Shown here piece by piece: positions 1-40,060 of a stretch of 40,060 nt of DNA. Below the pieces are notes generated by a model. That model worked only from the letters and a program-made list of their open reading frames with translations. It was not told where the DNA came from and did not search any database. The translations under genes and the position numbers were made by a program. Within the stretch, counting starts at the first letter, position 1; each line of letters opens with the position of its first letter. This stretch comes from an uncultured Planctomycetia bacterium (GTDB lineage Bacteria > Planctomycetota > Phycisphaerae > FEN-1346 > JAACEH01): NCBI GenBank assembly GCA_903929765.1, contig CAIYVX010000006.1:1-40060 (forward strand), written 5' to 3'.

Positions 1-3000
1 ACGCCCAAACCGCACGGGTTTGTGAACCGCGTGGTGGACCTGTTTCTGCGGTCGAATCTGCCGCTCATTCTGATTGTTCTCTCGGTGGCCCTGGGCGTCA
101 CCGCCATTCTGCTCACGCCGCGCGAGGAAGACCCACAGATCATCGTGCCACTGGCTGACGTATATGTCAGCGCTCCCGGTTACTCGGCCCAAGAGATCGA
201 ACAACTCGTTTCGACGCCTTTGGAGAAGATTCTTTACCAGATCGACGGGGTGGAGTATGTCTACTCCATGTCGCGACCGGACCAGGCCGTCATCACCGTC
301 CGTTTCTATGTCGGCGAGGATCGCGAGCGCAGCCTGGTCAAGCTCCAGAAGAAGATCAACGAGAACCTCGACCTCGTGCCGCCCGGTGTTACCAGTTGGG
401 TCGTTAAGCCGGTCGAGATCGACGACGTGCCCATCGTCTCATTGACTCTGGCCGGCAAGCCCGGCTTCGCCCCGCCCGACGGCTACGCCCTGCGTCGCGT
501 CGGCGAGGAACTGGTCGAGCGACTGGCGGCGGTGAAGGACATCTCGCGGGCCTATTGCATCGGCGGCGAGCCGCGCGTGCTCATGGTCTACGTGGACCCG
601 GACCGGATGAAGGCCTACCACACGTCCCCGCTGGAACTCACGCGGGCTCTGGCGGCCTCCAACGTCACGATGACTGCCGGTGATTTTTCGGTCAATGATC
701 GCCCGTACCGTGTTGAGACCGGCAAGGCTTTTCAGACGACCCAGGAGGTGCTGAACCTCGTCATCGGCGTGTCCGGCGACCGGCCCGTCTTTCTCAAGGA
801 CGTGGCCACCATCGTTGACGGACCGGCCGAAACGACCGCCTATGTCCGCCACGGCTGGGGTCCGGCGCGCGGCGTTGAAGATCGTCCCGGCGTCGCCGGC
901 TCGGTCGTGGCGGTGAATGAGTCGCCGCGCGTCGCCGACACGAAATCAGCGGTCGAGGAGAACACCACCCCCGCAGTGACGGTTGCTATCGCCAAGAAGA
1001 AGGGTGCCAACGCCGTCACCGTGGCCAACGAGGTCATCGCCGCGGCTCAGCATCTCCAGCGCGAGACCGTACCCGACAACGTCCAACTGGTCATCACCCG
1101 CAACACCGGCCTGTCGAGCAACGACAAGGTCAACGATCTGCTCGAAGCCTTGGCCGTCGCCCTGCTGCTGGTTGTGGCCGTCCTGACCCTCGGTCTGGGT
1201 TGGCGCGAGTCGCTGATCGTCACCCTGGCCGTGCCGGTGGTTTTCGGGCTGACTCTCTCCGTCAACCTGCTGGCTGGCCTGACCATCAACCGCGTCACGC
1301 TCTTCGCCCTGATCCTCTCGTTGGGCCTTTTGGTGGATGACCCCATCGTCGACGTCGAGAACATCGTCCGCCACTTCATCCTGCGCCGCAAGGTCTCGCG
1401 GCCCGTCGTTTTGGAAGCAGTCAGCGAGATTCGCCCGCCGCTCATCGCCGCCACGCTCGCCGTCATCGTCTCCTTCCTGCCGCTCTATTTCATTACCGGC
1501 ATGATGGGGCCGTACATGCGGCCCATGGCCCTGAACGTCCCCGTTACCATGATTATGTCGATGGTCGTGGCTTTCACCATCACGCCCTGGCTGGCCTATC
1601 ACCTGCTCAAGAAGCACTATGGCCGCCCGAGCGCCACCACGACGCCACAAGCAACCGCGCACCCAGCGGGCGAAGCTCCGCAAGGACGGTTGTACCGCCT
1701 CTTCGAGCGGTTGATGAAGCCGCTGGTGACCAAGCGTTGGAAAGCCCTGGCTTTCCTCGGCTTGATGGGCCTGCTCATGGCCGGGGCCGTTTCGCTGGCG
1801 GTCACGCGCAGCGTGCCGCTCAAGATGTTGCCCTATGGCAACAAGGACCAGTTACAACTCCTGCTCGACTTCGACCGCGGCACGACCCTTGAACATGCCG
1901 ACGCCGCCGTGCGGCAATTCGAACAGTACCTGACCACCGTGCCCGAAGTGACCGACTTCACCTCTTACGTCGGCCTCTCTTCGCCCATGGACTTTAACGG
2001 GATGGTCCGCCACTACTACCTGCGGCGCGGCGACAATGTGGCCGACATCGCCGTCAACCTGGCCGACCGCAAGCTGCGGGCTGATCAGACTCACGCCATC
2101 GGCCTGCGGCTGCGCGACGACCTGAAGAAGATTGCCGCCGCCAACGGCGTCAACCTGAAGATCGTCGAGTCGCCCCCCGGACCGCCGGTGCTCTCGACCG
2201 TGGTCGCGGAGATTTACGGGCAGCCGGAAAACAGTTACCGCGACCTGCTGGAGGCGACCAAAGCCGTCCGCAACCGCATGGAACTGGAGCCCGGCCTAGC
2301 TGACGTGGACGACACGTCCGAGGCACCGTTCACCAAACTGACCTTCACCGTGGACAAGGAAAAGGCTGCTCTCAGCGGTATTTCTACCGCCGACATCGCC
2401 CAGACCATGCAACTGGCCCTGGGCGGTGCCGCTGGCGGCGTGGTTCATCTTGAACGCGAACGCAACCCGCTACAAATTCAACTCCGCTTGCCGCGGGCCA
2501 TCCGGGCGAGTCAGCAACGGCTGGCGGAACTGAGCGTCAAAGGCCAGGCCGGCCAACTCACCCCGCTTGGCGAACTCGGCCGCTGGGAGGAGTCCCAGGT
2601 CGACCAGACTATTTATCACAAGAACCTACAGCCGGTCGTTTACATCACCGGCGAAACCACCGGCCGCCCGCCGGCCGATGTCGTCCTCGACATCAAGGCC
2701 GACCAGAGGCACAGTGCCGCCGCTCTCACCGGCGCCCACGGCGTAGGCAACGGTTGGGTGGCCCAGACGGCGCCGCGGCCCGTAGCCGACCGCTCCATCC
2801 TCTCGCCCGGCGGCGGCATCCCGTGGGCCATTCCCGCCGCCATTCGCGCCGACTTCGCCGGCGAGGGCGAGTGGAACATGACCATCGACGTCTTCCGCGA
2901 CATGGGCCTGGCCTTCGTCGCCGCCATGATCGCCATCTACATCATCCTCGTCGCCCAGCTCAAATCGTTCGTCATTCCGCTCGTGGTGATGATGGCCATT

Positions 3001-3444
3001 CCGCTCACGGTCATCGGCATCATGCCCGGCTTCTGGCTCCTCAACCACCTCGGCTCGCATACCATCGGCCACTACGCCAACCCGGTGTGCTTCACCGCCA
3101 CGGCCATGATCGGCATGATCGCCCTGGCCGGCATCGTCACGCGCAGCTCGATCATCATCGTCGATTTCATCCACCACGGACTGGCCCGCGGCAAGACGCT
3201 GCCCCAGGCCATCATCGAGAGTTGCAGCGTCCGCCTGCGGCCGATTCTCCTGACCGCCGCCACAGCCTTGCTCTCGGCCCTGCCCATTGCCACTGACCCG
3301 ATCTTTTCCGGGTTGGCCTGGGCGTTGATCTTCGGCCTGCTCGCCTCCACCGTGTTCACCCTGTTCGTCATCCCGGTGATCTACTGGCTGCTCTACGCCA
3401 ACAAGCCGGGCCACGGCGTGCCGGTGACGGATGAGAAGGAGTGA
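1..3444 (+). CDS. RND-family efflux transporter permease (AcrB-like), 5' end probably cut by the window edge
   Basis: Inner-membrane proton-driven efflux permease of the AcrB/HAE type. The chain is at least 1140 residues. It shows the family's internal duplication: an N-terminal TM helix, a porter domain with the PLEKILYQIDGVEYV stretch, a mid TM bundle containing GLLVDDPIVDVEN (around residues 434-446, with the paired Asp of the proton relay in TM4), a second porter domain and a final TM bundle with GIVTRSSIIIVDF. A GTG at 22 could start the protein, but the frame stays open to base 1 (TPKPHGFV) and relatives usually have a short hydrophilic head there, so the true start is probably upstream. 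No membrane-fusion or outer-membrane partner is visible, so these would lie upstream. The substrate cannot be told from sequence. The methyltransferase follows within 15 bp. Confidence 0.93.
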   Translation, partial: TPKPHGFVNRVVDLFLRSNLPLILIVLSVALGVTAILLTPREEDPQIIVPLADVYVSAPGYSAQEIEQLVSTPLEKILYQIDGVEYVYSMSRPDQAVITVRFYVGEDRERSLVKLQKKINENLDLVPPGVTSWVVKPVEIDDVPIVSLTLAGKPGFAPPDGYALRRVGEELVERLAAVKDISRAYCIGGEPRVLMVYVDPDRMKAYHTSPLELTRALAASNVTMTAGDFSVNDRPYRVETGKAFQTTQEVLNLVIGVSGDRPVFLKDVATIVDGPAETTAYVRHGWGPARGVEDRPGVAGSVVAVNESPRVADTKSAVEENTTPAVTVAIAKKKGANAVTVANEVIAAAQHLQRETVPDNVQLVITRNTGLSSNDKVNDLLEALAVALLLVVAVLTLGLGWRESLIVTLAVPVVFGLTLSVNLLAGLTINRVTLFALILSLGLLVDDPIVDVENIVRHFILRRKVSRPVVLEAVSEIRPPLIAATLAVIVSFLPLYFITGMMGPYMRPMALNVPVTMIMSMVVAFTITPWLAYHLLKKHYGRPSATTTPQATAHPAGEAPQGRLYRLFERLMKPLVTKRWKALAFLGLMGLLMAGAVSLAVTRSVPLKMLPYGNKDQLQLLLDFDRGTTLEHADAAVRQFEQYLTTVPEVTDFTSYVGLSSPMDFNGMVRHYYLRRGDNVADIAVNLADRKLRADQTHAIGLRLRDDLKKIAAANGVNLKIVESPPGPPVLSTVVAEIYGQPENSYRDLLEATKAVRNRMELEPGLADVDDTSEAPFTKLTFTVDKEKAALSGISTADIAQTMQLALGGAAGGVVHLERERNPLQIQLRLPRAIRASQQRLAELSVKGQAGQLTPLGELGRWEESQVDQTIYHKNLQPVVYITGETTGRPPADVVLDIKADQRHSAAALTGAHGVGNGWVAQTAPRPVADRSILSPGGGIPWAIPAAIRADFAGEGEWNMTIDVFRDMGLAFVAAMIAIYIILVAQLKSFVIPLVVMMAIPLTVIGIMPGFWLLNHLGSHTIGHYANPVCFTATAMIGMIALAGIVTRSSIIIVDFIHHGLARGKTLPQAIIESCSVRLRPILLTAATALLSALPIATDPIFSGLAWALIFGLLASTVFTLFVIPVIYWLLYANKPGHGVPVTDEKE

Positions 3445-3458
3445 TTCCGCTAGCCACC

Positions 3459-4079
3459 ATGAAAATGGACCCGTTGAGCATCTGGTATCGCCTCTGCTAC
3501 ACGCTATGGTCGCCCTTCTACGATCTGCTGGTTCTATGGTTTGCCGGTTGGCGGCGCCGCTCCATCAACCTGGCCGAACTCCAGCCCGGAGAACGAGTCC
3601 TGATTGTCGGCGCGGGCACCGGGCTGGACCTGAAGTTCATCGCGCCGGGTGTCCACATAACCGCCATCGACGTGACCCCGGCCATGCTCTGGCGTCTGCG
3701 CCGCCGCGCCCACCGACTGGGCCGCGAGGTTGACGCCCGTGTCATGGACGGCCAGGCCCTGGACTTTCCCAACGGCTCTTTCGACGTGGTGGTCCTGCAC
3801 CTGATCCTGGCCGTCATCCCCGATCCGGTGCGCTGCGCCCGGGAGGTGGCCCGTGTTCTGCGACCCGGCGGGCGGGCCGTGGTCATGGACAAGTTTCTGG
3901 CCGACGACCGCCCGGTGCCGCTGATCCTGCGGCTCGTCAATCCGGTGCTGAAATCGCTGGGCACCAACGTCAACCGGCAACTGGGACCGATTCTCGAAGG
4001 CAGCGGGCTGCGGATCGTGCGGCAGGATTCGGCCGGTCCCGGCGGTTTCCTCAAAATCATCCTGTTGCGGAAAGAGTGA
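3459..4079 (+). CDS. class I SAM-dependent methyltransferase (UbiE/Methyltransf_11 type)
   Basis: Small soluble methyltransferase of about 207 residues. The glycine-rich SAM-binding motif I is VLIVGAGTGLDLKF, the acidic end of strand 2 is ITAIDVTPAML, and a motif IV-like stretch is FDVVVLHLILAVIPDP followed by EVARVLRPGGRAVVMD. The N-terminal WYRLCYTLWSPFYD resembles UbiE-like and PmtA-like proteins, which methylate quinones or lipids. The actual substrate is not evident. A GTG at 3441 overlaps the stop of the RND gene, but the ATG at 3459 gives the usual MKMDPLSIWY start, so I prefer it. The two genes are probably co-transcribed. Confidence 0.85.
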   Translation: MKMDPLSIWYRLCYTLWSPFYDLLVLWFAGWRRRSINLAELQPGERVLIVGAGTGLDLKFIAPGVHITAIDVTPAMLWRLRRRAHRLGREVDARVMDGQALDFPNGSFDVVVLHLILAVIPDPVRCAREVARVLRPGGRAVVMDKFLADDRPVPLILRLVNPVLKSLGTNVNRQLGPILEGSGLRIVRQDSAGPGGFLKIILLRKE

Positions 4080-4107
4080 GTCCGAGCCGGACGATTCAGG
4101 AGCAACT

Positions 4108-5118
4108 GTGGTCAAGGCGATTCTATTACTTTCCGGCGGGCTCGACGGCACGCTGGCCGGGAAGATGCTTCTGGAGATGGGCGTCGAGGTCACGGCGGTG
4201 AACTTCACCTCCCCGTTCTGGGATGGCGCGCCGCGCAGCCACGGCCAGTCCGAGGCTCAGGTGTCGGCTGGTCAGCTTGGGGTGGACTGCCGCGTCATCG
4301 CCTGCGGGGAGGACTACCTGGAGGTGCTGAAACACCCGCGTTTCGGTCGCGGCAGCCAGATGAATGCCTGCCTCGACTGCCGCCTCTTCATGTTCCGGCA
4401 GGCCAAAGCCCTGATGGAGGAACTCGGGGCGGACTTCGTGGCCACGGGCGAGGTTCTGGGCGAGCGCCCCATGTCGCAGCGGCGGCAGGCAATGGACCTG
4501 ATCGAGCGGGAATCCGGCCTACAGGGACGGATCGTGCGGCCGCTGTCGGGGCAACTTCTACCGGCCACCGACGCCGAGCGCCGCGGCCTCGTGCGGCGCG
4601 AGCAATTGGCGGCCATCCAGGGGCGCGGTCGCCAGCCGCAATTCGATCTGGCGGCCAAGTATGGTTTCAAGGACTATCCCCAGCCGGCCGGCGGGTGCCT
4701 TCTGACCGACCCGGAGTTTGCGGCGCGATTCCGCGATCTGTTGGAACACGAGCCCGCCTGCGGCCTGGCCGACGTGGTGCTGCTGCGCTACGGGCGACAT
4801 TTTCGATTTCCGAGCGGGGCCAAGGTCGTCTGCGGCCGCAATGCCGAGGAAAACTCTCTTGTCGAAAAGTCGTGGCGTGAAGGAGACCGGCTGCTGGTGC
4901 CGATTGGCGGAGTCGGCCCCAGCGTTCTCTGCCGTGGGGCGGACGGCGACGAAGACCTGCAACCGGCGGCGGGCATCCTGCGAGCCTACGCCAAGACGGA
5001 ACCGGACGTTGCGCTGCGAGACCCGCGGAACGGGACGGACAACGTGTTGGCCATCCCCCAAAAGCAGGCAGACCGCACGGAGTTTGCGCGATTCCGCGTC
5101 GGCAGCGCCAAAGCCTGA
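4108..5118 (+). CDS. ThiI/MnmA-like PP-loop tRNA thiolation enzyme
   Basis: Member of the PP-loop ATPase family usually annotated as tRNA 4-thiouridine synthase ThiI-like or tRNA thiouridylase. These enzymes adenylate a tRNA uridine before sulfur insertion. The N-terminal PP-loop reads SGGLDG (residues 9-14). The usual form is SGGxDS, so the final Ser is replaced by Gly. Family blocks are clear: MNACLDCRLFM with a CxxC pair, FVATGEVLGERPMSQRR, and DYPQPAGGCLLTDPEF with a conserved Cys. The length (336 aa) is normal for this group, which lacks the THUMP domain of classical ThiI. The start is GTG with AGGAG five bases upstream. It follows the methyltransferase by 28 bp. Family assignment is firm; the exact modified position is not known. 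Confidence 0.85.
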   Translation: MVKAILLLSGGLDGTLAGKMLLEMGVEVTAVNFTSPFWDGAPRSHGQSEAQVSAGQLGVDCRVIACGEDYLEVLKHPRFGRGSQMNACLDCRLFMFRQAKALMEELGADFVATGEVLGERPMSQRRQAMDLIERESGLQGRIVRPLSGQLLPATDAERRGLVRREQLAAIQGRGRQPQFDLAAKYGFKDYPQPAGGCLLTDPEFAARFRDLLEHEPACGLADVVLLRYGRHFRFPSGAKVVCGRNAEENSLVEKSWREGDRLLVPIGGVGPSVLCRGADGDEDLQPAAGILRAYAKTEPDVALRDPRNGTDNVLAIPQKQADRTEFARFRVGSAKA

Positions 5119-5221
5119 AGAACGTCGGCTGAGCACCGTGAAGATCCGGGCGTACAAGGTCGTTGACCATGAGGTTCGCTACTACGGTTTATCCTTGTAA
5201 CTTAGCGACATCTGCTGACCT

Positions 5222-5815
5222 CTACCGATCCGATATGCTCTGGGGTACGGGCGGTCGCACATCTCGCGAATAAACGACGCGCAGTTCCGCACTGGCGAGA
5301 ATCTTCTCCTTCATGGCGGCCAGAAGCACGTCACGGTTGACCTCGGCGGGCTTGACGTCAAGCTCGACTGGCGACGACAGGGCATAGACCGTGTAGATAT
5401 AGGTCTTCGGCCCCGGCCCCTTCGAGTGCGGAGGGGCGTACTCGACCCTGCCGTTCACACTGTTGCTCCCCAGGATTCCAACGCCGGTGACGTTCTTGGG
5501 CAGACTCGTGATGTCGGCCGGAATGTTATAGAGGATCCAGTACCATTTGGTCCGGTCAGGTGCCACATGGTGCATGATGAGGGCGAAGGCTTTTGTTCCT
5601 TCCGGAGCGCCGCTCCACTCCAGCGGCAGCGTGGAACTGGTCCCGTCGCCCGTGTAATCCTTCGGCAGATGTCCGCCGTCGGCCACTTCGGGGCTGCGAA
5701 CCACGAACGTCTTGCCGGCCACTACAGCAGTCTGTTGACCACAGCCACCACCGGCTGCGGCGACGGTTGTTACCAGAAGCATGGCCCAAATCAGATCTCG
5801 CGGCGTGGTTGTCAT
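5222..5815 (-). CDS. YbhB/YbcL-like PEBP (Raf kinase inhibitor-like) lipoprotein
   Basis: Phosphatidylethanolamine-binding-protein fold. The recognisable blocks are LPKDYTGDGTSSTLPLEWSG, FALIMHHVAPDRTKWYWILY followed by NIP, and PPHSKGPGPKTYIYTVYAL. The canonical DPDAP ligand-site motif is changed here to HHVAPD, so binding-pocket chemistry may differ. The frame is open further upstream, but the ATG at 5815 gives a signal peptide ending in a lipobox-like GGGC, so an exported lipoprotein of about 197 aa is most likely. It is transcribed divergently from the sigma factor gene. The ligand is unknown. Confidence 0.85.
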   Translation of the reverse strand: MTTTPRDLIWAMLLVTTVAAAGGGCGQQTAVVAGKTFVVRSPEVADGGHLPKDYTGDGTSSTLPLEWSGAPEGTKAFALIMHHVAPDRTKWYWILYNIPADITSLPKNVTGVGILGSNSVNGRVEYAPPHSKGPGPKTYIYTVYALSSPVELDVKPAEVNRDVLLAAMKEKILASAELRVVYSRDVRPPVPQSISDR

Positions 5816-5965
5816 GGACGCTCGCCTCCGGGTCCTTAGCGGACGCCTGTTGTCTCTTCTTGCGTGAAGACCGTCCCCTACGGACAAAAAAAACGCCCCG
5901 GTCATATTTTCTTGTCCATCCGGAAGGATTAGCTGACAATAAGGAGTAAAGGAGCAGTGATTGGT

Positions 5966-6544
5966 ATGGATCACGACGACACCGGGCCACAGACAGAGCG
6001 GAACTCACGGCCGATTGAGGCGCTCACGCTGTTCGAGGTTCTCGTACGGGAGAACGCCGACTCGCTCACGGCTTTCCTGCGAGCCAGTGTCGAAGATCAG
6101 GCCACGGTCGATGATCTGTTTCAGGAAGCCATGCTGATTGCCTGGCGAAAGATCGGCGAGTATGACCGTGTCCGTCCTTTCGGCGCGTGGCTGCGGGGGA
6201 TCGCCAAGCGTCTCGTCCTGGCCCACTATCGCCAGGCCGCCCGCGAAATTCCTTTCTCCGACGAGCGCGTCCTCGATTACCTGGACCAGCGAATGACGCA
6301 GGTCGACCGACAGCCCGGCGACACGTTCGATGAGAAGATCGCAGCCTTGAGGGACTGCATCGCGCGTCTGGAACCGCTGTACCAGGAACCGATTGAACTG
6401 CACTACCGCCAGGGCCAGGCCACGGAGTGGATCGCTCAGCACCTGGCCACGACCAGAGATGTGATCCAGAAACGACTCCAGCGAGCGCGTGTGCAACTGG
6501 CGGAATGTCTGGAGCGGAAGGCTGTCCTGAGCACGACGAGGTGA
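5966..6544 (+). CDS. ECF-type RNA polymerase sigma factor
   Basis: Sigma-70 family protein of about 192 aa. Region 2 is visible in DDLFQEAMLIAWRKIGEYD and the following FGAWLRGIAKRLVLAHYR, which recognises the -10 element and core polymerase. Region 4 is PLYQEPIELHYRQGQATEWI with ATTRDVIQKRLQRARVQL, the -35-binding helix-turn-helix. A GTG at 5957 is possible but sits only two bases after the GGAG. The ATG at 5966, 11 bases after it, is preferred. The next gene begins 6 bases after the stop and looks like its membrane-bound anti-sigma partner. Confidence 0.9.
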   Translation: MDHDDTGPQTERNSRPIEALTLFEVLVRENADSLTAFLRASVEDQATVDDLFQEAMLIAWRKIGEYDRVRPFGAWLRGIAKRLVLAHYRQAAREIPFSDERVLDYLDQRMTQVDRQPGDTFDEKIAALRDCIARLEPLYQEPIELHYRQGQATEWIAQHLATTRDVIQKRLQRARVQLAECLERKAVLSTTR

Positions 6545-6550
6545 TGATCT

Positions 6551-7501
6551 ATGGACCATGACAATGACCAGGCTCGCCCCACAGGTACCGACCGTCAGGC
6601 CGATGACCGGCTGGTCCACGCACTCCTGATTCATCTGCACGACGACCAAGCAGATGAGATCCGGGAGCAGCGCGTGCAACGAGCCATGCAGGCTATTCGT
6701 GAATCGGAGAAATTGCTATCACCGAGTCGCACACGGCGACTACCCACCTGGGCCAAACGAGGCGCCTGGGCCGCCGCAGCCATGGTTCTGCTGGCCATTG
6801 GGGTACTGGTGTTCACGTACCAACCGACACCGGCAATGGCTTCCCTGAATGACATACTCGGCGCTTTGGGCCGCCCTGGAGATCGCACGTACCACATCAA
6901 CATGGTGGACATGCCCGCACCCCCGGCGCAAGAGGACTCCGAAGGCCGCGTGCCGGCGATGCTGCCTAAACCAGGCCTGAATGATGCGACGTTATACCTT
7001 CGGGACGGATATCAGTACCTGCTGGTTCGGAATGATCCGCAGGGCGGGGTCATCTTCGACGGCTACGATGGCCGTCAGAGTTGGCGGGTCCGGGCCGGCG
7101 TTCTGGCCGAAACGAAGGCCGGTCTCGGAGCCGGGGGAATCCCGATGCCCCCGATCATGGCGAATGTGCCGTTCTCCGATCTTCACCAGACGCTGGAGCG
7201 GATTCGTGTGGACTATACCGTCGAGCAGTTCGACCAGGCGCCGCTGCCCTCTGGCCAGCAGGTACTGCGACATGTGCGTGTGCGCCGGAACTCCCGCGAG
7301 GTGAAGGGGCCGGAAACCATCGAGATCTGGGCCGATCCTCAAACGGCTATGCCCAGGCGCATTGTCTTTGACCGCGCCAAGGTGCAGGGCAACCGGGAAC
7401 CGTGTCGGCTAGCATTCGACTTGGCCAGCGAAGCACCGCTTTCGGCCGCCTGGTTCAGTTCCGCAGCGCACATGACGGAGGAGGAGACCAACAGGCCGTA
7501 G
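6551..7501 (+). CDS. putative membrane-anchored anti-sigma factor
   Basis: Protein of 316 aa directly downstream of the sigma gene. The N-terminal ~75 residues are charged, cytoplasmic and helical (RVQRAMQAIRESEKLL). One TM segment follows (GAWAAAAMVLLAIGVLVFTY, about residues 74-93). The rest is a ~220-residue extracytoplasmic domain predicted as beta-rich, ending in EIWADPQTAMPRRIVFDRAK and reminiscent of LolA/LppX-like folds. No zinc-binding HxxxCxxC motif is present, so this is not a classical ZAS anti-sigma. The role is inferred mainly from the position and topology common in Planctomycetota sigma/anti-sigma pairs. Both proteins begin with MDHD. Confidence 0.65.
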   Translation: MDHDNDQARPTGTDRQADDRLVHALLIHLHDDQADEIREQRVQRAMQAIRESEKLLSPSRTRRLPTWAKRGAWAAAAMVLLAIGVLVFTYQPTPAMASLNDILGALGRPGDRTYHINMVDMPAPPAQEDSEGRVPAMLPKPGLNDATLYLRDGYQYLLVRNDPQGGVIFDGYDGRQSWRVRAGVLAETKAGLGAGGIPMPPIMANVPFSDLHQTLERIRVDYTVEQFDQAPLPSGQQVLRHVRVRRNSREVKGPETIEIWADPQTAMPRRIVFDRAKVQGNREPCRLAFDLASEAPLSAAWFSSAAHMTEEETNRP

Positions 7502-7623
7502 TGCCGGGAAACGTCGGATGAGTTGTTACCCCATACGAGAAAAACAGGCGCTGCCTCCGGGGACGGAGGGCGGATCAAGATAGCGGACCTGGAACAGGTG
7601 AACATCTAATAGGAGATCAGGTG

Positions 7624-8934
7624 ATGAAAACGAGAATGGCGGTTCTAACGTTGATCGTAGGCTTATGTGCCTGGAGCGCCCTGGCCCAGAATCAGCCGCC
7701 GCCCGGCCCGCCGCGCGGCCCGCAAACCCAAGACAACGCCCACCGCTACTCCATCGAACAGGCCACCAGCGACAAGGCCCAGCTTCACACCATCGCCTTC
7801 GATGGCTTGGCCTTCCTAACCGGCGACTTCGCCATGGACACGTTCCTTCCGCCCGGCAAGGTCTCCGACTACTTTGGCTTTCAGTACATGCGCGACATCG
7901 ACGCCAAGGAGGGCGGCCACAACACCTCCTTTCTGACCAAGATTGCCGAGAACACGCTGGCCATCCTCAACGCCGACCAGAAGGCCCAGCTTCTCGCCCT
8001 GGCCAAGGAACAGGAAGCCGACATCCAGAGCTTCGCCGAAAAGCGATTCCCGCTCATCAAAGCCTTCCGCCGCAATCTCGAAGGCGACCTTCCCGCCGGC
8101 AGCAAGGGCCTCGACAAGAGCGCGGTCGTCAAGTTTTCGGCCGACCTCTACACTCTCGACGGCAAGTTGTCCTATCAGCGGGCGAAAGTCATGGGCGCCG
8201 TCATCCGCTCCTTCGACGACAAGCAGAAAGCCGCCCTGGCCAAGCTCAAATTCGGCGATTCCCGCACTTGGCCGGACGTGCCGGAGCAACTGGACAAACG
8301 GAGTATGTCCCACGAGGTGAACGTCGCCGTCATGACCTACGCCAGCGAGATGTTCGCCTGGTACGCCGGTTCCATAGACGCCGACACCTACTTCTGCCCC
8401 GAACGCCACGGCATGTACTTCGGCGGCTTCGGCATGAAGACCGCCCCGGCCATGGGTAAGCAGGACTACTCCATCAGCACCTCGCTCACCGGCGATAGTG
8501 GCGAGGCTTTCCTGAACGCACTTACCGACGCCCAGCGCAAGCTCATTACCGACCTGCCTGACCTCCAGCGTAAGGATCTGGCCGAAATCGTCACCACTCG
8601 CCGCGCCATCTCCACCGAGCTGCGCCGCTTCCAGAAGGGCGACACCGCCGATCAGGACAAGGTGCTCGCGCTCTCCAAACGCTACGGCGAACTCGACGGT
8701 GAAATGTCTTTTCTTTACGCCTCCGCCTTCGCCAAGGTAGGCAAGACGCTCACCACCGAGCAAAAGTCCAAGCTGGCTGGCATGCGTGCCACCAACCCGG
8801 CTGATCCCAAGGGGCCGTTCCTTTACTCCGCGCCCATCAGCATGCCGACCATTGAGAACACCGATTTCCTGTTCGGCGTGTTGCCAGCGGACTTCAAGGC
8901 GCCGGCCACCCCGACTGGAACGACAGGTAAATAA
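7624..8934 (+). CDS. exported protein of unknown function, paralogue of the 8996 gene
   Basis: Not a family I recognise. A clear signal peptide (MKTRMAVLTLIVGLCAWSALA, cleaved after ALAQ) is followed by a Pro-rich linker and a mainly helical ~400-residue domain. Landmarks are AFDGLAFLTGDF, FLPPGKVSDYFGFQYMRDID, GHNTSFLTKIAENTLAIL and MTYASEMFAWYAGS. Charged helices such as DAQRKLITDLPDLQRKDLAE recall Spy/CpxP-like repeats but the match is weak. The ATG at 7624 has AGGAG eight bases upstream. The next gene shares FPPGKVADYTGFQYLRD, GHNTSFLTRVANN and MTYASDLYSWY with it, so the two are tandem duplicates. The downstream metallophosphoesterases suggest an envelope or extracellular role. That is inference only. 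Confidence 0.8.
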   Translation: MKTRMAVLTLIVGLCAWSALAQNQPPPGPPRGPQTQDNAHRYSIEQATSDKAQLHTIAFDGLAFLTGDFAMDTFLPPGKVSDYFGFQYMRDIDAKEGGHNTSFLTKIAENTLAILNADQKAQLLALAKEQEADIQSFAEKRFPLIKAFRRNLEGDLPAGSKGLDKSAVVKFSADLYTLDGKLSYQRAKVMGAVIRSFDDKQKAALAKLKFGDSRTWPDVPEQLDKRSMSHEVNVAVMTYASEMFAWYAGSIDADTYFCPERHGMYFGGFGMKTAPAMGKQDYSISTSLTGDSGEAFLNALTDAQRKLITDLPDLQRKDLAEIVTTRRAISTELRRFQKGDTADQDKVLALSKRYGELDGEMSFLYASAFAKVGKTLTTEQKSKLAGMRATNPADPKGPFLYSAPISMPTIENTDFLFGVLPADFKAPATPTGTTGK

Positions 8935-8995
8935 AATCTCGCCCACCGACCCGGTTGTGCCGAAGAGGCCCGGCCGAACAAGAAAGGAGCAGGCT

Positions 8996-9850
8996 GTGAA
9001 CATCCTGAGAATCGCGTGCCGTAGTATGATGCTGCTCCTGGTGGTTGCCATGAGCAGCCGGGCGGACTCCGCCCCCGCCTTCACCATGAGTCTCACTCTG
9101 GCCGACGGGGGGCAGCGGGCCACTCTGGCTTTTGACGGTCTGGCCATGATGACCGGCAACCTAGACGCCCAGTCGTTCTTTCCTCCGGGCAAGGTGGCCG
9201 ACTACACCGGCTTCCAGTATTTGCGGGACAACGACCCCGATAACATGGGCCATAACACCAGCTTCCTGACCCGCGTCGCCAACAACGTCATCTACATTCT
9301 GACCGACAGCCAACTTGCCCAACTGGAGACGTTGGCCACCAATCAGCTCAGCCAGATAAATCTCTACGGCTACAAGCGGTTTGCCCTGATGAAGGCTTTT
9401 CGCCGTCTCATCGAGGGCGATCTTCCGACCGGCGCGACAGGCCTGAACCTCAGCAATGTGAAGAAGGTGTCTCGGGAGCTTTACCTCATCGACGGCCAGA
9501 TCAGTTTCGACCGTGCTTTGCTCTATGCCAACATCCTCAACTCCCTCACTTCCACCCAGAAGGCTTACCTGGACGCCATGAAGGGCAAGGGCTGGAATTC
9601 CTGGCCGGATATCACGAACGATCAGATCAGCAGCAAGATGCGCGGCCTGCCTCCCGGCACGTCCGTGGCCGTGATGACCTATGCCAGTGACCTGTACAGT
9701 TGGTATTCGTTTTCTCGCACCACGTTCTCGGCACCGGGCGCGGCGGCATCGAAGAGGCTGACTTGTTCGAGTGGGGCGGCCATAATAAAAGAGGCGTCAA
9801 CGAGTTCGCCCAGCACCGTCCCGGATGGGACCTGCCCATCCACCAGTTAA
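8996..9850 (+). pseudogene. 3'-truncated paralogue of the 7624 gene, fused out of frame to a metallophosphoesterase remnant
   Basis: It starts at GTG 8996 with AAAGGAG upstream and encodes a signal peptide plus the N-terminal part of the same family as the preceding gene, in good alignment up to DLYSWY near base 9705. The paralogue continues with AGSIDADTYFCPERH and over 200 further residues. This frame instead runs into 48 codons of low-complexity Ser/Thr/Ala sequence and stops at 9850. Those codons are an out-of-frame reading of metallophosphoesterase sequence. The structure points to a deletion that removed the 3' half of this gene and the 5' part of its neighbour. A short chimeric protein could still be made. 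An assembly join is the alternative. Confidence 0.75.
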
Positions 9851-10155
9851 TGGTCAAGAATGGCGTGACGGTTTTCTTCCAGGGCCACGACCACCTTTAT
9901 GCCCGCCAGGAACGCGACGGCCTCGTCTACCAGGAATTGCCTTTGCCCGCCGACCAGGGCTACGCGACCTACAACCAGGAAGCGTCTCGGTCCGGGGTCA
10001 CCCTGTCCAACTCCGGCCGCCTGCGCGTCACCGTATCGCCCGAACAGGTCAAGGTGGAATACGTCCGGTCCTGGCTGCCCAAAGATGAAACCGAGAAGCG
10101 AAAGAACGGCGAGGTGGCCCATAGCTACACGATCAAACCGAAAGGCGCCCCATGA
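9703..10155 (+). pseudogene. C-terminal fragment of a calcineurin-like metallophosphoesterase
   Basis: In the +1 frame relative to the truncated gene before it, about 150 codons match the C-terminal third of the complete metallophosphoesterase that follows. They share FxEWGG, HRPGWDxPxHQL, GHDHLYARQ, LRVTVSPEQVKVEYVR and NGEVAHSYT. This fragment keeps the canonical metal ligands (SHH in VFSHHVLGTGRGG, and GHDH), but has lost the N-terminal half with the DxH, GDxxD and GNHD/E motifs. No signal peptide or convincing start remains; a TTG at 9700 has no ribosome site. Its stop overlaps the next gene's ATG by ATGA, so the two phosphoesterases were once translationally coupled tandem copies. Confidence 0.78.
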
Positions 10156-11633
10156 CTGAACTGCAATTCATCCGGCTCGTTCTTCTGGCGGCGCTCTCCG
10201 TCGCCGGGTTGGGCGCGGCGGGGAGTGACACGCCGCCGGCCAAAGCGGGCGGACATAACCCGCCGGGCGCAACGAGTTTCAACGTCACCGTCCCCACCCA
10301 TTCGTTTGATTTGATTTTGGCTCGCCCGGAAAAGAATTCCGTCACTTTGAGCGTACTGGCGTACCAGGATCTGGAAGGTTGCCTCGCCTGCGGCACCCAG
10401 GCCGGCTCTTACGCCGCACCCACGCCGGGGAAACAGTTCAAGAAAGGCGAACCCGCCGAACTGGTCCTCGGCGACTTGCAACCCGACACCCGTTACTTCT
10501 ACCAGTTCCGCTCGCGCCCGCCCGGCGCCGAAAAATTCACGAACAGCCCGGAATACAGTTTTCACACTGCCCGTCCCGCCGCCCGCACCTTCACCTTCAC
10601 CCTGACGGCCGATGTCCACCTCGACGAGCACACCAGCCCCGAGGTATACCAGCGCACGCTGGCCAACATCCTGGCCGATCAGCCCGACTTTCACCTCGAC
10701 CTGGGCAACCTCTTCATGACCGACAAGCACGCCACCCGCGACGAGGCCGCCGCCCAGTACCTGGCCCAACGCTATTACCTCGGACAAATCGGCAGCGCCG
10801 CCCCGATCTTCCTCGCCCTGGGCACCCATGACGGCGAGAGCGCCCGCTATGACGATGGCACGCCCGACTGCCTCGCGGTCTGGTCGAACCTGATCCGCAA
10901 ACGCTATTTTTCCAATCCCGTGCCCGACAGTTTCTATTCCGGCAACACCACCTCCAAACCTCTCTGCGGCCTGCCCCAGAATTATTACGCCTGGACCTGG
11001 GGCGATGCCCTTTTTGTTGTGCTCGATCCCTTCTCTTATACCGTGCGGCAGCGCGGCGGCGGTGATGGGTGGGCCTGGTCGCTGGGCCAGGCCCAATACC
11101 GCTGGCTCGAACAAACCCTCAAACAAAGCCAGGCGAAATTCAAACTCGTCTTCATCCACAACCTCCTCTGTGGCGACCAGGCGGCGCGCGGCGGAGTGGA
11201 AGTCGCCTCATTCAACGAATGGGGCGGGAAGAACGCCGACGGCAGCGATGGTTTCAAGGACCACCGCCCTGGCTGGGACATGCCGGTCCACCAGTTGCTC
11301 CTGCGCCACCACGTGGCAGTGGTTTTCAAAGCTCACGACAATTTCTTTGCCCGGCAAGACCTTGACGGCATTGTTTACCAGATGGTTCCCCAGCCGAGTT
11401 TTGCCGGGACCGACCGCATCCGCGACCAGGAAAACTACGGTTACAAAAAAGGCACTTTTCTCGGGAACGCGGGCCACATCCGCGTGACCGTCTCGCCGGA
11501 AAAGGTGCGGGTGGAATATGTCCGCGCTCACTTGCCTCAGGAGGCGACCAAAGATCATCCCAACGGCGAGATCATATTCGCTTACGATGTTGCCGCCCCA
11601 GCCACCGCCCGCGAAAAAGGAGCCGGCCCATGA
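10152..11633 (+). CDS. secreted metallophosphoesterase-family protein with an eroded metal site
   Basis: A 493-aa protein with a signal peptide, an N-terminal fibronectin-like domain as in purple acid phosphatases (through LQPDTRYFYQFRSRP), and a calcineurin-like phosphoesterase domain. Metal-site motifs are partly lost. TADVH (152-156) is intact. DLGN (183-186) replaces the usual xxGD. GTHD (224-227) replaces GNHD/E. IHN (335-337) replaces xHH. AHDN (394-397) replaces GHxH. The truncated neighbour upstream keeps the canonical residues at the last two sites. This protein may therefore be catalytically weak or act as a binding protein. The start overlaps the previous stop (ATGA). Confidence 0.85.
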   Translation: MTELQFIRLVLLAALSVAGLGAAGSDTPPAKAGGHNPPGATSFNVTVPTHSFDLILARPEKNSVTLSVLAYQDLEGCLACGTQAGSYAAPTPGKQFKKGEPAELVLGDLQPDTRYFYQFRSRPPGAEKFTNSPEYSFHTARPAARTFTFTLTADVHLDEHTSPEVYQRTLANILADQPDFHLDLGNLFMTDKHATRDEAAAQYLAQRYYLGQIGSAAPIFLALGTHDGESARYDDGTPDCLAVWSNLIRKRYFSNPVPDSFYSGNTTSKPLCGLPQNYYAWTWGDALFVVLDPFSYTVRQRGGGDGWAWSLGQAQYRWLEQTLKQSQAKFKLVFIHNLLCGDQAARGGVEVASFNEWGGKNADGSDGFKDHRPGWDMPVHQLLLRHHVAVVFKAHDNFFARQDLDGIVYQMVPQPSFAGTDRIRDQENYGYKKGTFLGNAGHIRVTVSPEKVRVEYVRAHLPQEATKDHPNGEIIFAYDVAAPATAREKGAGP

Positions 11634-11881
11634 GGACCACTGAAAACGCCGCCGATTTTCCACATGGCCGCGGACCACAGGGCGACGTCATCCGTATCCT
11701 GAACTTCGTCCGTCTGGTGCGTACTGAAGTGAAGTGATCTAGCCCTCTCTGTATCCCGGAGTTAGCGTTCGGTTGCAGTTGCCGATCAGCCGGCAGAGTG
11801 GTAAACTGCCACGAAGTGTGGTGAGGCACGGAACGTAAGCTCTTGCTAACTTGGCACGTTTTGACCGATGGAGCGCCGCCT

Positions 11882-11930
11882 CCACCATTTTCTCTTCTGC
11901 AACTCGCTCTCAGTGTAGACGAAGCCCGTG
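11882..11930. repeat. 49-bp dispersed repeat, copy R1
   Basis: Begins CCACCATTTTCTCTTCTGCA and ends GACGAAGCCCGTG. About 43 of 49 positions match 15270-15318, and its inner part matches 13509-13537. It lies in a gene-poor stretch (11634-12051) that otherwise shows only the hairpin next to it. No coding sequence was recognised there. Confidence 0.6.
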
Positions 11931-11950
11931 GCCAACCAGCCGCGGGCTTC
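11921..11950 (+). terminator. hairpin GAAGCCCG/CGGGCTTC
   Basis: Perfect 8-bp arms (11921-11928 and 11943-11950) about 290 bp after the metallophosphoesterase gene. No long T-tract follows. It may be a weak terminator or part of the dispersed repeat R1 that overlaps it. Confidence 0.4.
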
Positions 11951-12051
11951 GCTCATTTCGGCCTGTATTTGTAGGGATTTCGGCGCTATAGCCTTGCGAC
12001 ATCCCGGACTCGCCCGGGCGGAATGTCCGAGAATTTCCTTGATAGTTGATG

Positions 12052-12225
12052 ATGTGGTGGTCAGAATTCAAGCATAGCATACAAGACACGCCTACGCGGG
12101 GTATCAAAGCCCTGCGCGAGACCTATCCCAAGCTCAAGATCGCTCCGGGGCTGGTCATCGCCCCGGTGGAAGGAATGGGACGCTTATCGGAGACCGAGTA
12201 CTGCCTGCCTTGGGATAGCCAGTAG
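12052..12225 (+). pseudogene. C-terminal remnant of an AAA ATPase/DUF4143-type protein
   Basis: A 57-codon open frame too short to be a whole gene: MWWSEFKHSIQDTPTRGIKA, then LRETYPKLKIAPGLVIAP, then VEGMGRLSETEYCLPWD. This resembles the C-terminal nuclease-like end of DUF4143/ATP-binding proteins, where a WxEFK element is followed by GIxALRE and LVIAP. The ATPase and winged-helix parts are absent and nothing upstream in this frame fits them, so it is probably a decayed fragment. Confidence 0.5.
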
Positions 12226-12266
12226 GTTGCTGAACAGGCAGTTGACGCCCCAACCCAGGAGTTCCA

Positions 12267-13508
12267 ATGGCCTCGACTACTGAATCACAGAAGCGAATTG
12301 ACTGGCGGTGCAAAAACCAAATGAGCCGCCGTGCCGTTGCCGCAACTGTGCTGCTTGCCGCCGCCCTGGCCGGTTGCGGCGCCGCCCCGCCGGCCGGAAA
12401 AACCGCCGCCCACGACCAGCCCGCCAGCGTCCGCCTCGGCGACCACGGACAAGTCGAAATCAACGGCCGGCCCGCCGTGCCGCTGGCCGTCTGGTCCGAA
12501 CCGGCTTACCTCTTCGAATATTTCCGCAACCTCGGCCTCACCTGCGCCATCGGCGGCGAAGTGGAAAAACCCCAGCTCTTCCGCTACCGTTCCGCGGACC
12601 TCGACCAGGAGGCCGAGCGGACCTGCCTGGGCCTGATCAACCCGCCCAGCCGCGACCCGCTCACGCCGCGCGTCTGGGGCGTCCTCGGCGAAAACATCGA
12701 GCCCGGCCGACTCGACCTCGACAGCGCCGCCCGCGAACTGGCCGATCTGCACCAGCGCTACCCCGGTCGCTTCGTCATGCGCAACATCAACGTCTACCAC
12801 TTCCTCGACGGCCGCGAGAGCGACTTCTACCGCCAGGCCCTTCGCACCACCGATGCCGTCATCTGCCACGTCTGGCCCGAAGTCAACCCCGGCGAGCGGA
12901 ACCTCCGCAACGTCGCCATCGTCGTCGACCGCGTACGAGAGCTCTGCCAAAACCGACCCGGCGGCCAGGTCAGCATCTGGCCCGACCTCGACCCGCACGA
13001 GTGGAAACACAAGAACTCCGATGGCGGGCGGCGCTACAGCGCCCCGACCCGCGCCGAACTGCGCTTCCAGATCTGGCTCGCCCTCATCCACGGCGCCAAC
13101 GGCATCTGCTTCTTCCCGATCTCCTTCGACCCGTTCATCTTCGCCACCATCCCCGCCCAGAGCGAACAGGAAATCGCCTCGAACTCGCGACTCATCGAGC
13201 GCCTGACCCCGGCCCTCACGGCCCCGCCCTCGACCCTGCCCATCACCGTCACCGGCGACCTGCCCGGCGGCCTTCTCGACCTGGCCACGCGCCAACTCGA
13301 CGGCCGCCACTACGTCTTCCTTCTCAACGGCCAGGCCCAGGAACAGACCGTCACGCTCAAGGTTCCCGGCCTGGGCCGCACGTGGCAACTGTCCGACGCG
13401 ATCAACGAGAAGCCGCTCGCCGCCGACGGCGTCTTCACCGAGAAACTCGACGGCCTGGCCCTCCGCATCTGGCGCCTCAGCCCGACGGCGTCCGAGCCGG
13501 CCAGATGA
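12267..13508 (+). CDS. lipoprotein with a glycosidase-like (TIM-barrel) domain
   Basis: A 413-aa exported protein. An n-region of about 25 residues precedes a hydrophobic core and the lipobox LAGC. The mature domain starts with a beta-strand element (VEINGRPAVPLAVWSEPAYL) and continues with GLINPPSRDPLTPRVWGVLG, DAVICHVWPEVNP, SIWPDLDPHEWKH and FQIWLALIHGANGICFFPIS, an arrangement typical of barrel glycosidases and DUF4434-like proteins. It ends in a beta-sandwich tail (YVFLLNGQAQEQTVTLKVPG). The ATG at 12267 has AGGAG at good spacing; the ATG at 12321 would give a shorter signal peptide but lacks a ribosome site. The substrate is unknown. Confidence 0.72.
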   Translation: MASTTESQKRIDWRCKNQMSRRAVAATVLLAAALAGCGAAPPAGKTAAHDQPASVRLGDHGQVEINGRPAVPLAVWSEPAYLFEYFRNLGLTCAIGGEVEKPQLFRYRSADLDQEAERTCLGLINPPSRDPLTPRVWGVLGENIEPGRLDLDSAARELADLHQRYPGRFVMRNINVYHFLDGRESDFYRQALRTTDAVICHVWPEVNPGERNLRNVAIVVDRVRELCQNRPGGQVSIWPDLDPHEWKHKNSDGGRRYSAPTRAELRFQIWLALIHGANGICFFPISFDPFIFATIPAQSEQEIASNSRLIERLTPALTAPPSTLPITVTGDLPGGLLDLATRQLDGRHYVFLLNGQAQEQTVTLKVPGLGRTWQLSDAINEKPLAADGVFTEKLDGLALRIWRLSPTASEPAR

Positions 13509-13537
13509 TCTGCAACTCGTTCTCTGTGTAGACGAAG
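13509..13537. repeat. partial copy (R2) of the 49-bp dispersed repeat
   Basis: Starts directly after the stop codon of the preceding gene (TCTGCAACTCG, then GTGTAGACGAAG). It matches the inner 29 bases of R1 with about three differences. The flanks of R1 are absent here. Confidence 0.5.
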
Positions 13538-13575
13538 GTCGCCCGACAAAACCACAAAGCCGACATCATCAAGAA

Positions 13576-13611
13576 GAGAGCTTGCAGCTGGTTTCCCGGC
13601 CGCAAGCTCTC
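13576..13611. terminator. hairpin between convergent genes
   Basis: Perfect 10-bp arms GAGAGCTTGC and GCAAGCTCTC separated by 16 bases. It lies between the + strand lipoprotein ending at 13508 and the - strand gene ending at 13640, a position expected for a bidirectional terminator. There is no T-tract on either side. Confidence 0.45.
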
Positions 13612-13639
13612 GGATTACAGACCAGTCGAGGGGTCAGGG

Positions 13640-14338
13640 CTATTTGCCAAAACCTGGCACCTTCAACCCTCCGGTGGCTTTCTTGAGATCCAGGGCCGTT
13701 CGAGCGGCCTTGACTTTGTCCTGGAGCGAAGCGGGCATCACACTCGAGTTGGACTCCATACCCGACAGGGCCTTCTCGGCGTCGTCAAGTTTGCCATTCT
13801 TGATCATGTCCATGATCTTCTGGAGCATGGTCTCGTTGGCAGCGGTCGCCTTGTCTGCGGCGTCCCTGGCCGCTGTGTCAGCGGCAGCCTTGGCCGCAGC
13901 GTCAGCGGCAGCCTTGTCAGCGGCAGCCTTGGCCGCCGCAGCATCCTTGGCCGCAGTGTCAGCGGCAGACTTAGCCGCAGCGTCTTTGGCCGCAGTGTCA
14001 GCGGCCGCCTTGGCCGCGGCGTCAGCGGCAGCCTTGTCCGCGGCAGCCTTGGCCGCAACGTCTTTGGCCGCAGCATCAGCGGCCGCCTTAGCCGCAGCGT
14101 CCTTGGCCGCAGCATCAGCGGCAGCCTTGGCCGCGGCATCCTTGGCGGCGGCAGCATTAGCGGCCGCCTTGGCCGCCGCGTCCGCAGCATCCTTGACCGC
14201 GGCATCGGCGGCAGCCTTGGCGGCGGCGTCTTGAGTTGCGGTGTTGTTGGGTGTCGGTGCTTCCTTCTTGCAGCCCGTCGAACAAACGCCCAGCAGCAAC
14301 AAGCCAATAATGATGGAAGCGAAAGTAAAGGTCTTCAT
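13640..14338 (-). CDS. alanine-rich repeat lipoprotein
   Basis: A 232-aa protein with a signal peptide and lipobox (GVCSTGC, mature N-terminus CKKEAPTP). Residues ~38-165 consist almost entirely of AAAKAAAD/AAAKDAAAK units (Ala, Lys, Asp, a few Thr), predicted to form one long charged alpha-helix like the TolA stalk or LEA-type helices. A small non-repetitive C-terminal domain follows (METMLQKIMDMIKNGKLDDA-like, then SLQDKVKAARTALDLKK). It probably acts as a periplasmic spacer or stress-protective helix. The repeat codons (GCG GCA GCC variants) are degenerate, so the array is not a recent slippage product. The function is unknown. Confidence 0.8.
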   Translation of the reverse strand: MKTFTFASIIIGLLLLGVCSTGCKKEAPTPNNTATQDAAAKAAADAAVKDAADAAAKAAANAAAAKDAAAKAAADAAAKDAAAKAAADAAAKDVAAKAAADKAAADAAAKAAADTAAKDAAAKSAADTAAKDAAAAKAAADKAAADAAAKAAADTAARDAADKATAANETMLQKIMDMIKNGKLDDAEKALSGMESNSSVMPASLQDKVKAARTALDLKKATGGLKVPGFGK

Positions 14339-14643
14339 GTCTGCTCCTTATTTAGAGTCGTTGTCGTAATTAGCCTGAGTCGGCTTGCCGCCGCACCCGA
14401 CCGGCACGGTCGCCAGCAACGCCTACATCGCAAAACCAGCCAGACACCTCGTCAGTCTCATGGGCTTTCTCCTGAAAGTGGACAAAAGTCAGGCTCGTCC
14501 GGGGGACAGGCACGCGCTGCCCTCCATTGGCATACGCATCATAGCGCAACAACCGTTACACCGCAATAGCATTCGTCCTGGGGTTGGACCAGAACTGGCG
14601 ATGCACCTGGGAAATTCAATTATGGGTCGGACGAGAACCGGGC

Positions 14644-14649
14644 TATAAT
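14644..14649 (+). promoter_or_regulatory. -10 element TATAAT upstream of the LEA2 gene
   Basis: A perfect TATAAT, 50 bases before the ATG of the LEA2 lipoprotein. No good -35 is visible at 16-18 bp. The rest of the divergent intergenic region 14339-14698 shows no gene. Confidence 0.5.
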
Positions 14650-14698
14650 CGACTCGACGTACGGAACCTAAGGGCACGTTTTTCAGGAGAACGGGGCA

Positions 14699-15217
14699 AT
14701 GTATGAACGAAGAGCAAATCGGTTTCTGATCACCGTGACCGCGGCGATGCTGCTGGCAGGGTTGACGGGCTGCGGCATGATGAACAAACCCAGCGCCGAG
14801 ATTACCGGTGTCAAGATTCAGAATGCCGGGGTGACCGAGGCGACCATGCTCTTCGACGTCAAGGTCGGCAATCCGTACAGCGTGCCGCTGCCGCTGAGCA
14901 ACCTCGACTACGCCCTGTCCAGTTCGGGCCAACAGTTTCTGACGGGCCAGGCGACCACGCTGGGCACGGTGCCGGCCAACGCCAGCAAGATGTTGAGCGT
15001 GCCGGTGCGGATCAGCTATATGGACCTGATCAAGGCGGTCAAAGGGGTGCGGCCGGGCACGACGATTCCCTACAAGGCCGACCTGGGGCTGTCGGCGGAT
15101 GTTCCCGTCATGGGGTCGATGCGTGTGCCGATGAGCAAGGAGGGGGAACTGGCCATTCCTTCTATGCCCACCAGCGGTTCCGGGCTGCTGGACCAGATCA
15201 AGGGCCTGGCGAAATAG
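14699..15217 (+). CDS. LEA type 2 (WHy-domain) lipoprotein
   Basis: A 172-aa protein with a signal peptide and lipobox LTGC. The mature part is one LEA_2/WHy beta-sandwich domain: ITGVKIQNAGVTEATMLFDV, then KVGNPYSVPLPLSNLDYALS, then a conserved strand AGxxxxVPVRISYMDL-like segment. LEA2 proteins are linked to desiccation and osmotic stress in plants and bacteria. Bacterial lipoproteins of this type sit in the envelope. The ATG is preceded by CAGGAGAACGGGGCA. It is divergent from the Ala-rich lipoprotein and forms part of a stretch of envelope-stress type genes. Confidence 0.85.
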   Translation: MYERRANRFLITVTAAMLLAGLTGCGMMNKPSAEITGVKIQNAGVTEATMLFDVKVGNPYSVPLPLSNLDYALSSSGQQFLTGQATTLGTVPANASKMLSVPVRISYMDLIKAVKGVRPGTTIPYKADLGLSADVPVMGSMRVPMSKEGELAIPSMPTSGSGLLDQIKGLAK

Positions 15218-15269
15218 GCTGGACTTCAGAGTCAGGTCTTTGCGAGTTTGAGTTACAGCGCCGATAGGC

Positions 15270-15318
15270 CCACCATTTTCCCTTCTGCAACTCACTCCCT
15301 GCGCAGACGAAGCCCGTG
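15270..15318. repeat. 49-bp dispersed repeat, copy R3
   Basis: CCACCATTTTCCCTTCTGCA to AGACGAAGCCCGTG, the same length as R1 with about six substitutions. It lies 50 bases after the LEA2 gene. The rest of 15218-15452 shows only a purine-rich ribosome site (AAAGGAGG) just before the next gene. Confidence 0.6.
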
Positions 15319-15452
15319 AGGCAATAAAGCGCGGCTCGTTTTCGTCGATACCTCCGTTGGCCGGCGGCGGTTTAAATCTGTGACTCTGTACTCGCGGGTC
15401 ATAGCCAGGTTCGGAAATTATCTGATTTAGAACAATTCAAAGGAGGAGCAGA

Positions 15453-17498
15453 ATGCGGTACCTGGTGGCGATGACGGTTGCGGCGATGGTTCTAAGCGCG
15501 ACGGGGCCGCGGCTTCTGGCTCAGGCGGCCGCAACTCCGCCGGCGGGCGCCGTCACCATCTGGACCAGCGACGTCTGCACCGACGACCCGTCAATGGAAG
15601 CCGCCCATGAATTAAAACCGATCCTGCTGGTCGCCGCCCGCGGCGGCGCCTTTTCCGGCAAGATCATGGTCGAGTCCGGCAGTCCCATCAAAGGTCTGCG
15701 GGCCGCCGCAGGTGCGCTGTCCGGTCCGGGCGGCGCCATTGCCGCCGAGAATGTCCGCGTGCGTTACGGCGTCGACTTCAACGCTAGTTCGGGCCGCTGG
15801 AACGCGCTCTTCGACGCCCCTCCGCCGGAGGCGCCAATAACCGACAACGCGGGCCGGCTGACGACGCCCGGCCGCGGCCGGGCCGGAGCTACCGTCTGGG
15901 TCTCTGTAAAGGTGCCCAGGACCGCCAAAACGGGAATCTATACCGGCACGGTGACCGTCCAGACCGAGGGCACAACCCCCGTCACCGTGCCCCTGAAACT
16001 GGAGGTTCTGGACTGGACGCTGCCTGATTCGCAGAATTTCCGTACCTTTATGGACTTTATGCAGTCTCCCGACACGCTGGCCCTGGAGTACGCGACGCCA
16101 CTCTGGTCGGATAAGCACTGGTCCCTCATCGACCGCTCGTTCAAGCTGCTCAGCCCCACCGGCGGTCGGGTTGTGTACGTGCCCCTGATCTGCCGGACAA
16201 ATCTGGGCAACGAGCAGTCGATGGTCCGCTGGATTCCCAAGGGCGACGGCAAATACGATTACGATTTCGCCGTCGTGGACAAGTACCTGGACTCGGCGGA
16301 GAAAAACCTGGGCCATCCCAAACTCGTCATCCTCCAGGTCTGGGACATCTGCATGTCGTTGCAATCGCTCCAGCGGGGACTCTGGGGCGGAGAAACTGAT
16401 ACCAAGAAATCGCGGGAGGAACTGCTGGGCAAAGGCCCCCGCGTGACGGCCCTCGACCCCAAGACCGGCCAGGCGACCGTCCTGACCCTGCCGCGCTATG
16501 AAGACCCGGCCAGTAAAGCCTTGTGGGGGCCGATGTTCTTGGAGTTGCGCAAACACCTGGCCCAGCGCGGACTGAAGGATCGGAACCTGATGCTCGGCCT
16601 CATGCCCGATCTCTGGCCGAACAAGGAGGAAGTGGCCTTCTGGAAAGACGTCTCGGGCGACCTGGCCTGGGTCATCCACGCCCATGCGGGCCAGACCTCC
16701 GACGTGGATCTTGACAAGAGGGGACTCTACGGCGTCTCCCCCATCGGCTATGCCGCTTTGGTCAACATCGTTTTCAATGTCAACCCGGCCAAGGGGCGGA
16801 TGTACGGCTGGCGGAACAAGTCGCTGTTGAGCTGGTTCTGGCGGGGCGGGGATTTGAGCAGTGCCTCCGCCATCGAAGTGCGAGAGTTCCCGGCCTTCAA
16901 CATTACCGGCGGCCAGAATGGCGGAGGGCGCATCGGTGGCGACTTCTGGTATGTGCTGAAAAATAAGAATGGGGTGCGCGCGGGGTCGGTTTGGGCACGC
17001 TACCCGGAGAACAACTGGCGCAACCTGGACATCTATGACAGTTTCCTGGTTCCGGGGCCGGACGGCCCGGTGGCGACGGCGCGGCTGGAATATCTCCTGG
17101 AAGGAATCCAGGAATGCGAGGCGAGAATCTTCCTGGAAGACGCCCTCCTGGATGCCCAGAAGAAGGCCAAGCTCGGCGCCGACCTGGCCACGCGTTGCCA
17201 GGAGGCCCTCGACGAGCTCCAGCACGCCATGTGGAAGACCGCCTGGACTGACGACGCCGACCTCGAGACGCTTGGCCAGGTCAACATCGGCCGCAACCCC
17301 CAGGAATCCGTCTGGAATGCCTTGGTCAAACTCAAAAAACAGCTTCCGGAATTCTGGAGCGGCGAGGCCCGGACGATGCGCCGAGAAGAGTCCCGCAAAG
17401 GCCAGGCGTGGTTCAGGCTCGGTTGGCAGGAGCGGGAAAAGAAGCTCTTCGCGCTGGCCGGCGAGGTTGCCGCCAAGCTTACGCTAAAGGAACTCTAA
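15453..17498 (+). CDS. secreted GH123/DUF4091-like glycoside hydrolase
   Basis: A 681-aa protein with a signal peptide (cleaved near LLAQAAA). An N-terminal beta-sandwich (TVWVSVKVPRTAKTGIYTGT, then VPLKLEVLDWTLP) is typical of DUF4091/GH123-like enzymes, where it precedes a TIM barrel. Barrel-like segments follow: FRTFMDFMQSPDTLALEY, KLVILQVWDICMSLQ, LMLGLMPDLWPNKEEVAFWK and SLLSWFWRGGD. The C-terminal helical part contains ARLEYLLEGIQECEARIFLE, the RxxxxGxxDxE-like block that ends such barrels. The substrate is not predictable; GH123 members act on N-acetylgalactosaminides. The stop codon lies inside a large inverted repeat. Confidence 0.75.
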   Translation: MRYLVAMTVAAMVLSATGPRLLAQAAATPPAGAVTIWTSDVCTDDPSMEAAHELKPILLVAARGGAFSGKIMVESGSPIKGLRAAAGALSGPGGAIAAENVRVRYGVDFNASSGRWNALFDAPPPEAPITDNAGRLTTPGRGRAGATVWVSVKVPRTAKTGIYTGTVTVQTEGTTPVTVPLKLEVLDWTLPDSQNFRTFMDFMQSPDTLALEYATPLWSDKHWSLIDRSFKLLSPTGGRVVYVPLICRTNLGNEQSMVRWIPKGDGKYDYDFAVVDKYLDSAEKNLGHPKLVILQVWDICMSLQSLQRGLWGGETDTKKSREELLGKGPRVTALDPKTGQATVLTLPRYEDPASKALWGPMFLELRKHLAQRGLKDRNLMLGLMPDLWPNKEEVAFWKDVSGDLAWVIHAHAGQTSDVDLDKRGLYGVSPIGYAALVNIVFNVNPAKGRMYGWRNKSLLSWFWRGGDLSSASAIEVREFPAFNITGGQNGGGRIGGDFWYVLKNKNGVRAGSVWARYPENNWRNLDIYDSFLVPGPDGPVATARLEYLLEGIQECEARIFLEDALLDAQKKAKLGADLATRCQEALDELQHAMWKTAWTDDADLETLGQVNIGRNPQESVWNALVKLKKQLPEFWSGEARTMRREESRKGQAWFRLGWQEREKKLFALAGEVAAKLTLKEL

Positions 17499-17608
17499 CA
17501 AAACCCATTGGGTTCCTGCCCATGTGGCACAGCCGCCCTCGGCTGTGCGGTTTTTCCCGGACTTTCCCAGCCGGGGGCGGCTGGGCCACATGTTTTGTTA
17601 GAGTTCCT
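17488..17608. repeat. 121-bp palindromic element overlapping a gene end
   Basis: Outer arms AGGAACTCTAACAAAAC (17488-17504) and its exact reverse complement (17592-17608) enclose REP-like hairpins with the GTGGCACAGCCGCCCTCGGC type of sequence. The left arm contains the last codons and stop of the preceding gene. It may also act as a terminator. Downstream, 17610-17792 shows nothing recognisable. Confidence 0.8.
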
Positions 17609-17792
17609 AAGTAGCACGAATGGGAGCGAACCTGGCCAAGCGGGCTTTTCTCTGCGCTATGAACGGGTGATCTACCGGCGTTCAGTTGCTGTCTGGTTGG
17701 CCGCGCCGCTGGAGAACCGCCTCTCCACCCAACACACAGAGCCGCACCCCTCGGGCGGCCCCGTCATCGTCACTGCGGTAAAACCTGAGCGG

Positions 17793-17972
17793 TCACCGGG
17801 AGGCAACTTCTCCCCGGATTCCGTTGGAACAGTACATCGGAACCTCGTAAATCTCGGCGTTGTGACGCCGGCATTTGCGGCAGATCCGGTGCGCCGCATC
17901 GGTCCAGATGGTGGCCCCGCATCTCAGGCAGTCCAAATGCTTCTTTTCATGTGGCACTTGTCTCAGTCGCAT
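17793..17972 (-). CDS. small zinc-ribbon protein
   Basis: A 59-aa protein starting at ATG 17972 (AGGAG nine bases upstream). One four-cysteine zinc knuckle is visible: CLRCGATIWTDAAHRICRKC. A basic N-terminus (MRLRQVPHEKKH) precedes it. The same CLRC-x-HxIC-x2-C layout occurs in the small protein at 28848. It is the last gene of the long - strand run of small genes. It could bind nucleic acid or protein; no function is known. Confidence 0.6.
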   Translation of the reverse strand: MRLRQVPHEKKHLDCLRCGATIWTDAAHRICRKCRRHNAEIYEVPMYCSNGIRGEVASR

Positions 17973-18079
17973 TTTTTGTTTCTCCTGTTGTCCTGTGCCG
18001 CCTGGAATAAACGGCCGCACTGTTGGTTTACCGGGGTTTGCCGTGATCGCCCGTTGAAAGCGATACTGATTTCTCCCGG

Positions 18080-18217
18080 TTACTTCCCCTGCATTTTATC
18101 GCCGACCTGTTCGACATCCTGGCCGGCGCCGTGCCAGGTGTTGCAGCCGCTGACGAAAGAGGCGGCCACTAAGAGCAGCAGCAAAGCCCCCACCACAAAG
18201 GCCGTTCCTGACTTCAT
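18080..18217 (-). CDS. entericidin-like small lipoprotein
   Basis: A 45-aa lipoprotein precursor starting MKSGTAFVVGALLLLLVAAS, with lipobox VSGC and mature sequence CNTWHGAGQDVEQVGDKMQGK. The CNTxxGxGxDxxxxG pattern is characteristic of the entericidin A/B family (EcnA/EcnB), small stress-induced envelope lipoproteins linked to stationary phase. The ATG at 18217 has GGGAGG eight bases upstream. Its neighbours are other tiny stress-type genes. Confidence 0.82.
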   Translation of the reverse strand: MKSGTAFVVGALLLLLVAASFVSGCNTWHGAGQDVEQVGDKMQGK

Positions 18218-18325
18218 AACGCAGCCTCCCTTTCTATGGCCTCCCTCAAGCGACCGACCGCGGGGGCCGGCGTCCGCGGCAGGCGTCACGCCCGGCCCTC
18301 GCGATCTCTCCGGAGCGAAGCCGCC

Positions 18326-18472
18326 CTACGTCAGCCGCCGGCCTTGAACCAGACGGATGACGATGACGACCAGGGCCACCACCAGCACTAGGTGAATCAG
18401 CCCGCCCATCGGGTAGGTAAACATCCCGAGCAACCACAACAGCATCAGCACTAAGGCTATAGTCCACAACAT
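18326..18472 (-). CDS. Lmo0937/DUF5670-family small membrane protein
   Basis: A 48-aa protein of two TM segments: MLWTIALVLMLLWLLGMFTY and GGLIHLVLVVALVVIVIRLV, ending QGRRLT. This matches the Lmo0937 (DUF5670) family pattern MLWTI..LLxLWLLG...GGxIHxLLVIAxxxxLxRLxxGRR. The function is unknown, but the family is common in stress-related gene clusters. Its 5' end overlaps the preceding lipoprotein gene by 16 bp. Confidence 0.85.
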   Translation of the reverse strand: MLWTIALVLMLLWLLGMFTYPMGGLIHLVLVVALVVIVIRLVQGRRLT

Positions 18473-18873
18473 GGCAACCTTCCTTTTCCGGTGTCTCCCG
18501 GCCCGCCGCCGGTTCCCGGCGTGCCTTTCACCGCGACCTTCTGGTCGCCCAGCGGGGCGTCCTTGTCCGCCTTGAGGGTCAATTGCACGTCGCCCTTGTC
18601 GCCAAGATTCACCGTCGTGCTGCTCGGATCAACATCCAGGCCCTTGGGCGCCGTGACCACCAGTTTGACCGACTGCTTGAACTCTGCGCCGCGGTCCACA
18701 CTGATGCGCACGATTTGGGTCTCGCCCTGCTTGATGGTCGTGGACATGGCCGGCACGGAGACCTTGAACGTGTCGCTCCCGGACCGTCCGCCTTCGGGGC
18801 TCTTCTTGCAACCCACCAGGGCCACTGCGGCCGTCAACGCTACCACTGCTGCGATCACCAGTAACTTCTTCAT
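18457..18873 (-). CDS. lipoprotein with Ig-like beta-sandwich domain
   Basis: A 138-aa precursor with signal peptide, lipobox LVGC and mature start CKKSPEGG. The single domain (FKVSVPAMSTTIKQGETQIV, then FKQSVKLVVTAPKGLDVDPS, then DVQLTLKADKDAPLGDQKVA) reads like a bacterial Ig-like/NPCBM-associated fold. It is clearly paralogous to the next lipoprotein (18959-19360): KQGETQIVRISVDR matches KQGDRQTVTVSLKR, and APLGDQKV matches AALGEYMV. The C-terminal tail GKGRLPCCGL runs into the next gene. The ligand is unknown. Confidence 0.8.
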   Translation of the reverse strand: MKKLLVIAAVVALTAAVALVGCKKSPEGGRSGSDTFKVSVPAMSTTIKQGETQIVRISVDRGAEFKQSVKLVVTAPKGLDVDPSSTTVNLGDKGDVQLTLKADKDAPLGDQKVAVKGTPGTGGGPGDTGKGRLPCCGL

Positions 18874-18958
18874 TCGACGTTCCTCTCAAAAGGGTTTCTT
18901 GCTGCTCTGTGCCATAACCGCTGGCCACGTTACTGCTTCTGTTCTTACCAAATGTCAA

Positions 18959-19360
18959 CTACGGCGCGATCACCTTCACGGCGTAGTCCTGGGCCGTTTG
19001 CGACCCCTTCTCCGGCGTCGCAGTGACATGGACCATGTACTCGCCCAGGGCGGCGTCACGTGGCGCCTTGATCTGGAACGACACGTCCGGCGACTCGTTG
19101 GCCTTGACCAGTTTCGTGATCGGCTCCACCTTGATGCCGCTGGTGGCCGTGGCCCGCAGCGTCACGTCCTGCTTGAAGAACTTGTCTCGCTTCAGTGAAA
19201 CCGTCACCGTCTGGCGGTCGCCCTGTTTGACCTCCGTGGTGAAGGCCGGCCCGGAAATCTGGAAGCCCTCGTCCGAGGACATGCCCCCGCCCTTGGGACT
19301 GTTGCAGCCAAACAGCCCGGCCACCGCCAAAGCCATCACCATCATCCATGCCGTCTTCAT
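18959..19360 (-). CDS. lipoprotein with Ig-like domain (paralogue of 18457-18873)
   Basis: A 133-aa precursor with lipobox LFGC and mature start CNSPKGGG. It carries the same beta-sandwich as its neighbour (FQISGPAFTTEVKQGDRQTV, FFKQDVTLRATATSGIKVEP, APRDAALGEYMVHVTATPEK). The pair probably arose by tandem duplication and has diverged strongly. A ribosome site GAAAGGAAG precedes the ATG. No catalytic motif is present, so a binding or structural envelope role is likely. Confidence 0.8.
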   Translation of the reverse strand: MKTAWMMVMALAVAGLFGCNSPKGGGMSSDEGFQISGPAFTTEVKQGDRQTVTVSLKRDKFFKQDVTLRATATSGIKVEPITKLVKANESPDVSFQIKAPRDAALGEYMVHVTATPEKGSQTAQDYAVKVIAP

Positions 19361-19445
19361 ACTTGCTTCCTTTCAAAAAAGTGAGCCTCGTTCAGCAACC
19401 GCCGGCCGAAAACTTGCGGCGGCGGACGTAAAGCCACGATCTTCC

Positions 19446-19661
19446 CTACGACCCCTTCCGCGAATCAGCCACGACCAAGGCCACGCCGGCGGCCAGGGCC
19501 AACCCGCCCGCGATGGCCGGTATCGGCAGCGTCTTCTCGACTGGCTGGGTAACCTTGAGGTCGCCGATTTGTAACTTCGTCTCGCGGGTCGTGTACGTAA
19601 CGCCTTGGAAGATCAGCCCCGCCAGACCCAGAACAATCAGTACTATTCCTAGCATTTTCAT
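19446..19661 (-). CDS. small two-TM membrane protein (DUF3185-like)
   Basis: A 71-aa protein starting at ATG 19661 (AAAGGAG upstream). TM1 is MLGIVLIVLGLAGLIFQGV and TM2 is PAIAGGLALAAGVALVVAD. Between them is YTTRETKLQIGDLKVTQPVE, a pattern shared by many small bacterial membrane proteins annotated as DUF3185 or unnamed. Its start codon overlaps the stop of the CsrA-like gene (ATGA), so the two are translationally coupled. The function is unknown. Confidence 0.72.
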   Translation of the reverse strand: MKMLGIVLIVLGLAGLIFQGVTYTTRETKLQIGDLKVTQPVEKTLPIPAIAGGLALAAGVALVVADSRKGS

Positions 19662-19888
19662 TGTGTACTCCTTTCCAAACTCGTCAGGGCTTCGCCATGG
19701 CGCCGGGCGGCTCGGCCGTGGCCGCAGGTTTGCGGACAGACCCGCCAGCCCTGAGCCCGGCTGCTCTCGTAGCCCAGCTTGACGCTCTGACCTTTGATCC
19801 CCAGCACCGTGACCTTTAGCCGGCACTCACTGCCGCTCTGACATCGGACGGTCACGGATTCCTGCACTTTCTTCGATACGGACAACAT
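19658..19888 (-). CDS. divergent CsrA-like protein
   Basis: A 76-aa protein starting at ATG 19888 with GGAGG seven bases upstream. Residues 1-45 follow the CsrA/RsmA pattern: MLSVSKKVQESVTV aligns with MLVLSRKxGESIxI, and LKVTVLGIKGQSVKLGYES aligns with IxVTVLxVxGxxVRLGIxA. Changes at RNA-contact positions (RK to KK, VRLGI to VKLGY) and a three-residue insertion with Cys make it a remote member. The C-terminal 30 residues are new and contain CPQTC. CsrA proteins bind GGA motifs in mRNA leaders. Whether this one does is open. Its presence beside structured leaders is suggestive. Confidence 0.55.
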   Translation of the reverse strand: MLSVSKKVQESVTVRCQSGSECRLKVTVLGIKGQSVKLGYESSRAQGWRVCPQTCGHGRAARRHGEALTSLERSTQ

Positions 19889-19988
19889 AAAGTACCTCCG
19901 TTCGTAGGCTGACGGACTGCTCCACAAACCTTTTCGCGCTCTTCCGGCTCTCCCGGTCCTCCCCCGAAGACCGCAAAGAGCCTGGAAG

Positions 19989-20153
19989 TCAGAAGCCGTA
20001 GGGCAGATAGCCCACCAGCAGCAGGATCAGCAGGACCAGCAACACCAGGCCCAGACCGCCACTGGGGTAGTAGCCCCAATTGCGGCTGTGCGACCAGCGC
20101 GGCAGCGCCCCGAACAGCAGCAGCACGACGATAATCAGTAGCAACAATCCCAT
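19989..20153 (-). CDS. DUF3309-family small membrane protein
   Basis: A 54-aa protein. TM1 is LLLLIIVVLLLFGALPRW, the loop is SHSRNWGYYPSGG, and TM2 is LGLVLLVLLILLLVGYLP. The ALPxWxxSRxWGYxPSGGLG motif is diagnostic for DUF3309. AAAGGAG lies eight bases before the ATG at 20153. The function is unknown; members are typically found with other small stress-related membrane proteins. Confidence 0.88.
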   Translation of the reverse strand: MGLLLLIIVVLLLFGALPRWSHSRNWGYYPSGGLGLVLLVLLILLLVGYLPYGF

Positions 20154-20237
20154 GACAAACTCCTTTCGACGTTATTCAAACCACTTCGTTCCGCAACTTC
20201 TCCTACTCACCGTATCTGCTTCACGGCCCGGCCTTCT

Positions 20238-20690
20238 TCAGCCCGTGGCCAAGCCGGCATAGACTTCCCGCGCTTTCTCCAGCAACTGTTCCTCGCTCAG
20301 ATGCGACTCATCAATCGTGATCGTCCCGACGATGCGCTTCACCAGATCCGCGTGGTGTTGCTTCAATTCGGCCACCAGTTGCATCATGGCGCTGCTGGTC
20401 CCCGTGCCGCTGCCGAAGAGCAGAATCTTCTCGGCCTCCCGTAACGTCTTGGCCACCGCCTCGTAGAAACTCTTCCGCTCCGGCTTCCGCTGGCCATTGG
20501 AATCGTCCTGGACGTAGTGCAGATGTCGCCCGAAGCCGCCCGGGTTGTATGGCATGATCCGCTGCGGCACGGAGCCTTGCAATTCGGCCCGGTAGACACG
20601 GGCTTCGCGGTGGTCAATGACGACCAGCAGATTCAACCCGCCGGCCACCGGCTTCAAAGTGGCCACTTCATTATGATGGTGCGAACCCAC
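20238..20690 (-). CDS. eRF1-like (baeRF-type) domain protein
   Basis: About 150 aa, starting at GTG 20690 with AGGAGG six to seven bases upstream (the frame is open to 20705 but that would include the ribosome site). The sequence NLLVVIDHREARVYRAELQG, then EAEKILLFGSGTGTSSAMMQ, then TITIDESHLSEEQLLEKARE resembles the C-terminal domain of bacterial/archaeal eRF1-like proteins and host-attachment-type families. Those proteins lack peptide-release motifs and have unclear roles, possibly ribosome-associated under stress. The assignment is by pattern only. Confidence 0.6.
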   Translation of the reverse strand: MGSHHHNEVATLKPVAGGLNLLVVIDHREARVYRAELQGSVPQRIMPYNPGGFGRHLHYVQDDSNGQRKPERKSFYEAVAKTLREAEKILLFGSGTGTSSAMMQLVAELKQHHADLVKRIVGTITIDESHLSEEQLLEKAREVYAGLATG

Positions 20691-20735
20691 GGTACACCTC
20701 CTCACGCTTTTCGATCACTCGTAACCCGACGGCTC

Positions 20736-20966
20736 TTAACGATGGACTTCCACGTGCACGCCTTCGTGTTGGTCGTTGTCCCGGTGTTCATTGTGGCGTT
20801 CCTCTATGATGACGGGGCGCTCCTCGCGATAGACGGGACGCTGCTCGATGATGACGGGGCGCTCTTGGTCACGTCGCTCGTACACCGTGCATCCGCCCAG
20901 CGACGTCGCCAGGCCCAGGGCCAACAGGCTTCCCAGAACCACTTTTCCTGACTGTTTCGGTTTCAT
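20736..20966 (-). CDS. small repeat lipoprotein
   Basis: A 76-aa precursor with lipobox SLGGC (mature CTVYERRD). The mature part is a short charged tail with a duplicated unit, ERPVIIEQRPVYRE and ERPVIIEERHNE, ending in His/Glu-rich sequence (HRDNDQHEGVHVEVHR) that could bind metal. AGGAG lies before the ATG. It lies 23 bases after the DUF2294 gene in the same transcription direction. Confidence 0.75.
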   Translation of the reverse strand: MKPKQSGKVVLGSLLALGLATSLGGCTVYERRDQERPVIIEQRPVYREERPVIIEERHNEHRDNDQHEGVHVEVHR

Positions 20967-20989
20967 TGCTCTTCTCCTAAAGATACCGG

Positions 20990-21442
20990 TTACTTAATAG
21001 TCGCCGCCTCATCTTGTTTTTCCTTCGCCGCCACGGCCGGACCAGGGCCATGCCAATCTTCCTGGGAGATGTTTTGCGCCAGCAGGAACACCTGCACCAT
21101 CGTCCCGTTCGTGAAAGCATGCACCACCGTTCCCGTCGTCGGCTCGACTTCTGCGGTGGACTCGCGGACCTCCACCCCGGTGATTCTCGAAATTTCCTTT
21201 CGCAGCGCCTCCGAAGACGTGGCGAAAAGCTGGCGGTGGAACTCCTGAATCTGGGCCGCCCCGGCGGGGCTTTGGGCCAGGGCCTTCTCGGCCGGCGTCA
21301 AGGCCTCGTGCATCGTGACCACCAGCGTATCCCCGCTCAGAACCACCGTCACCACGTTCGACACGCGGCCCGTCAGGTTCATCTGGAACTCGTTGGCCGC
21401 TTTGGCGATTTGCTGGGCCATCGTGGGTTGGAGTTTATCCAT
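20990..21442 (-). CDS. DUF2294-family protein
   Basis: A 150-aa protein starting at ATG 21442 (MDKLQPTMAQQIAKAANEFQ). The DUF2294 pattern is visible: an N-terminal helix, GDTLVVTMHEALTPAEKALA, and FHRQLFATSSEALRKEISRI followed by TGVEVRESTAEVEPTTGTVV. It is a distant paralogue of the two DUF2294 genes at 25243 and 28361 and carries a longer C-terminal tail. It is the first gene behind leader copy 1, whose terminator-like hairpin ends about 31 bases before this start, so expression likely depends on read-through. The molecular role is unknown. Confidence 0.82.
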   Translation of the reverse strand: MDKLQPTMAQQIAKAANEFQMNLTGRVSNVVTVVLSGDTLVVTMHEALTPAEKALAQSPAGAAQIQEFHRQLFATSSEALRKEISRITGVEVRESTAEVEPTTGTVVHAFTNGTMVQVFLLAQNISQEDWHGPGPAVAAKEKQDEAATIK

Positions 21443-21473
21443 CAGCCTGTCCTCGACTGGTGCTCGCCTGGAA

Positions 21474-21637
21474 TAAAAAAAGCCGACGCGGCCGAACACT
21501 TCTTCGTGTTCAACCACGTCGGCTTACTCGTCAACGGGCCTCCCGCTGCTCCGGGCTGCCCCTTATCTAGTCATCCGACACCGCACGTCACTTTTTACTC
21601 GGAGCCTGCTCACTCGACCTGCCGGCTCCCTCTCACT
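21474..21637 (-). ncRNA. conserved structured leader, copy 1 (upstream of DUF2294 and small-gene run)
   Basis: Predicted 5' untranslated RNA from the conserved promoter to a U-tract. It contains a hairpin GGAGCC/GGCTCC (21601-21629), the near-invariant core GTCGGATGACTAGATAAGG continuing to GGCAGCCCGG (21551-21579), a CCCG/CGGG stem-loop, and the long hairpin described separately. Essentially the same arrangement appears in two other leaders of this window. Its promoter and 5' part overlap the 3' end of the MauE/DUF1573 gene. The RNA class is not one I recognise. Confidence 0.7.
21475..21523 (-). terminator. terminator-like hairpin of leader copy 1
   Basis: Arms 21506-21523 and 21482-21499 (GCCGACGTGGTTGAACAC on the - strand pairing with GTGTTCGGCCGCGTCGGC, two or three G-U), then seven U. 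The 18-bp stem plus U-tract fits an intrinsic terminator lying before, not after, the gene. Confidence 0.7.
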
Positions 21638-23160
21638 TCTGTAAGTATCCGCCCAGAACCGTCTGATAGCAAGCTAATTCTAGATAAATATAAATTTCCT
21701 GATTCCCAGGCCGCCGGCGCCGCGTGGACCTCCGCCCGCAAGGTCAGCAGAATCGGCCCGGCGTCTTTCACCGCCACCAGCAGCCGGCCCTTGTACGGCC
21801 CCGCAGCCTGGGGCGCCCGATAGCCGATCAGCAGCCGCCCCGTGCCCCCGGGCGCAATGACCTGGGTTTCCGGCCGGGCATGCAGACAGGCGCACTCGCT
21901 CCGCACCCCGCTCACCCGCAGCGGCTCGGACCCGCGGTTATGCAACTCAAAATAGACCGCATGAACACTCCCGCCGGCCACCTTGCCGAAACTGTGGACA
22001 CCCAGGCTTCCGGTGATGCCGACCACCGGCACGTCCTTGCCTGGCTGGACACGTGAGAACCAGGAATCGTCGTCCTTCGCCGTCTCGCTGCAATACCAGT
22101 ACAGGCCGGCGCGACCGATCTCCGTCCCGCCCTGGCCGAGCTTCGGTTCGGTGGCGCTGATCGCGCGTCTGGCCTGCTCGATCGCCTCGAACCCGGCTTT
22201 CTGTTCGGCAAAAAGCACGCGGCCGTCACGCAGGGCCACCACCACCGGCGTGTCCACAAACCAGTCATGCGCCGCACTGAGCCGGCCGTTGTGCACACCG
22301 GGAATGGCCGCGACCGCCGGAACGCCCCCGTCCTTGACAAAGGGCGGCATCTCGATGGCTGCCAGCGGCGGATCGCCCGCTCCCGGCGGGTGCTGCCGCA
22401 CCTGGTCGCGCAGCTTCGCCAAGAGCACCTGGCAATGTTCGCAGTCGTGATGGTAGAGCACGGCGATCCAGCAACCCTGCATGACCGGCTGGTCGAGCGT
22501 CACATAGGAACTCAGCGGAAACGGCTGGCCGAGCCATTCGTTCGGATTGAGAACCACCAGGCGATCCTGTTGCCCGACGTCGGCATTTTCCAGCACCCCC
22601 GCCGGCGCGTCGTTGCGGACGCAGCCCACCGCGGAGAGGGTGCCGACCAGGGCGACGCACAGCCCGGCCGCGACCACCCGCTTCACCCGCCACTGCCCAC
22701 GGATCTCCGCGATCCAGTGCGGGTGCAGCACTAATAGCAGGGTCAGAATCGTCGCATCGAGGCAGAGCGTGATCCACGGGTTGACCTGGATCCGCCCGAA
22801 GCAGCCGCACGACTGGGCGCCGCTCAAGGCCCGGAAAAACGTCACCGCCAGGAACCCGCAGAACGTCCCCGTCACCGCCAGCCAGGCCGCCCGCTTGAAG
22901 ACATTGCTCAGCAGCCAGGCCGCCAGAACAAACTCCCATTCCACCACCACCAGGATCAGCCAGCGGTTCTGAAACACGTCGCCCGGGGCCAGCGTGTGCG
23001 AGGCCAGTTCCTGAGCTTTCAGAAAGGCCGAGGTCAACAGGATCGCCGAAATCGCCAGGGCCAGGCCGCGACGAAGCCACGGCATTCCCGCCCAGTGCTG
23101 GTAGAAATCCCAGAGCCCCCGCGACCCGCTTTCGGGAAGTTGCCTGCTGATTGGTTGCAT
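21610..23160 (-). CDS. three-domain fusion: MauE/DoxX-like membrane domain, thioredoxin-like domain, DUF1573
   Basis: A 516-aa protein. Residues ~28-165 form a MauE/DoxX-type bundle of about four to five TM helices with SCGCFGRIQVNPW, the conserved Cys-rich loop of MauE-like redox proteins. A second TM (~185) precedes an extracytoplasmic region with HHDCEHCQVLLAKLRDQV, a thioredoxin-like CxxC. The C-terminal ~100 residues (YFELHNRGSEPLRVSGVRSE then CACL and IAPGGTGRLLIGYRA) are a DUF1573 domain. The whole looks like an envelope redox protein. GGAGG precedes the ATG. The last ~20 codons overlap the promoter of leader copy 1, and the extreme C-terminus after the DUF1573 fold is probably not conserved. 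Confidence 0.82.
   Translation of the reverse strand: MQPISRQLPESGSRGLWDFYQHWAGMPWLRRGLALAISAILLTSAFLKAQELASHTLAPGDVFQNRWLILVVVEWEFVLAAWLLSNVFKRAAWLAVTGTFCGFLAVTFFRALSGAQSCGCFGRIQVNPWITLCLDATILTLLLVLHPHWIAEIRGQWRVKRVVAAGLCVALVGTLSAVGCVRNDAPAGVLENADVGQQDRLVVLNPNEWLGQPFPLSSYVTLDQPVMQGCWIAVLYHHDCEHCQVLLAKLRDQVRQHPPGAGDPPLAAIEMPPFVKDGGVPAVAAIPGVHNGRLSAAHDWFVDTPVVVALRDGRVLFAEQKAGFEAIEQARRAISATEPKLGQGGTEIGRAGLYWYCSETAKDDDSWFSRVQPGKDVPVVGITGSLGVHSFGKVAGGSVHAVYFELHNRGSEPLRVSGVRSECACLHARPETQVIAPGGTGRLLIGYRAPQAAGPYKGRLLVAVKDAGPILLTLRAEVHAAPAAWESGNLYLSRISLLSDGSGRILTEVRGSRQVE
21644..21672 (-). promoter_or_regulatory. conserved promoter of leader copy 1
   Basis: -35 TTGCTA (21667-21672), exactly 17 bp, -10 GATACT (21644-21649) on the - strand. 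Same spacing and flanks as in the other two leaders. Confidence 0.7.
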
Positions 23161-23193
23161 GGCCGGCCTCCTTCGGGTGCTGCAAAACAGTTG

Positions 23194-23577
23194 TTATTCC
23201 GTCCCATCCAGGCTGATCAGGACGAAACGCTCGGTGTCTCCGGCCATGTTGACGGTCTTTGAGGTCGAAAGCTCGCCCAGCTTCACCGTGACGACGTAGT
23301 TGCCGCCCGCCAACCCCAGGGCCTTGAAAACGCCGGTGCCATCCGTCAAACCCTGCCGATAGTGCGCCGGGTCCTGCCCGGCCCCCTGGATCGTCACCGT
23401 AGCCACTGGAACCGGCTGCCCGGCCCCGTTGGTCACCGAAACCATCATGCTCGACGGCGCCGTTGGCGGCGGCGGATCGCCCCAGACCACCCAGTTGCCG
23501 ACCAAGAAGGCCGCGACCGCCACCACGGCCAGGCCCAGGAAGTGAACCACCCATTTTTTCTTTCGCAGTTTTTTCAC
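23194..23577 (-). CDS. membrane-anchored protein with carboxypeptidase-regulatory-like domain
   Basis: A 127-aa protein starting at GTG 23577 (MKKLRKKKWVVHF), a strongly basic head followed by one TM (FLGLAVVAVAAFLVGNWVVW). The outer part is a single CarboxypepD_reg-like beta-sandwich: SMMVSVTNGAGQPVPVATVT, DGTGVFKALGLAGGNYVVTV, FVLISL. The frame is open further upstream into the leader hairpin, but that would translate the leader, and the GTG has a GAGGG ribosome site. It is the first gene behind leader copy 2, followed by the MauE fusion gene 33 bp later, so the two form an operon. Confidence 0.72.
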   Translation of the reverse strand: MKKLRKKKWVVHFLGLAVVAVAAFLVGNWVVWGDPPPPTAPSSMMVSVTNGAGQPVPVATVTIQGAGQDPAHYRQGLTDGTGVFKALGLAGGNYVVTVKLGELSTSKTVNMAGDTERFVLISLDGTE

Positions 23578-23608
23578 CGGCGTGCCCTCGACTGGTGCGG
23601 CCTGGATC

Positions 23609-23658
23609 AAAAAAAATACCGATGCAGCCGAACACCTCCAGGTGTTCCACCGCATCGG
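23609..23658 (-). terminator. terminator-like hairpin of leader copy 2
   Basis: Arms 23641-23658 and 23619-23636 (CCGATGCGGTGGAACACC with GGTGTTCGGCTGCATCGG on the - strand), then A and eight U after one base pair of spacer. Two positions differ from copies 1 and 3 in both arms at once, keeping the pairing. Confidence 0.7.
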
Positions 23659-23771
23659 CATACTCGGCAACGGGCCTCCCGGTGCCGCTGGGCTGCCCCT
23701 TATCTAGTCATCCGACAACTCACGTCACTTTTTCTCGCGGAGCCGGCTCAACCCCGAGCCTCCCTGCTCCT
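23609..23771 (-). ncRNA. conserved structured leader, copy 2 (upstream of the CarboxypepD_reg/MauE operon)
   Basis: About 163 nt from predicted start to U-tract, the same length as copies 1 and 3. The core GTCGGATGACTAGATAAGG to GGCAGCCC is at 23688-23716. The 5' hairpin is rebuilt as nested GGCTC/GAGCC and GGAG/CTCC stems. AAAAAGTGACGTGA precedes the core as in copy 1. It ends in the long hairpin and eight U, 32 bases before the GTG start. Confidence 0.7.
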
Positions 23772-23777
23772 GATGGT

Positions 23778-23806
23778 ATTATTCGCCCGGAACAGTTCAA
23801 TAGCAA
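23778..23806 (-). promoter_or_regulatory. conserved promoter of leader copy 2
   Basis: -35 TTGCTA (23801-23806), 17 bp, -10 AATAAT (23778-23783) on the - strand. The upstream AATTCTC is shared with copy 3. The -35 lies inside an imperfect inverted repeat (TTCAATA...TATTGAA) that could be an operator. Confidence 0.7.
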
Positions 23807-23855
23807 GAGAATTATTGAATTGTTAAAGTGAATTGTTCCCGACTCTTCCCCGTGG

Positions 23856-23899
23856 CACGGGCCTCTTGCCCGTGAGTCCCAGGGGCATCTTGCCCCTGG
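23856..23899. repeat. two tandem REP-like hairpins
   Basis: CACGGGCCTCTTGCCCGTG (23856-23874) and CCAGGGGCATCTTGCCCCTG plus G (23879-23899), each a near-perfect hairpin with a TCTT loop. They lie between the SDR gene end and the leader 2 promoter and may end SDR transcription. Confidence 0.7.
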
Positions 23900-23922
23900 T
23901 TTGGCCGTTTTTCTACGGGCGG

Positions 23923-25011
23923 TTAAGCCGCGCGCGGCTCGCGCCAATGGCGCGAACGCGCAAATTGCAGCAGGCGGTCGAAAAACGGCAGGTCCAGAAC
24001 CGGGGTTCCGGGCCGCTCCTCGCCCAGCACGGTATCCGTGTTGGTGCGGTCAAACTGCGGTTCACCCAGGCCATACGAAAGGTAGGTCTCGCCCGCCGCC
24101 AGGATCAGACGTTCCAGGTCCGTCGCCGGATGCCGGCCAAAATCCCGTTCATCGACCATCCGCAGCCCGTTCAAACCGAACAACTCGGCGAAAATGTCGC
24201 GCAGCCGCGCGAACGACATCGGCTCCGGGTTGGTCACGTGGTAGACGCCCCCCTGGCCGCTCTCGATCAGGCGCCAGGCCGTTTGGGCGAAATAATCCAC
24301 CGGGATAAAGTTCTTGGTCGCCGCAGGATTGACCGGGACCCGCAACTCGCTGCCCTGGACATGGGCGGCAATCAGGTCGAAGGCCCGCATGATCGGGTAC
24401 AGCGTGTTAAAGCCGACCTTGTGCCCGTTGGTCGAGTCGCCCAGCACGATGCTCGGCCGCAGGATCGTCACCGCTTGCCCGGTCTTTTCCCGCCAGTCCT
24501 CGACCAGGGCTTCGCCGTGGGCCTTGCTTTGTTCGTAGGCGTTGTTGAACTCCCGGTGCGGGTCCAGGTCGCCCTCGCGAGCCACGCCGGTACAGCGCCC
24601 CGCCACGTAGGCCGTGCTGACGTGAACCACCGCCAGGTCAAGCTCCTCGGCCAACTGGAGGGCGTGGCGCGTGCCCTCGACGTTGATCCGCTGGAGGCGG
24701 GCCGGTTCGGCGTCAAACTCCGTGCATCCCGCACAATGAATCAGCCGGTGGGCCGTCCGCAGGGAGGAGCGCTGGCCATTGAGCCCGAAGCCCTCCTGCT
24801 CGATGTCGCCCAGGACGATGTCCACCTGAGCGGCCAACTCCGGCAGCCCGACCGTCTCCAGAACGGCTTCCACCCGGCGCCGCGCCACCGCCTGATCGCC
24901 GCCGCGCATCAGGGCGGCAATCCGGTGGCCGCGCCGCAACGCCTCGCCGGCCAGCCAGGCGCCGACCGAGCCGGTAATGCCCGTCAGGAGAATGGTCTCA
25001 TGATCTTGCAT
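23923..25011 (-). CDS. NAD(P)-dependent extended SDR / thioester-reductase-like protein
   Basis: A 362-aa NAD-binding_4 family protein. The nucleotide-binding motif is TGITGSVG (residues 10-17). HCAG in LIHCAGCTEFDAEP matches the fatty acyl-CoA reductase/thioester reductase group. STAYVAG and the catalytic YxxxK in NNAYEQSKAHGEAL are both present. The substrate-side segment RPSIVLGDSTNGHKVGFNTL is also typical. Such enzymes reduce acyl-CoA or acyl-carrier thioesters to aldehydes or modify sugars and lipids. The start at ATG 25011 gives the motif at the usual distance. Transcribed divergently from the DUF2294 gene. The substrate is unknown. Confidence 0.85.
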   Translation of the reverse strand: MQDHETILLTGITGSVGAWLAGEALRRGHRIAALMRGGDQAVARRRVEAVLETVGLPELAAQVDIVLGDIEQEGFGLNGQRSSLRTAHRLIHCAGCTEFDAEPARLQRINVEGTRHALQLAEELDLAVVHVSTAYVAGRCTGVAREGDLDPHREFNNAYEQSKAHGEALVEDWREKTGQAVTILRPSIVLGDSTNGHKVGFNTLYPIMRAFDLIAAHVQGSELRVPVNPAATKNFIPVDYFAQTAWRLIESGQGGVYHVTNPEPMSFARLRDIFAELFGLNGLRMVDERDFGRHPATDLERLILAAGETYLSYGLGEPQFDRTNTDTVLGEERPGTPVLDLPFFDRLLQFARSRHWREPRAA

Positions 25012-25145
25012 GGAAACTCTGATTAACCTGGCTCTCGCCCGATCTTCACTTGCCCGTAAGAATACCCTATGGAGCGTAAATTAGCAACCTCCGGCGAAAA
25101 ACGAAATATCAAGCTATTCTATATTTTTTTTGGATTCCTCCGGGC

Positions 25146-25174
25146 TTGAACCGTTACCCGTTACTGGCTAGTAT
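25146..25174 (+). promoter_or_regulatory. sigma-70-type promoter of DUF2294 copy A
   Basis: -35 TTGAAC (25146-25151), 17 bp, -10 TAGTAT (25169-25174), 69 bases before the ATG, in an AT-rich divergent spacer. Confidence 0.65.
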
Positions 25175-25242
25175 GGCTTCAGGTGCCAGGCCCTGCGGTG
25201 TCGCGGCCCGCGTCCGGCAAATCAGACCAGTGTGAGAGCGTC

Positions 25243-25623
25243 ATGAAAACACAGGGCGAAATCGAAGCCGCCGTCTGCGAAGGCATCAGCCGCTTTGAGC
25301 AGAACTACATGGGCCGCGGCCCCAAGGACATCCACGCCCATCTGCTCGGCGACCTGCTCGTCGTCCGGCTCCGGGGCGTCCTGACCGCGGCCGAACAGCA
25401 ACTGGTCAAAGCCCTGGCCGGCGACAAGGGCCGCGATCTGCTCAAACAGGTCCGCACCCATCTGATCGAGACCGCCCGGCCCACCCTGGAAGCCCTGATC
25501 CACGAGGCCACCGGCGTCAAGTCCGTCAGCCTCCATCACGACATCAGCACCTCCACCGGCGAAGAGGTCATGGTCTTCACCCTGGCGGTCGCCCCGCTCT
25601 TCCGCGAAACCAAAAAGTCCTGA
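25243..25623 (+). CDS. DUF2294-family protein, copy A
   Basis: A 126-aa single-domain DUF2294 protein: EAAVCEGISRFEQNYMGRGP, then DIHAHLLGDLLVVRLRGVLT, then LIETARPTLEALIHEATGVK, then an ending strand MVFTLAVAP. It differs from copy B (28361-28741) by about 15 of 381 bases and only two residues (S/V and V/A), so the protein is under purifying selection or the genes are kept alike by gene conversion. The frame is open to 25183 but the ATG at 25243 matches copy B exactly. Copies A and B bracket the Kai operon. The function is unknown. Confidence 0.85.
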   Translation: MKTQGEIEAAVCEGISRFEQNYMGRGPKDIHAHLLGDLLVVRLRGVLTAAEQQLVKALAGDKGRDLLKQVRTHLIETARPTLEALIHEATGVKSVSLHHDISTSTGEEVMVFTLAVAPLFRETKKS

Positions 25624-25653
25624 TAAACAAGATAAAATGTTTCAATAATTCTC

Positions 25654-25682
25654 TTGCTTTCGGACGCTTTATGACGCATAAT
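25654..25682 (+). promoter_or_regulatory. conserved promoter of leader copy 3
   Basis: -35 TTGCTT (25654-25659), 17 bp, -10 CATAAT (25677-25682), preceded by TTCAATAATTCTC as in copy 2. Confidence 0.7.
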
Positions 25683-25688
25683 AGCAGA

Positions 25689-25847
25689 GCAATTGGAGCC
25701 GACCGGCAGAGCAGGCTTCAAGAGAACTGTGACGTTCGCTGTCGGATGACTAGATAAGGGGCAGCCCGGACGCTTCGGGAGACCCGTTACAGAGTAAGCC
25801 GACGTGGTTGAACACCTGGGGGTGTTCGGCCACGTCGGTTTCTTTTT
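25689..25847 (+). ncRNA. conserved structured leader, copy 3 (upstream of kaiC-kaiB-PAS)
   Basis: About 159 nt. The 5' hairpin GGAGCC/GGCTTC (25695-25719) has one G-U replacing a pair seen in copy 1. GTGACG (25730-25735 region) can pair with CGTTAC before the terminator stem. The core GTCGGATGACTAGATAAGG to GGCAGCCCGG lies at 25741-25769, with a CCCG/CGGG hairpin at its 3' side. The leader ends with the long hairpin and U-rich tract, 49 bases before the kaiC ATG. It does not match any riboswitch class I know. Confidence 0.72.
25799..25847 (+). terminator. terminator-like hairpin of leader copy 3
   Basis: Arms CCGACGTGGTTGAACACC (25799-25816) and GGTGTTCGGCCACGTCGG (25821-25838): 18 pairs, two of them G-U in RNA, a four-base loop and the T-rich tract TTTCTTTTT. 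Confidence 0.75.
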
Positions 25848-25895
25848 GTTGAGCGGTACGGGCCGCGAAAGTGGTGTTACCGAAAGGATCGGGCT

Positions 25896-27362
25896 ATGCA
25901 CGTCAGGGGTCGCCCCATTGCGAAAGTGCCTACCCAGGTTTCCGGTTTGGATGAGGTGTTGGAGGGCGGCCTGCCGCGCGGCCGGACGACCCTGGTCAGT
26001 GGCGGGCCAGGCTCCGGGAAGACGGTGCTCGGTCTGCAATTCTTATGTGCCGGGGCGCTGGCGGGTGAGCCGGGCGTCTTCGTGACACTGGAAGAGCGGG
26101 CCGAGGTCGTCCGCCAGAACGCCCTGTCCATGGGCTGGAACCTGGCGGCCCTGGAAAAGGCCGGCAGGGTGGCTATCGTCGAGGCCCGGTTGTTTGGGGA
26201 AGAAGTCACGGCCGGCGATTTCGACATTCAAGGCCTGCTGGCGATTGTGGGTGGACAGATCAAGAGGATCCGGGCGCGGCGGGTGGTGATGGATGCGCTG
26301 GATGTCCTGCTGCGGGTTTTCAACGACCCGCAACGCGAGCGCAACGAATTGTATCGCCTTCACGAGTGGCTGATGAACCGGGGGTTGACGAACCTGGTGA
26401 CCGCCAAGGCCCAGCGGGGCGGGGAAACGGTTTCGCAATACGAGTTTCTGGACTTCATGGCGGATTGCGTCCTCCGCCTCGACCATCGCGTCATCGGCCA
26501 GGTGGCGACGCGCCGCTTGCGGGTGATCAAGTATCGCGGCTCTGGTTTTGGAACCAATGAGTATCCCTACGTCATCGGCACCCACGGCATCGTGCTCTTC
26601 CCGCTGACCAGGGCGGGTCTGGCCCACCAACCGCTGGGAGAGAAGGTCTCCTCGGGCTTGACCGGACTCGACATCATGCTCGACGGCGGCTATCGCCGCG
26701 CCTCGTGCATCCTGGTGACGGGCACCAGCGGCACCGGCAAGACCACCTTGACGAGTACGTTCGTCCAGGCGGCCTGCCGGCGCGGCGAGAGGGTGCTCTC
26801 CCTGAGTTTTGAGGAATCCCGTGAGGCCATCGTCCACGCCATGCTCAGCGCCGGGATTGACCTGCGCCCCGCCCTGCGGGCTCGCCGGCTCATGATCCAA
26901 ACCGGCCTGCCGGAAGCCATGGGTTCGGATGACCATTTGATCCGGGCCCTGGAGGCCATCGACTCCTTCAAGCCGGACCACGTGACCCTCGACGCCATTT
27001 CCGCCTGCGTCCGCATGGGCTCCGAACAGGCCGCCTTCGACTACCTGATGCGGCTGGTCTGTATCCTCAAGGAGCGCGGCATTTCCTGCATCCTGACCAA
27101 CCAGATCAGCGGCATGGTGGGCACGGATGAGGAACTCAGCGGCATTGGTTTTTCCTCGGTGGTGGACGCGGTCATTCAACTGCGTTTCGTCGAGAAGGAC
27201 CAGGAGATCACCCGCGAGATCCTCGTCATCAAGTCGAGAGGCTCGGCACACTCCAATCGGCGGCAAACTTTTGTGATTACGGACCATGGCATCGAATTCC
27301 CCGACGACCCGCTACCGCCACCGTCTCGGAAGCGGCCTGCCGGTCGCCAGGGCGGTGAATAA
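25896..27362 (+). CDS. kaiC: KaiC-family double-domain ATPase
   Basis: A 488-aa RecA-like protein with two KaiC domains. CI has Walker A GGPGSGKT (36-43) and catalytic Glu pair in FVTLEE (66-67). CII has Walker A GTSGTGKT (276-283) and the Glu pair in LSFEE (306-307). Cyanobacterial KaiC autophosphorylates at adjacent Ser431-Thr432. The aligned place in GIGFSSVVDAVIQL holds Ser420-Ser421, so a phosphorylation cycle is possible, as in other bacterial KaiC proteins. A ribosome site AAAGGA lies eight bases before the ATG. The stop overlaps the kaiB start (TAATG). No KaiA is visible, so any rhythm or timer would lack KaiA control. A stress-signalling role is the common finding outside cyanobacteria. 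Confidence 0.92.
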   Translation: MHVRGRPIAKVPTQVSGLDEVLEGGLPRGRTTLVSGGPGSGKTVLGLQFLCAGALAGEPGVFVTLEERAEVVRQNALSMGWNLAALEKAGRVAIVEARLFGEEVTAGDFDIQGLLAIVGGQIKRIRARRVVMDALDVLLRVFNDPQRERNELYRLHEWLMNRGLTNLVTAKAQRGGETVSQYEFLDFMADCVLRLDHRVIGQVATRRLRVIKYRGSGFGTNEYPYVIGTHGIVLFPLTRAGLAHQPLGEKVSSGLTGLDIMLDGGYRRASCILVTGTSGTGKTTLTSTFVQAACRRGERVLSLSFEESREAIVHAMLSAGIDLRPALRARRLMIQTGLPEAMGSDDHLIRALEAIDSFKPDHVTLDAISACVRMGSEQAAFDYLMRLVCILKERGISCILTNQISGMVGTDEELSGIGFSSVVDAVIQLRFVEKDQEITREILVIKSRGSAHSNRRQTFVITDHGIEFPDDPLPPPSRKRPAGRQGGE

Positions 27363-27688
27363 TGAGCCAGAACCCAAGAACCAAGCTCGGTCGAAAAAAA
27401 GGAACGCGCGACCACTACCTGCTCCGGCTTTTTGTGGTCGGCCTGGGGCCGAATTCCAAACTGGCCCTGTCCAACCTGCAGAGCCTTTGCTGCGAACACC
27501 TGGAAGGCCGCTACACGATTGAAGTTATTGACGTGGTAAAAAACTACCAGGCCGCGGCCCGGGACAACATCCTGATCACGCCGGCGCTGGTCCTGGTTAC
27601 GCCACTTCCCAGAGTGGTAGTTCTGGGCAACCTGAGCGATCGGCAGAGGGTTCTCTTTGCCCTGCGGCTGTCGGGAGGCGACCCATGA
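27362..27688 (+). CDS. kaiB: KaiB-family thioredoxin-fold protein
   Basis: A 108-aa protein aligning with KaiB over its whole length: YLLRLFVVGLGPNSKLALSN, then GRYTIEVIDVVKNYQAAARD, then ILITPALVLVTPLPR and the C-terminal LGNLSDRQRVLFALRL. The DxxxNxxxAxxDxIxxTPxL block is the KaiB signature. KaiB binds the KaiC hexamer and, in cyanobacteria, switches fold. It has a 15-residue basic N-terminal extension. It overlaps kaiC by TAATG and the PAS gene by ATGA, so all three are translationally coupled. Confidence 0.92.
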   Translation: MSQNPRTKLGRKKGTRDHYLLRLFVVGLGPNSKLALSNLQSLCCEHLEGRYTIEVIDVVKNYQAAARDNILITPALVLVTPLPRVVVLGNLSDRQRVLFALRLSGGDP

Positions 27689-28293
27689 GCAAACGCCGGC
27701 CCACTTATCGGGAACTCGAAGAGCGGTTGGCTGTGGCCGAGCCTATCGTCGAAGCGCTCAAGCACCACGAAGTGGATGCGGTCGTGGGTGAGGGGAAAAT
27801 CACCTTCCTGCTGCTCCGAAAGGTCGAGGAGGCCCTGGTCAGCAGCGAAGCAGGATTTCGTACGATGTTCGACCTTTCCGGCGTCGGGCTGGTGCAAGCC
27901 GATACTCCGGCCCTCCGCTTCACCAGGGTCAACCGGAAGTTCTGCGAGATCATTGGGTATTCGGGCGAAGAATTGCTGGCCAAAACCTACCTGGACCTGA
28001 CCTCTCCTCTGGATCGCCACCAGGATATGAAAGCGCTGGCGCTAGTGCTCCGTGGCAAGACCGACTCCTGGTCCCTGGAGAAACGTTGCCTCCGCAAAGA
28101 CGGTAGCGTCGTCTGGGTGGAGGTTAACGGGGCGGTCCTGCGGGATGAAGACGGCCGAGCCGTCAGGATCATGGCGATGTTCATTGACCTCACGGCCCGT
28201 AAACAGGCCGAGCAGTTGCTACATGATAAGTCTTCAACAGAACAGGGCCGGCCGATGCGGCGCAAGAAGACGGCCGTCAAGAAAACCCGGTAA
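27685..28293 (+). CDS. PAS-domain protein without kinase domain
   Basis: A 202-aa soluble protein. An N-terminal helix pair (RELEERLAVAEPIVEALKHH, then EVDAVVGEG) resembles linkers of KaiBC-associated sensor kinases. One PAS/PAC domain follows (FRTMFDLSGVGLVQADTPAL, NRKFCEIIGYSGEELLAKTY, RCLRKDGSVVWVEVNGAVLR, AMFIDLTARKQAEQLL). Where related proteins continue into a histidine kinase, this one ends in a basic tail (RRKKTAVKKTR). It may therefore be a sensor or adaptor for KaiC/KaiB, working by binding. The ligand is unknown. Its start overlaps kaiB by ATGA. Confidence 0.85.
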   Translation: MSKRRPTYRELEERLAVAEPIVEALKHHEVDAVVGEGKITFLLLRKVEEALVSSEAGFRTMFDLSGVGLVQADTPALRFTRVNRKFCEIIGYSGEELLAKTYLDLTSPLDRHQDMKALALVLRGKTDSWSLEKRCLRKDGSVVWVEVNGAVLRDEDGRAVRIMAMFIDLTARKQAEQLLHDKSSTEQGRPMRRKKTAVKKTR

Positions 28294-28360
28294 GCAGCCG
28301 GCTTGAGTTGCCGCTGCGGCGAGGGCCGCGGCCAGAAAAACAGGTCGGTGCGAGAGCGTT

Positions 28361-28741
28361 ATGAAAACACAGGGTGAAATCGAAGCCGCCGTCTGCGAAG
28401 GCATCAGCCGCTTTGAGCAGAACTACATGGGCCGCGGCCCCAAGGACATCCACGCCCACCTGCTCGGCGACCTGCTCGTCGTCCGGCTCCGGGGCGTCCT
28501 GACCGCGGCCGAACAGCAACTGGTCAAAGCCCTGGCCGGCGACAAGGGTCGCGACCTGCTCAAACAGGTCCGCACCCATCTGATCGAGACCGCCCGGCCC
28601 ACCCTGGAGGCCCTGATTCACGAGGCCACGGGCGTCAAAGTCGTCAGCCTCCATCACGACATCAGCACCTCCACCGGCGAAGAGGTCATGGTCTTTACCC
28701 TGGCCGCCGCCCCGCTCTTCCGCGAAACGAAGAAGTCCTGA
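28361..28741 (+). CDS. DUF2294-family protein, copy B
   Basis: 126 aa, nearly identical to copy A before the Kai operon. The match begins a few bases before the ATG (GAGAGCGT) and ends at the stop. Flanks differ, so the duplicated unit is essentially the gene itself. It lies 67 bp after the PAS gene and may be the fourth gene of the Kai operon. Most differences from copy A are synonymous. Confidence 0.85.
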   Translation: MKTQGEIEAAVCEGISRFEQNYMGRGPKDIHAHLLGDLLVVRLRGVLTAAEQQLVKALAGDKGRDLLKQVRTHLIETARPTLEALIHEATGVKVVSLHHDISTSTGEEVMVFTLAAAPLFRETKKS

Positions 28742-28787
28742 CCGGCCCCACTCAAGAATATTCTATACAATTAAAATTAAAAAACCA

Positions 28788-28816
28788 TTGATACAAACCC
28801 GGCGTCCGCGTATGCT
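28788..28816 (+). promoter_or_regulatory. sigma-70-type promoter of the small zinc-ribbon gene
   Basis: -35 TTGATA (28788-28793), 17 bp, -10 TATGCT (28811-28816), preceded by an A/T-rich UP-like stretch. Confidence 0.6.
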
Positions 28817-28847
28817 GGCGGCAACCGTCTTTTTTGAGGATTTGCCC

Positions 28848-29033
28848 ATGCCGTCCGGCCTCCCGCACCGTTCTTTCCTGGCCCTGACCAAACGCTGCCT
28901 GAGGTGCGACCTCTCGTTCGTTCAGGAATTTCCCCACCAGCACATCTGCCACGTCTGCTCCCTGAAGCCGGGCGCGGCCGGACCCACCAGCGGCCGGATG
29001 GTGGGCCGCAGCAGAACCGGCAAGGAGCCGTAA
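28848..29033 (+). CDS. small zinc-ribbon protein
   Basis: A 61-aa protein starting at ATG 28848 (GAGG about eight bases upstream). It has a four-Cys knuckle CLRCDLSFVQEFPHQHICHVC flanked by basic residues. It is related in layout to the 59-aa protein at 17793-17972, suggesting a small lineage-specific family. Nucleic-acid binding is possible but unproven. Confidence 0.6.
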   Translation: MPSGLPHRSFLALTKRCLRCDLSFVQEFPHQHICHVCSLKPGAAGPTSGRMVGRSRTGKEP

Positions 29034-29113
29034 AAACAAGTATCGCGGCCTTTGCTCGCCCTCACGACCGGCTTTGCCCGTATACTCTCGGTTGATCTAA
29101 GGGGAGAACTGAC

Positions 29114-29902
29114 ATGGCTCGACTTCTCCGCATCGCCGTACTCGCAGGTTTGTCGCTGGCCGCTTTCGTCGCCGGCTGTGCCCAAACCAGGAACATGCTC
29201 CCCATCACCCCGCAACGTCTCGCCCACGGCTACGTCTGCTACCTGGACGGGGCCGGCGGTGGCGGCGCGATGCTGAACTGGTCCGGTGGCGTCAAAGACG
29301 GGCTGGTGGCGGCCGGGTACCGCGGCGCTGCCGAGATGTACAATTGGGAAACCGGCCTGGGCGATCTGGCCGATCAGGTCGCCGACGTGGCCTACAAGCA
29401 GCGCCAGGCCGCCCTCGTCGCCACGCGCCTCGAGAATATTGTCCAACCTTATCCGGCCGCCCCCGTGAGCCTCATCGGCCTCTCGGCCGGCGCCGCCGTG
29501 GCCGTCTTCACGCTGGAAGCCTTGCCGGCGGACCGCTCCGTGGACAACGTCGTACTCCTGGGCGCGTCCATCGGCGCCAATTACGATCTCACGAAGGCCT
29601 TGCGGCACGTCCGCCACAAACTCTACGTCATTACCTCGGAGCAGGACGTGGTGCTCAGCTTCCTCGTCCCCATGACCGGCACGGCCGACCGCCAGGCCGA
29701 TGAGGCCGCTGCGGGGCTGAAAGGATTCATTATCCCTCCCGACGCCGACGAAGAAACCGCGCAGCTTTACCGGCAGAAAGTCGTGACCATTCGCTGGACC
29801 AAATCTTTCGAGCGCGACCACAACTTCGGCCGCCACCTCGACAACGTGAACCTGGAGTTTGTCCGCGACCACGTCGCGCCGTTGCTTCTCGGACGAAACT
29901 AA
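29114..29902 (+). CDS. alpha/beta-hydrolase-like lipoprotein
   Basis: A 262-aa precursor with lipobox VAGC. The nucleophile elbow is GLSAG in PVSLIGLSAGAAVAVFTLEA (about residues 122-126), followed by VVLLGASIGANYDLTKAL and an Asp-bearing strand KLYVITSEQDVVLSFLVP. A late His (DHNFGRHLDN) could complete the triad. This fits a serine hydrolase anchored in the envelope. A -10 TATACT lies at 29081-29086 and GGGGAGAA before the ATG. The substrate is unknown. Confidence 0.75.
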   Translation: MARLLRIAVLAGLSLAAFVAGCAQTRNMLPITPQRLAHGYVCYLDGAGGGGAMLNWSGGVKDGLVAAGYRGAAEMYNWETGLGDLADQVADVAYKQRQAALVATRLENIVQPYPAAPVSLIGLSAGAAVAVFTLEALPADRSVDNVVLLGASIGANYDLTKALRHVRHKLYVITSEQDVVLSFLVPMTGTADRQADEAAAGLKGFIIPPDADEETAQLYRQKVVTIRWTKSFERDHNFGRHLDNVNLEFVRDHVAPLLLGRN

Positions 29903-29973
29903 GCGGCCACAGTCCGGGGCGTCCGTTTTCCCCTCTTTCCCGCCCTTTTCTTCCCTCCCCCGCTGGACTTATT

Positions 29974-29996
29974 CCCCGGTTTGTGGTGAAATGCCG
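29974..29996 (+). promoter_or_regulatory. repeated promoter-like motif (copy 1) before the YhcG-type gene
   Basis: Contains CGGTTTGTGGTGAAATGCCG, identical over at least 23 bp to 33227-33249 and similar to TTTTGTGGTATACTGCC at 31365. It reads as an extended -10 promoter (TGTGGTGAAAT). Confidence 0.5.
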
Positions 29997-30039
29997 CCGT
30001 GTGAGTTCTGAGTCTGGGCGGTGCGCGACGAGGTCTGCC

Positions 30040-31341
30040 ATGGGCATAAAACGCCAGCCGAAAATTTCCCGCGAACCACCGGGCCTCGCGCCGGCGGCGG
30101 CAGCAGCGACAAAGAACGTCCGCTCCGACTTCGCGGCCCTGCTCGCCGAGGTAAAAGGCCGCATTCAGTCGGCCCAGACCCGAGCCGTCCTGGCCGTAAA
30201 CACCGAACTCGTCCGCCTCTATTGGGACATCGGTCGCCTCATCGACGACCGCCAGCGCCGCGAAGGCTGGGGCGCCGGCGTCATTCCCCGCCTCGCCCTG
30301 GAATTGAAGAACGAATTGCCGGACCTGAAAGGCTTCTCCGACCGGAACATCGGCCGGATGATTGCCTTCTATCGGGCGTATCCCGACCCCACCGCAATTG
30401 TGCCACAAGCGCTGGCACAATTGCCCGCTACTTCAATTTTGCCACCGCCGGTGGCAAAATTACCTGAGTCCTCAATTTTGCCGCAGGCTGCGGCGAAATT
30501 AGACAAGAAAGCAATTTTGCCACAACCTGTGGCAAAATTGGGTGGCGAGCCGTTCTGGGCGTTGCCGTGGGCGCATCATGTGATCCTGATGGACAAGGTT
30601 ACTGACCGTTCCGCCCGCCGCTGGTACATGGAGCAAACCCTCGCCAACGGCTGGAGCAGGAACATCCTGGCCCTGCAGATCGACGCCCAGGCCCACCGCC
30701 GCCACGGCCAGGCTATCTCTAACTTTGCCGCCCTGCTGCCCGCGCCGCAATCCGACCTCGCCCAGCAGTTGCTCAAAGACCCCTACGTCTTCGATTTCCT
30801 GACCCTGGCCGAGCCGTTCCAGGAACGCGAACTGGAATCGCAGTTGGTGCGTCACCTGGAAAAGTTCCTGCTCGAACTCGGCCAGGGCTTCGCCTTCGTC
30901 GGGCGACAGTATCGCCTCGACGTCGGCCAAGAGGATTTCTATATCGACCTGCTCTTCTACCATCTGCGACTGCGGGCCTTCGTCGTCATCGACCTGAAGA
31001 AGGGCAAGTTCAAGCCCGAATACGCCGGCAAGCTTAACTTCTACTGCAACGTCGTCAACGACCGCCTTAAGCACCCCGCGGACCAACCGACCATCGGCCT
31101 GATCCTCTGCCAGACCCACGACCGGCTCCTGGCCGAGTACAGCTTTTCCGGCATCGACAAACCTATCGGCATCTCGACCTACGAACTGACGCGGGCGCTG
31201 CCGCTGAAACTCCGGTCGTCCCTGCCCTCAGTCGAGGAAATCGAAGCCGAACTCAGTGACGCCGTGAAGCGATCAGAACCGCCTAAGACGAAAAAAACTC
31301 GCCGCCGCAACCCCAAGACCAAGGGGGCGGGCCAGAAGTGA
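30040..31341 (+). CDS. YhcG/DUF1016-family PD-(D/E)XK nuclease-like protein
   Basis: About 433 aa. The N-terminal DUF1016_N region (TRAVLAVNTELVRLYWDIGR, then FSDRNIGRMIAFYRAYP) is followed by a repeat-encoded linker, then WAHHVILMDKVTDRSARRWY. The C-terminal nuclease-like domain has YIDLLFYHLRLRAFVVIDLK then KGKFKPEYAGKL (about residues 303-335), the PD-(D/E)XK catalytic layout, and LILCQTHDRLLAEYS. Proteins of this type are linked to restriction/defence loci and DNA processing. The ATG at 30040 is preferred over 29983, which would translate the promoter motif. A long Lys/Arg tail ends the protein. The linker holds four palindromic DNA units (see repeat). Confidence 0.9.
   Translation: MGIKRQPKISREPPGLAPAAAAATKNVRSDFAALLAEVKGRIQSAQTRAVLAVNTELVRLYWDIGRLIDDRQRREGWGAGVIPRLALELKNELPDLKGFSDRNIGRMIAFYRAYPDPTAIVPQALAQLPATSILPPPVAKLPESSILPQAAAKLDKKAILPQPVAKLGGEPFWALPWAHHVILMDKVTDRSARRWYMEQTLANGWSRNILALQIDAQAHRRHGQAISNFAALLPAPQSDLAQQLLKDPYVFDFLTLAEPFQERELESQLVRHLEKFLLELGQGFAFVGRQYRLDVGQEDFYIDLLFYHLRLRAFVVIDLKKGKFKPEYAGKLNFYCNVVNDRLKHPADQPTIGLILCQTHDRLLAEYSFSGIDKPIGISTYELTRALPLKLRSSLPSVEEIEAELSDAVKRSEPPKTKKTRRRNPKTKGAGQK
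30395..30540. repeat. four palindromes at an exact 39-bp period inside the DUF1016 gene
   Basis: Units at 30395-30423, 30435-30461, 30474-30500 and 30512-30540. Centres are 39 bp apart (13 codons). Arms are 11, 12, 13 (one mismatch) and 13 bp, e.g. CAATTTTGCCACA / TGTGGCAAAATTG. Encoded units are VPQALAQLPAT-, LPPPVAKLPES-, LPQAAAKLDKK- and LPQPVAKLGGE-like. The sequence is AT-richer than its surroundings. Confidence 0.9.
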
Positions 31342-31364
31342 TCTGCTGACGACCCGCCGGCCCC

Positions 31365-31382
31365 TTTTGTGGTATACTGCCC
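31365..31382 (+). promoter_or_regulatory. extended -10 promoter-like motif before the serine dehydratase
   Basis: TTTTGTGGTATACTGCCC with TATACT at 31373-31378. It resembles the motifs at 29974 and 33227. Confidence 0.5.
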
Positions 31383-31388
31383 ATCCGT

Positions 31389-31479
31389 TTAGAGCATTTC
31401 ACGTTTGCCTGTACTCTGGCGGCCTTCGGCGAGGCCATAGCCAGGCCGACTGGGCACGGGCAAGCGAGAACTGCTCTAA
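31389..31479. repeat. 91-bp MITE-like inverted-repeat element
   Basis: Ends TTAGAGCA (31389) and TGCTCTAA (31479), with further imperfect pairing inward (TTGCC/GGCAA). It sits in the 5' leader of the serine dehydratase, between the promoter-like motif and the ATG. Confidence 0.65.
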
Positions 31480-31531
31480 GCCTTGCCGTCCATCTGTCCG
31501 GCCTCCGGCCCATAGGGATAACAATACTGCC

Positions 31532-33076
31532 ATGAGCGAAGTCAGCCTGCTCAACGACGTTCTCGGACCGGTTATGCGCGGCCCCTCCAGCTCGCACACC
31601 GCCGGCCCGTTCTTCATCGGCCGCGCCGTCCGCGACATCCTCGGCCGCACCCCCGCCGAGGCCGCCATTTTTTTCGACCCCGCAGGCTCCTTCGCCCGCG
31701 TCTATCGCGACCAGCGCAGCGACCTGGGCTTCGCCGCCGGACTGCTCGGCCTGCCCATCACCGACCCCGACTTCGCCGCCGTCCTGACCGTGGCCCCGCG
31801 CCAGGGCCTCCGCCTGACCTTCGCCGCGCAACCCATCCCCGGCGCCGATCACCCCAACGCCGTCTTGATCGAGGCCCTCGCCGCCGACGGCCGCCGGCGC
31901 CGCATCACGGCCGCCTCCATCGGCGGCGGACAGATCCGACTCGACCGCCTCGACGATACGCCCGTCGCTCACGACGGCCGCCGGCCGCGACTGCTCCTCG
32001 TCGCCGCCGCCCCGGCCGATCCACTCGCCGAGGCCGCCCGGTTGCAGCCCGCGCCCCAACTTCGCCTCTTCGCCAACGCCGCCGATCCCTCCGGCCGCAC
32101 CGCCGTCTGCGAGGGTGACGAGGCCGCCCTCCGCTCTCTGGCCGACCGCGCTCGCGCCGCCGGAACTCTGCAAGCCGACCTCCTCCCGGCCACCGCTCTG
32201 CCCGTCCAGCACGCGCCGCCCTGGTCGCTCGATTCCGTCGCTTCCGTTATCGCCGCGGCCGGACCCGGCGGACGCCTTTCACAAGTCGGCCTACGCTACG
32301 AAGCCCGGTTGCTCGGGCTGACCGAGGCTCAGGCCGCCGCCGAAATGGGTCGCCGTTGGACCGTCATGGCCGACGCCGTCGCCGACGGCCTGCGCGGAGC
32401 CGCGCCGGCCCTGCCCCTGCGTTTCCTCACGCCGACGGCCGCCGGGTTCATGCAGGCCGGTCGCGACGGCCGCCTGCTTTGCGGCGGGCTTCTTGGCGTC
32501 GCCTCGGCCGCCGCCCTGGCCGTCATGGAAATTAACTCCACCGGCGGCGTGGTCTGCGCCGCTCCGACGGCCGGCTCGGCCGGCGTCATCCCCGGACTGC
32601 TTTACGCCATGCGACAGGAGCGTCACGTCGCCACCGACCGCCTCGTCGACGCCCTCTGGGCCATGGGCGTCGTCGGCGCCATGGTCGCCGAACGGGCCAC
32701 CTTCGCCGCCGAAGTCTGCGGCTGTGCCGCCGAGGTCGGCGTGGCCGCCGCCATGGCCGCCGCCGGTTTGGCCGAACTGGCCGGCGCCGCCTTGCCGGAA
32801 TGCCTCGAGGCCGCCACCTTGGCCCTGATGAACAGCCTCGGTCTGGTCTGCGACCCCGTCCAGGGCGCCGTCGAAATCCCCTGCCACGCCCGCAACCTCG
32901 GGGCCGTCGCCCAGGCCCTGGTCGCCGCCGAGGCCGTCCGGGGCGGTTTCCGCCCGGGCCTGCCCCTCGATGAAGTGATCGACTGCCTGCGCGACGTCGG
33001 CCGCCAGCTCCCCGCCACACTCCGCTGCACCAGCCTCGGCGGCCTGGCCGCCACCCCCACCGCCCGCCGACTCTAA
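31532..33076 (+). CDS. iron-sulfur-dependent L-serine ammonia-lyase (L-serine dehydratase), single chain
   Basis: A 514-aa protein joining the beta and alpha parts of the [4Fe-4S] L-serine dehydratase that turns L-serine into pyruvate and ammonia. The beta part begins VSLLNDVLGPVMRGPSSSHT. The alpha part has EINSTGGVVCAAPTAGSAGV and the cluster cysteines in EVCGCAAEVG (around residue 393) and DPVQGAVEIPCHARN (around 441-455). The ATG at 31532 matches the usual N-terminus; longer frames would translate the MITE. The enzyme is oxygen-labile, in keeping with an anaerobic or microaerobic host. Confidence 0.92.
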   Translation: MSEVSLLNDVLGPVMRGPSSSHTAGPFFIGRAVRDILGRTPAEAAIFFDPAGSFARVYRDQRSDLGFAAGLLGLPITDPDFAAVLTVAPRQGLRLTFAAQPIPGADHPNAVLIEALAADGRRRRITAASIGGGQIRLDRLDDTPVAHDGRRPRLLLVAAAPADPLAEAARLQPAPQLRLFANAADPSGRTAVCEGDEAALRSLADRARAAGTLQADLLPATALPVQHAPPWSLDSVASVIAAAGPGGRLSQVGLRYEARLLGLTEAQAAAEMGRRWTVMADAVADGLRGAAPALPLRFLTPTAAGFMQAGRDGRLLCGGLLGVASAAALAVMEINSTGGVVCAAPTAGSAGVIPGLLYAMRQERHVATDRLVDALWAMGVVGAMVAERATFAAEVCGCAAEVGVAAAMAAAGLAELAGAALPECLEAATLALMNSLGLVCDPVQGAVEIPCHARNLGAVAQALVAAEAVRGGFRPGLPLDEVIDCLRDVGRQLPATLRCTSLGGLAATPTARRL

Positions 33077-33097
33077 ATCCCCCTTCCCCCAGGCTCT

Positions 33098-33210
33098 GTT
33101 ACTCATCAAAAGACGGATCGGGTGGCCTGGCGGCCGTCGTTTGCCGCCAGGATCACGCGGCGCATGTCGGCAACTGCGGCCGACCTGGCGCCCCTCACAT
33201 GAGAAGTAAC
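33098..33210. repeat. palindromic intergenic element
   Basis: Outer arms GTTACTCATC and GAGAAGTAAC (imperfect) enclose a hairpin CCTGGCGG/CCGCCAGG (33126-33151). It probably acts as a terminator for the serine dehydratase gene or is a MITE-like remnant. Confidence 0.45.
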
Positions 33211-33226
33211 GAGTACTAGACTTCTC

Positions 33227-33249
33227 CCCCGGTTTGTGGTGAAATGCCG
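33227..33249 (+). promoter_or_regulatory. repeated promoter-like motif (copy 2) before the aldo/keto reductase
   Basis: CCCCGGTTTGTGGTGAAATG, then CCG, identical to 29974-29996, 50 bases before the ATG. Confidence 0.5.
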
Positions 33250-33298
33250 GCGCGTGGACTGGGCAGGATACATCAATTACCGGAAGGAGACTCATCAG

Positions 33299-34435
33299 AT
33301 GGAGTATCGGCGTTACGGGCGGACGGGGGCGGAGGTGTCGGTCCTGGCCATGGGCGGCATGCGCTATGAGAAGCCGCTGGAAATCGAGCGGATGGCGGAG
33401 ATACCGCTTTATCTATACGACCACGGCGTGACCTATTTCGACACCGCGCCGGGCTACTGCGACGACAAGAGCGAGATCATCCTGGGCACCGCCGTGAAGG
33501 AGATGAAGAAGCGGCGCGGGCGGCGGTTCCTGATTTCGACCAAAACCTTTGCGGCCACCGAAGTTGAAATCCGCAAACAGGTGGAGCAGAGCCTGAAGCG
33601 GCTGAACGTCGAGGCCATCGACTTTTATCACGTCTGGTGCCTGAAAAGCTGGGCGGAGTGGGAAGAGCGGCAAAAGGCCGGCGTGGCCCTGGCTTTCCGC
33701 AAACTGAAGGACGAGGGCCTGGTGCGGCACATCACGACTTCGGTCCACATGGACGCGGCGGACCTGGCCCGGCTGGCGGGCGAGGGCTTTTTCGAGGGCG
33801 TGACGTTGGGTTTCAGCGCTGCGAATTTTCAGTACCGCGAGGCCGGTGTTCAGGCGGCAGGGGCGGCAAAATTAGGCGTGATCGTGATGAATCCCCTCGG
33901 CGGCGGGGTCTACTGGCAGGCGCCGGATAAGTTCGCGTTTTTGAAGAGCAAGCCGGGCGACGACTTTGTGCGCGGCGGGATGCGGTTCGTGCTGAGTTTC
34001 CCCGAAGTTACCGCAGCGCTGGTGGGCGTGCGGAGCATGGCCGACGCCGAGCAGGCCGTGGCCGCGGCGGAGTCGCTGAAACTCTATTCGCCGAAAGAGT
34101 TCGAGACGGCGAAAACCCAGGCCCGCCAGGGGCTGGCCGACCTGTGTACCGGCTGCAATTACTGCAAGGAATGTCCGGAGGAGCTGCCGATAGCGCGGCT
34201 CATGGACGTCTATAATCAGATTGTCCTGGGCCACCCGGAGTACGTCTGGGGCATGGCCAAGTACGCCTGGGGACTGGGGGATCTGGACAAACTGGTGGCC
34301 TGCTGCATCGACTGCGGCAAGTGCGAAGACGCCTGCACGCAACATCTGCCGATCCGGGAACGGATGAAGGCCCTGGTGCCGCTGTGGGCGAAGGCGGAGG
34401 CGGAGTTTCAGGCGAAAGAAAAAGAGAAGAAGTAG
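33299..34435 (+). CDS. aldo/keto reductase with C-terminal [4Fe-4S] ferredoxin-like domain
   Basis: A 378-aa protein. The AKR barrel starts MEYRRYGRTGAEVSVLAMGG, with the catalytic Asp/Tyr region FDTAPGYCDDKSEIILG, Lys in RFLISTKTF, and the barrel end ALVGVRSMADAEQAV. The C-terminal part has two cysteine clusters, CTGCNYCKECP and CCIDCGKCEDACTQ, of the bacterial ferredoxin type. This Fe-S AKR subclass (predicted oxidoreductase of the aldo/keto reductase family) is common in anaerobes. The substrate is unknown. AAGGAG lies before the ATG at 33299; the longer frame would include the promoter motif. Confidence 0.92.
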   Translation: MEYRRYGRTGAEVSVLAMGGMRYEKPLEIERMAEIPLYLYDHGVTYFDTAPGYCDDKSEIILGTAVKEMKKRRGRRFLISTKTFAATEVEIRKQVEQSLKRLNVEAIDFYHVWCLKSWAEWEERQKAGVALAFRKLKDEGLVRHITTSVHMDAADLARLAGEGFFEGVTLGFSAANFQYREAGVQAAGAAKLGVIVMNPLGGGVYWQAPDKFAFLKSKPGDDFVRGGMRFVLSFPEVTAALVGVRSMADAEQAVAAAESLKLYSPKEFETAKTQARQGLADLCTGCNYCKECPEELPIARLMDVYNQIVLGHPEYVWGMAKYAWGLGDLDKLVACCIDCGKCEDACTQHLPIRERMKALVPLWAKAEAEFQAKEKEKK

Positions 34436-34490
34436 CGCCGGAGGCCGGGGCAGAATCCTCGGACCGGCCGGCGACCATTAGGCCAGAACT

Positions 34491-37184
34491 ATGACCGCAG
34501 CACTGCCGAAGACGAACATTACCTGTGCCCTGACGCCCCAGGGCGCGTTGACCGGCGCCATCTGCCCGTTGTTCTGGCAGCACGGCGAGCCGGACGAAGT
34601 GCTGCGCGACGAGTTGCGGGCGATGCACTCGGTCGGGATCCGCCAGTGTATCCTCGAAGCCCGGCCGCATCCGGACTACCTGGGCCCGGGTTGGTGGGCG
34701 TCGCTCGACACGATTTTCGACGAGGCCCAGCGTCTCGGGATGCAGATCTGGATCTTCGACGACTCGATGTTTCCCAGCGGTTTTGCCGGGGGGCGCATTC
34801 GGGACCGTCATCCGCATTTGCTGCGCGTTTTTCTGGCGGAGCGGCTGATCGACGCCTGCGGTCCGCTGCCCGGAGCGTCGTTTCGCATACAAGCCTGGCT
34901 GGCGCCCGACGAGCAACTGGTCGGCGTGGTGGCGGCGCGGCGAAACGATCCCGAGGGCGAAGCCCTGGACGGGGCGACGCTGGTGGACCTGAGCGACCGG
35001 GTGGCTGACGGGCGGCTCTATTGGGACGTGCCGGAGGGCTGGTGGCGGGTGTCGGTCCTGGTCCGGACGCGCCACGGGGCCGAGAGCGACTGGACCAACG
35101 ATTGGCTCAACCCGCTGGTGCCCGAAGCCACCGACGCCTACCTGGCCGAGGTTCACGAGGTCCACTATCGCCGATATGGGAAACTGTTCGGGACGACCAT
35201 TGCGGGCTTTTTCACCGACGAGCCGCGCTTCGGCAATGTGGCGACGTATGATGCGGTGCTCGGGCATTACGCCATGGTTCTGCCCTGGTGCGACGATCTG
35301 CTGGCCGAACTGGATCGCGACTGGCCGGGCGGTTTCCGCCGGGCGCTTCCGGCCCTGTGGCACGACGCGGGCGAGGTCTCGGCCCGCGCCCGCTATCGGT
35401 TCATGGACGTGGTCAGCGAACGGTTCAGCCGCAACTTCACCGGCAAGCTCGGCGACTGGTGCCGCGCCCACGGCGTGAGGTCGTTCGGCCACGTGGTCGA
35501 GGACAACAACGCCCACGCCCGGCTGGGCCATGGCGCGGGACCCTTCTTCCGGGCGCTGCGCGGCCAGGACATGGGCGGCCTCGACTTGGTCTACCAGGTC
35601 TGGCCGGGCCTGACCGAAGGGCGAATGCAGACCTGCTTCGGTCCCTGGGACCTGACCTTCTTCTACTGGGGCCTGGCCAAGATGGCCAGTTCGGCCGGGC
35701 ACCTGGAACCCCGCAAGGCCGGGCTGACCATGTGCGAAATCTTCGGAGCCTACGGCTGGCAGTTCGGCCTGACGGATATGAAATGGCTGACCGACCACGC
35801 CCTGGTGCGCGGCGTCAACTTCCTGATCCCGCACGCTTTTTCGCCGAAATACCCCGACGTCGATTGCCCGCCGCACTTCTACGCACGCGGATTCAATCCG
35901 CAGTGGCGGCACTTCGGCGTCTGGTCGGCCTATGCCCAGCGGTTGTGCCATCTGCTTTCCGGGGGCGACCACGTCGCTCCCGTGGCCGTGCTCTACCACG
36001 GCGAAGCCGAGTGGGCCGGCGACTGCGAACACTTTCAGCACGCCGTCCGGGCCATGGCCGAGCGGCAGATCGATTGCGACATCGTGCCGATCGACACGCT
36101 GCTGGACCACGATCTGACGAAGGCGGCGGACGGCGTGTTGACGATCAACCGCGAGCGCTTCAACTGCCTGGTGGTCCCCTTTGCCCAACGGTTGCCGGTG
36201 GCGTGCCTGCGGCGGATGGGGCAACTGCTTCAGGCGGGTGTGCGCGTGATCTTTACCGGCCACCGGCCCGAGGCGGCCGCCGATGCCGTCGAGGCGACCA
36301 AAGAACTTGCGGCTTTGCGGTCGCATCCGCTGGCGGCCGTGCGGCCCGTGGCCGAATTGGCCGAGGCCCTGATGTCGTGGCCTCTCGCGGACGACGTGCA
36401 GGTCGAACCGAGCGCGCCGCACCTGCGGTTGTACCACTACCGCCGCGCCGGGCTGGACCTGTGGTTCTGTGTGAACGAGGATGTGCGGCAGACCGTCGAT
36501 GCGGCCGTGCGGTTCCGCGATGGCCGCGAGCCGGTTGGTTACGACGCCCTGTCGGACTCGGTGATACGTCTGGCGAGCACGCGCGCGGGCGGCCACACGA
36601 CGGTGCAGTTGAAGCTGCCGCCGTATGGCTCGCTGATGGTGGTGTTTGCCGACGGCCCGTTCGGCGGGGCCGCCTTGACCGATCCCTCGCCGCTCGTAAC
36701 CGAGCTTGACGAACTCGCCGCCGTGACGGGCGACTGGACGGTCTCGACCGCCCTGGCCCAGGATTACCCGACGTTCACCTCGCGGCCCCAGATCACAGCC
36801 CTGGGCGATCTGTCTCATCCGGGACTGCTGCGCGGCTTCGGCGGAGTCATCGCTTACGAGACGACTCTTACTGTCCACGGCGGCGACGATAACGACTTGT
36901 GGCTCGACCTCGGGGTGCTGCACCAGGTAAGCGAGGTTTTCCTCGACGGGCGGCGCCTGGGCGTGCGCCTCTGTCCGCCGCACCTCTATCATTTAGGGCC
37001 GGTGGCGGCCGGCCCGCACCGCCTGCGTCTCGAAGTCACGACGACCCTCGTGGAACCCAATGGCGAAGACAAAGAGCCGCCCAGCAACGACAAGAACATG
37101 TTCCCCGCCAACACCTTCGACCGCGGCATGGCGCAAAAACCGCTGGGCTTGCTCGGCCCGGTGCGGCTTCTGCGCCGGAGGTAA
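34491..37184 (+). CDS. GH106-like glycoside hydrolase (putative alpha-L-rhamnosidase-type)
   Basis: An 897-aa protein without a clear signal peptide. N-terminal barrel segments (LRAMHSVGIRQCILEARPHP, GMQIWIFDDSMFPSGFAGG, TIAGFFTDEPRF) match large GH106/GH2-like glycosidases, in which the TDEP strand bears an acidic catalytic residue. Further barrel parts are VRSFGHVVEDNNAHARLGHG and HALVRGVNFLIPHAFSPKYP. Domain 2 (residues ~500-630) looks like a glutamine-amidotransferase-like/beta-galactosidase trimerisation fold. The C-terminal ~120 residues end in a galactose-binding jelly roll (VFLDGRRLGVRLCPPHLYHL). The family is probable but the exact sugar is not. The gene starts 55 bases after the AKR stop. 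Confidence 0.72.
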   Translation: MTAALPKTNITCALTPQGALTGAICPLFWQHGEPDEVLRDELRAMHSVGIRQCILEARPHPDYLGPGWWASLDTIFDEAQRLGMQIWIFDDSMFPSGFAGGRIRDRHPHLLRVFLAERLIDACGPLPGASFRIQAWLAPDEQLVGVVAARRNDPEGEALDGATLVDLSDRVADGRLYWDVPEGWWRVSVLVRTRHGAESDWTNDWLNPLVPEATDAYLAEVHEVHYRRYGKLFGTTIAGFFTDEPRFGNVATYDAVLGHYAMVLPWCDDLLAELDRDWPGGFRRALPALWHDAGEVSARARYRFMDVVSERFSRNFTGKLGDWCRAHGVRSFGHVVEDNNAHARLGHGAGPFFRALRGQDMGGLDLVYQVWPGLTEGRMQTCFGPWDLTFFYWGLAKMASSAGHLEPRKAGLTMCEIFGAYGWQFGLTDMKWLTDHALVRGVNFLIPHAFSPKYPDVDCPPHFYARGFNPQWRHFGVWSAYAQRLCHLLSGGDHVAPVAVLYHGEAEWAGDCEHFQHAVRAMAERQIDCDIVPIDTLLDHDLTKAADGVLTINRERFNCLVVPFAQRLPVACLRRMGQLLQAGVRVIFTGHRPEAAADAVEATKELAALRSHPLAAVRPVAELAEALMSWPLADDVQVEPSAPHLRLYHYRRAGLDLWFCVNEDVRQTVDAAVRFRDGREPVGYDALSDSVIRLASTRAGGHTTVQLKLPPYGSLMVVFADGPFGGAALTDPSPLVTELDELAAVTGDWTVSTALAQDYPTFTSRPQITALGDLSHPGLLRGFGGVIAYETTLTVHGGDDNDLWLDLGVLHQVSEVFLDGRRLGVRLCPPHLYHLGPVAAGPHRLRLEVTTTLVEPNGEDKEPPSNDKNMFPANTFDRGMAQKPLGLLGPVRLLRRR

Positions 37185-37239
37185 GCCGTACGGAAAGTCG
37201 GCTGGAGTACGTAACGATTGAATGGTTACTTCCAGGGTG

Positions 37240-37280
37240 CCACACCTTGGCCCCCGGCTGTATGGGGGCAAGGTGTGTGG
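37240..37280. terminator. REP-like hairpin after the glycosidase gene
   Basis: Arms CCACACCTTGGCCCCC and GGGGGCAAGGTGTGTGG with an eight-base loop. No T-tract. This GTGCCACACCTTG type of palindrome is probably a dispersed repeat. Confidence 0.6.
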
Positions 37281-37383
37281 GAGGCCGGCATACTTTCCCC
37301 GCGAAAACACCCAATTGTTATCTGCTCTGGATTACGGGGTGCCCGGTAGCACTCTTGAAGAAGGATAGAAAGGCATTTTCATC

Positions 37384-38139
37384 ATGGGACAATGCAAACA
37401 ATGCGGCAAGCGTCGATTTCTTCGCGGGTTTCCGCGGCGGCTCGATCTGCCGGAGATGCGGGCGCTGGTGAGCCACTGGCCGTGGCACAAGGTTCAGATT
37501 TGCCCGGAATGCCGACCGGCCTTCGACGCGGAATTCCGGCGGCGCATGGCCCTGATGGGACCGCAGGCCCTGGCCGAGGAAGGCGACGTGACGGCGACGG
37601 TCTGCCTGCTCTGCGGCACGCAGGAGGCCGAGGCCGGCTACGAGAAGTCGGCCCGCTGGGTGGACGCCGCAGGAGCGCCGCTGGCGACGCACTTCCTGGT
37701 TTGCGGCGCGTGCCGGGGCAAGATTATCGCCAATGGCATCGTTTCGGCGGCGGAGTTGCGGGAGACGAAAGATTTTCAGACGCTCCTGGCGGCGCTGCCG
37801 AAGGTGACGGACGACCTGGTGCGCCGCACCGAAGGCTGGTCGCCGGCCGAAGGTCCCGGGCCGGACGGAGCGGCGGAGGTGCAGCGCGGTTTGGACATCA
37901 TTCAGGCCAGTGTCGAGGCCGACAGGTTCTGGGGCGCGCCGCCGGGGGTATTGGCGAATTTGCCGGGCAAGCCGATTCGCGGCGCGATGCTCCGTCCGGA
38001 AAAGAACAACGCCATTCGCATGCACCTGGCACTGGAATGGCGCACGAGCCAGACCGACGCGCCGCAAGCCGTCGCGCTCAGGTTTTATCGGATGGGGAAG
38101 GGCTTCGTGGTGGTGCGCGGAGCGGTGAAGCCGGTTTAG
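37384..38139 (+). CDS. multi-zinc-ribbon protein of unknown function
   Basis: A 251-aa protein I do not recognise. It has four CxxC knuckles: CKQCGK (4-7), ICPEC (~39-43), VCLLCG (~74-79) and VCGAC (~105-109), pairing into two zinc ribbons. The rest is soluble and mixed alpha/beta, including GAMLRPEKNNAIRMHLALEW and an end strand AVALRFYRMGKGFVVVRGAV. No catalytic motif is seen. It may be a nucleic-acid or protein binder. No clear operon partner. Confidence 0.6.
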   Translation: MGQCKQCGKRRFLRGFPRRLDLPEMRALVSHWPWHKVQICPECRPAFDAEFRRRMALMGPQALAEEGDVTATVCLLCGTQEAEAGYEKSARWVDAAGAPLATHFLVCGACRGKIIANGIVSAAELRETKDFQTLLAALPKVTDDLVRRTEGWSPAEGPGPDGAAEVQRGLDIIQASVEADRFWGAPPGVLANLPGKPIRGAMLRPEKNNAIRMHLALEWRTSQTDAPQAVALRFYRMGKGFVVVRGAVKPV

Positions 38140-38165
38140 ACTGAATATTTCTTTTTCTTCTTCCT

Positions 38166-38295
38166 AGCCGCGTAGCGGCGTTTGATAGTAGCCACGCGGC
38201 GCAAGCCCGTGGTAATCGAACGCGAGAATTATTTTTTTTCTTCTTCACCCCTCTCCCTTGAGGGAGAGGGTAGGGTGAGGGTGCACCTGTTGCTC
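38166..38295. repeat. dispersed repeat module, copy 1
   Basis: Contains GCCACGCGGCGCAAGCCCGT, a T-rich link, CCTCTCCCTTGAGGGAGAGG, TAGGGTGAGGGTG and CACCTGTTGCTC. The same order recurs at 39606-39749. It overlaps the 3' end of the HTH gene. Confidence 0.8.
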
Positions 38296-39303
38296 CCAAT
38301 TCGCTCGTGGCAGTTTCTTCTTTTTCGCCATCTCCCTCAAAAGCTTGGCCTGATTTGTTGCTCTCATCGATCTGCTCATAATACGCTGCATCTCGCGGTG
38401 AAATTCGCTGGCACTGACCTCGCCGCAGGTCATTTTCAGCAGGTTGCGATTGAAACCGTTATTGCGTTTGCTGATCCAGTCTCTTCGTTCCGACTTTACG
38501 CCGGTACACCCGCCGCACTGAAACCGCCACCGCCCCCACAGATGTCCCGCCTGGGCCATCGGGCCGGCCGGAAGGTAAAGCCACCGGCACAGCGAACCGC
38601 ACCCCGGGCATACCCACAGCGGCAGCCAAAAAAGGACGCCTCGTCTGCTGCGCTGTTCGGCCAGACGGACGAGGTTCTGGACCTGGATTTCGCGCTCGAA
38701 GCGTTCGACGGCCCAGGCCACGTCAGGCTCGCCACTGAAGATGCGCTTCGCCGCCGGATCGGGGTACTCGAAAACGCCCAGTTCGCGCTGCACTATTTTA
38801 AGTTTAAGGTGTTGGCGATAGGCCACCGCGATACTCGGGCGGTTGCGCCGGTATGAGAATTTGCGGCCAACGAGAATCCCGCGCTTGATCCAACGGCAGA
38901 TAACGTTGCGCGTGGCCCCCAGCAACTCTGCTGCCCGATCAATGGAACAGTCTTCCGGCAGAGCGGGCCACGAGCAGACCCGCCGAAGCGTCGCCGCGTC
39001 CAGAAGGACAACCTCGGCGGACACCACGGCTTGGCGCCGGTTGGCGGGCAATTTGAACTTTTGCCCGGGAGCGACCCTTTCCAGCCAGTCCTCAAGCAGC
39101 CCGTCCTCGGGTTTCCACAACTCTCGGGCGCTTATGCGGCGGTCGCCGGCGCGCAGGGTCAGGCACTCGCCGTGCCAGGGGGCCAGGATCGAGGGGCGCA
39201 GCCGACGGGCGGCGAAAAAGAGTTCCATGGCGATCGGGTCTTTGCGGAAACCGTCGATTTGAAGCCATTTCTTACCGGGTAGTACCGTGCGGCCCTTCTT
39301 CAT
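38245..39303 (-). CDS. HTH plus zinc-ribbon DNA-binding-type protein, 3' end inside a repeat
   Basis: A 352-aa protein. A helix-turn-helix of the excisionase/MerR kind lies near the middle third (CSIDRAAELLGATRNVICRW, then IKRGILVGRKFSYRRNRPS). The C-terminal zinc ribbon is CPGCGSLCRWLYLPAGP...WRFQCGGC, a pattern seen in small mobile-element-linked DNA-binding proteins (CGxxxxxLYxP...CxxC). The last ~15 residues (VHPHPTLSLKGEG) are encoded by the dispersed repeat, so the original stop may have been lost. The start is ATG 39303. An operator-like palindrome lies 40 bases upstream. Confidence 0.65.
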   Translation of the reverse strand: MKKGRTVLPGKKWLQIDGFRKDPIAMELFFAARRLRPSILAPWHGECLTLRAGDRRISARELWKPEDGLLEDWLERVAPGQKFKLPANRRQAVVSAEVVLLDAATLRRVCSWPALPEDCSIDRAAELLGATRNVICRWIKRGILVGRKFSYRRNRPSIAVAYRQHLKLKIVQRELGVFEYPDPAAKRIFSGEPDVAWAVERFEREIQVQNLVRLAEQRSRRGVLFWLPLWVCPGCGSLCRWLYLPAGPMAQAGHLWGRWRFQCGGCTGVKSERRDWISKRNNGFNRNLLKMTCGEVSASEFHREMQRIMSRSMRATNQAKLLREMAKKKKLPRANWEQQVHPHPTLSLKGEG

Positions 39304-39343
39304 TTTTGATCTCCGAGCGGAAAGGTGGTCCCTCTATATATAG

Positions 39344-39365
39344 GGAAAAGTGTCACACTTTTTCC
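39344..39365. promoter_or_regulatory. operator-like palindrome
   Basis: GGAAAAGTGT-C-ACACTTTTTCC, with perfect inner 8-bp arms AAAAGTGT/ACACTTTT, about 40 bases upstream of the - strand HTH gene and next to TATATATAG, a possible -10. Confidence 0.55.
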
Positions 39366-39440
39366 GGGTCGAAAAGACGTGCGGAGCAGAACGATGGCAA
39401 AAAATGGCAAAGATTTGCAAAAAAGTTGTCACATGTTTCA

Positions 39441-39502
39441 GCCCGCTTTAGCGGGCTTTGCCCCGGCGCTGCCGGGGTTAAGGCCAGGCCTTTTAGGCCT
39501 GG
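39441..39502. repeat. three tandem REP-like hairpins
   Basis: GCCCGCTTTAGCGGGC (39441-39456), CCCCGGCGCTGCCGGGG (39461-39477) and CCAGGCCTTTTAGGCCTGG (39484-39502). Confidence 0.75.
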
Positions 39503-39549
39503 TTGAGGTGCTGATCCGCTCTCGCCTCTCTCTTCTTCTTTTTCTTCTT

Positions 39550-39588
39550 CACCCCTCTCCCTTGAGGGGAGAGGGTAGGGTGAGGGTG
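39550..39588. repeat. half copy of the dispersed module (GGGTGAGGGTG end)
   Basis: CACCCCTCTCCCTTGAGGGG then AGAGGGTAGGGTGAGGGTG, identical to the middle of the module at 39606-39749. Confidence 0.75.
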
Positions 39589-39605
39589 TGCTGTTTCTTC
39601 TTCTC

Positions 39606-39749
39606 AGCCGCAGCGCGGCGTCTGATAATAGCCACGCGGCGCAAGCCCGTGGTAACCAAGCGAAAATAATAATTATTTTCTTCTTCTTTTTCTTCTTCAC
39701 CCCTCTCCCTTGAGGGGAGAGGGTAGGGTGAGGGTGCACCTGTTGCTCT
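39606..39749. repeat. dispersed repeat module, copy 2
   Basis: Same order of blocks as 38166-38295 with a longer A/T-rich link. Together the two copies flank the HTH gene as direct repeats about 1.4 kb apart. Confidence 0.8.
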
Positions 39750-39771
39750 CAAATTACCCTGTTCTTGTCGT

Positions 39772-39810
39772 TTCTTCTTCTTCTTCTTCTTCTTCTTCTT
39801 CTTCTTCTTC
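39772..39810. repeat. TTC microsatellite
   Basis: Thirteen uninterrupted TTC triplets. Shorter TTC runs also lie at 39534-39550 and 39679-39696. No gene spans it. Confidence 0.9.
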
Positions 39811-39822
39811 ACAAAAATAATC

Positions 39823-39845
39823 GGGGCGGCCTCCGCGGCCGCCCC
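39823..39845 (-). terminator. intrinsic terminator of the Cys-rich mini-gene
   Basis: GGGGCGGCC/GGCCGCCCC with a five-base loop. On the - strand it is followed by GATTATTTTTG. Confidence 0.65.
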
Positions 39846-39947
39846 ATTCCACGTTGGCAAGTCGACGGACCGGTCTCTCGCCGAGTATTTCAGACCGTTC
39901 TTTTAACCCCGTCTCTCGCCCAAATTTGACTTACCGATGTCCCCGCA

Positions 39948-40055
39948 CTACTTGCACTCGCACTTCGTTGCCGCCTTCCCGCAACCCGAGCACACTCCGT
40001 TCTTGATTTCCTTCCCGCACTTCTTGCACGGCGCGCATCCGCATGCCTGGCACAT
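39948..40055 (-). CDS. Cys-rich mini-protein (zinc or Fe-S binding candidate), may extend past the window
   Basis: 35 residues from the ATG at 40055, ending in TAG at 39948, with ten cysteines in repeated knuckles: MCQACGCAPCKKCGKEIKNG and VCSGCGKAATKCECK. The CxxCGCxPCKxCGKxIxxGVCxGCGK pattern is one I have seen in small proteins of anaerobes. It suits binding of two metal ions. The frame is open to the window edge, so the start could be upstream. A terminator follows on the same strand. Confidence 0.72.
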   Translation of the reverse strand: MCQACGCAPCKKCGKEIKNGVCSGCGKAATKCECK

Positions 40056-40060
40056 GACTG

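Follow-up and report, generated by a model that had tools for sequence, protein, structure and literature searches.

Multi-copy leader RNAs with two competing hairpins precede stress-type genes in Planctomycetota and are candidate transcription attenuators

Results

Three leaders in the window and their genes

The window (the whole stretch of DNA analysed, 40,060 nt) carries three leaders, A (21474-21637, minus strand), B (23609-23771, minus strand) and C (25689-25847, plus strand), at the coordinates and on the strands given in the preliminary description. Each consists of a promoter, a 5′ hairpin, a near-identical core and an intrinsic terminator. The promoter and 5′ hairpin proposed for each leader were located as a promoter-like sequence and a hairpin: TTGCTA-N17-GATACT (21644..21672) and 21601..21630 for leader A, both read from the sequence on the minus strand, TTGCTA-N17-AATAAT (23778..23806) and 23739..23764 for leader B, again on the minus strand, and TTGCTT-N17-CATAAT (25654..25682) and 25695..25719 for leader C on the plus strand, giving the consensus TTGCTW, a 17-nt spacer and NATAMT. 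The cores occupy 21518..21579 (A, minus), 23654..23716 (B, minus) and 25741..25803 (C, plus), and a core common to all three, as had been claimed, is borne out by the 27-mer GTCGGATGACTRGATAAGGGGCAGCCC, which has three exact copies and does not occur in 100 dinucleotide shuffles at up to three mismatches. GTGACG, which had been listed as a further shared part, lies outside the conserved core and was not found beyond this organism's own genome. Long terminators with U-tracts lie ahead of the genes as described, at 21475..21525 (A, minus), 23609..23661 (B, minus) and 25796..25847 (C, plus). The copy number of three applies to the window; the genome has five copies, the other two lying on contig C105, where each precedes a small-protein gene.

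The first gene of operon A is mpsC-L (20990..21442, minus strand; PF10057, 2.2e-21), a DUF2294 paralogue without the HHDISTxTGEE motif, which starts about 32 nt 3′ of the terminator. The same operon encodes a CsrA-like protein (19658..19888, minus strand; PF02599, E = 7e-4, below the cut-off). After leader B the MauE-DUF1573 protein previously named for this operon is present (21610-23160) but as the second gene, the first encoding a CarboxypepD_reg-like secreted protein (23194..23577, minus strand). Leader C stands before a kaiC-kaiB-PAS operon (25896..28293, plus strand), and directly upstream of it lies mpsC-H (DUF2294; 25243..25623, plus strand; PF10057, 1.8e-36), whose product is the candidate trans-acting partner considered below. 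A second mpsC-H (28361..28741, plus strand; PF10057, 6.3e-38) is a recent duplicate, as a 94% identical 300-nt repeat shows.

The core and the terminator form competing folds

In leaders A and C, GUCGGAUGACU (21569-21579 and 25741-25751) pairs with AGUAAGCCGAC (21518-21528 and 25793-25803), and in leader B the same GUCGGAUGACU (23706-23716) pairs with AGUAUGCCGAU (23654-23664). The resulting hairpin, the antiterminator, is imperfect, and its purine-purine loops are conserved. Within it AAGCCGAC doubles as the 5′ arm of the terminator, as is seen in leader A, and GUCGG is repeated in the terminator 3′ arm. The core pairs with the 5′ arm of the terminator, and this makes the element a switch. 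This pairing had been overlooked in the preliminary description.

Folding of the 127 copies in the family alignment gave the antiterminator (P1 and P2) in 124/127 truncated transcripts and the terminator in 125/127 complete transcripts. Double-sided changes occur at 17 of the 21 antiterminator pairs, with 115 double-sided cells observed against 32.6 in shuffles (equalled in 0/500), and 90.8% of antiterminator cells are paired compared with at most 46.6% when the pairing is slid. When MAFFT aligned the sequences without reference to structure, predicted pairs made up 15 of the 30 highest-ranking among 5778 column pairs (4 in the antiterminator and 11 in the terminator). This covariation supports both folds, and the attenuation originally proposed is upheld by two structures that are mutually exclusive and covary strongly. 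Neither the P1 (GUCGG/CCGAC) nor the P3 pairs were used in building model R1, so they are not biased by it. Covariation at P1 is weak because P1 is nearly invariant; P1 is supported by the fold, by its overlap with the terminator and by the covarying stem above it. Across the family the 5′ hairpins are moderately supported (mean energy −19.2 vs −15.7 for shuffled sequences), and sites resembling TTGCTT-N16/17-TATAAT cluster 71-100 nt ahead of the point where the model begins (93/129, against 23 for shuffled sequences).

Two other readings of the core were weighed against these data. Many copies of the core read ATG-ACN-NNN-TRA, which would suit ribosome-mediated attenuation through a tiny ORF (AUG ACU AGA UGA/UAA), but roughly one copy in four has C, A or G in place of the U of the AUG (column 14), and columns 23 and 24 obey base pairing instead, so that a leader peptide was rejected for want of a conserved AUG and we give it hardly any credence. 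A CsrA-like protein binding the single-stranded GGA of GUCGGAUGA and favouring termination would be in keeping with the near invariance of G11-G12-A13 and with the divergent csrA-like genes found 3′ of leaders in 11/12 cases among the fetched loci, often directly after mpsC-L. However, CsrA does not track the leader (13/15 carriers and 18/20 other genomes), conservation reaches far past the GGA, and there are few csrA-like genes, which themselves resemble targets, all of which makes such a role improbable.

Distribution of the family and position relative to genes

A covariance model gave strong matches (E < 1e-6) in 63/397 genomes of the class and also in further planctomycete classes; among 249 Pseudomonadota genomes it found nothing convincing and no strong match. 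None of the Rfam 15 covariance models scored above its gathering cut-off in the window or in L013, L016 or L017, and at a relaxed threshold there were chance-level matches only, in agreement with the earlier suggestion of a new class. A literature search on the leader sequence, on planctomycete attenuation and riboswitch motifs and on DUF2294 returned nothing relevant, and neither the leader core nor MpsC-H was found in viral contigs.

A Shine-Dalgarno sequence and start codon lie 30-100 nt 3′ of the terminator in 60/127 copies (9.4 expected), while in 33/127 the same rule finds no clear start of a gene up to 400 nt away, so that a few of these could act as free RNAs. Adjacent copies are arranged in tandem (38), divergently (19) or convergently (3) in the 60 cases, the three convergent neighbours being more than 4.6 kb apart. 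Downstream genes include those for MpsC-L, KaiC, a sigma factor, and ice-binding, OmpA and BON proteins, stress-type genes that fit the regulon first envisaged. The commonest target is MpsC-L (26/129), and leader-associated MpsC-L is downstream on the same strand in 34/34 cases, mostly 33-84 nt away, which leaves no room for a further promoter with its leader.

The elements could instead be free-standing trans-acting small RNAs that merely lie near stress genes, as each has its own promoter and a strong terminator and in some copies several hundred nt separate the element from the nearest obvious gene that follows. We regard this as rather unlikely, since gene starts cluster as described, MpsC-L is always downstream on the same strand, convergent neighbours are almost absent and a small RNA needs no conserved antiterminator sharing an arm with the terminator. 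A dispersed or mobile repeat with no regulatory role might account for the several clustered copies in each carrier genome and for the recent mpsC-H duplication adjoining, but the orientation and spacing of the genes, the covariation across classes and the conserved promoters are unexpected for a repeat. Homologues lie systematically upstream of genes and not at random; the repeat was rejected on orientation and spacing and its probability is negligible.

Discussion

The homologous family, the two folds and their overlap, the covariation and the position before genes are computed results. Because the folds exclude each other, covary and are placed before genes, we consider the leader most likely to be a cis-acting transcription attenuator, an assessment that concerns the mechanism and not MpsC.

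Among known systems, the RAT elements of BglG/LicT are imperfect hairpins with internal loops that exclude a terminator and are stabilised by protein. The leader hairpin is likewise imperfect, interrupted by internal loops and terminator-excluding, and would be protein-stabilised, but it is about twice as long and differs in sequence. No CAT_RBD (PF03123) protein was found in the 35 genomes tested, whereas four control genomes gave detections, and BglG-type antitermination was rejected on this ground. The ANTAR attenuators (EutV, NasR) also use antiterminator/terminator competition in the leaders of several operons (PMC3369931), but the leader lacks their tandem pair of small hairpins; an ANTAR domain occurs in only 1/15 carrier genomes and this system was rejected as well. 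In the fluoride (crcB) and ZTP (pfl) ON riboswitches, a stabilised upstream domain should, in the passages cited, prevent termination (PMC2864571). As in the leader, the 3′ strand of their structured domain is the 5′ arm of a terminator just before a gene, but the leader is a single imperfect hairpin, unlike their more complex fold, and has no covariance-model match to Rfam. The Rhodopirellula-1 motif (Weinberg 2010, PMC2864571) is listed as a candidate RNA of Planctomycetes, marked as probably cis-regulatory and without an Rfam accession in the table. The same listing extends to Proteobacteria, whereas our model found nothing convincing in the 249 Pseudomonadota genomes. We regard the leader as a probably undescribed RNA family.

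Each element would head a stress operon as its 5′ leader, transcribed from a sigma70-type promoter of its own. The antiterminator would fold first, as the imperfect hairpin GUCGG-AUG-ACU ... AGU-AAG-CCGAC, in which GGGC/GCCC and CCCG/CGGG form the inner stems. As the next ~45 nt are transcribed, the terminator hairpin would nucleate at its loop and displace the lower antiterminator stem, taking AAGCCGAC through the GUCGG repeat of its 3′ arm, and transcription would then end 30-60 nt ahead of the start codon. A factor holding the antiterminator would leave ~5-7 unpaired nt between a shortened terminator hairpin and the U-tract, allowing read-through. Stabilising the antiterminator would thus probably turn the attenuator ON; this direction, like the displacement kinetics and the factor, we infer.

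The factor might be a small molecule, as in a classical riboswitch that binds and stabilises the antiterminator hairpin. The invariant internal-loop purines (A13, G15, A64, G66, A31 and G49), the overlap, familiar from ON riboswitches, of the putative aptamer stem with the 5′ arm of the terminator, and the presence of the same element ahead of functionally diverse genes speak for a ligand of this kind. The core, however, is one rod-like hairpin, free of junctions and pseudoknots and of a simpler build than most metabolite aptamers, targets such as MpsC-L, KaiC, OmpA, ice-binding and BON proteins suggest no common metabolite, and a candidate protein partner consistently adjoins the leader, so that we see a riboswitch as a minority possibility, ranked second to MpsC-H.

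DUF2294/MpsC occurs from Bacillus to planctomycetes and has hardly been studied, and to our knowledge no RNA-binding role of MpsC is known. The mpsC-H gene is divergent from the leader in 46 cases and upstream of it in 5 (51/76) and never downstream, and MpsC is present in 55/63 leader-positive compared with 22/334 leader-negative genomes (raw counts that ignore phylogeny); several of the eight leader-positive genomes with no detectable MpsC are incomplete. This genomic association favours a protein, MpsC/DUF2294, as candidate effector rather than a metabolite. Comparison of the predicted fold of MpsC-H (pLDDT 84) with the PDB gave a best E of 0.015, which is not significant, nor did a sequence search of the PDB give anything significant; its uL23-like matches were weak and are not counted as evidence. 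The likeliest factor, which we name tentatively, would be MpsC-H/DUF2294 recognising the conserved A-G mismatched loops. It is possible, though far from assured, that DUF2294/MpsC-H is a new RNA-binding antiterminator family that recognises this hairpin and activates a general-stress regulon in planctomycetes, MpsC-L being a target and possible antagonist.

As far as we know, RNA-based regulation has been little described in Planctomycetota, where the leader would constitute a multi-copy attenuator family defining a stress regulon. MpsC adjoins the leader with such regularity that it may be a partner of the switch, and the leader makes the function of DUF2294/MpsC directly testable.

Leader structure and conservation

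The leaders form a family of cis-acting attenuators of transcription that is new and well supported, and the kind of mechanism that it resembles is clear. Leaders A (21474-21637, −), B (23609-23771, −) and C (25689-25847, +) lie where the preliminary description placed them and have in common an identical 27-nt core, for which shuffled windows gave zero matches. Its count of three copies holds for the window, the genome as a whole having five (two on another contig), and of the parts that it listed the stretch from GUCGG to the U-tract is conserved in the family, GTGACG and the exact 5′ part being common to this genome's own copies only. The MauE-DUF1573 protein (21610-23160, −) has a reading frame that extends across promoter A, so leader A starts within the preceding gene or at its very end.

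The antiterminator is a single long imperfect hairpin. In the numbering of A4, an alignment of the copies, it comprises pairs 8-12/67-71 (P1, GUCGG/CCGAC), A13-N-G15 facing A64-A-G66, pairs 16-18/61-63 (ACU/AGU) followed by a purine-rich loop, pairs 23-25/55-57 (URA/UUR), an A26-G54 mismatch, pairs 27-30/50-53 (GGGC/GCCC), A31-G49 with R32 facing position 48, and pairs 33-36/44-47 (CCCG/CGGG). Across 127 copies 90.8% of cells are paired, falling to 23-47% when the partner is slid by 1-3 columns, and 17 of the 21 pairs show double-sided change (115 double-sided cells versus 32.6 in shuffles). Covariation extends to pairs absent from the covariance model R1 (for example 24/56: AU 62, GU 42, GC 13), and in a structure-free alignment predicted pairs make up 15 of the strongest 30 among 5778 column pairs. 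P1 itself is nearly invariant (e.g. GC 126/127, CG 123/127). Such constancy would follow if the 3′ strand of P1 has to pair both with the P1 5′ arm and with the terminator 3′ arm, which are identical.

In predicted folding, leader C adopts the antiterminator when the terminator 3′ arm is removed and the terminator when complete; family-wide the corresponding figures are 124/127 and 125/127, which supports the transcription attenuation originally proposed. As the predicted mean energies are −29.0 kcal/mol for the antiterminator and −33.5 kcal/mol for the terminator, the terminator should be the default fold, and we infer that an effector is required to hold the antiterminator.

Distribution and genomic context

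R1 was seeded with ten sequences (five from this genome, three from another genome in its order, and one each from Phycisphaerales and Isosphaeraceae) and was purposely built without the GUCGG/CCGAC pairs and the UAA/UUA stem. The homologues sought in other genomes were found: covariance-model matches at E<1e-6 occur in 63/397 genomes of the class, many carriers holding at least five copies (copy numbers are lower bounds, up to nine candidates having been scored in each genome). The family also reaches into further classes of the phylum, where one complete genome of 7.3 Mb carries eight copies or more, and the Isosphaeraceae genome is another carrier. Among 249 Pseudomonadota genomes the best match (7.7e-4) covered a terminator alone. 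Rfam 15 returned zero family matches, consistent with the new RNA class first suggested; its novelty is provisional with regard to the 2010 candidate motif Rhodopirellula-1.

Sigma70-like promoters (TTGCTT, 16-17 nt, TATAAT) cluster 71-100 nt 5′ of the model start (93/129 versus 23 in shuffles), and a Shine-Dalgarno sequence with a start codon lies 30-100 nt downstream of 60/127 leaders (9.4 expected). Adjacent copies are tandem (38), divergent (19) or convergent (three, all >4.6 kb apart). By Pfam, the first downstream gene is MpsC/DUF2294 in 26/129, other matches being KaiC (6), OmpA/collagen (6), ice-binding (5), DUF1571 (4), sigma-70 (4) and BON (3). The sigma-70 family genes after four leaders carry Pfam r2 and r4 (downstream proteins, alignment A6), a hint at a sigma-factor cascade into which the attenuator may feed. 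Operon A, behind leader A, additionally encodes DUF3309 and a CsrA-like protein. In two planctomycete classes, divergent proteins of the CsrA-like type are repeatedly encoded downstream of the leader, usually right behind mpsC-L (window 19658-19888, −; fetched loci L110, L116, L108, L087, L101, L133, L097 and L129), and these variants, present behind mpsC-L in several leader operons, could be feedback regulators.

MpsC as candidate partner

DUF2294/MpsC was present in 15/15 carriers of a first set versus 1/20 other genomes, and class-wide in 55/63 carriers versus 22/334 others (Fisher p 1.7e-40, phylogeny not corrected for). There are two paralogues. MpsC-H (signature FEQEYMGRGPKDI...SLHHDISTxTGEE) is found no more than 900 nt from a leader in 51/76 cases, 46 divergent, 5 just upstream and 0 downstream. 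For MpsC-L, 40/47 genes stand downstream and on the leader's own strand, with zero other arrangements; in the fetched loci MpsC-H is divergent in 32, upstream in 6 and otherwise placed in 1, and MpsC-L is downstream in 34/34. Such an arrangement is that of a regulator gene lying next to the gene that it controls. As partners, regulators of the ANTAR and BglG types were excluded, an ANTAR domain being found in 1/15 carriers and CAT_RBD proteins in 0/35 genomes.

A 300-nt direct repeat (94% identical; 25195-25494 and 28313-28612, +) flanks the kaiC-kaiB-PAS operon and is a recent mpsC-H duplication; the second copy has no leader after it.

In genomes without the leader, a second structured RNA ('type 2') lies directly 3′ of mpsC (L142:1934-2171, +; L143:1925-2162, +; L146; L150; L144, −; L148, −; also L145 and L170). 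It starts from its own promoter; a stem GGGC/GCCC closes the structure, which also comprises two hairpins, another imperfect hairpin, the second (GUUGUUCGCGGUCC..GGAUGGCGGAACAAGAUAC), and a terminator, with compensatory change in 19/42 predicted pairs and zero matches in Rfam. The short motifs GAUUGACAG and AAUAAGCCGG, common to both RNAs, suggest possible kinship with the leader.

The predicted fold of MpsC-H is alpha-beta2-alpha3-beta2 (pLDDT 84); a search against the PDB gave zero significant matches, so structure is neutral on RNA binding, for or against. If MpsC-H is indeed the antiterminator, it would represent a new protein class.
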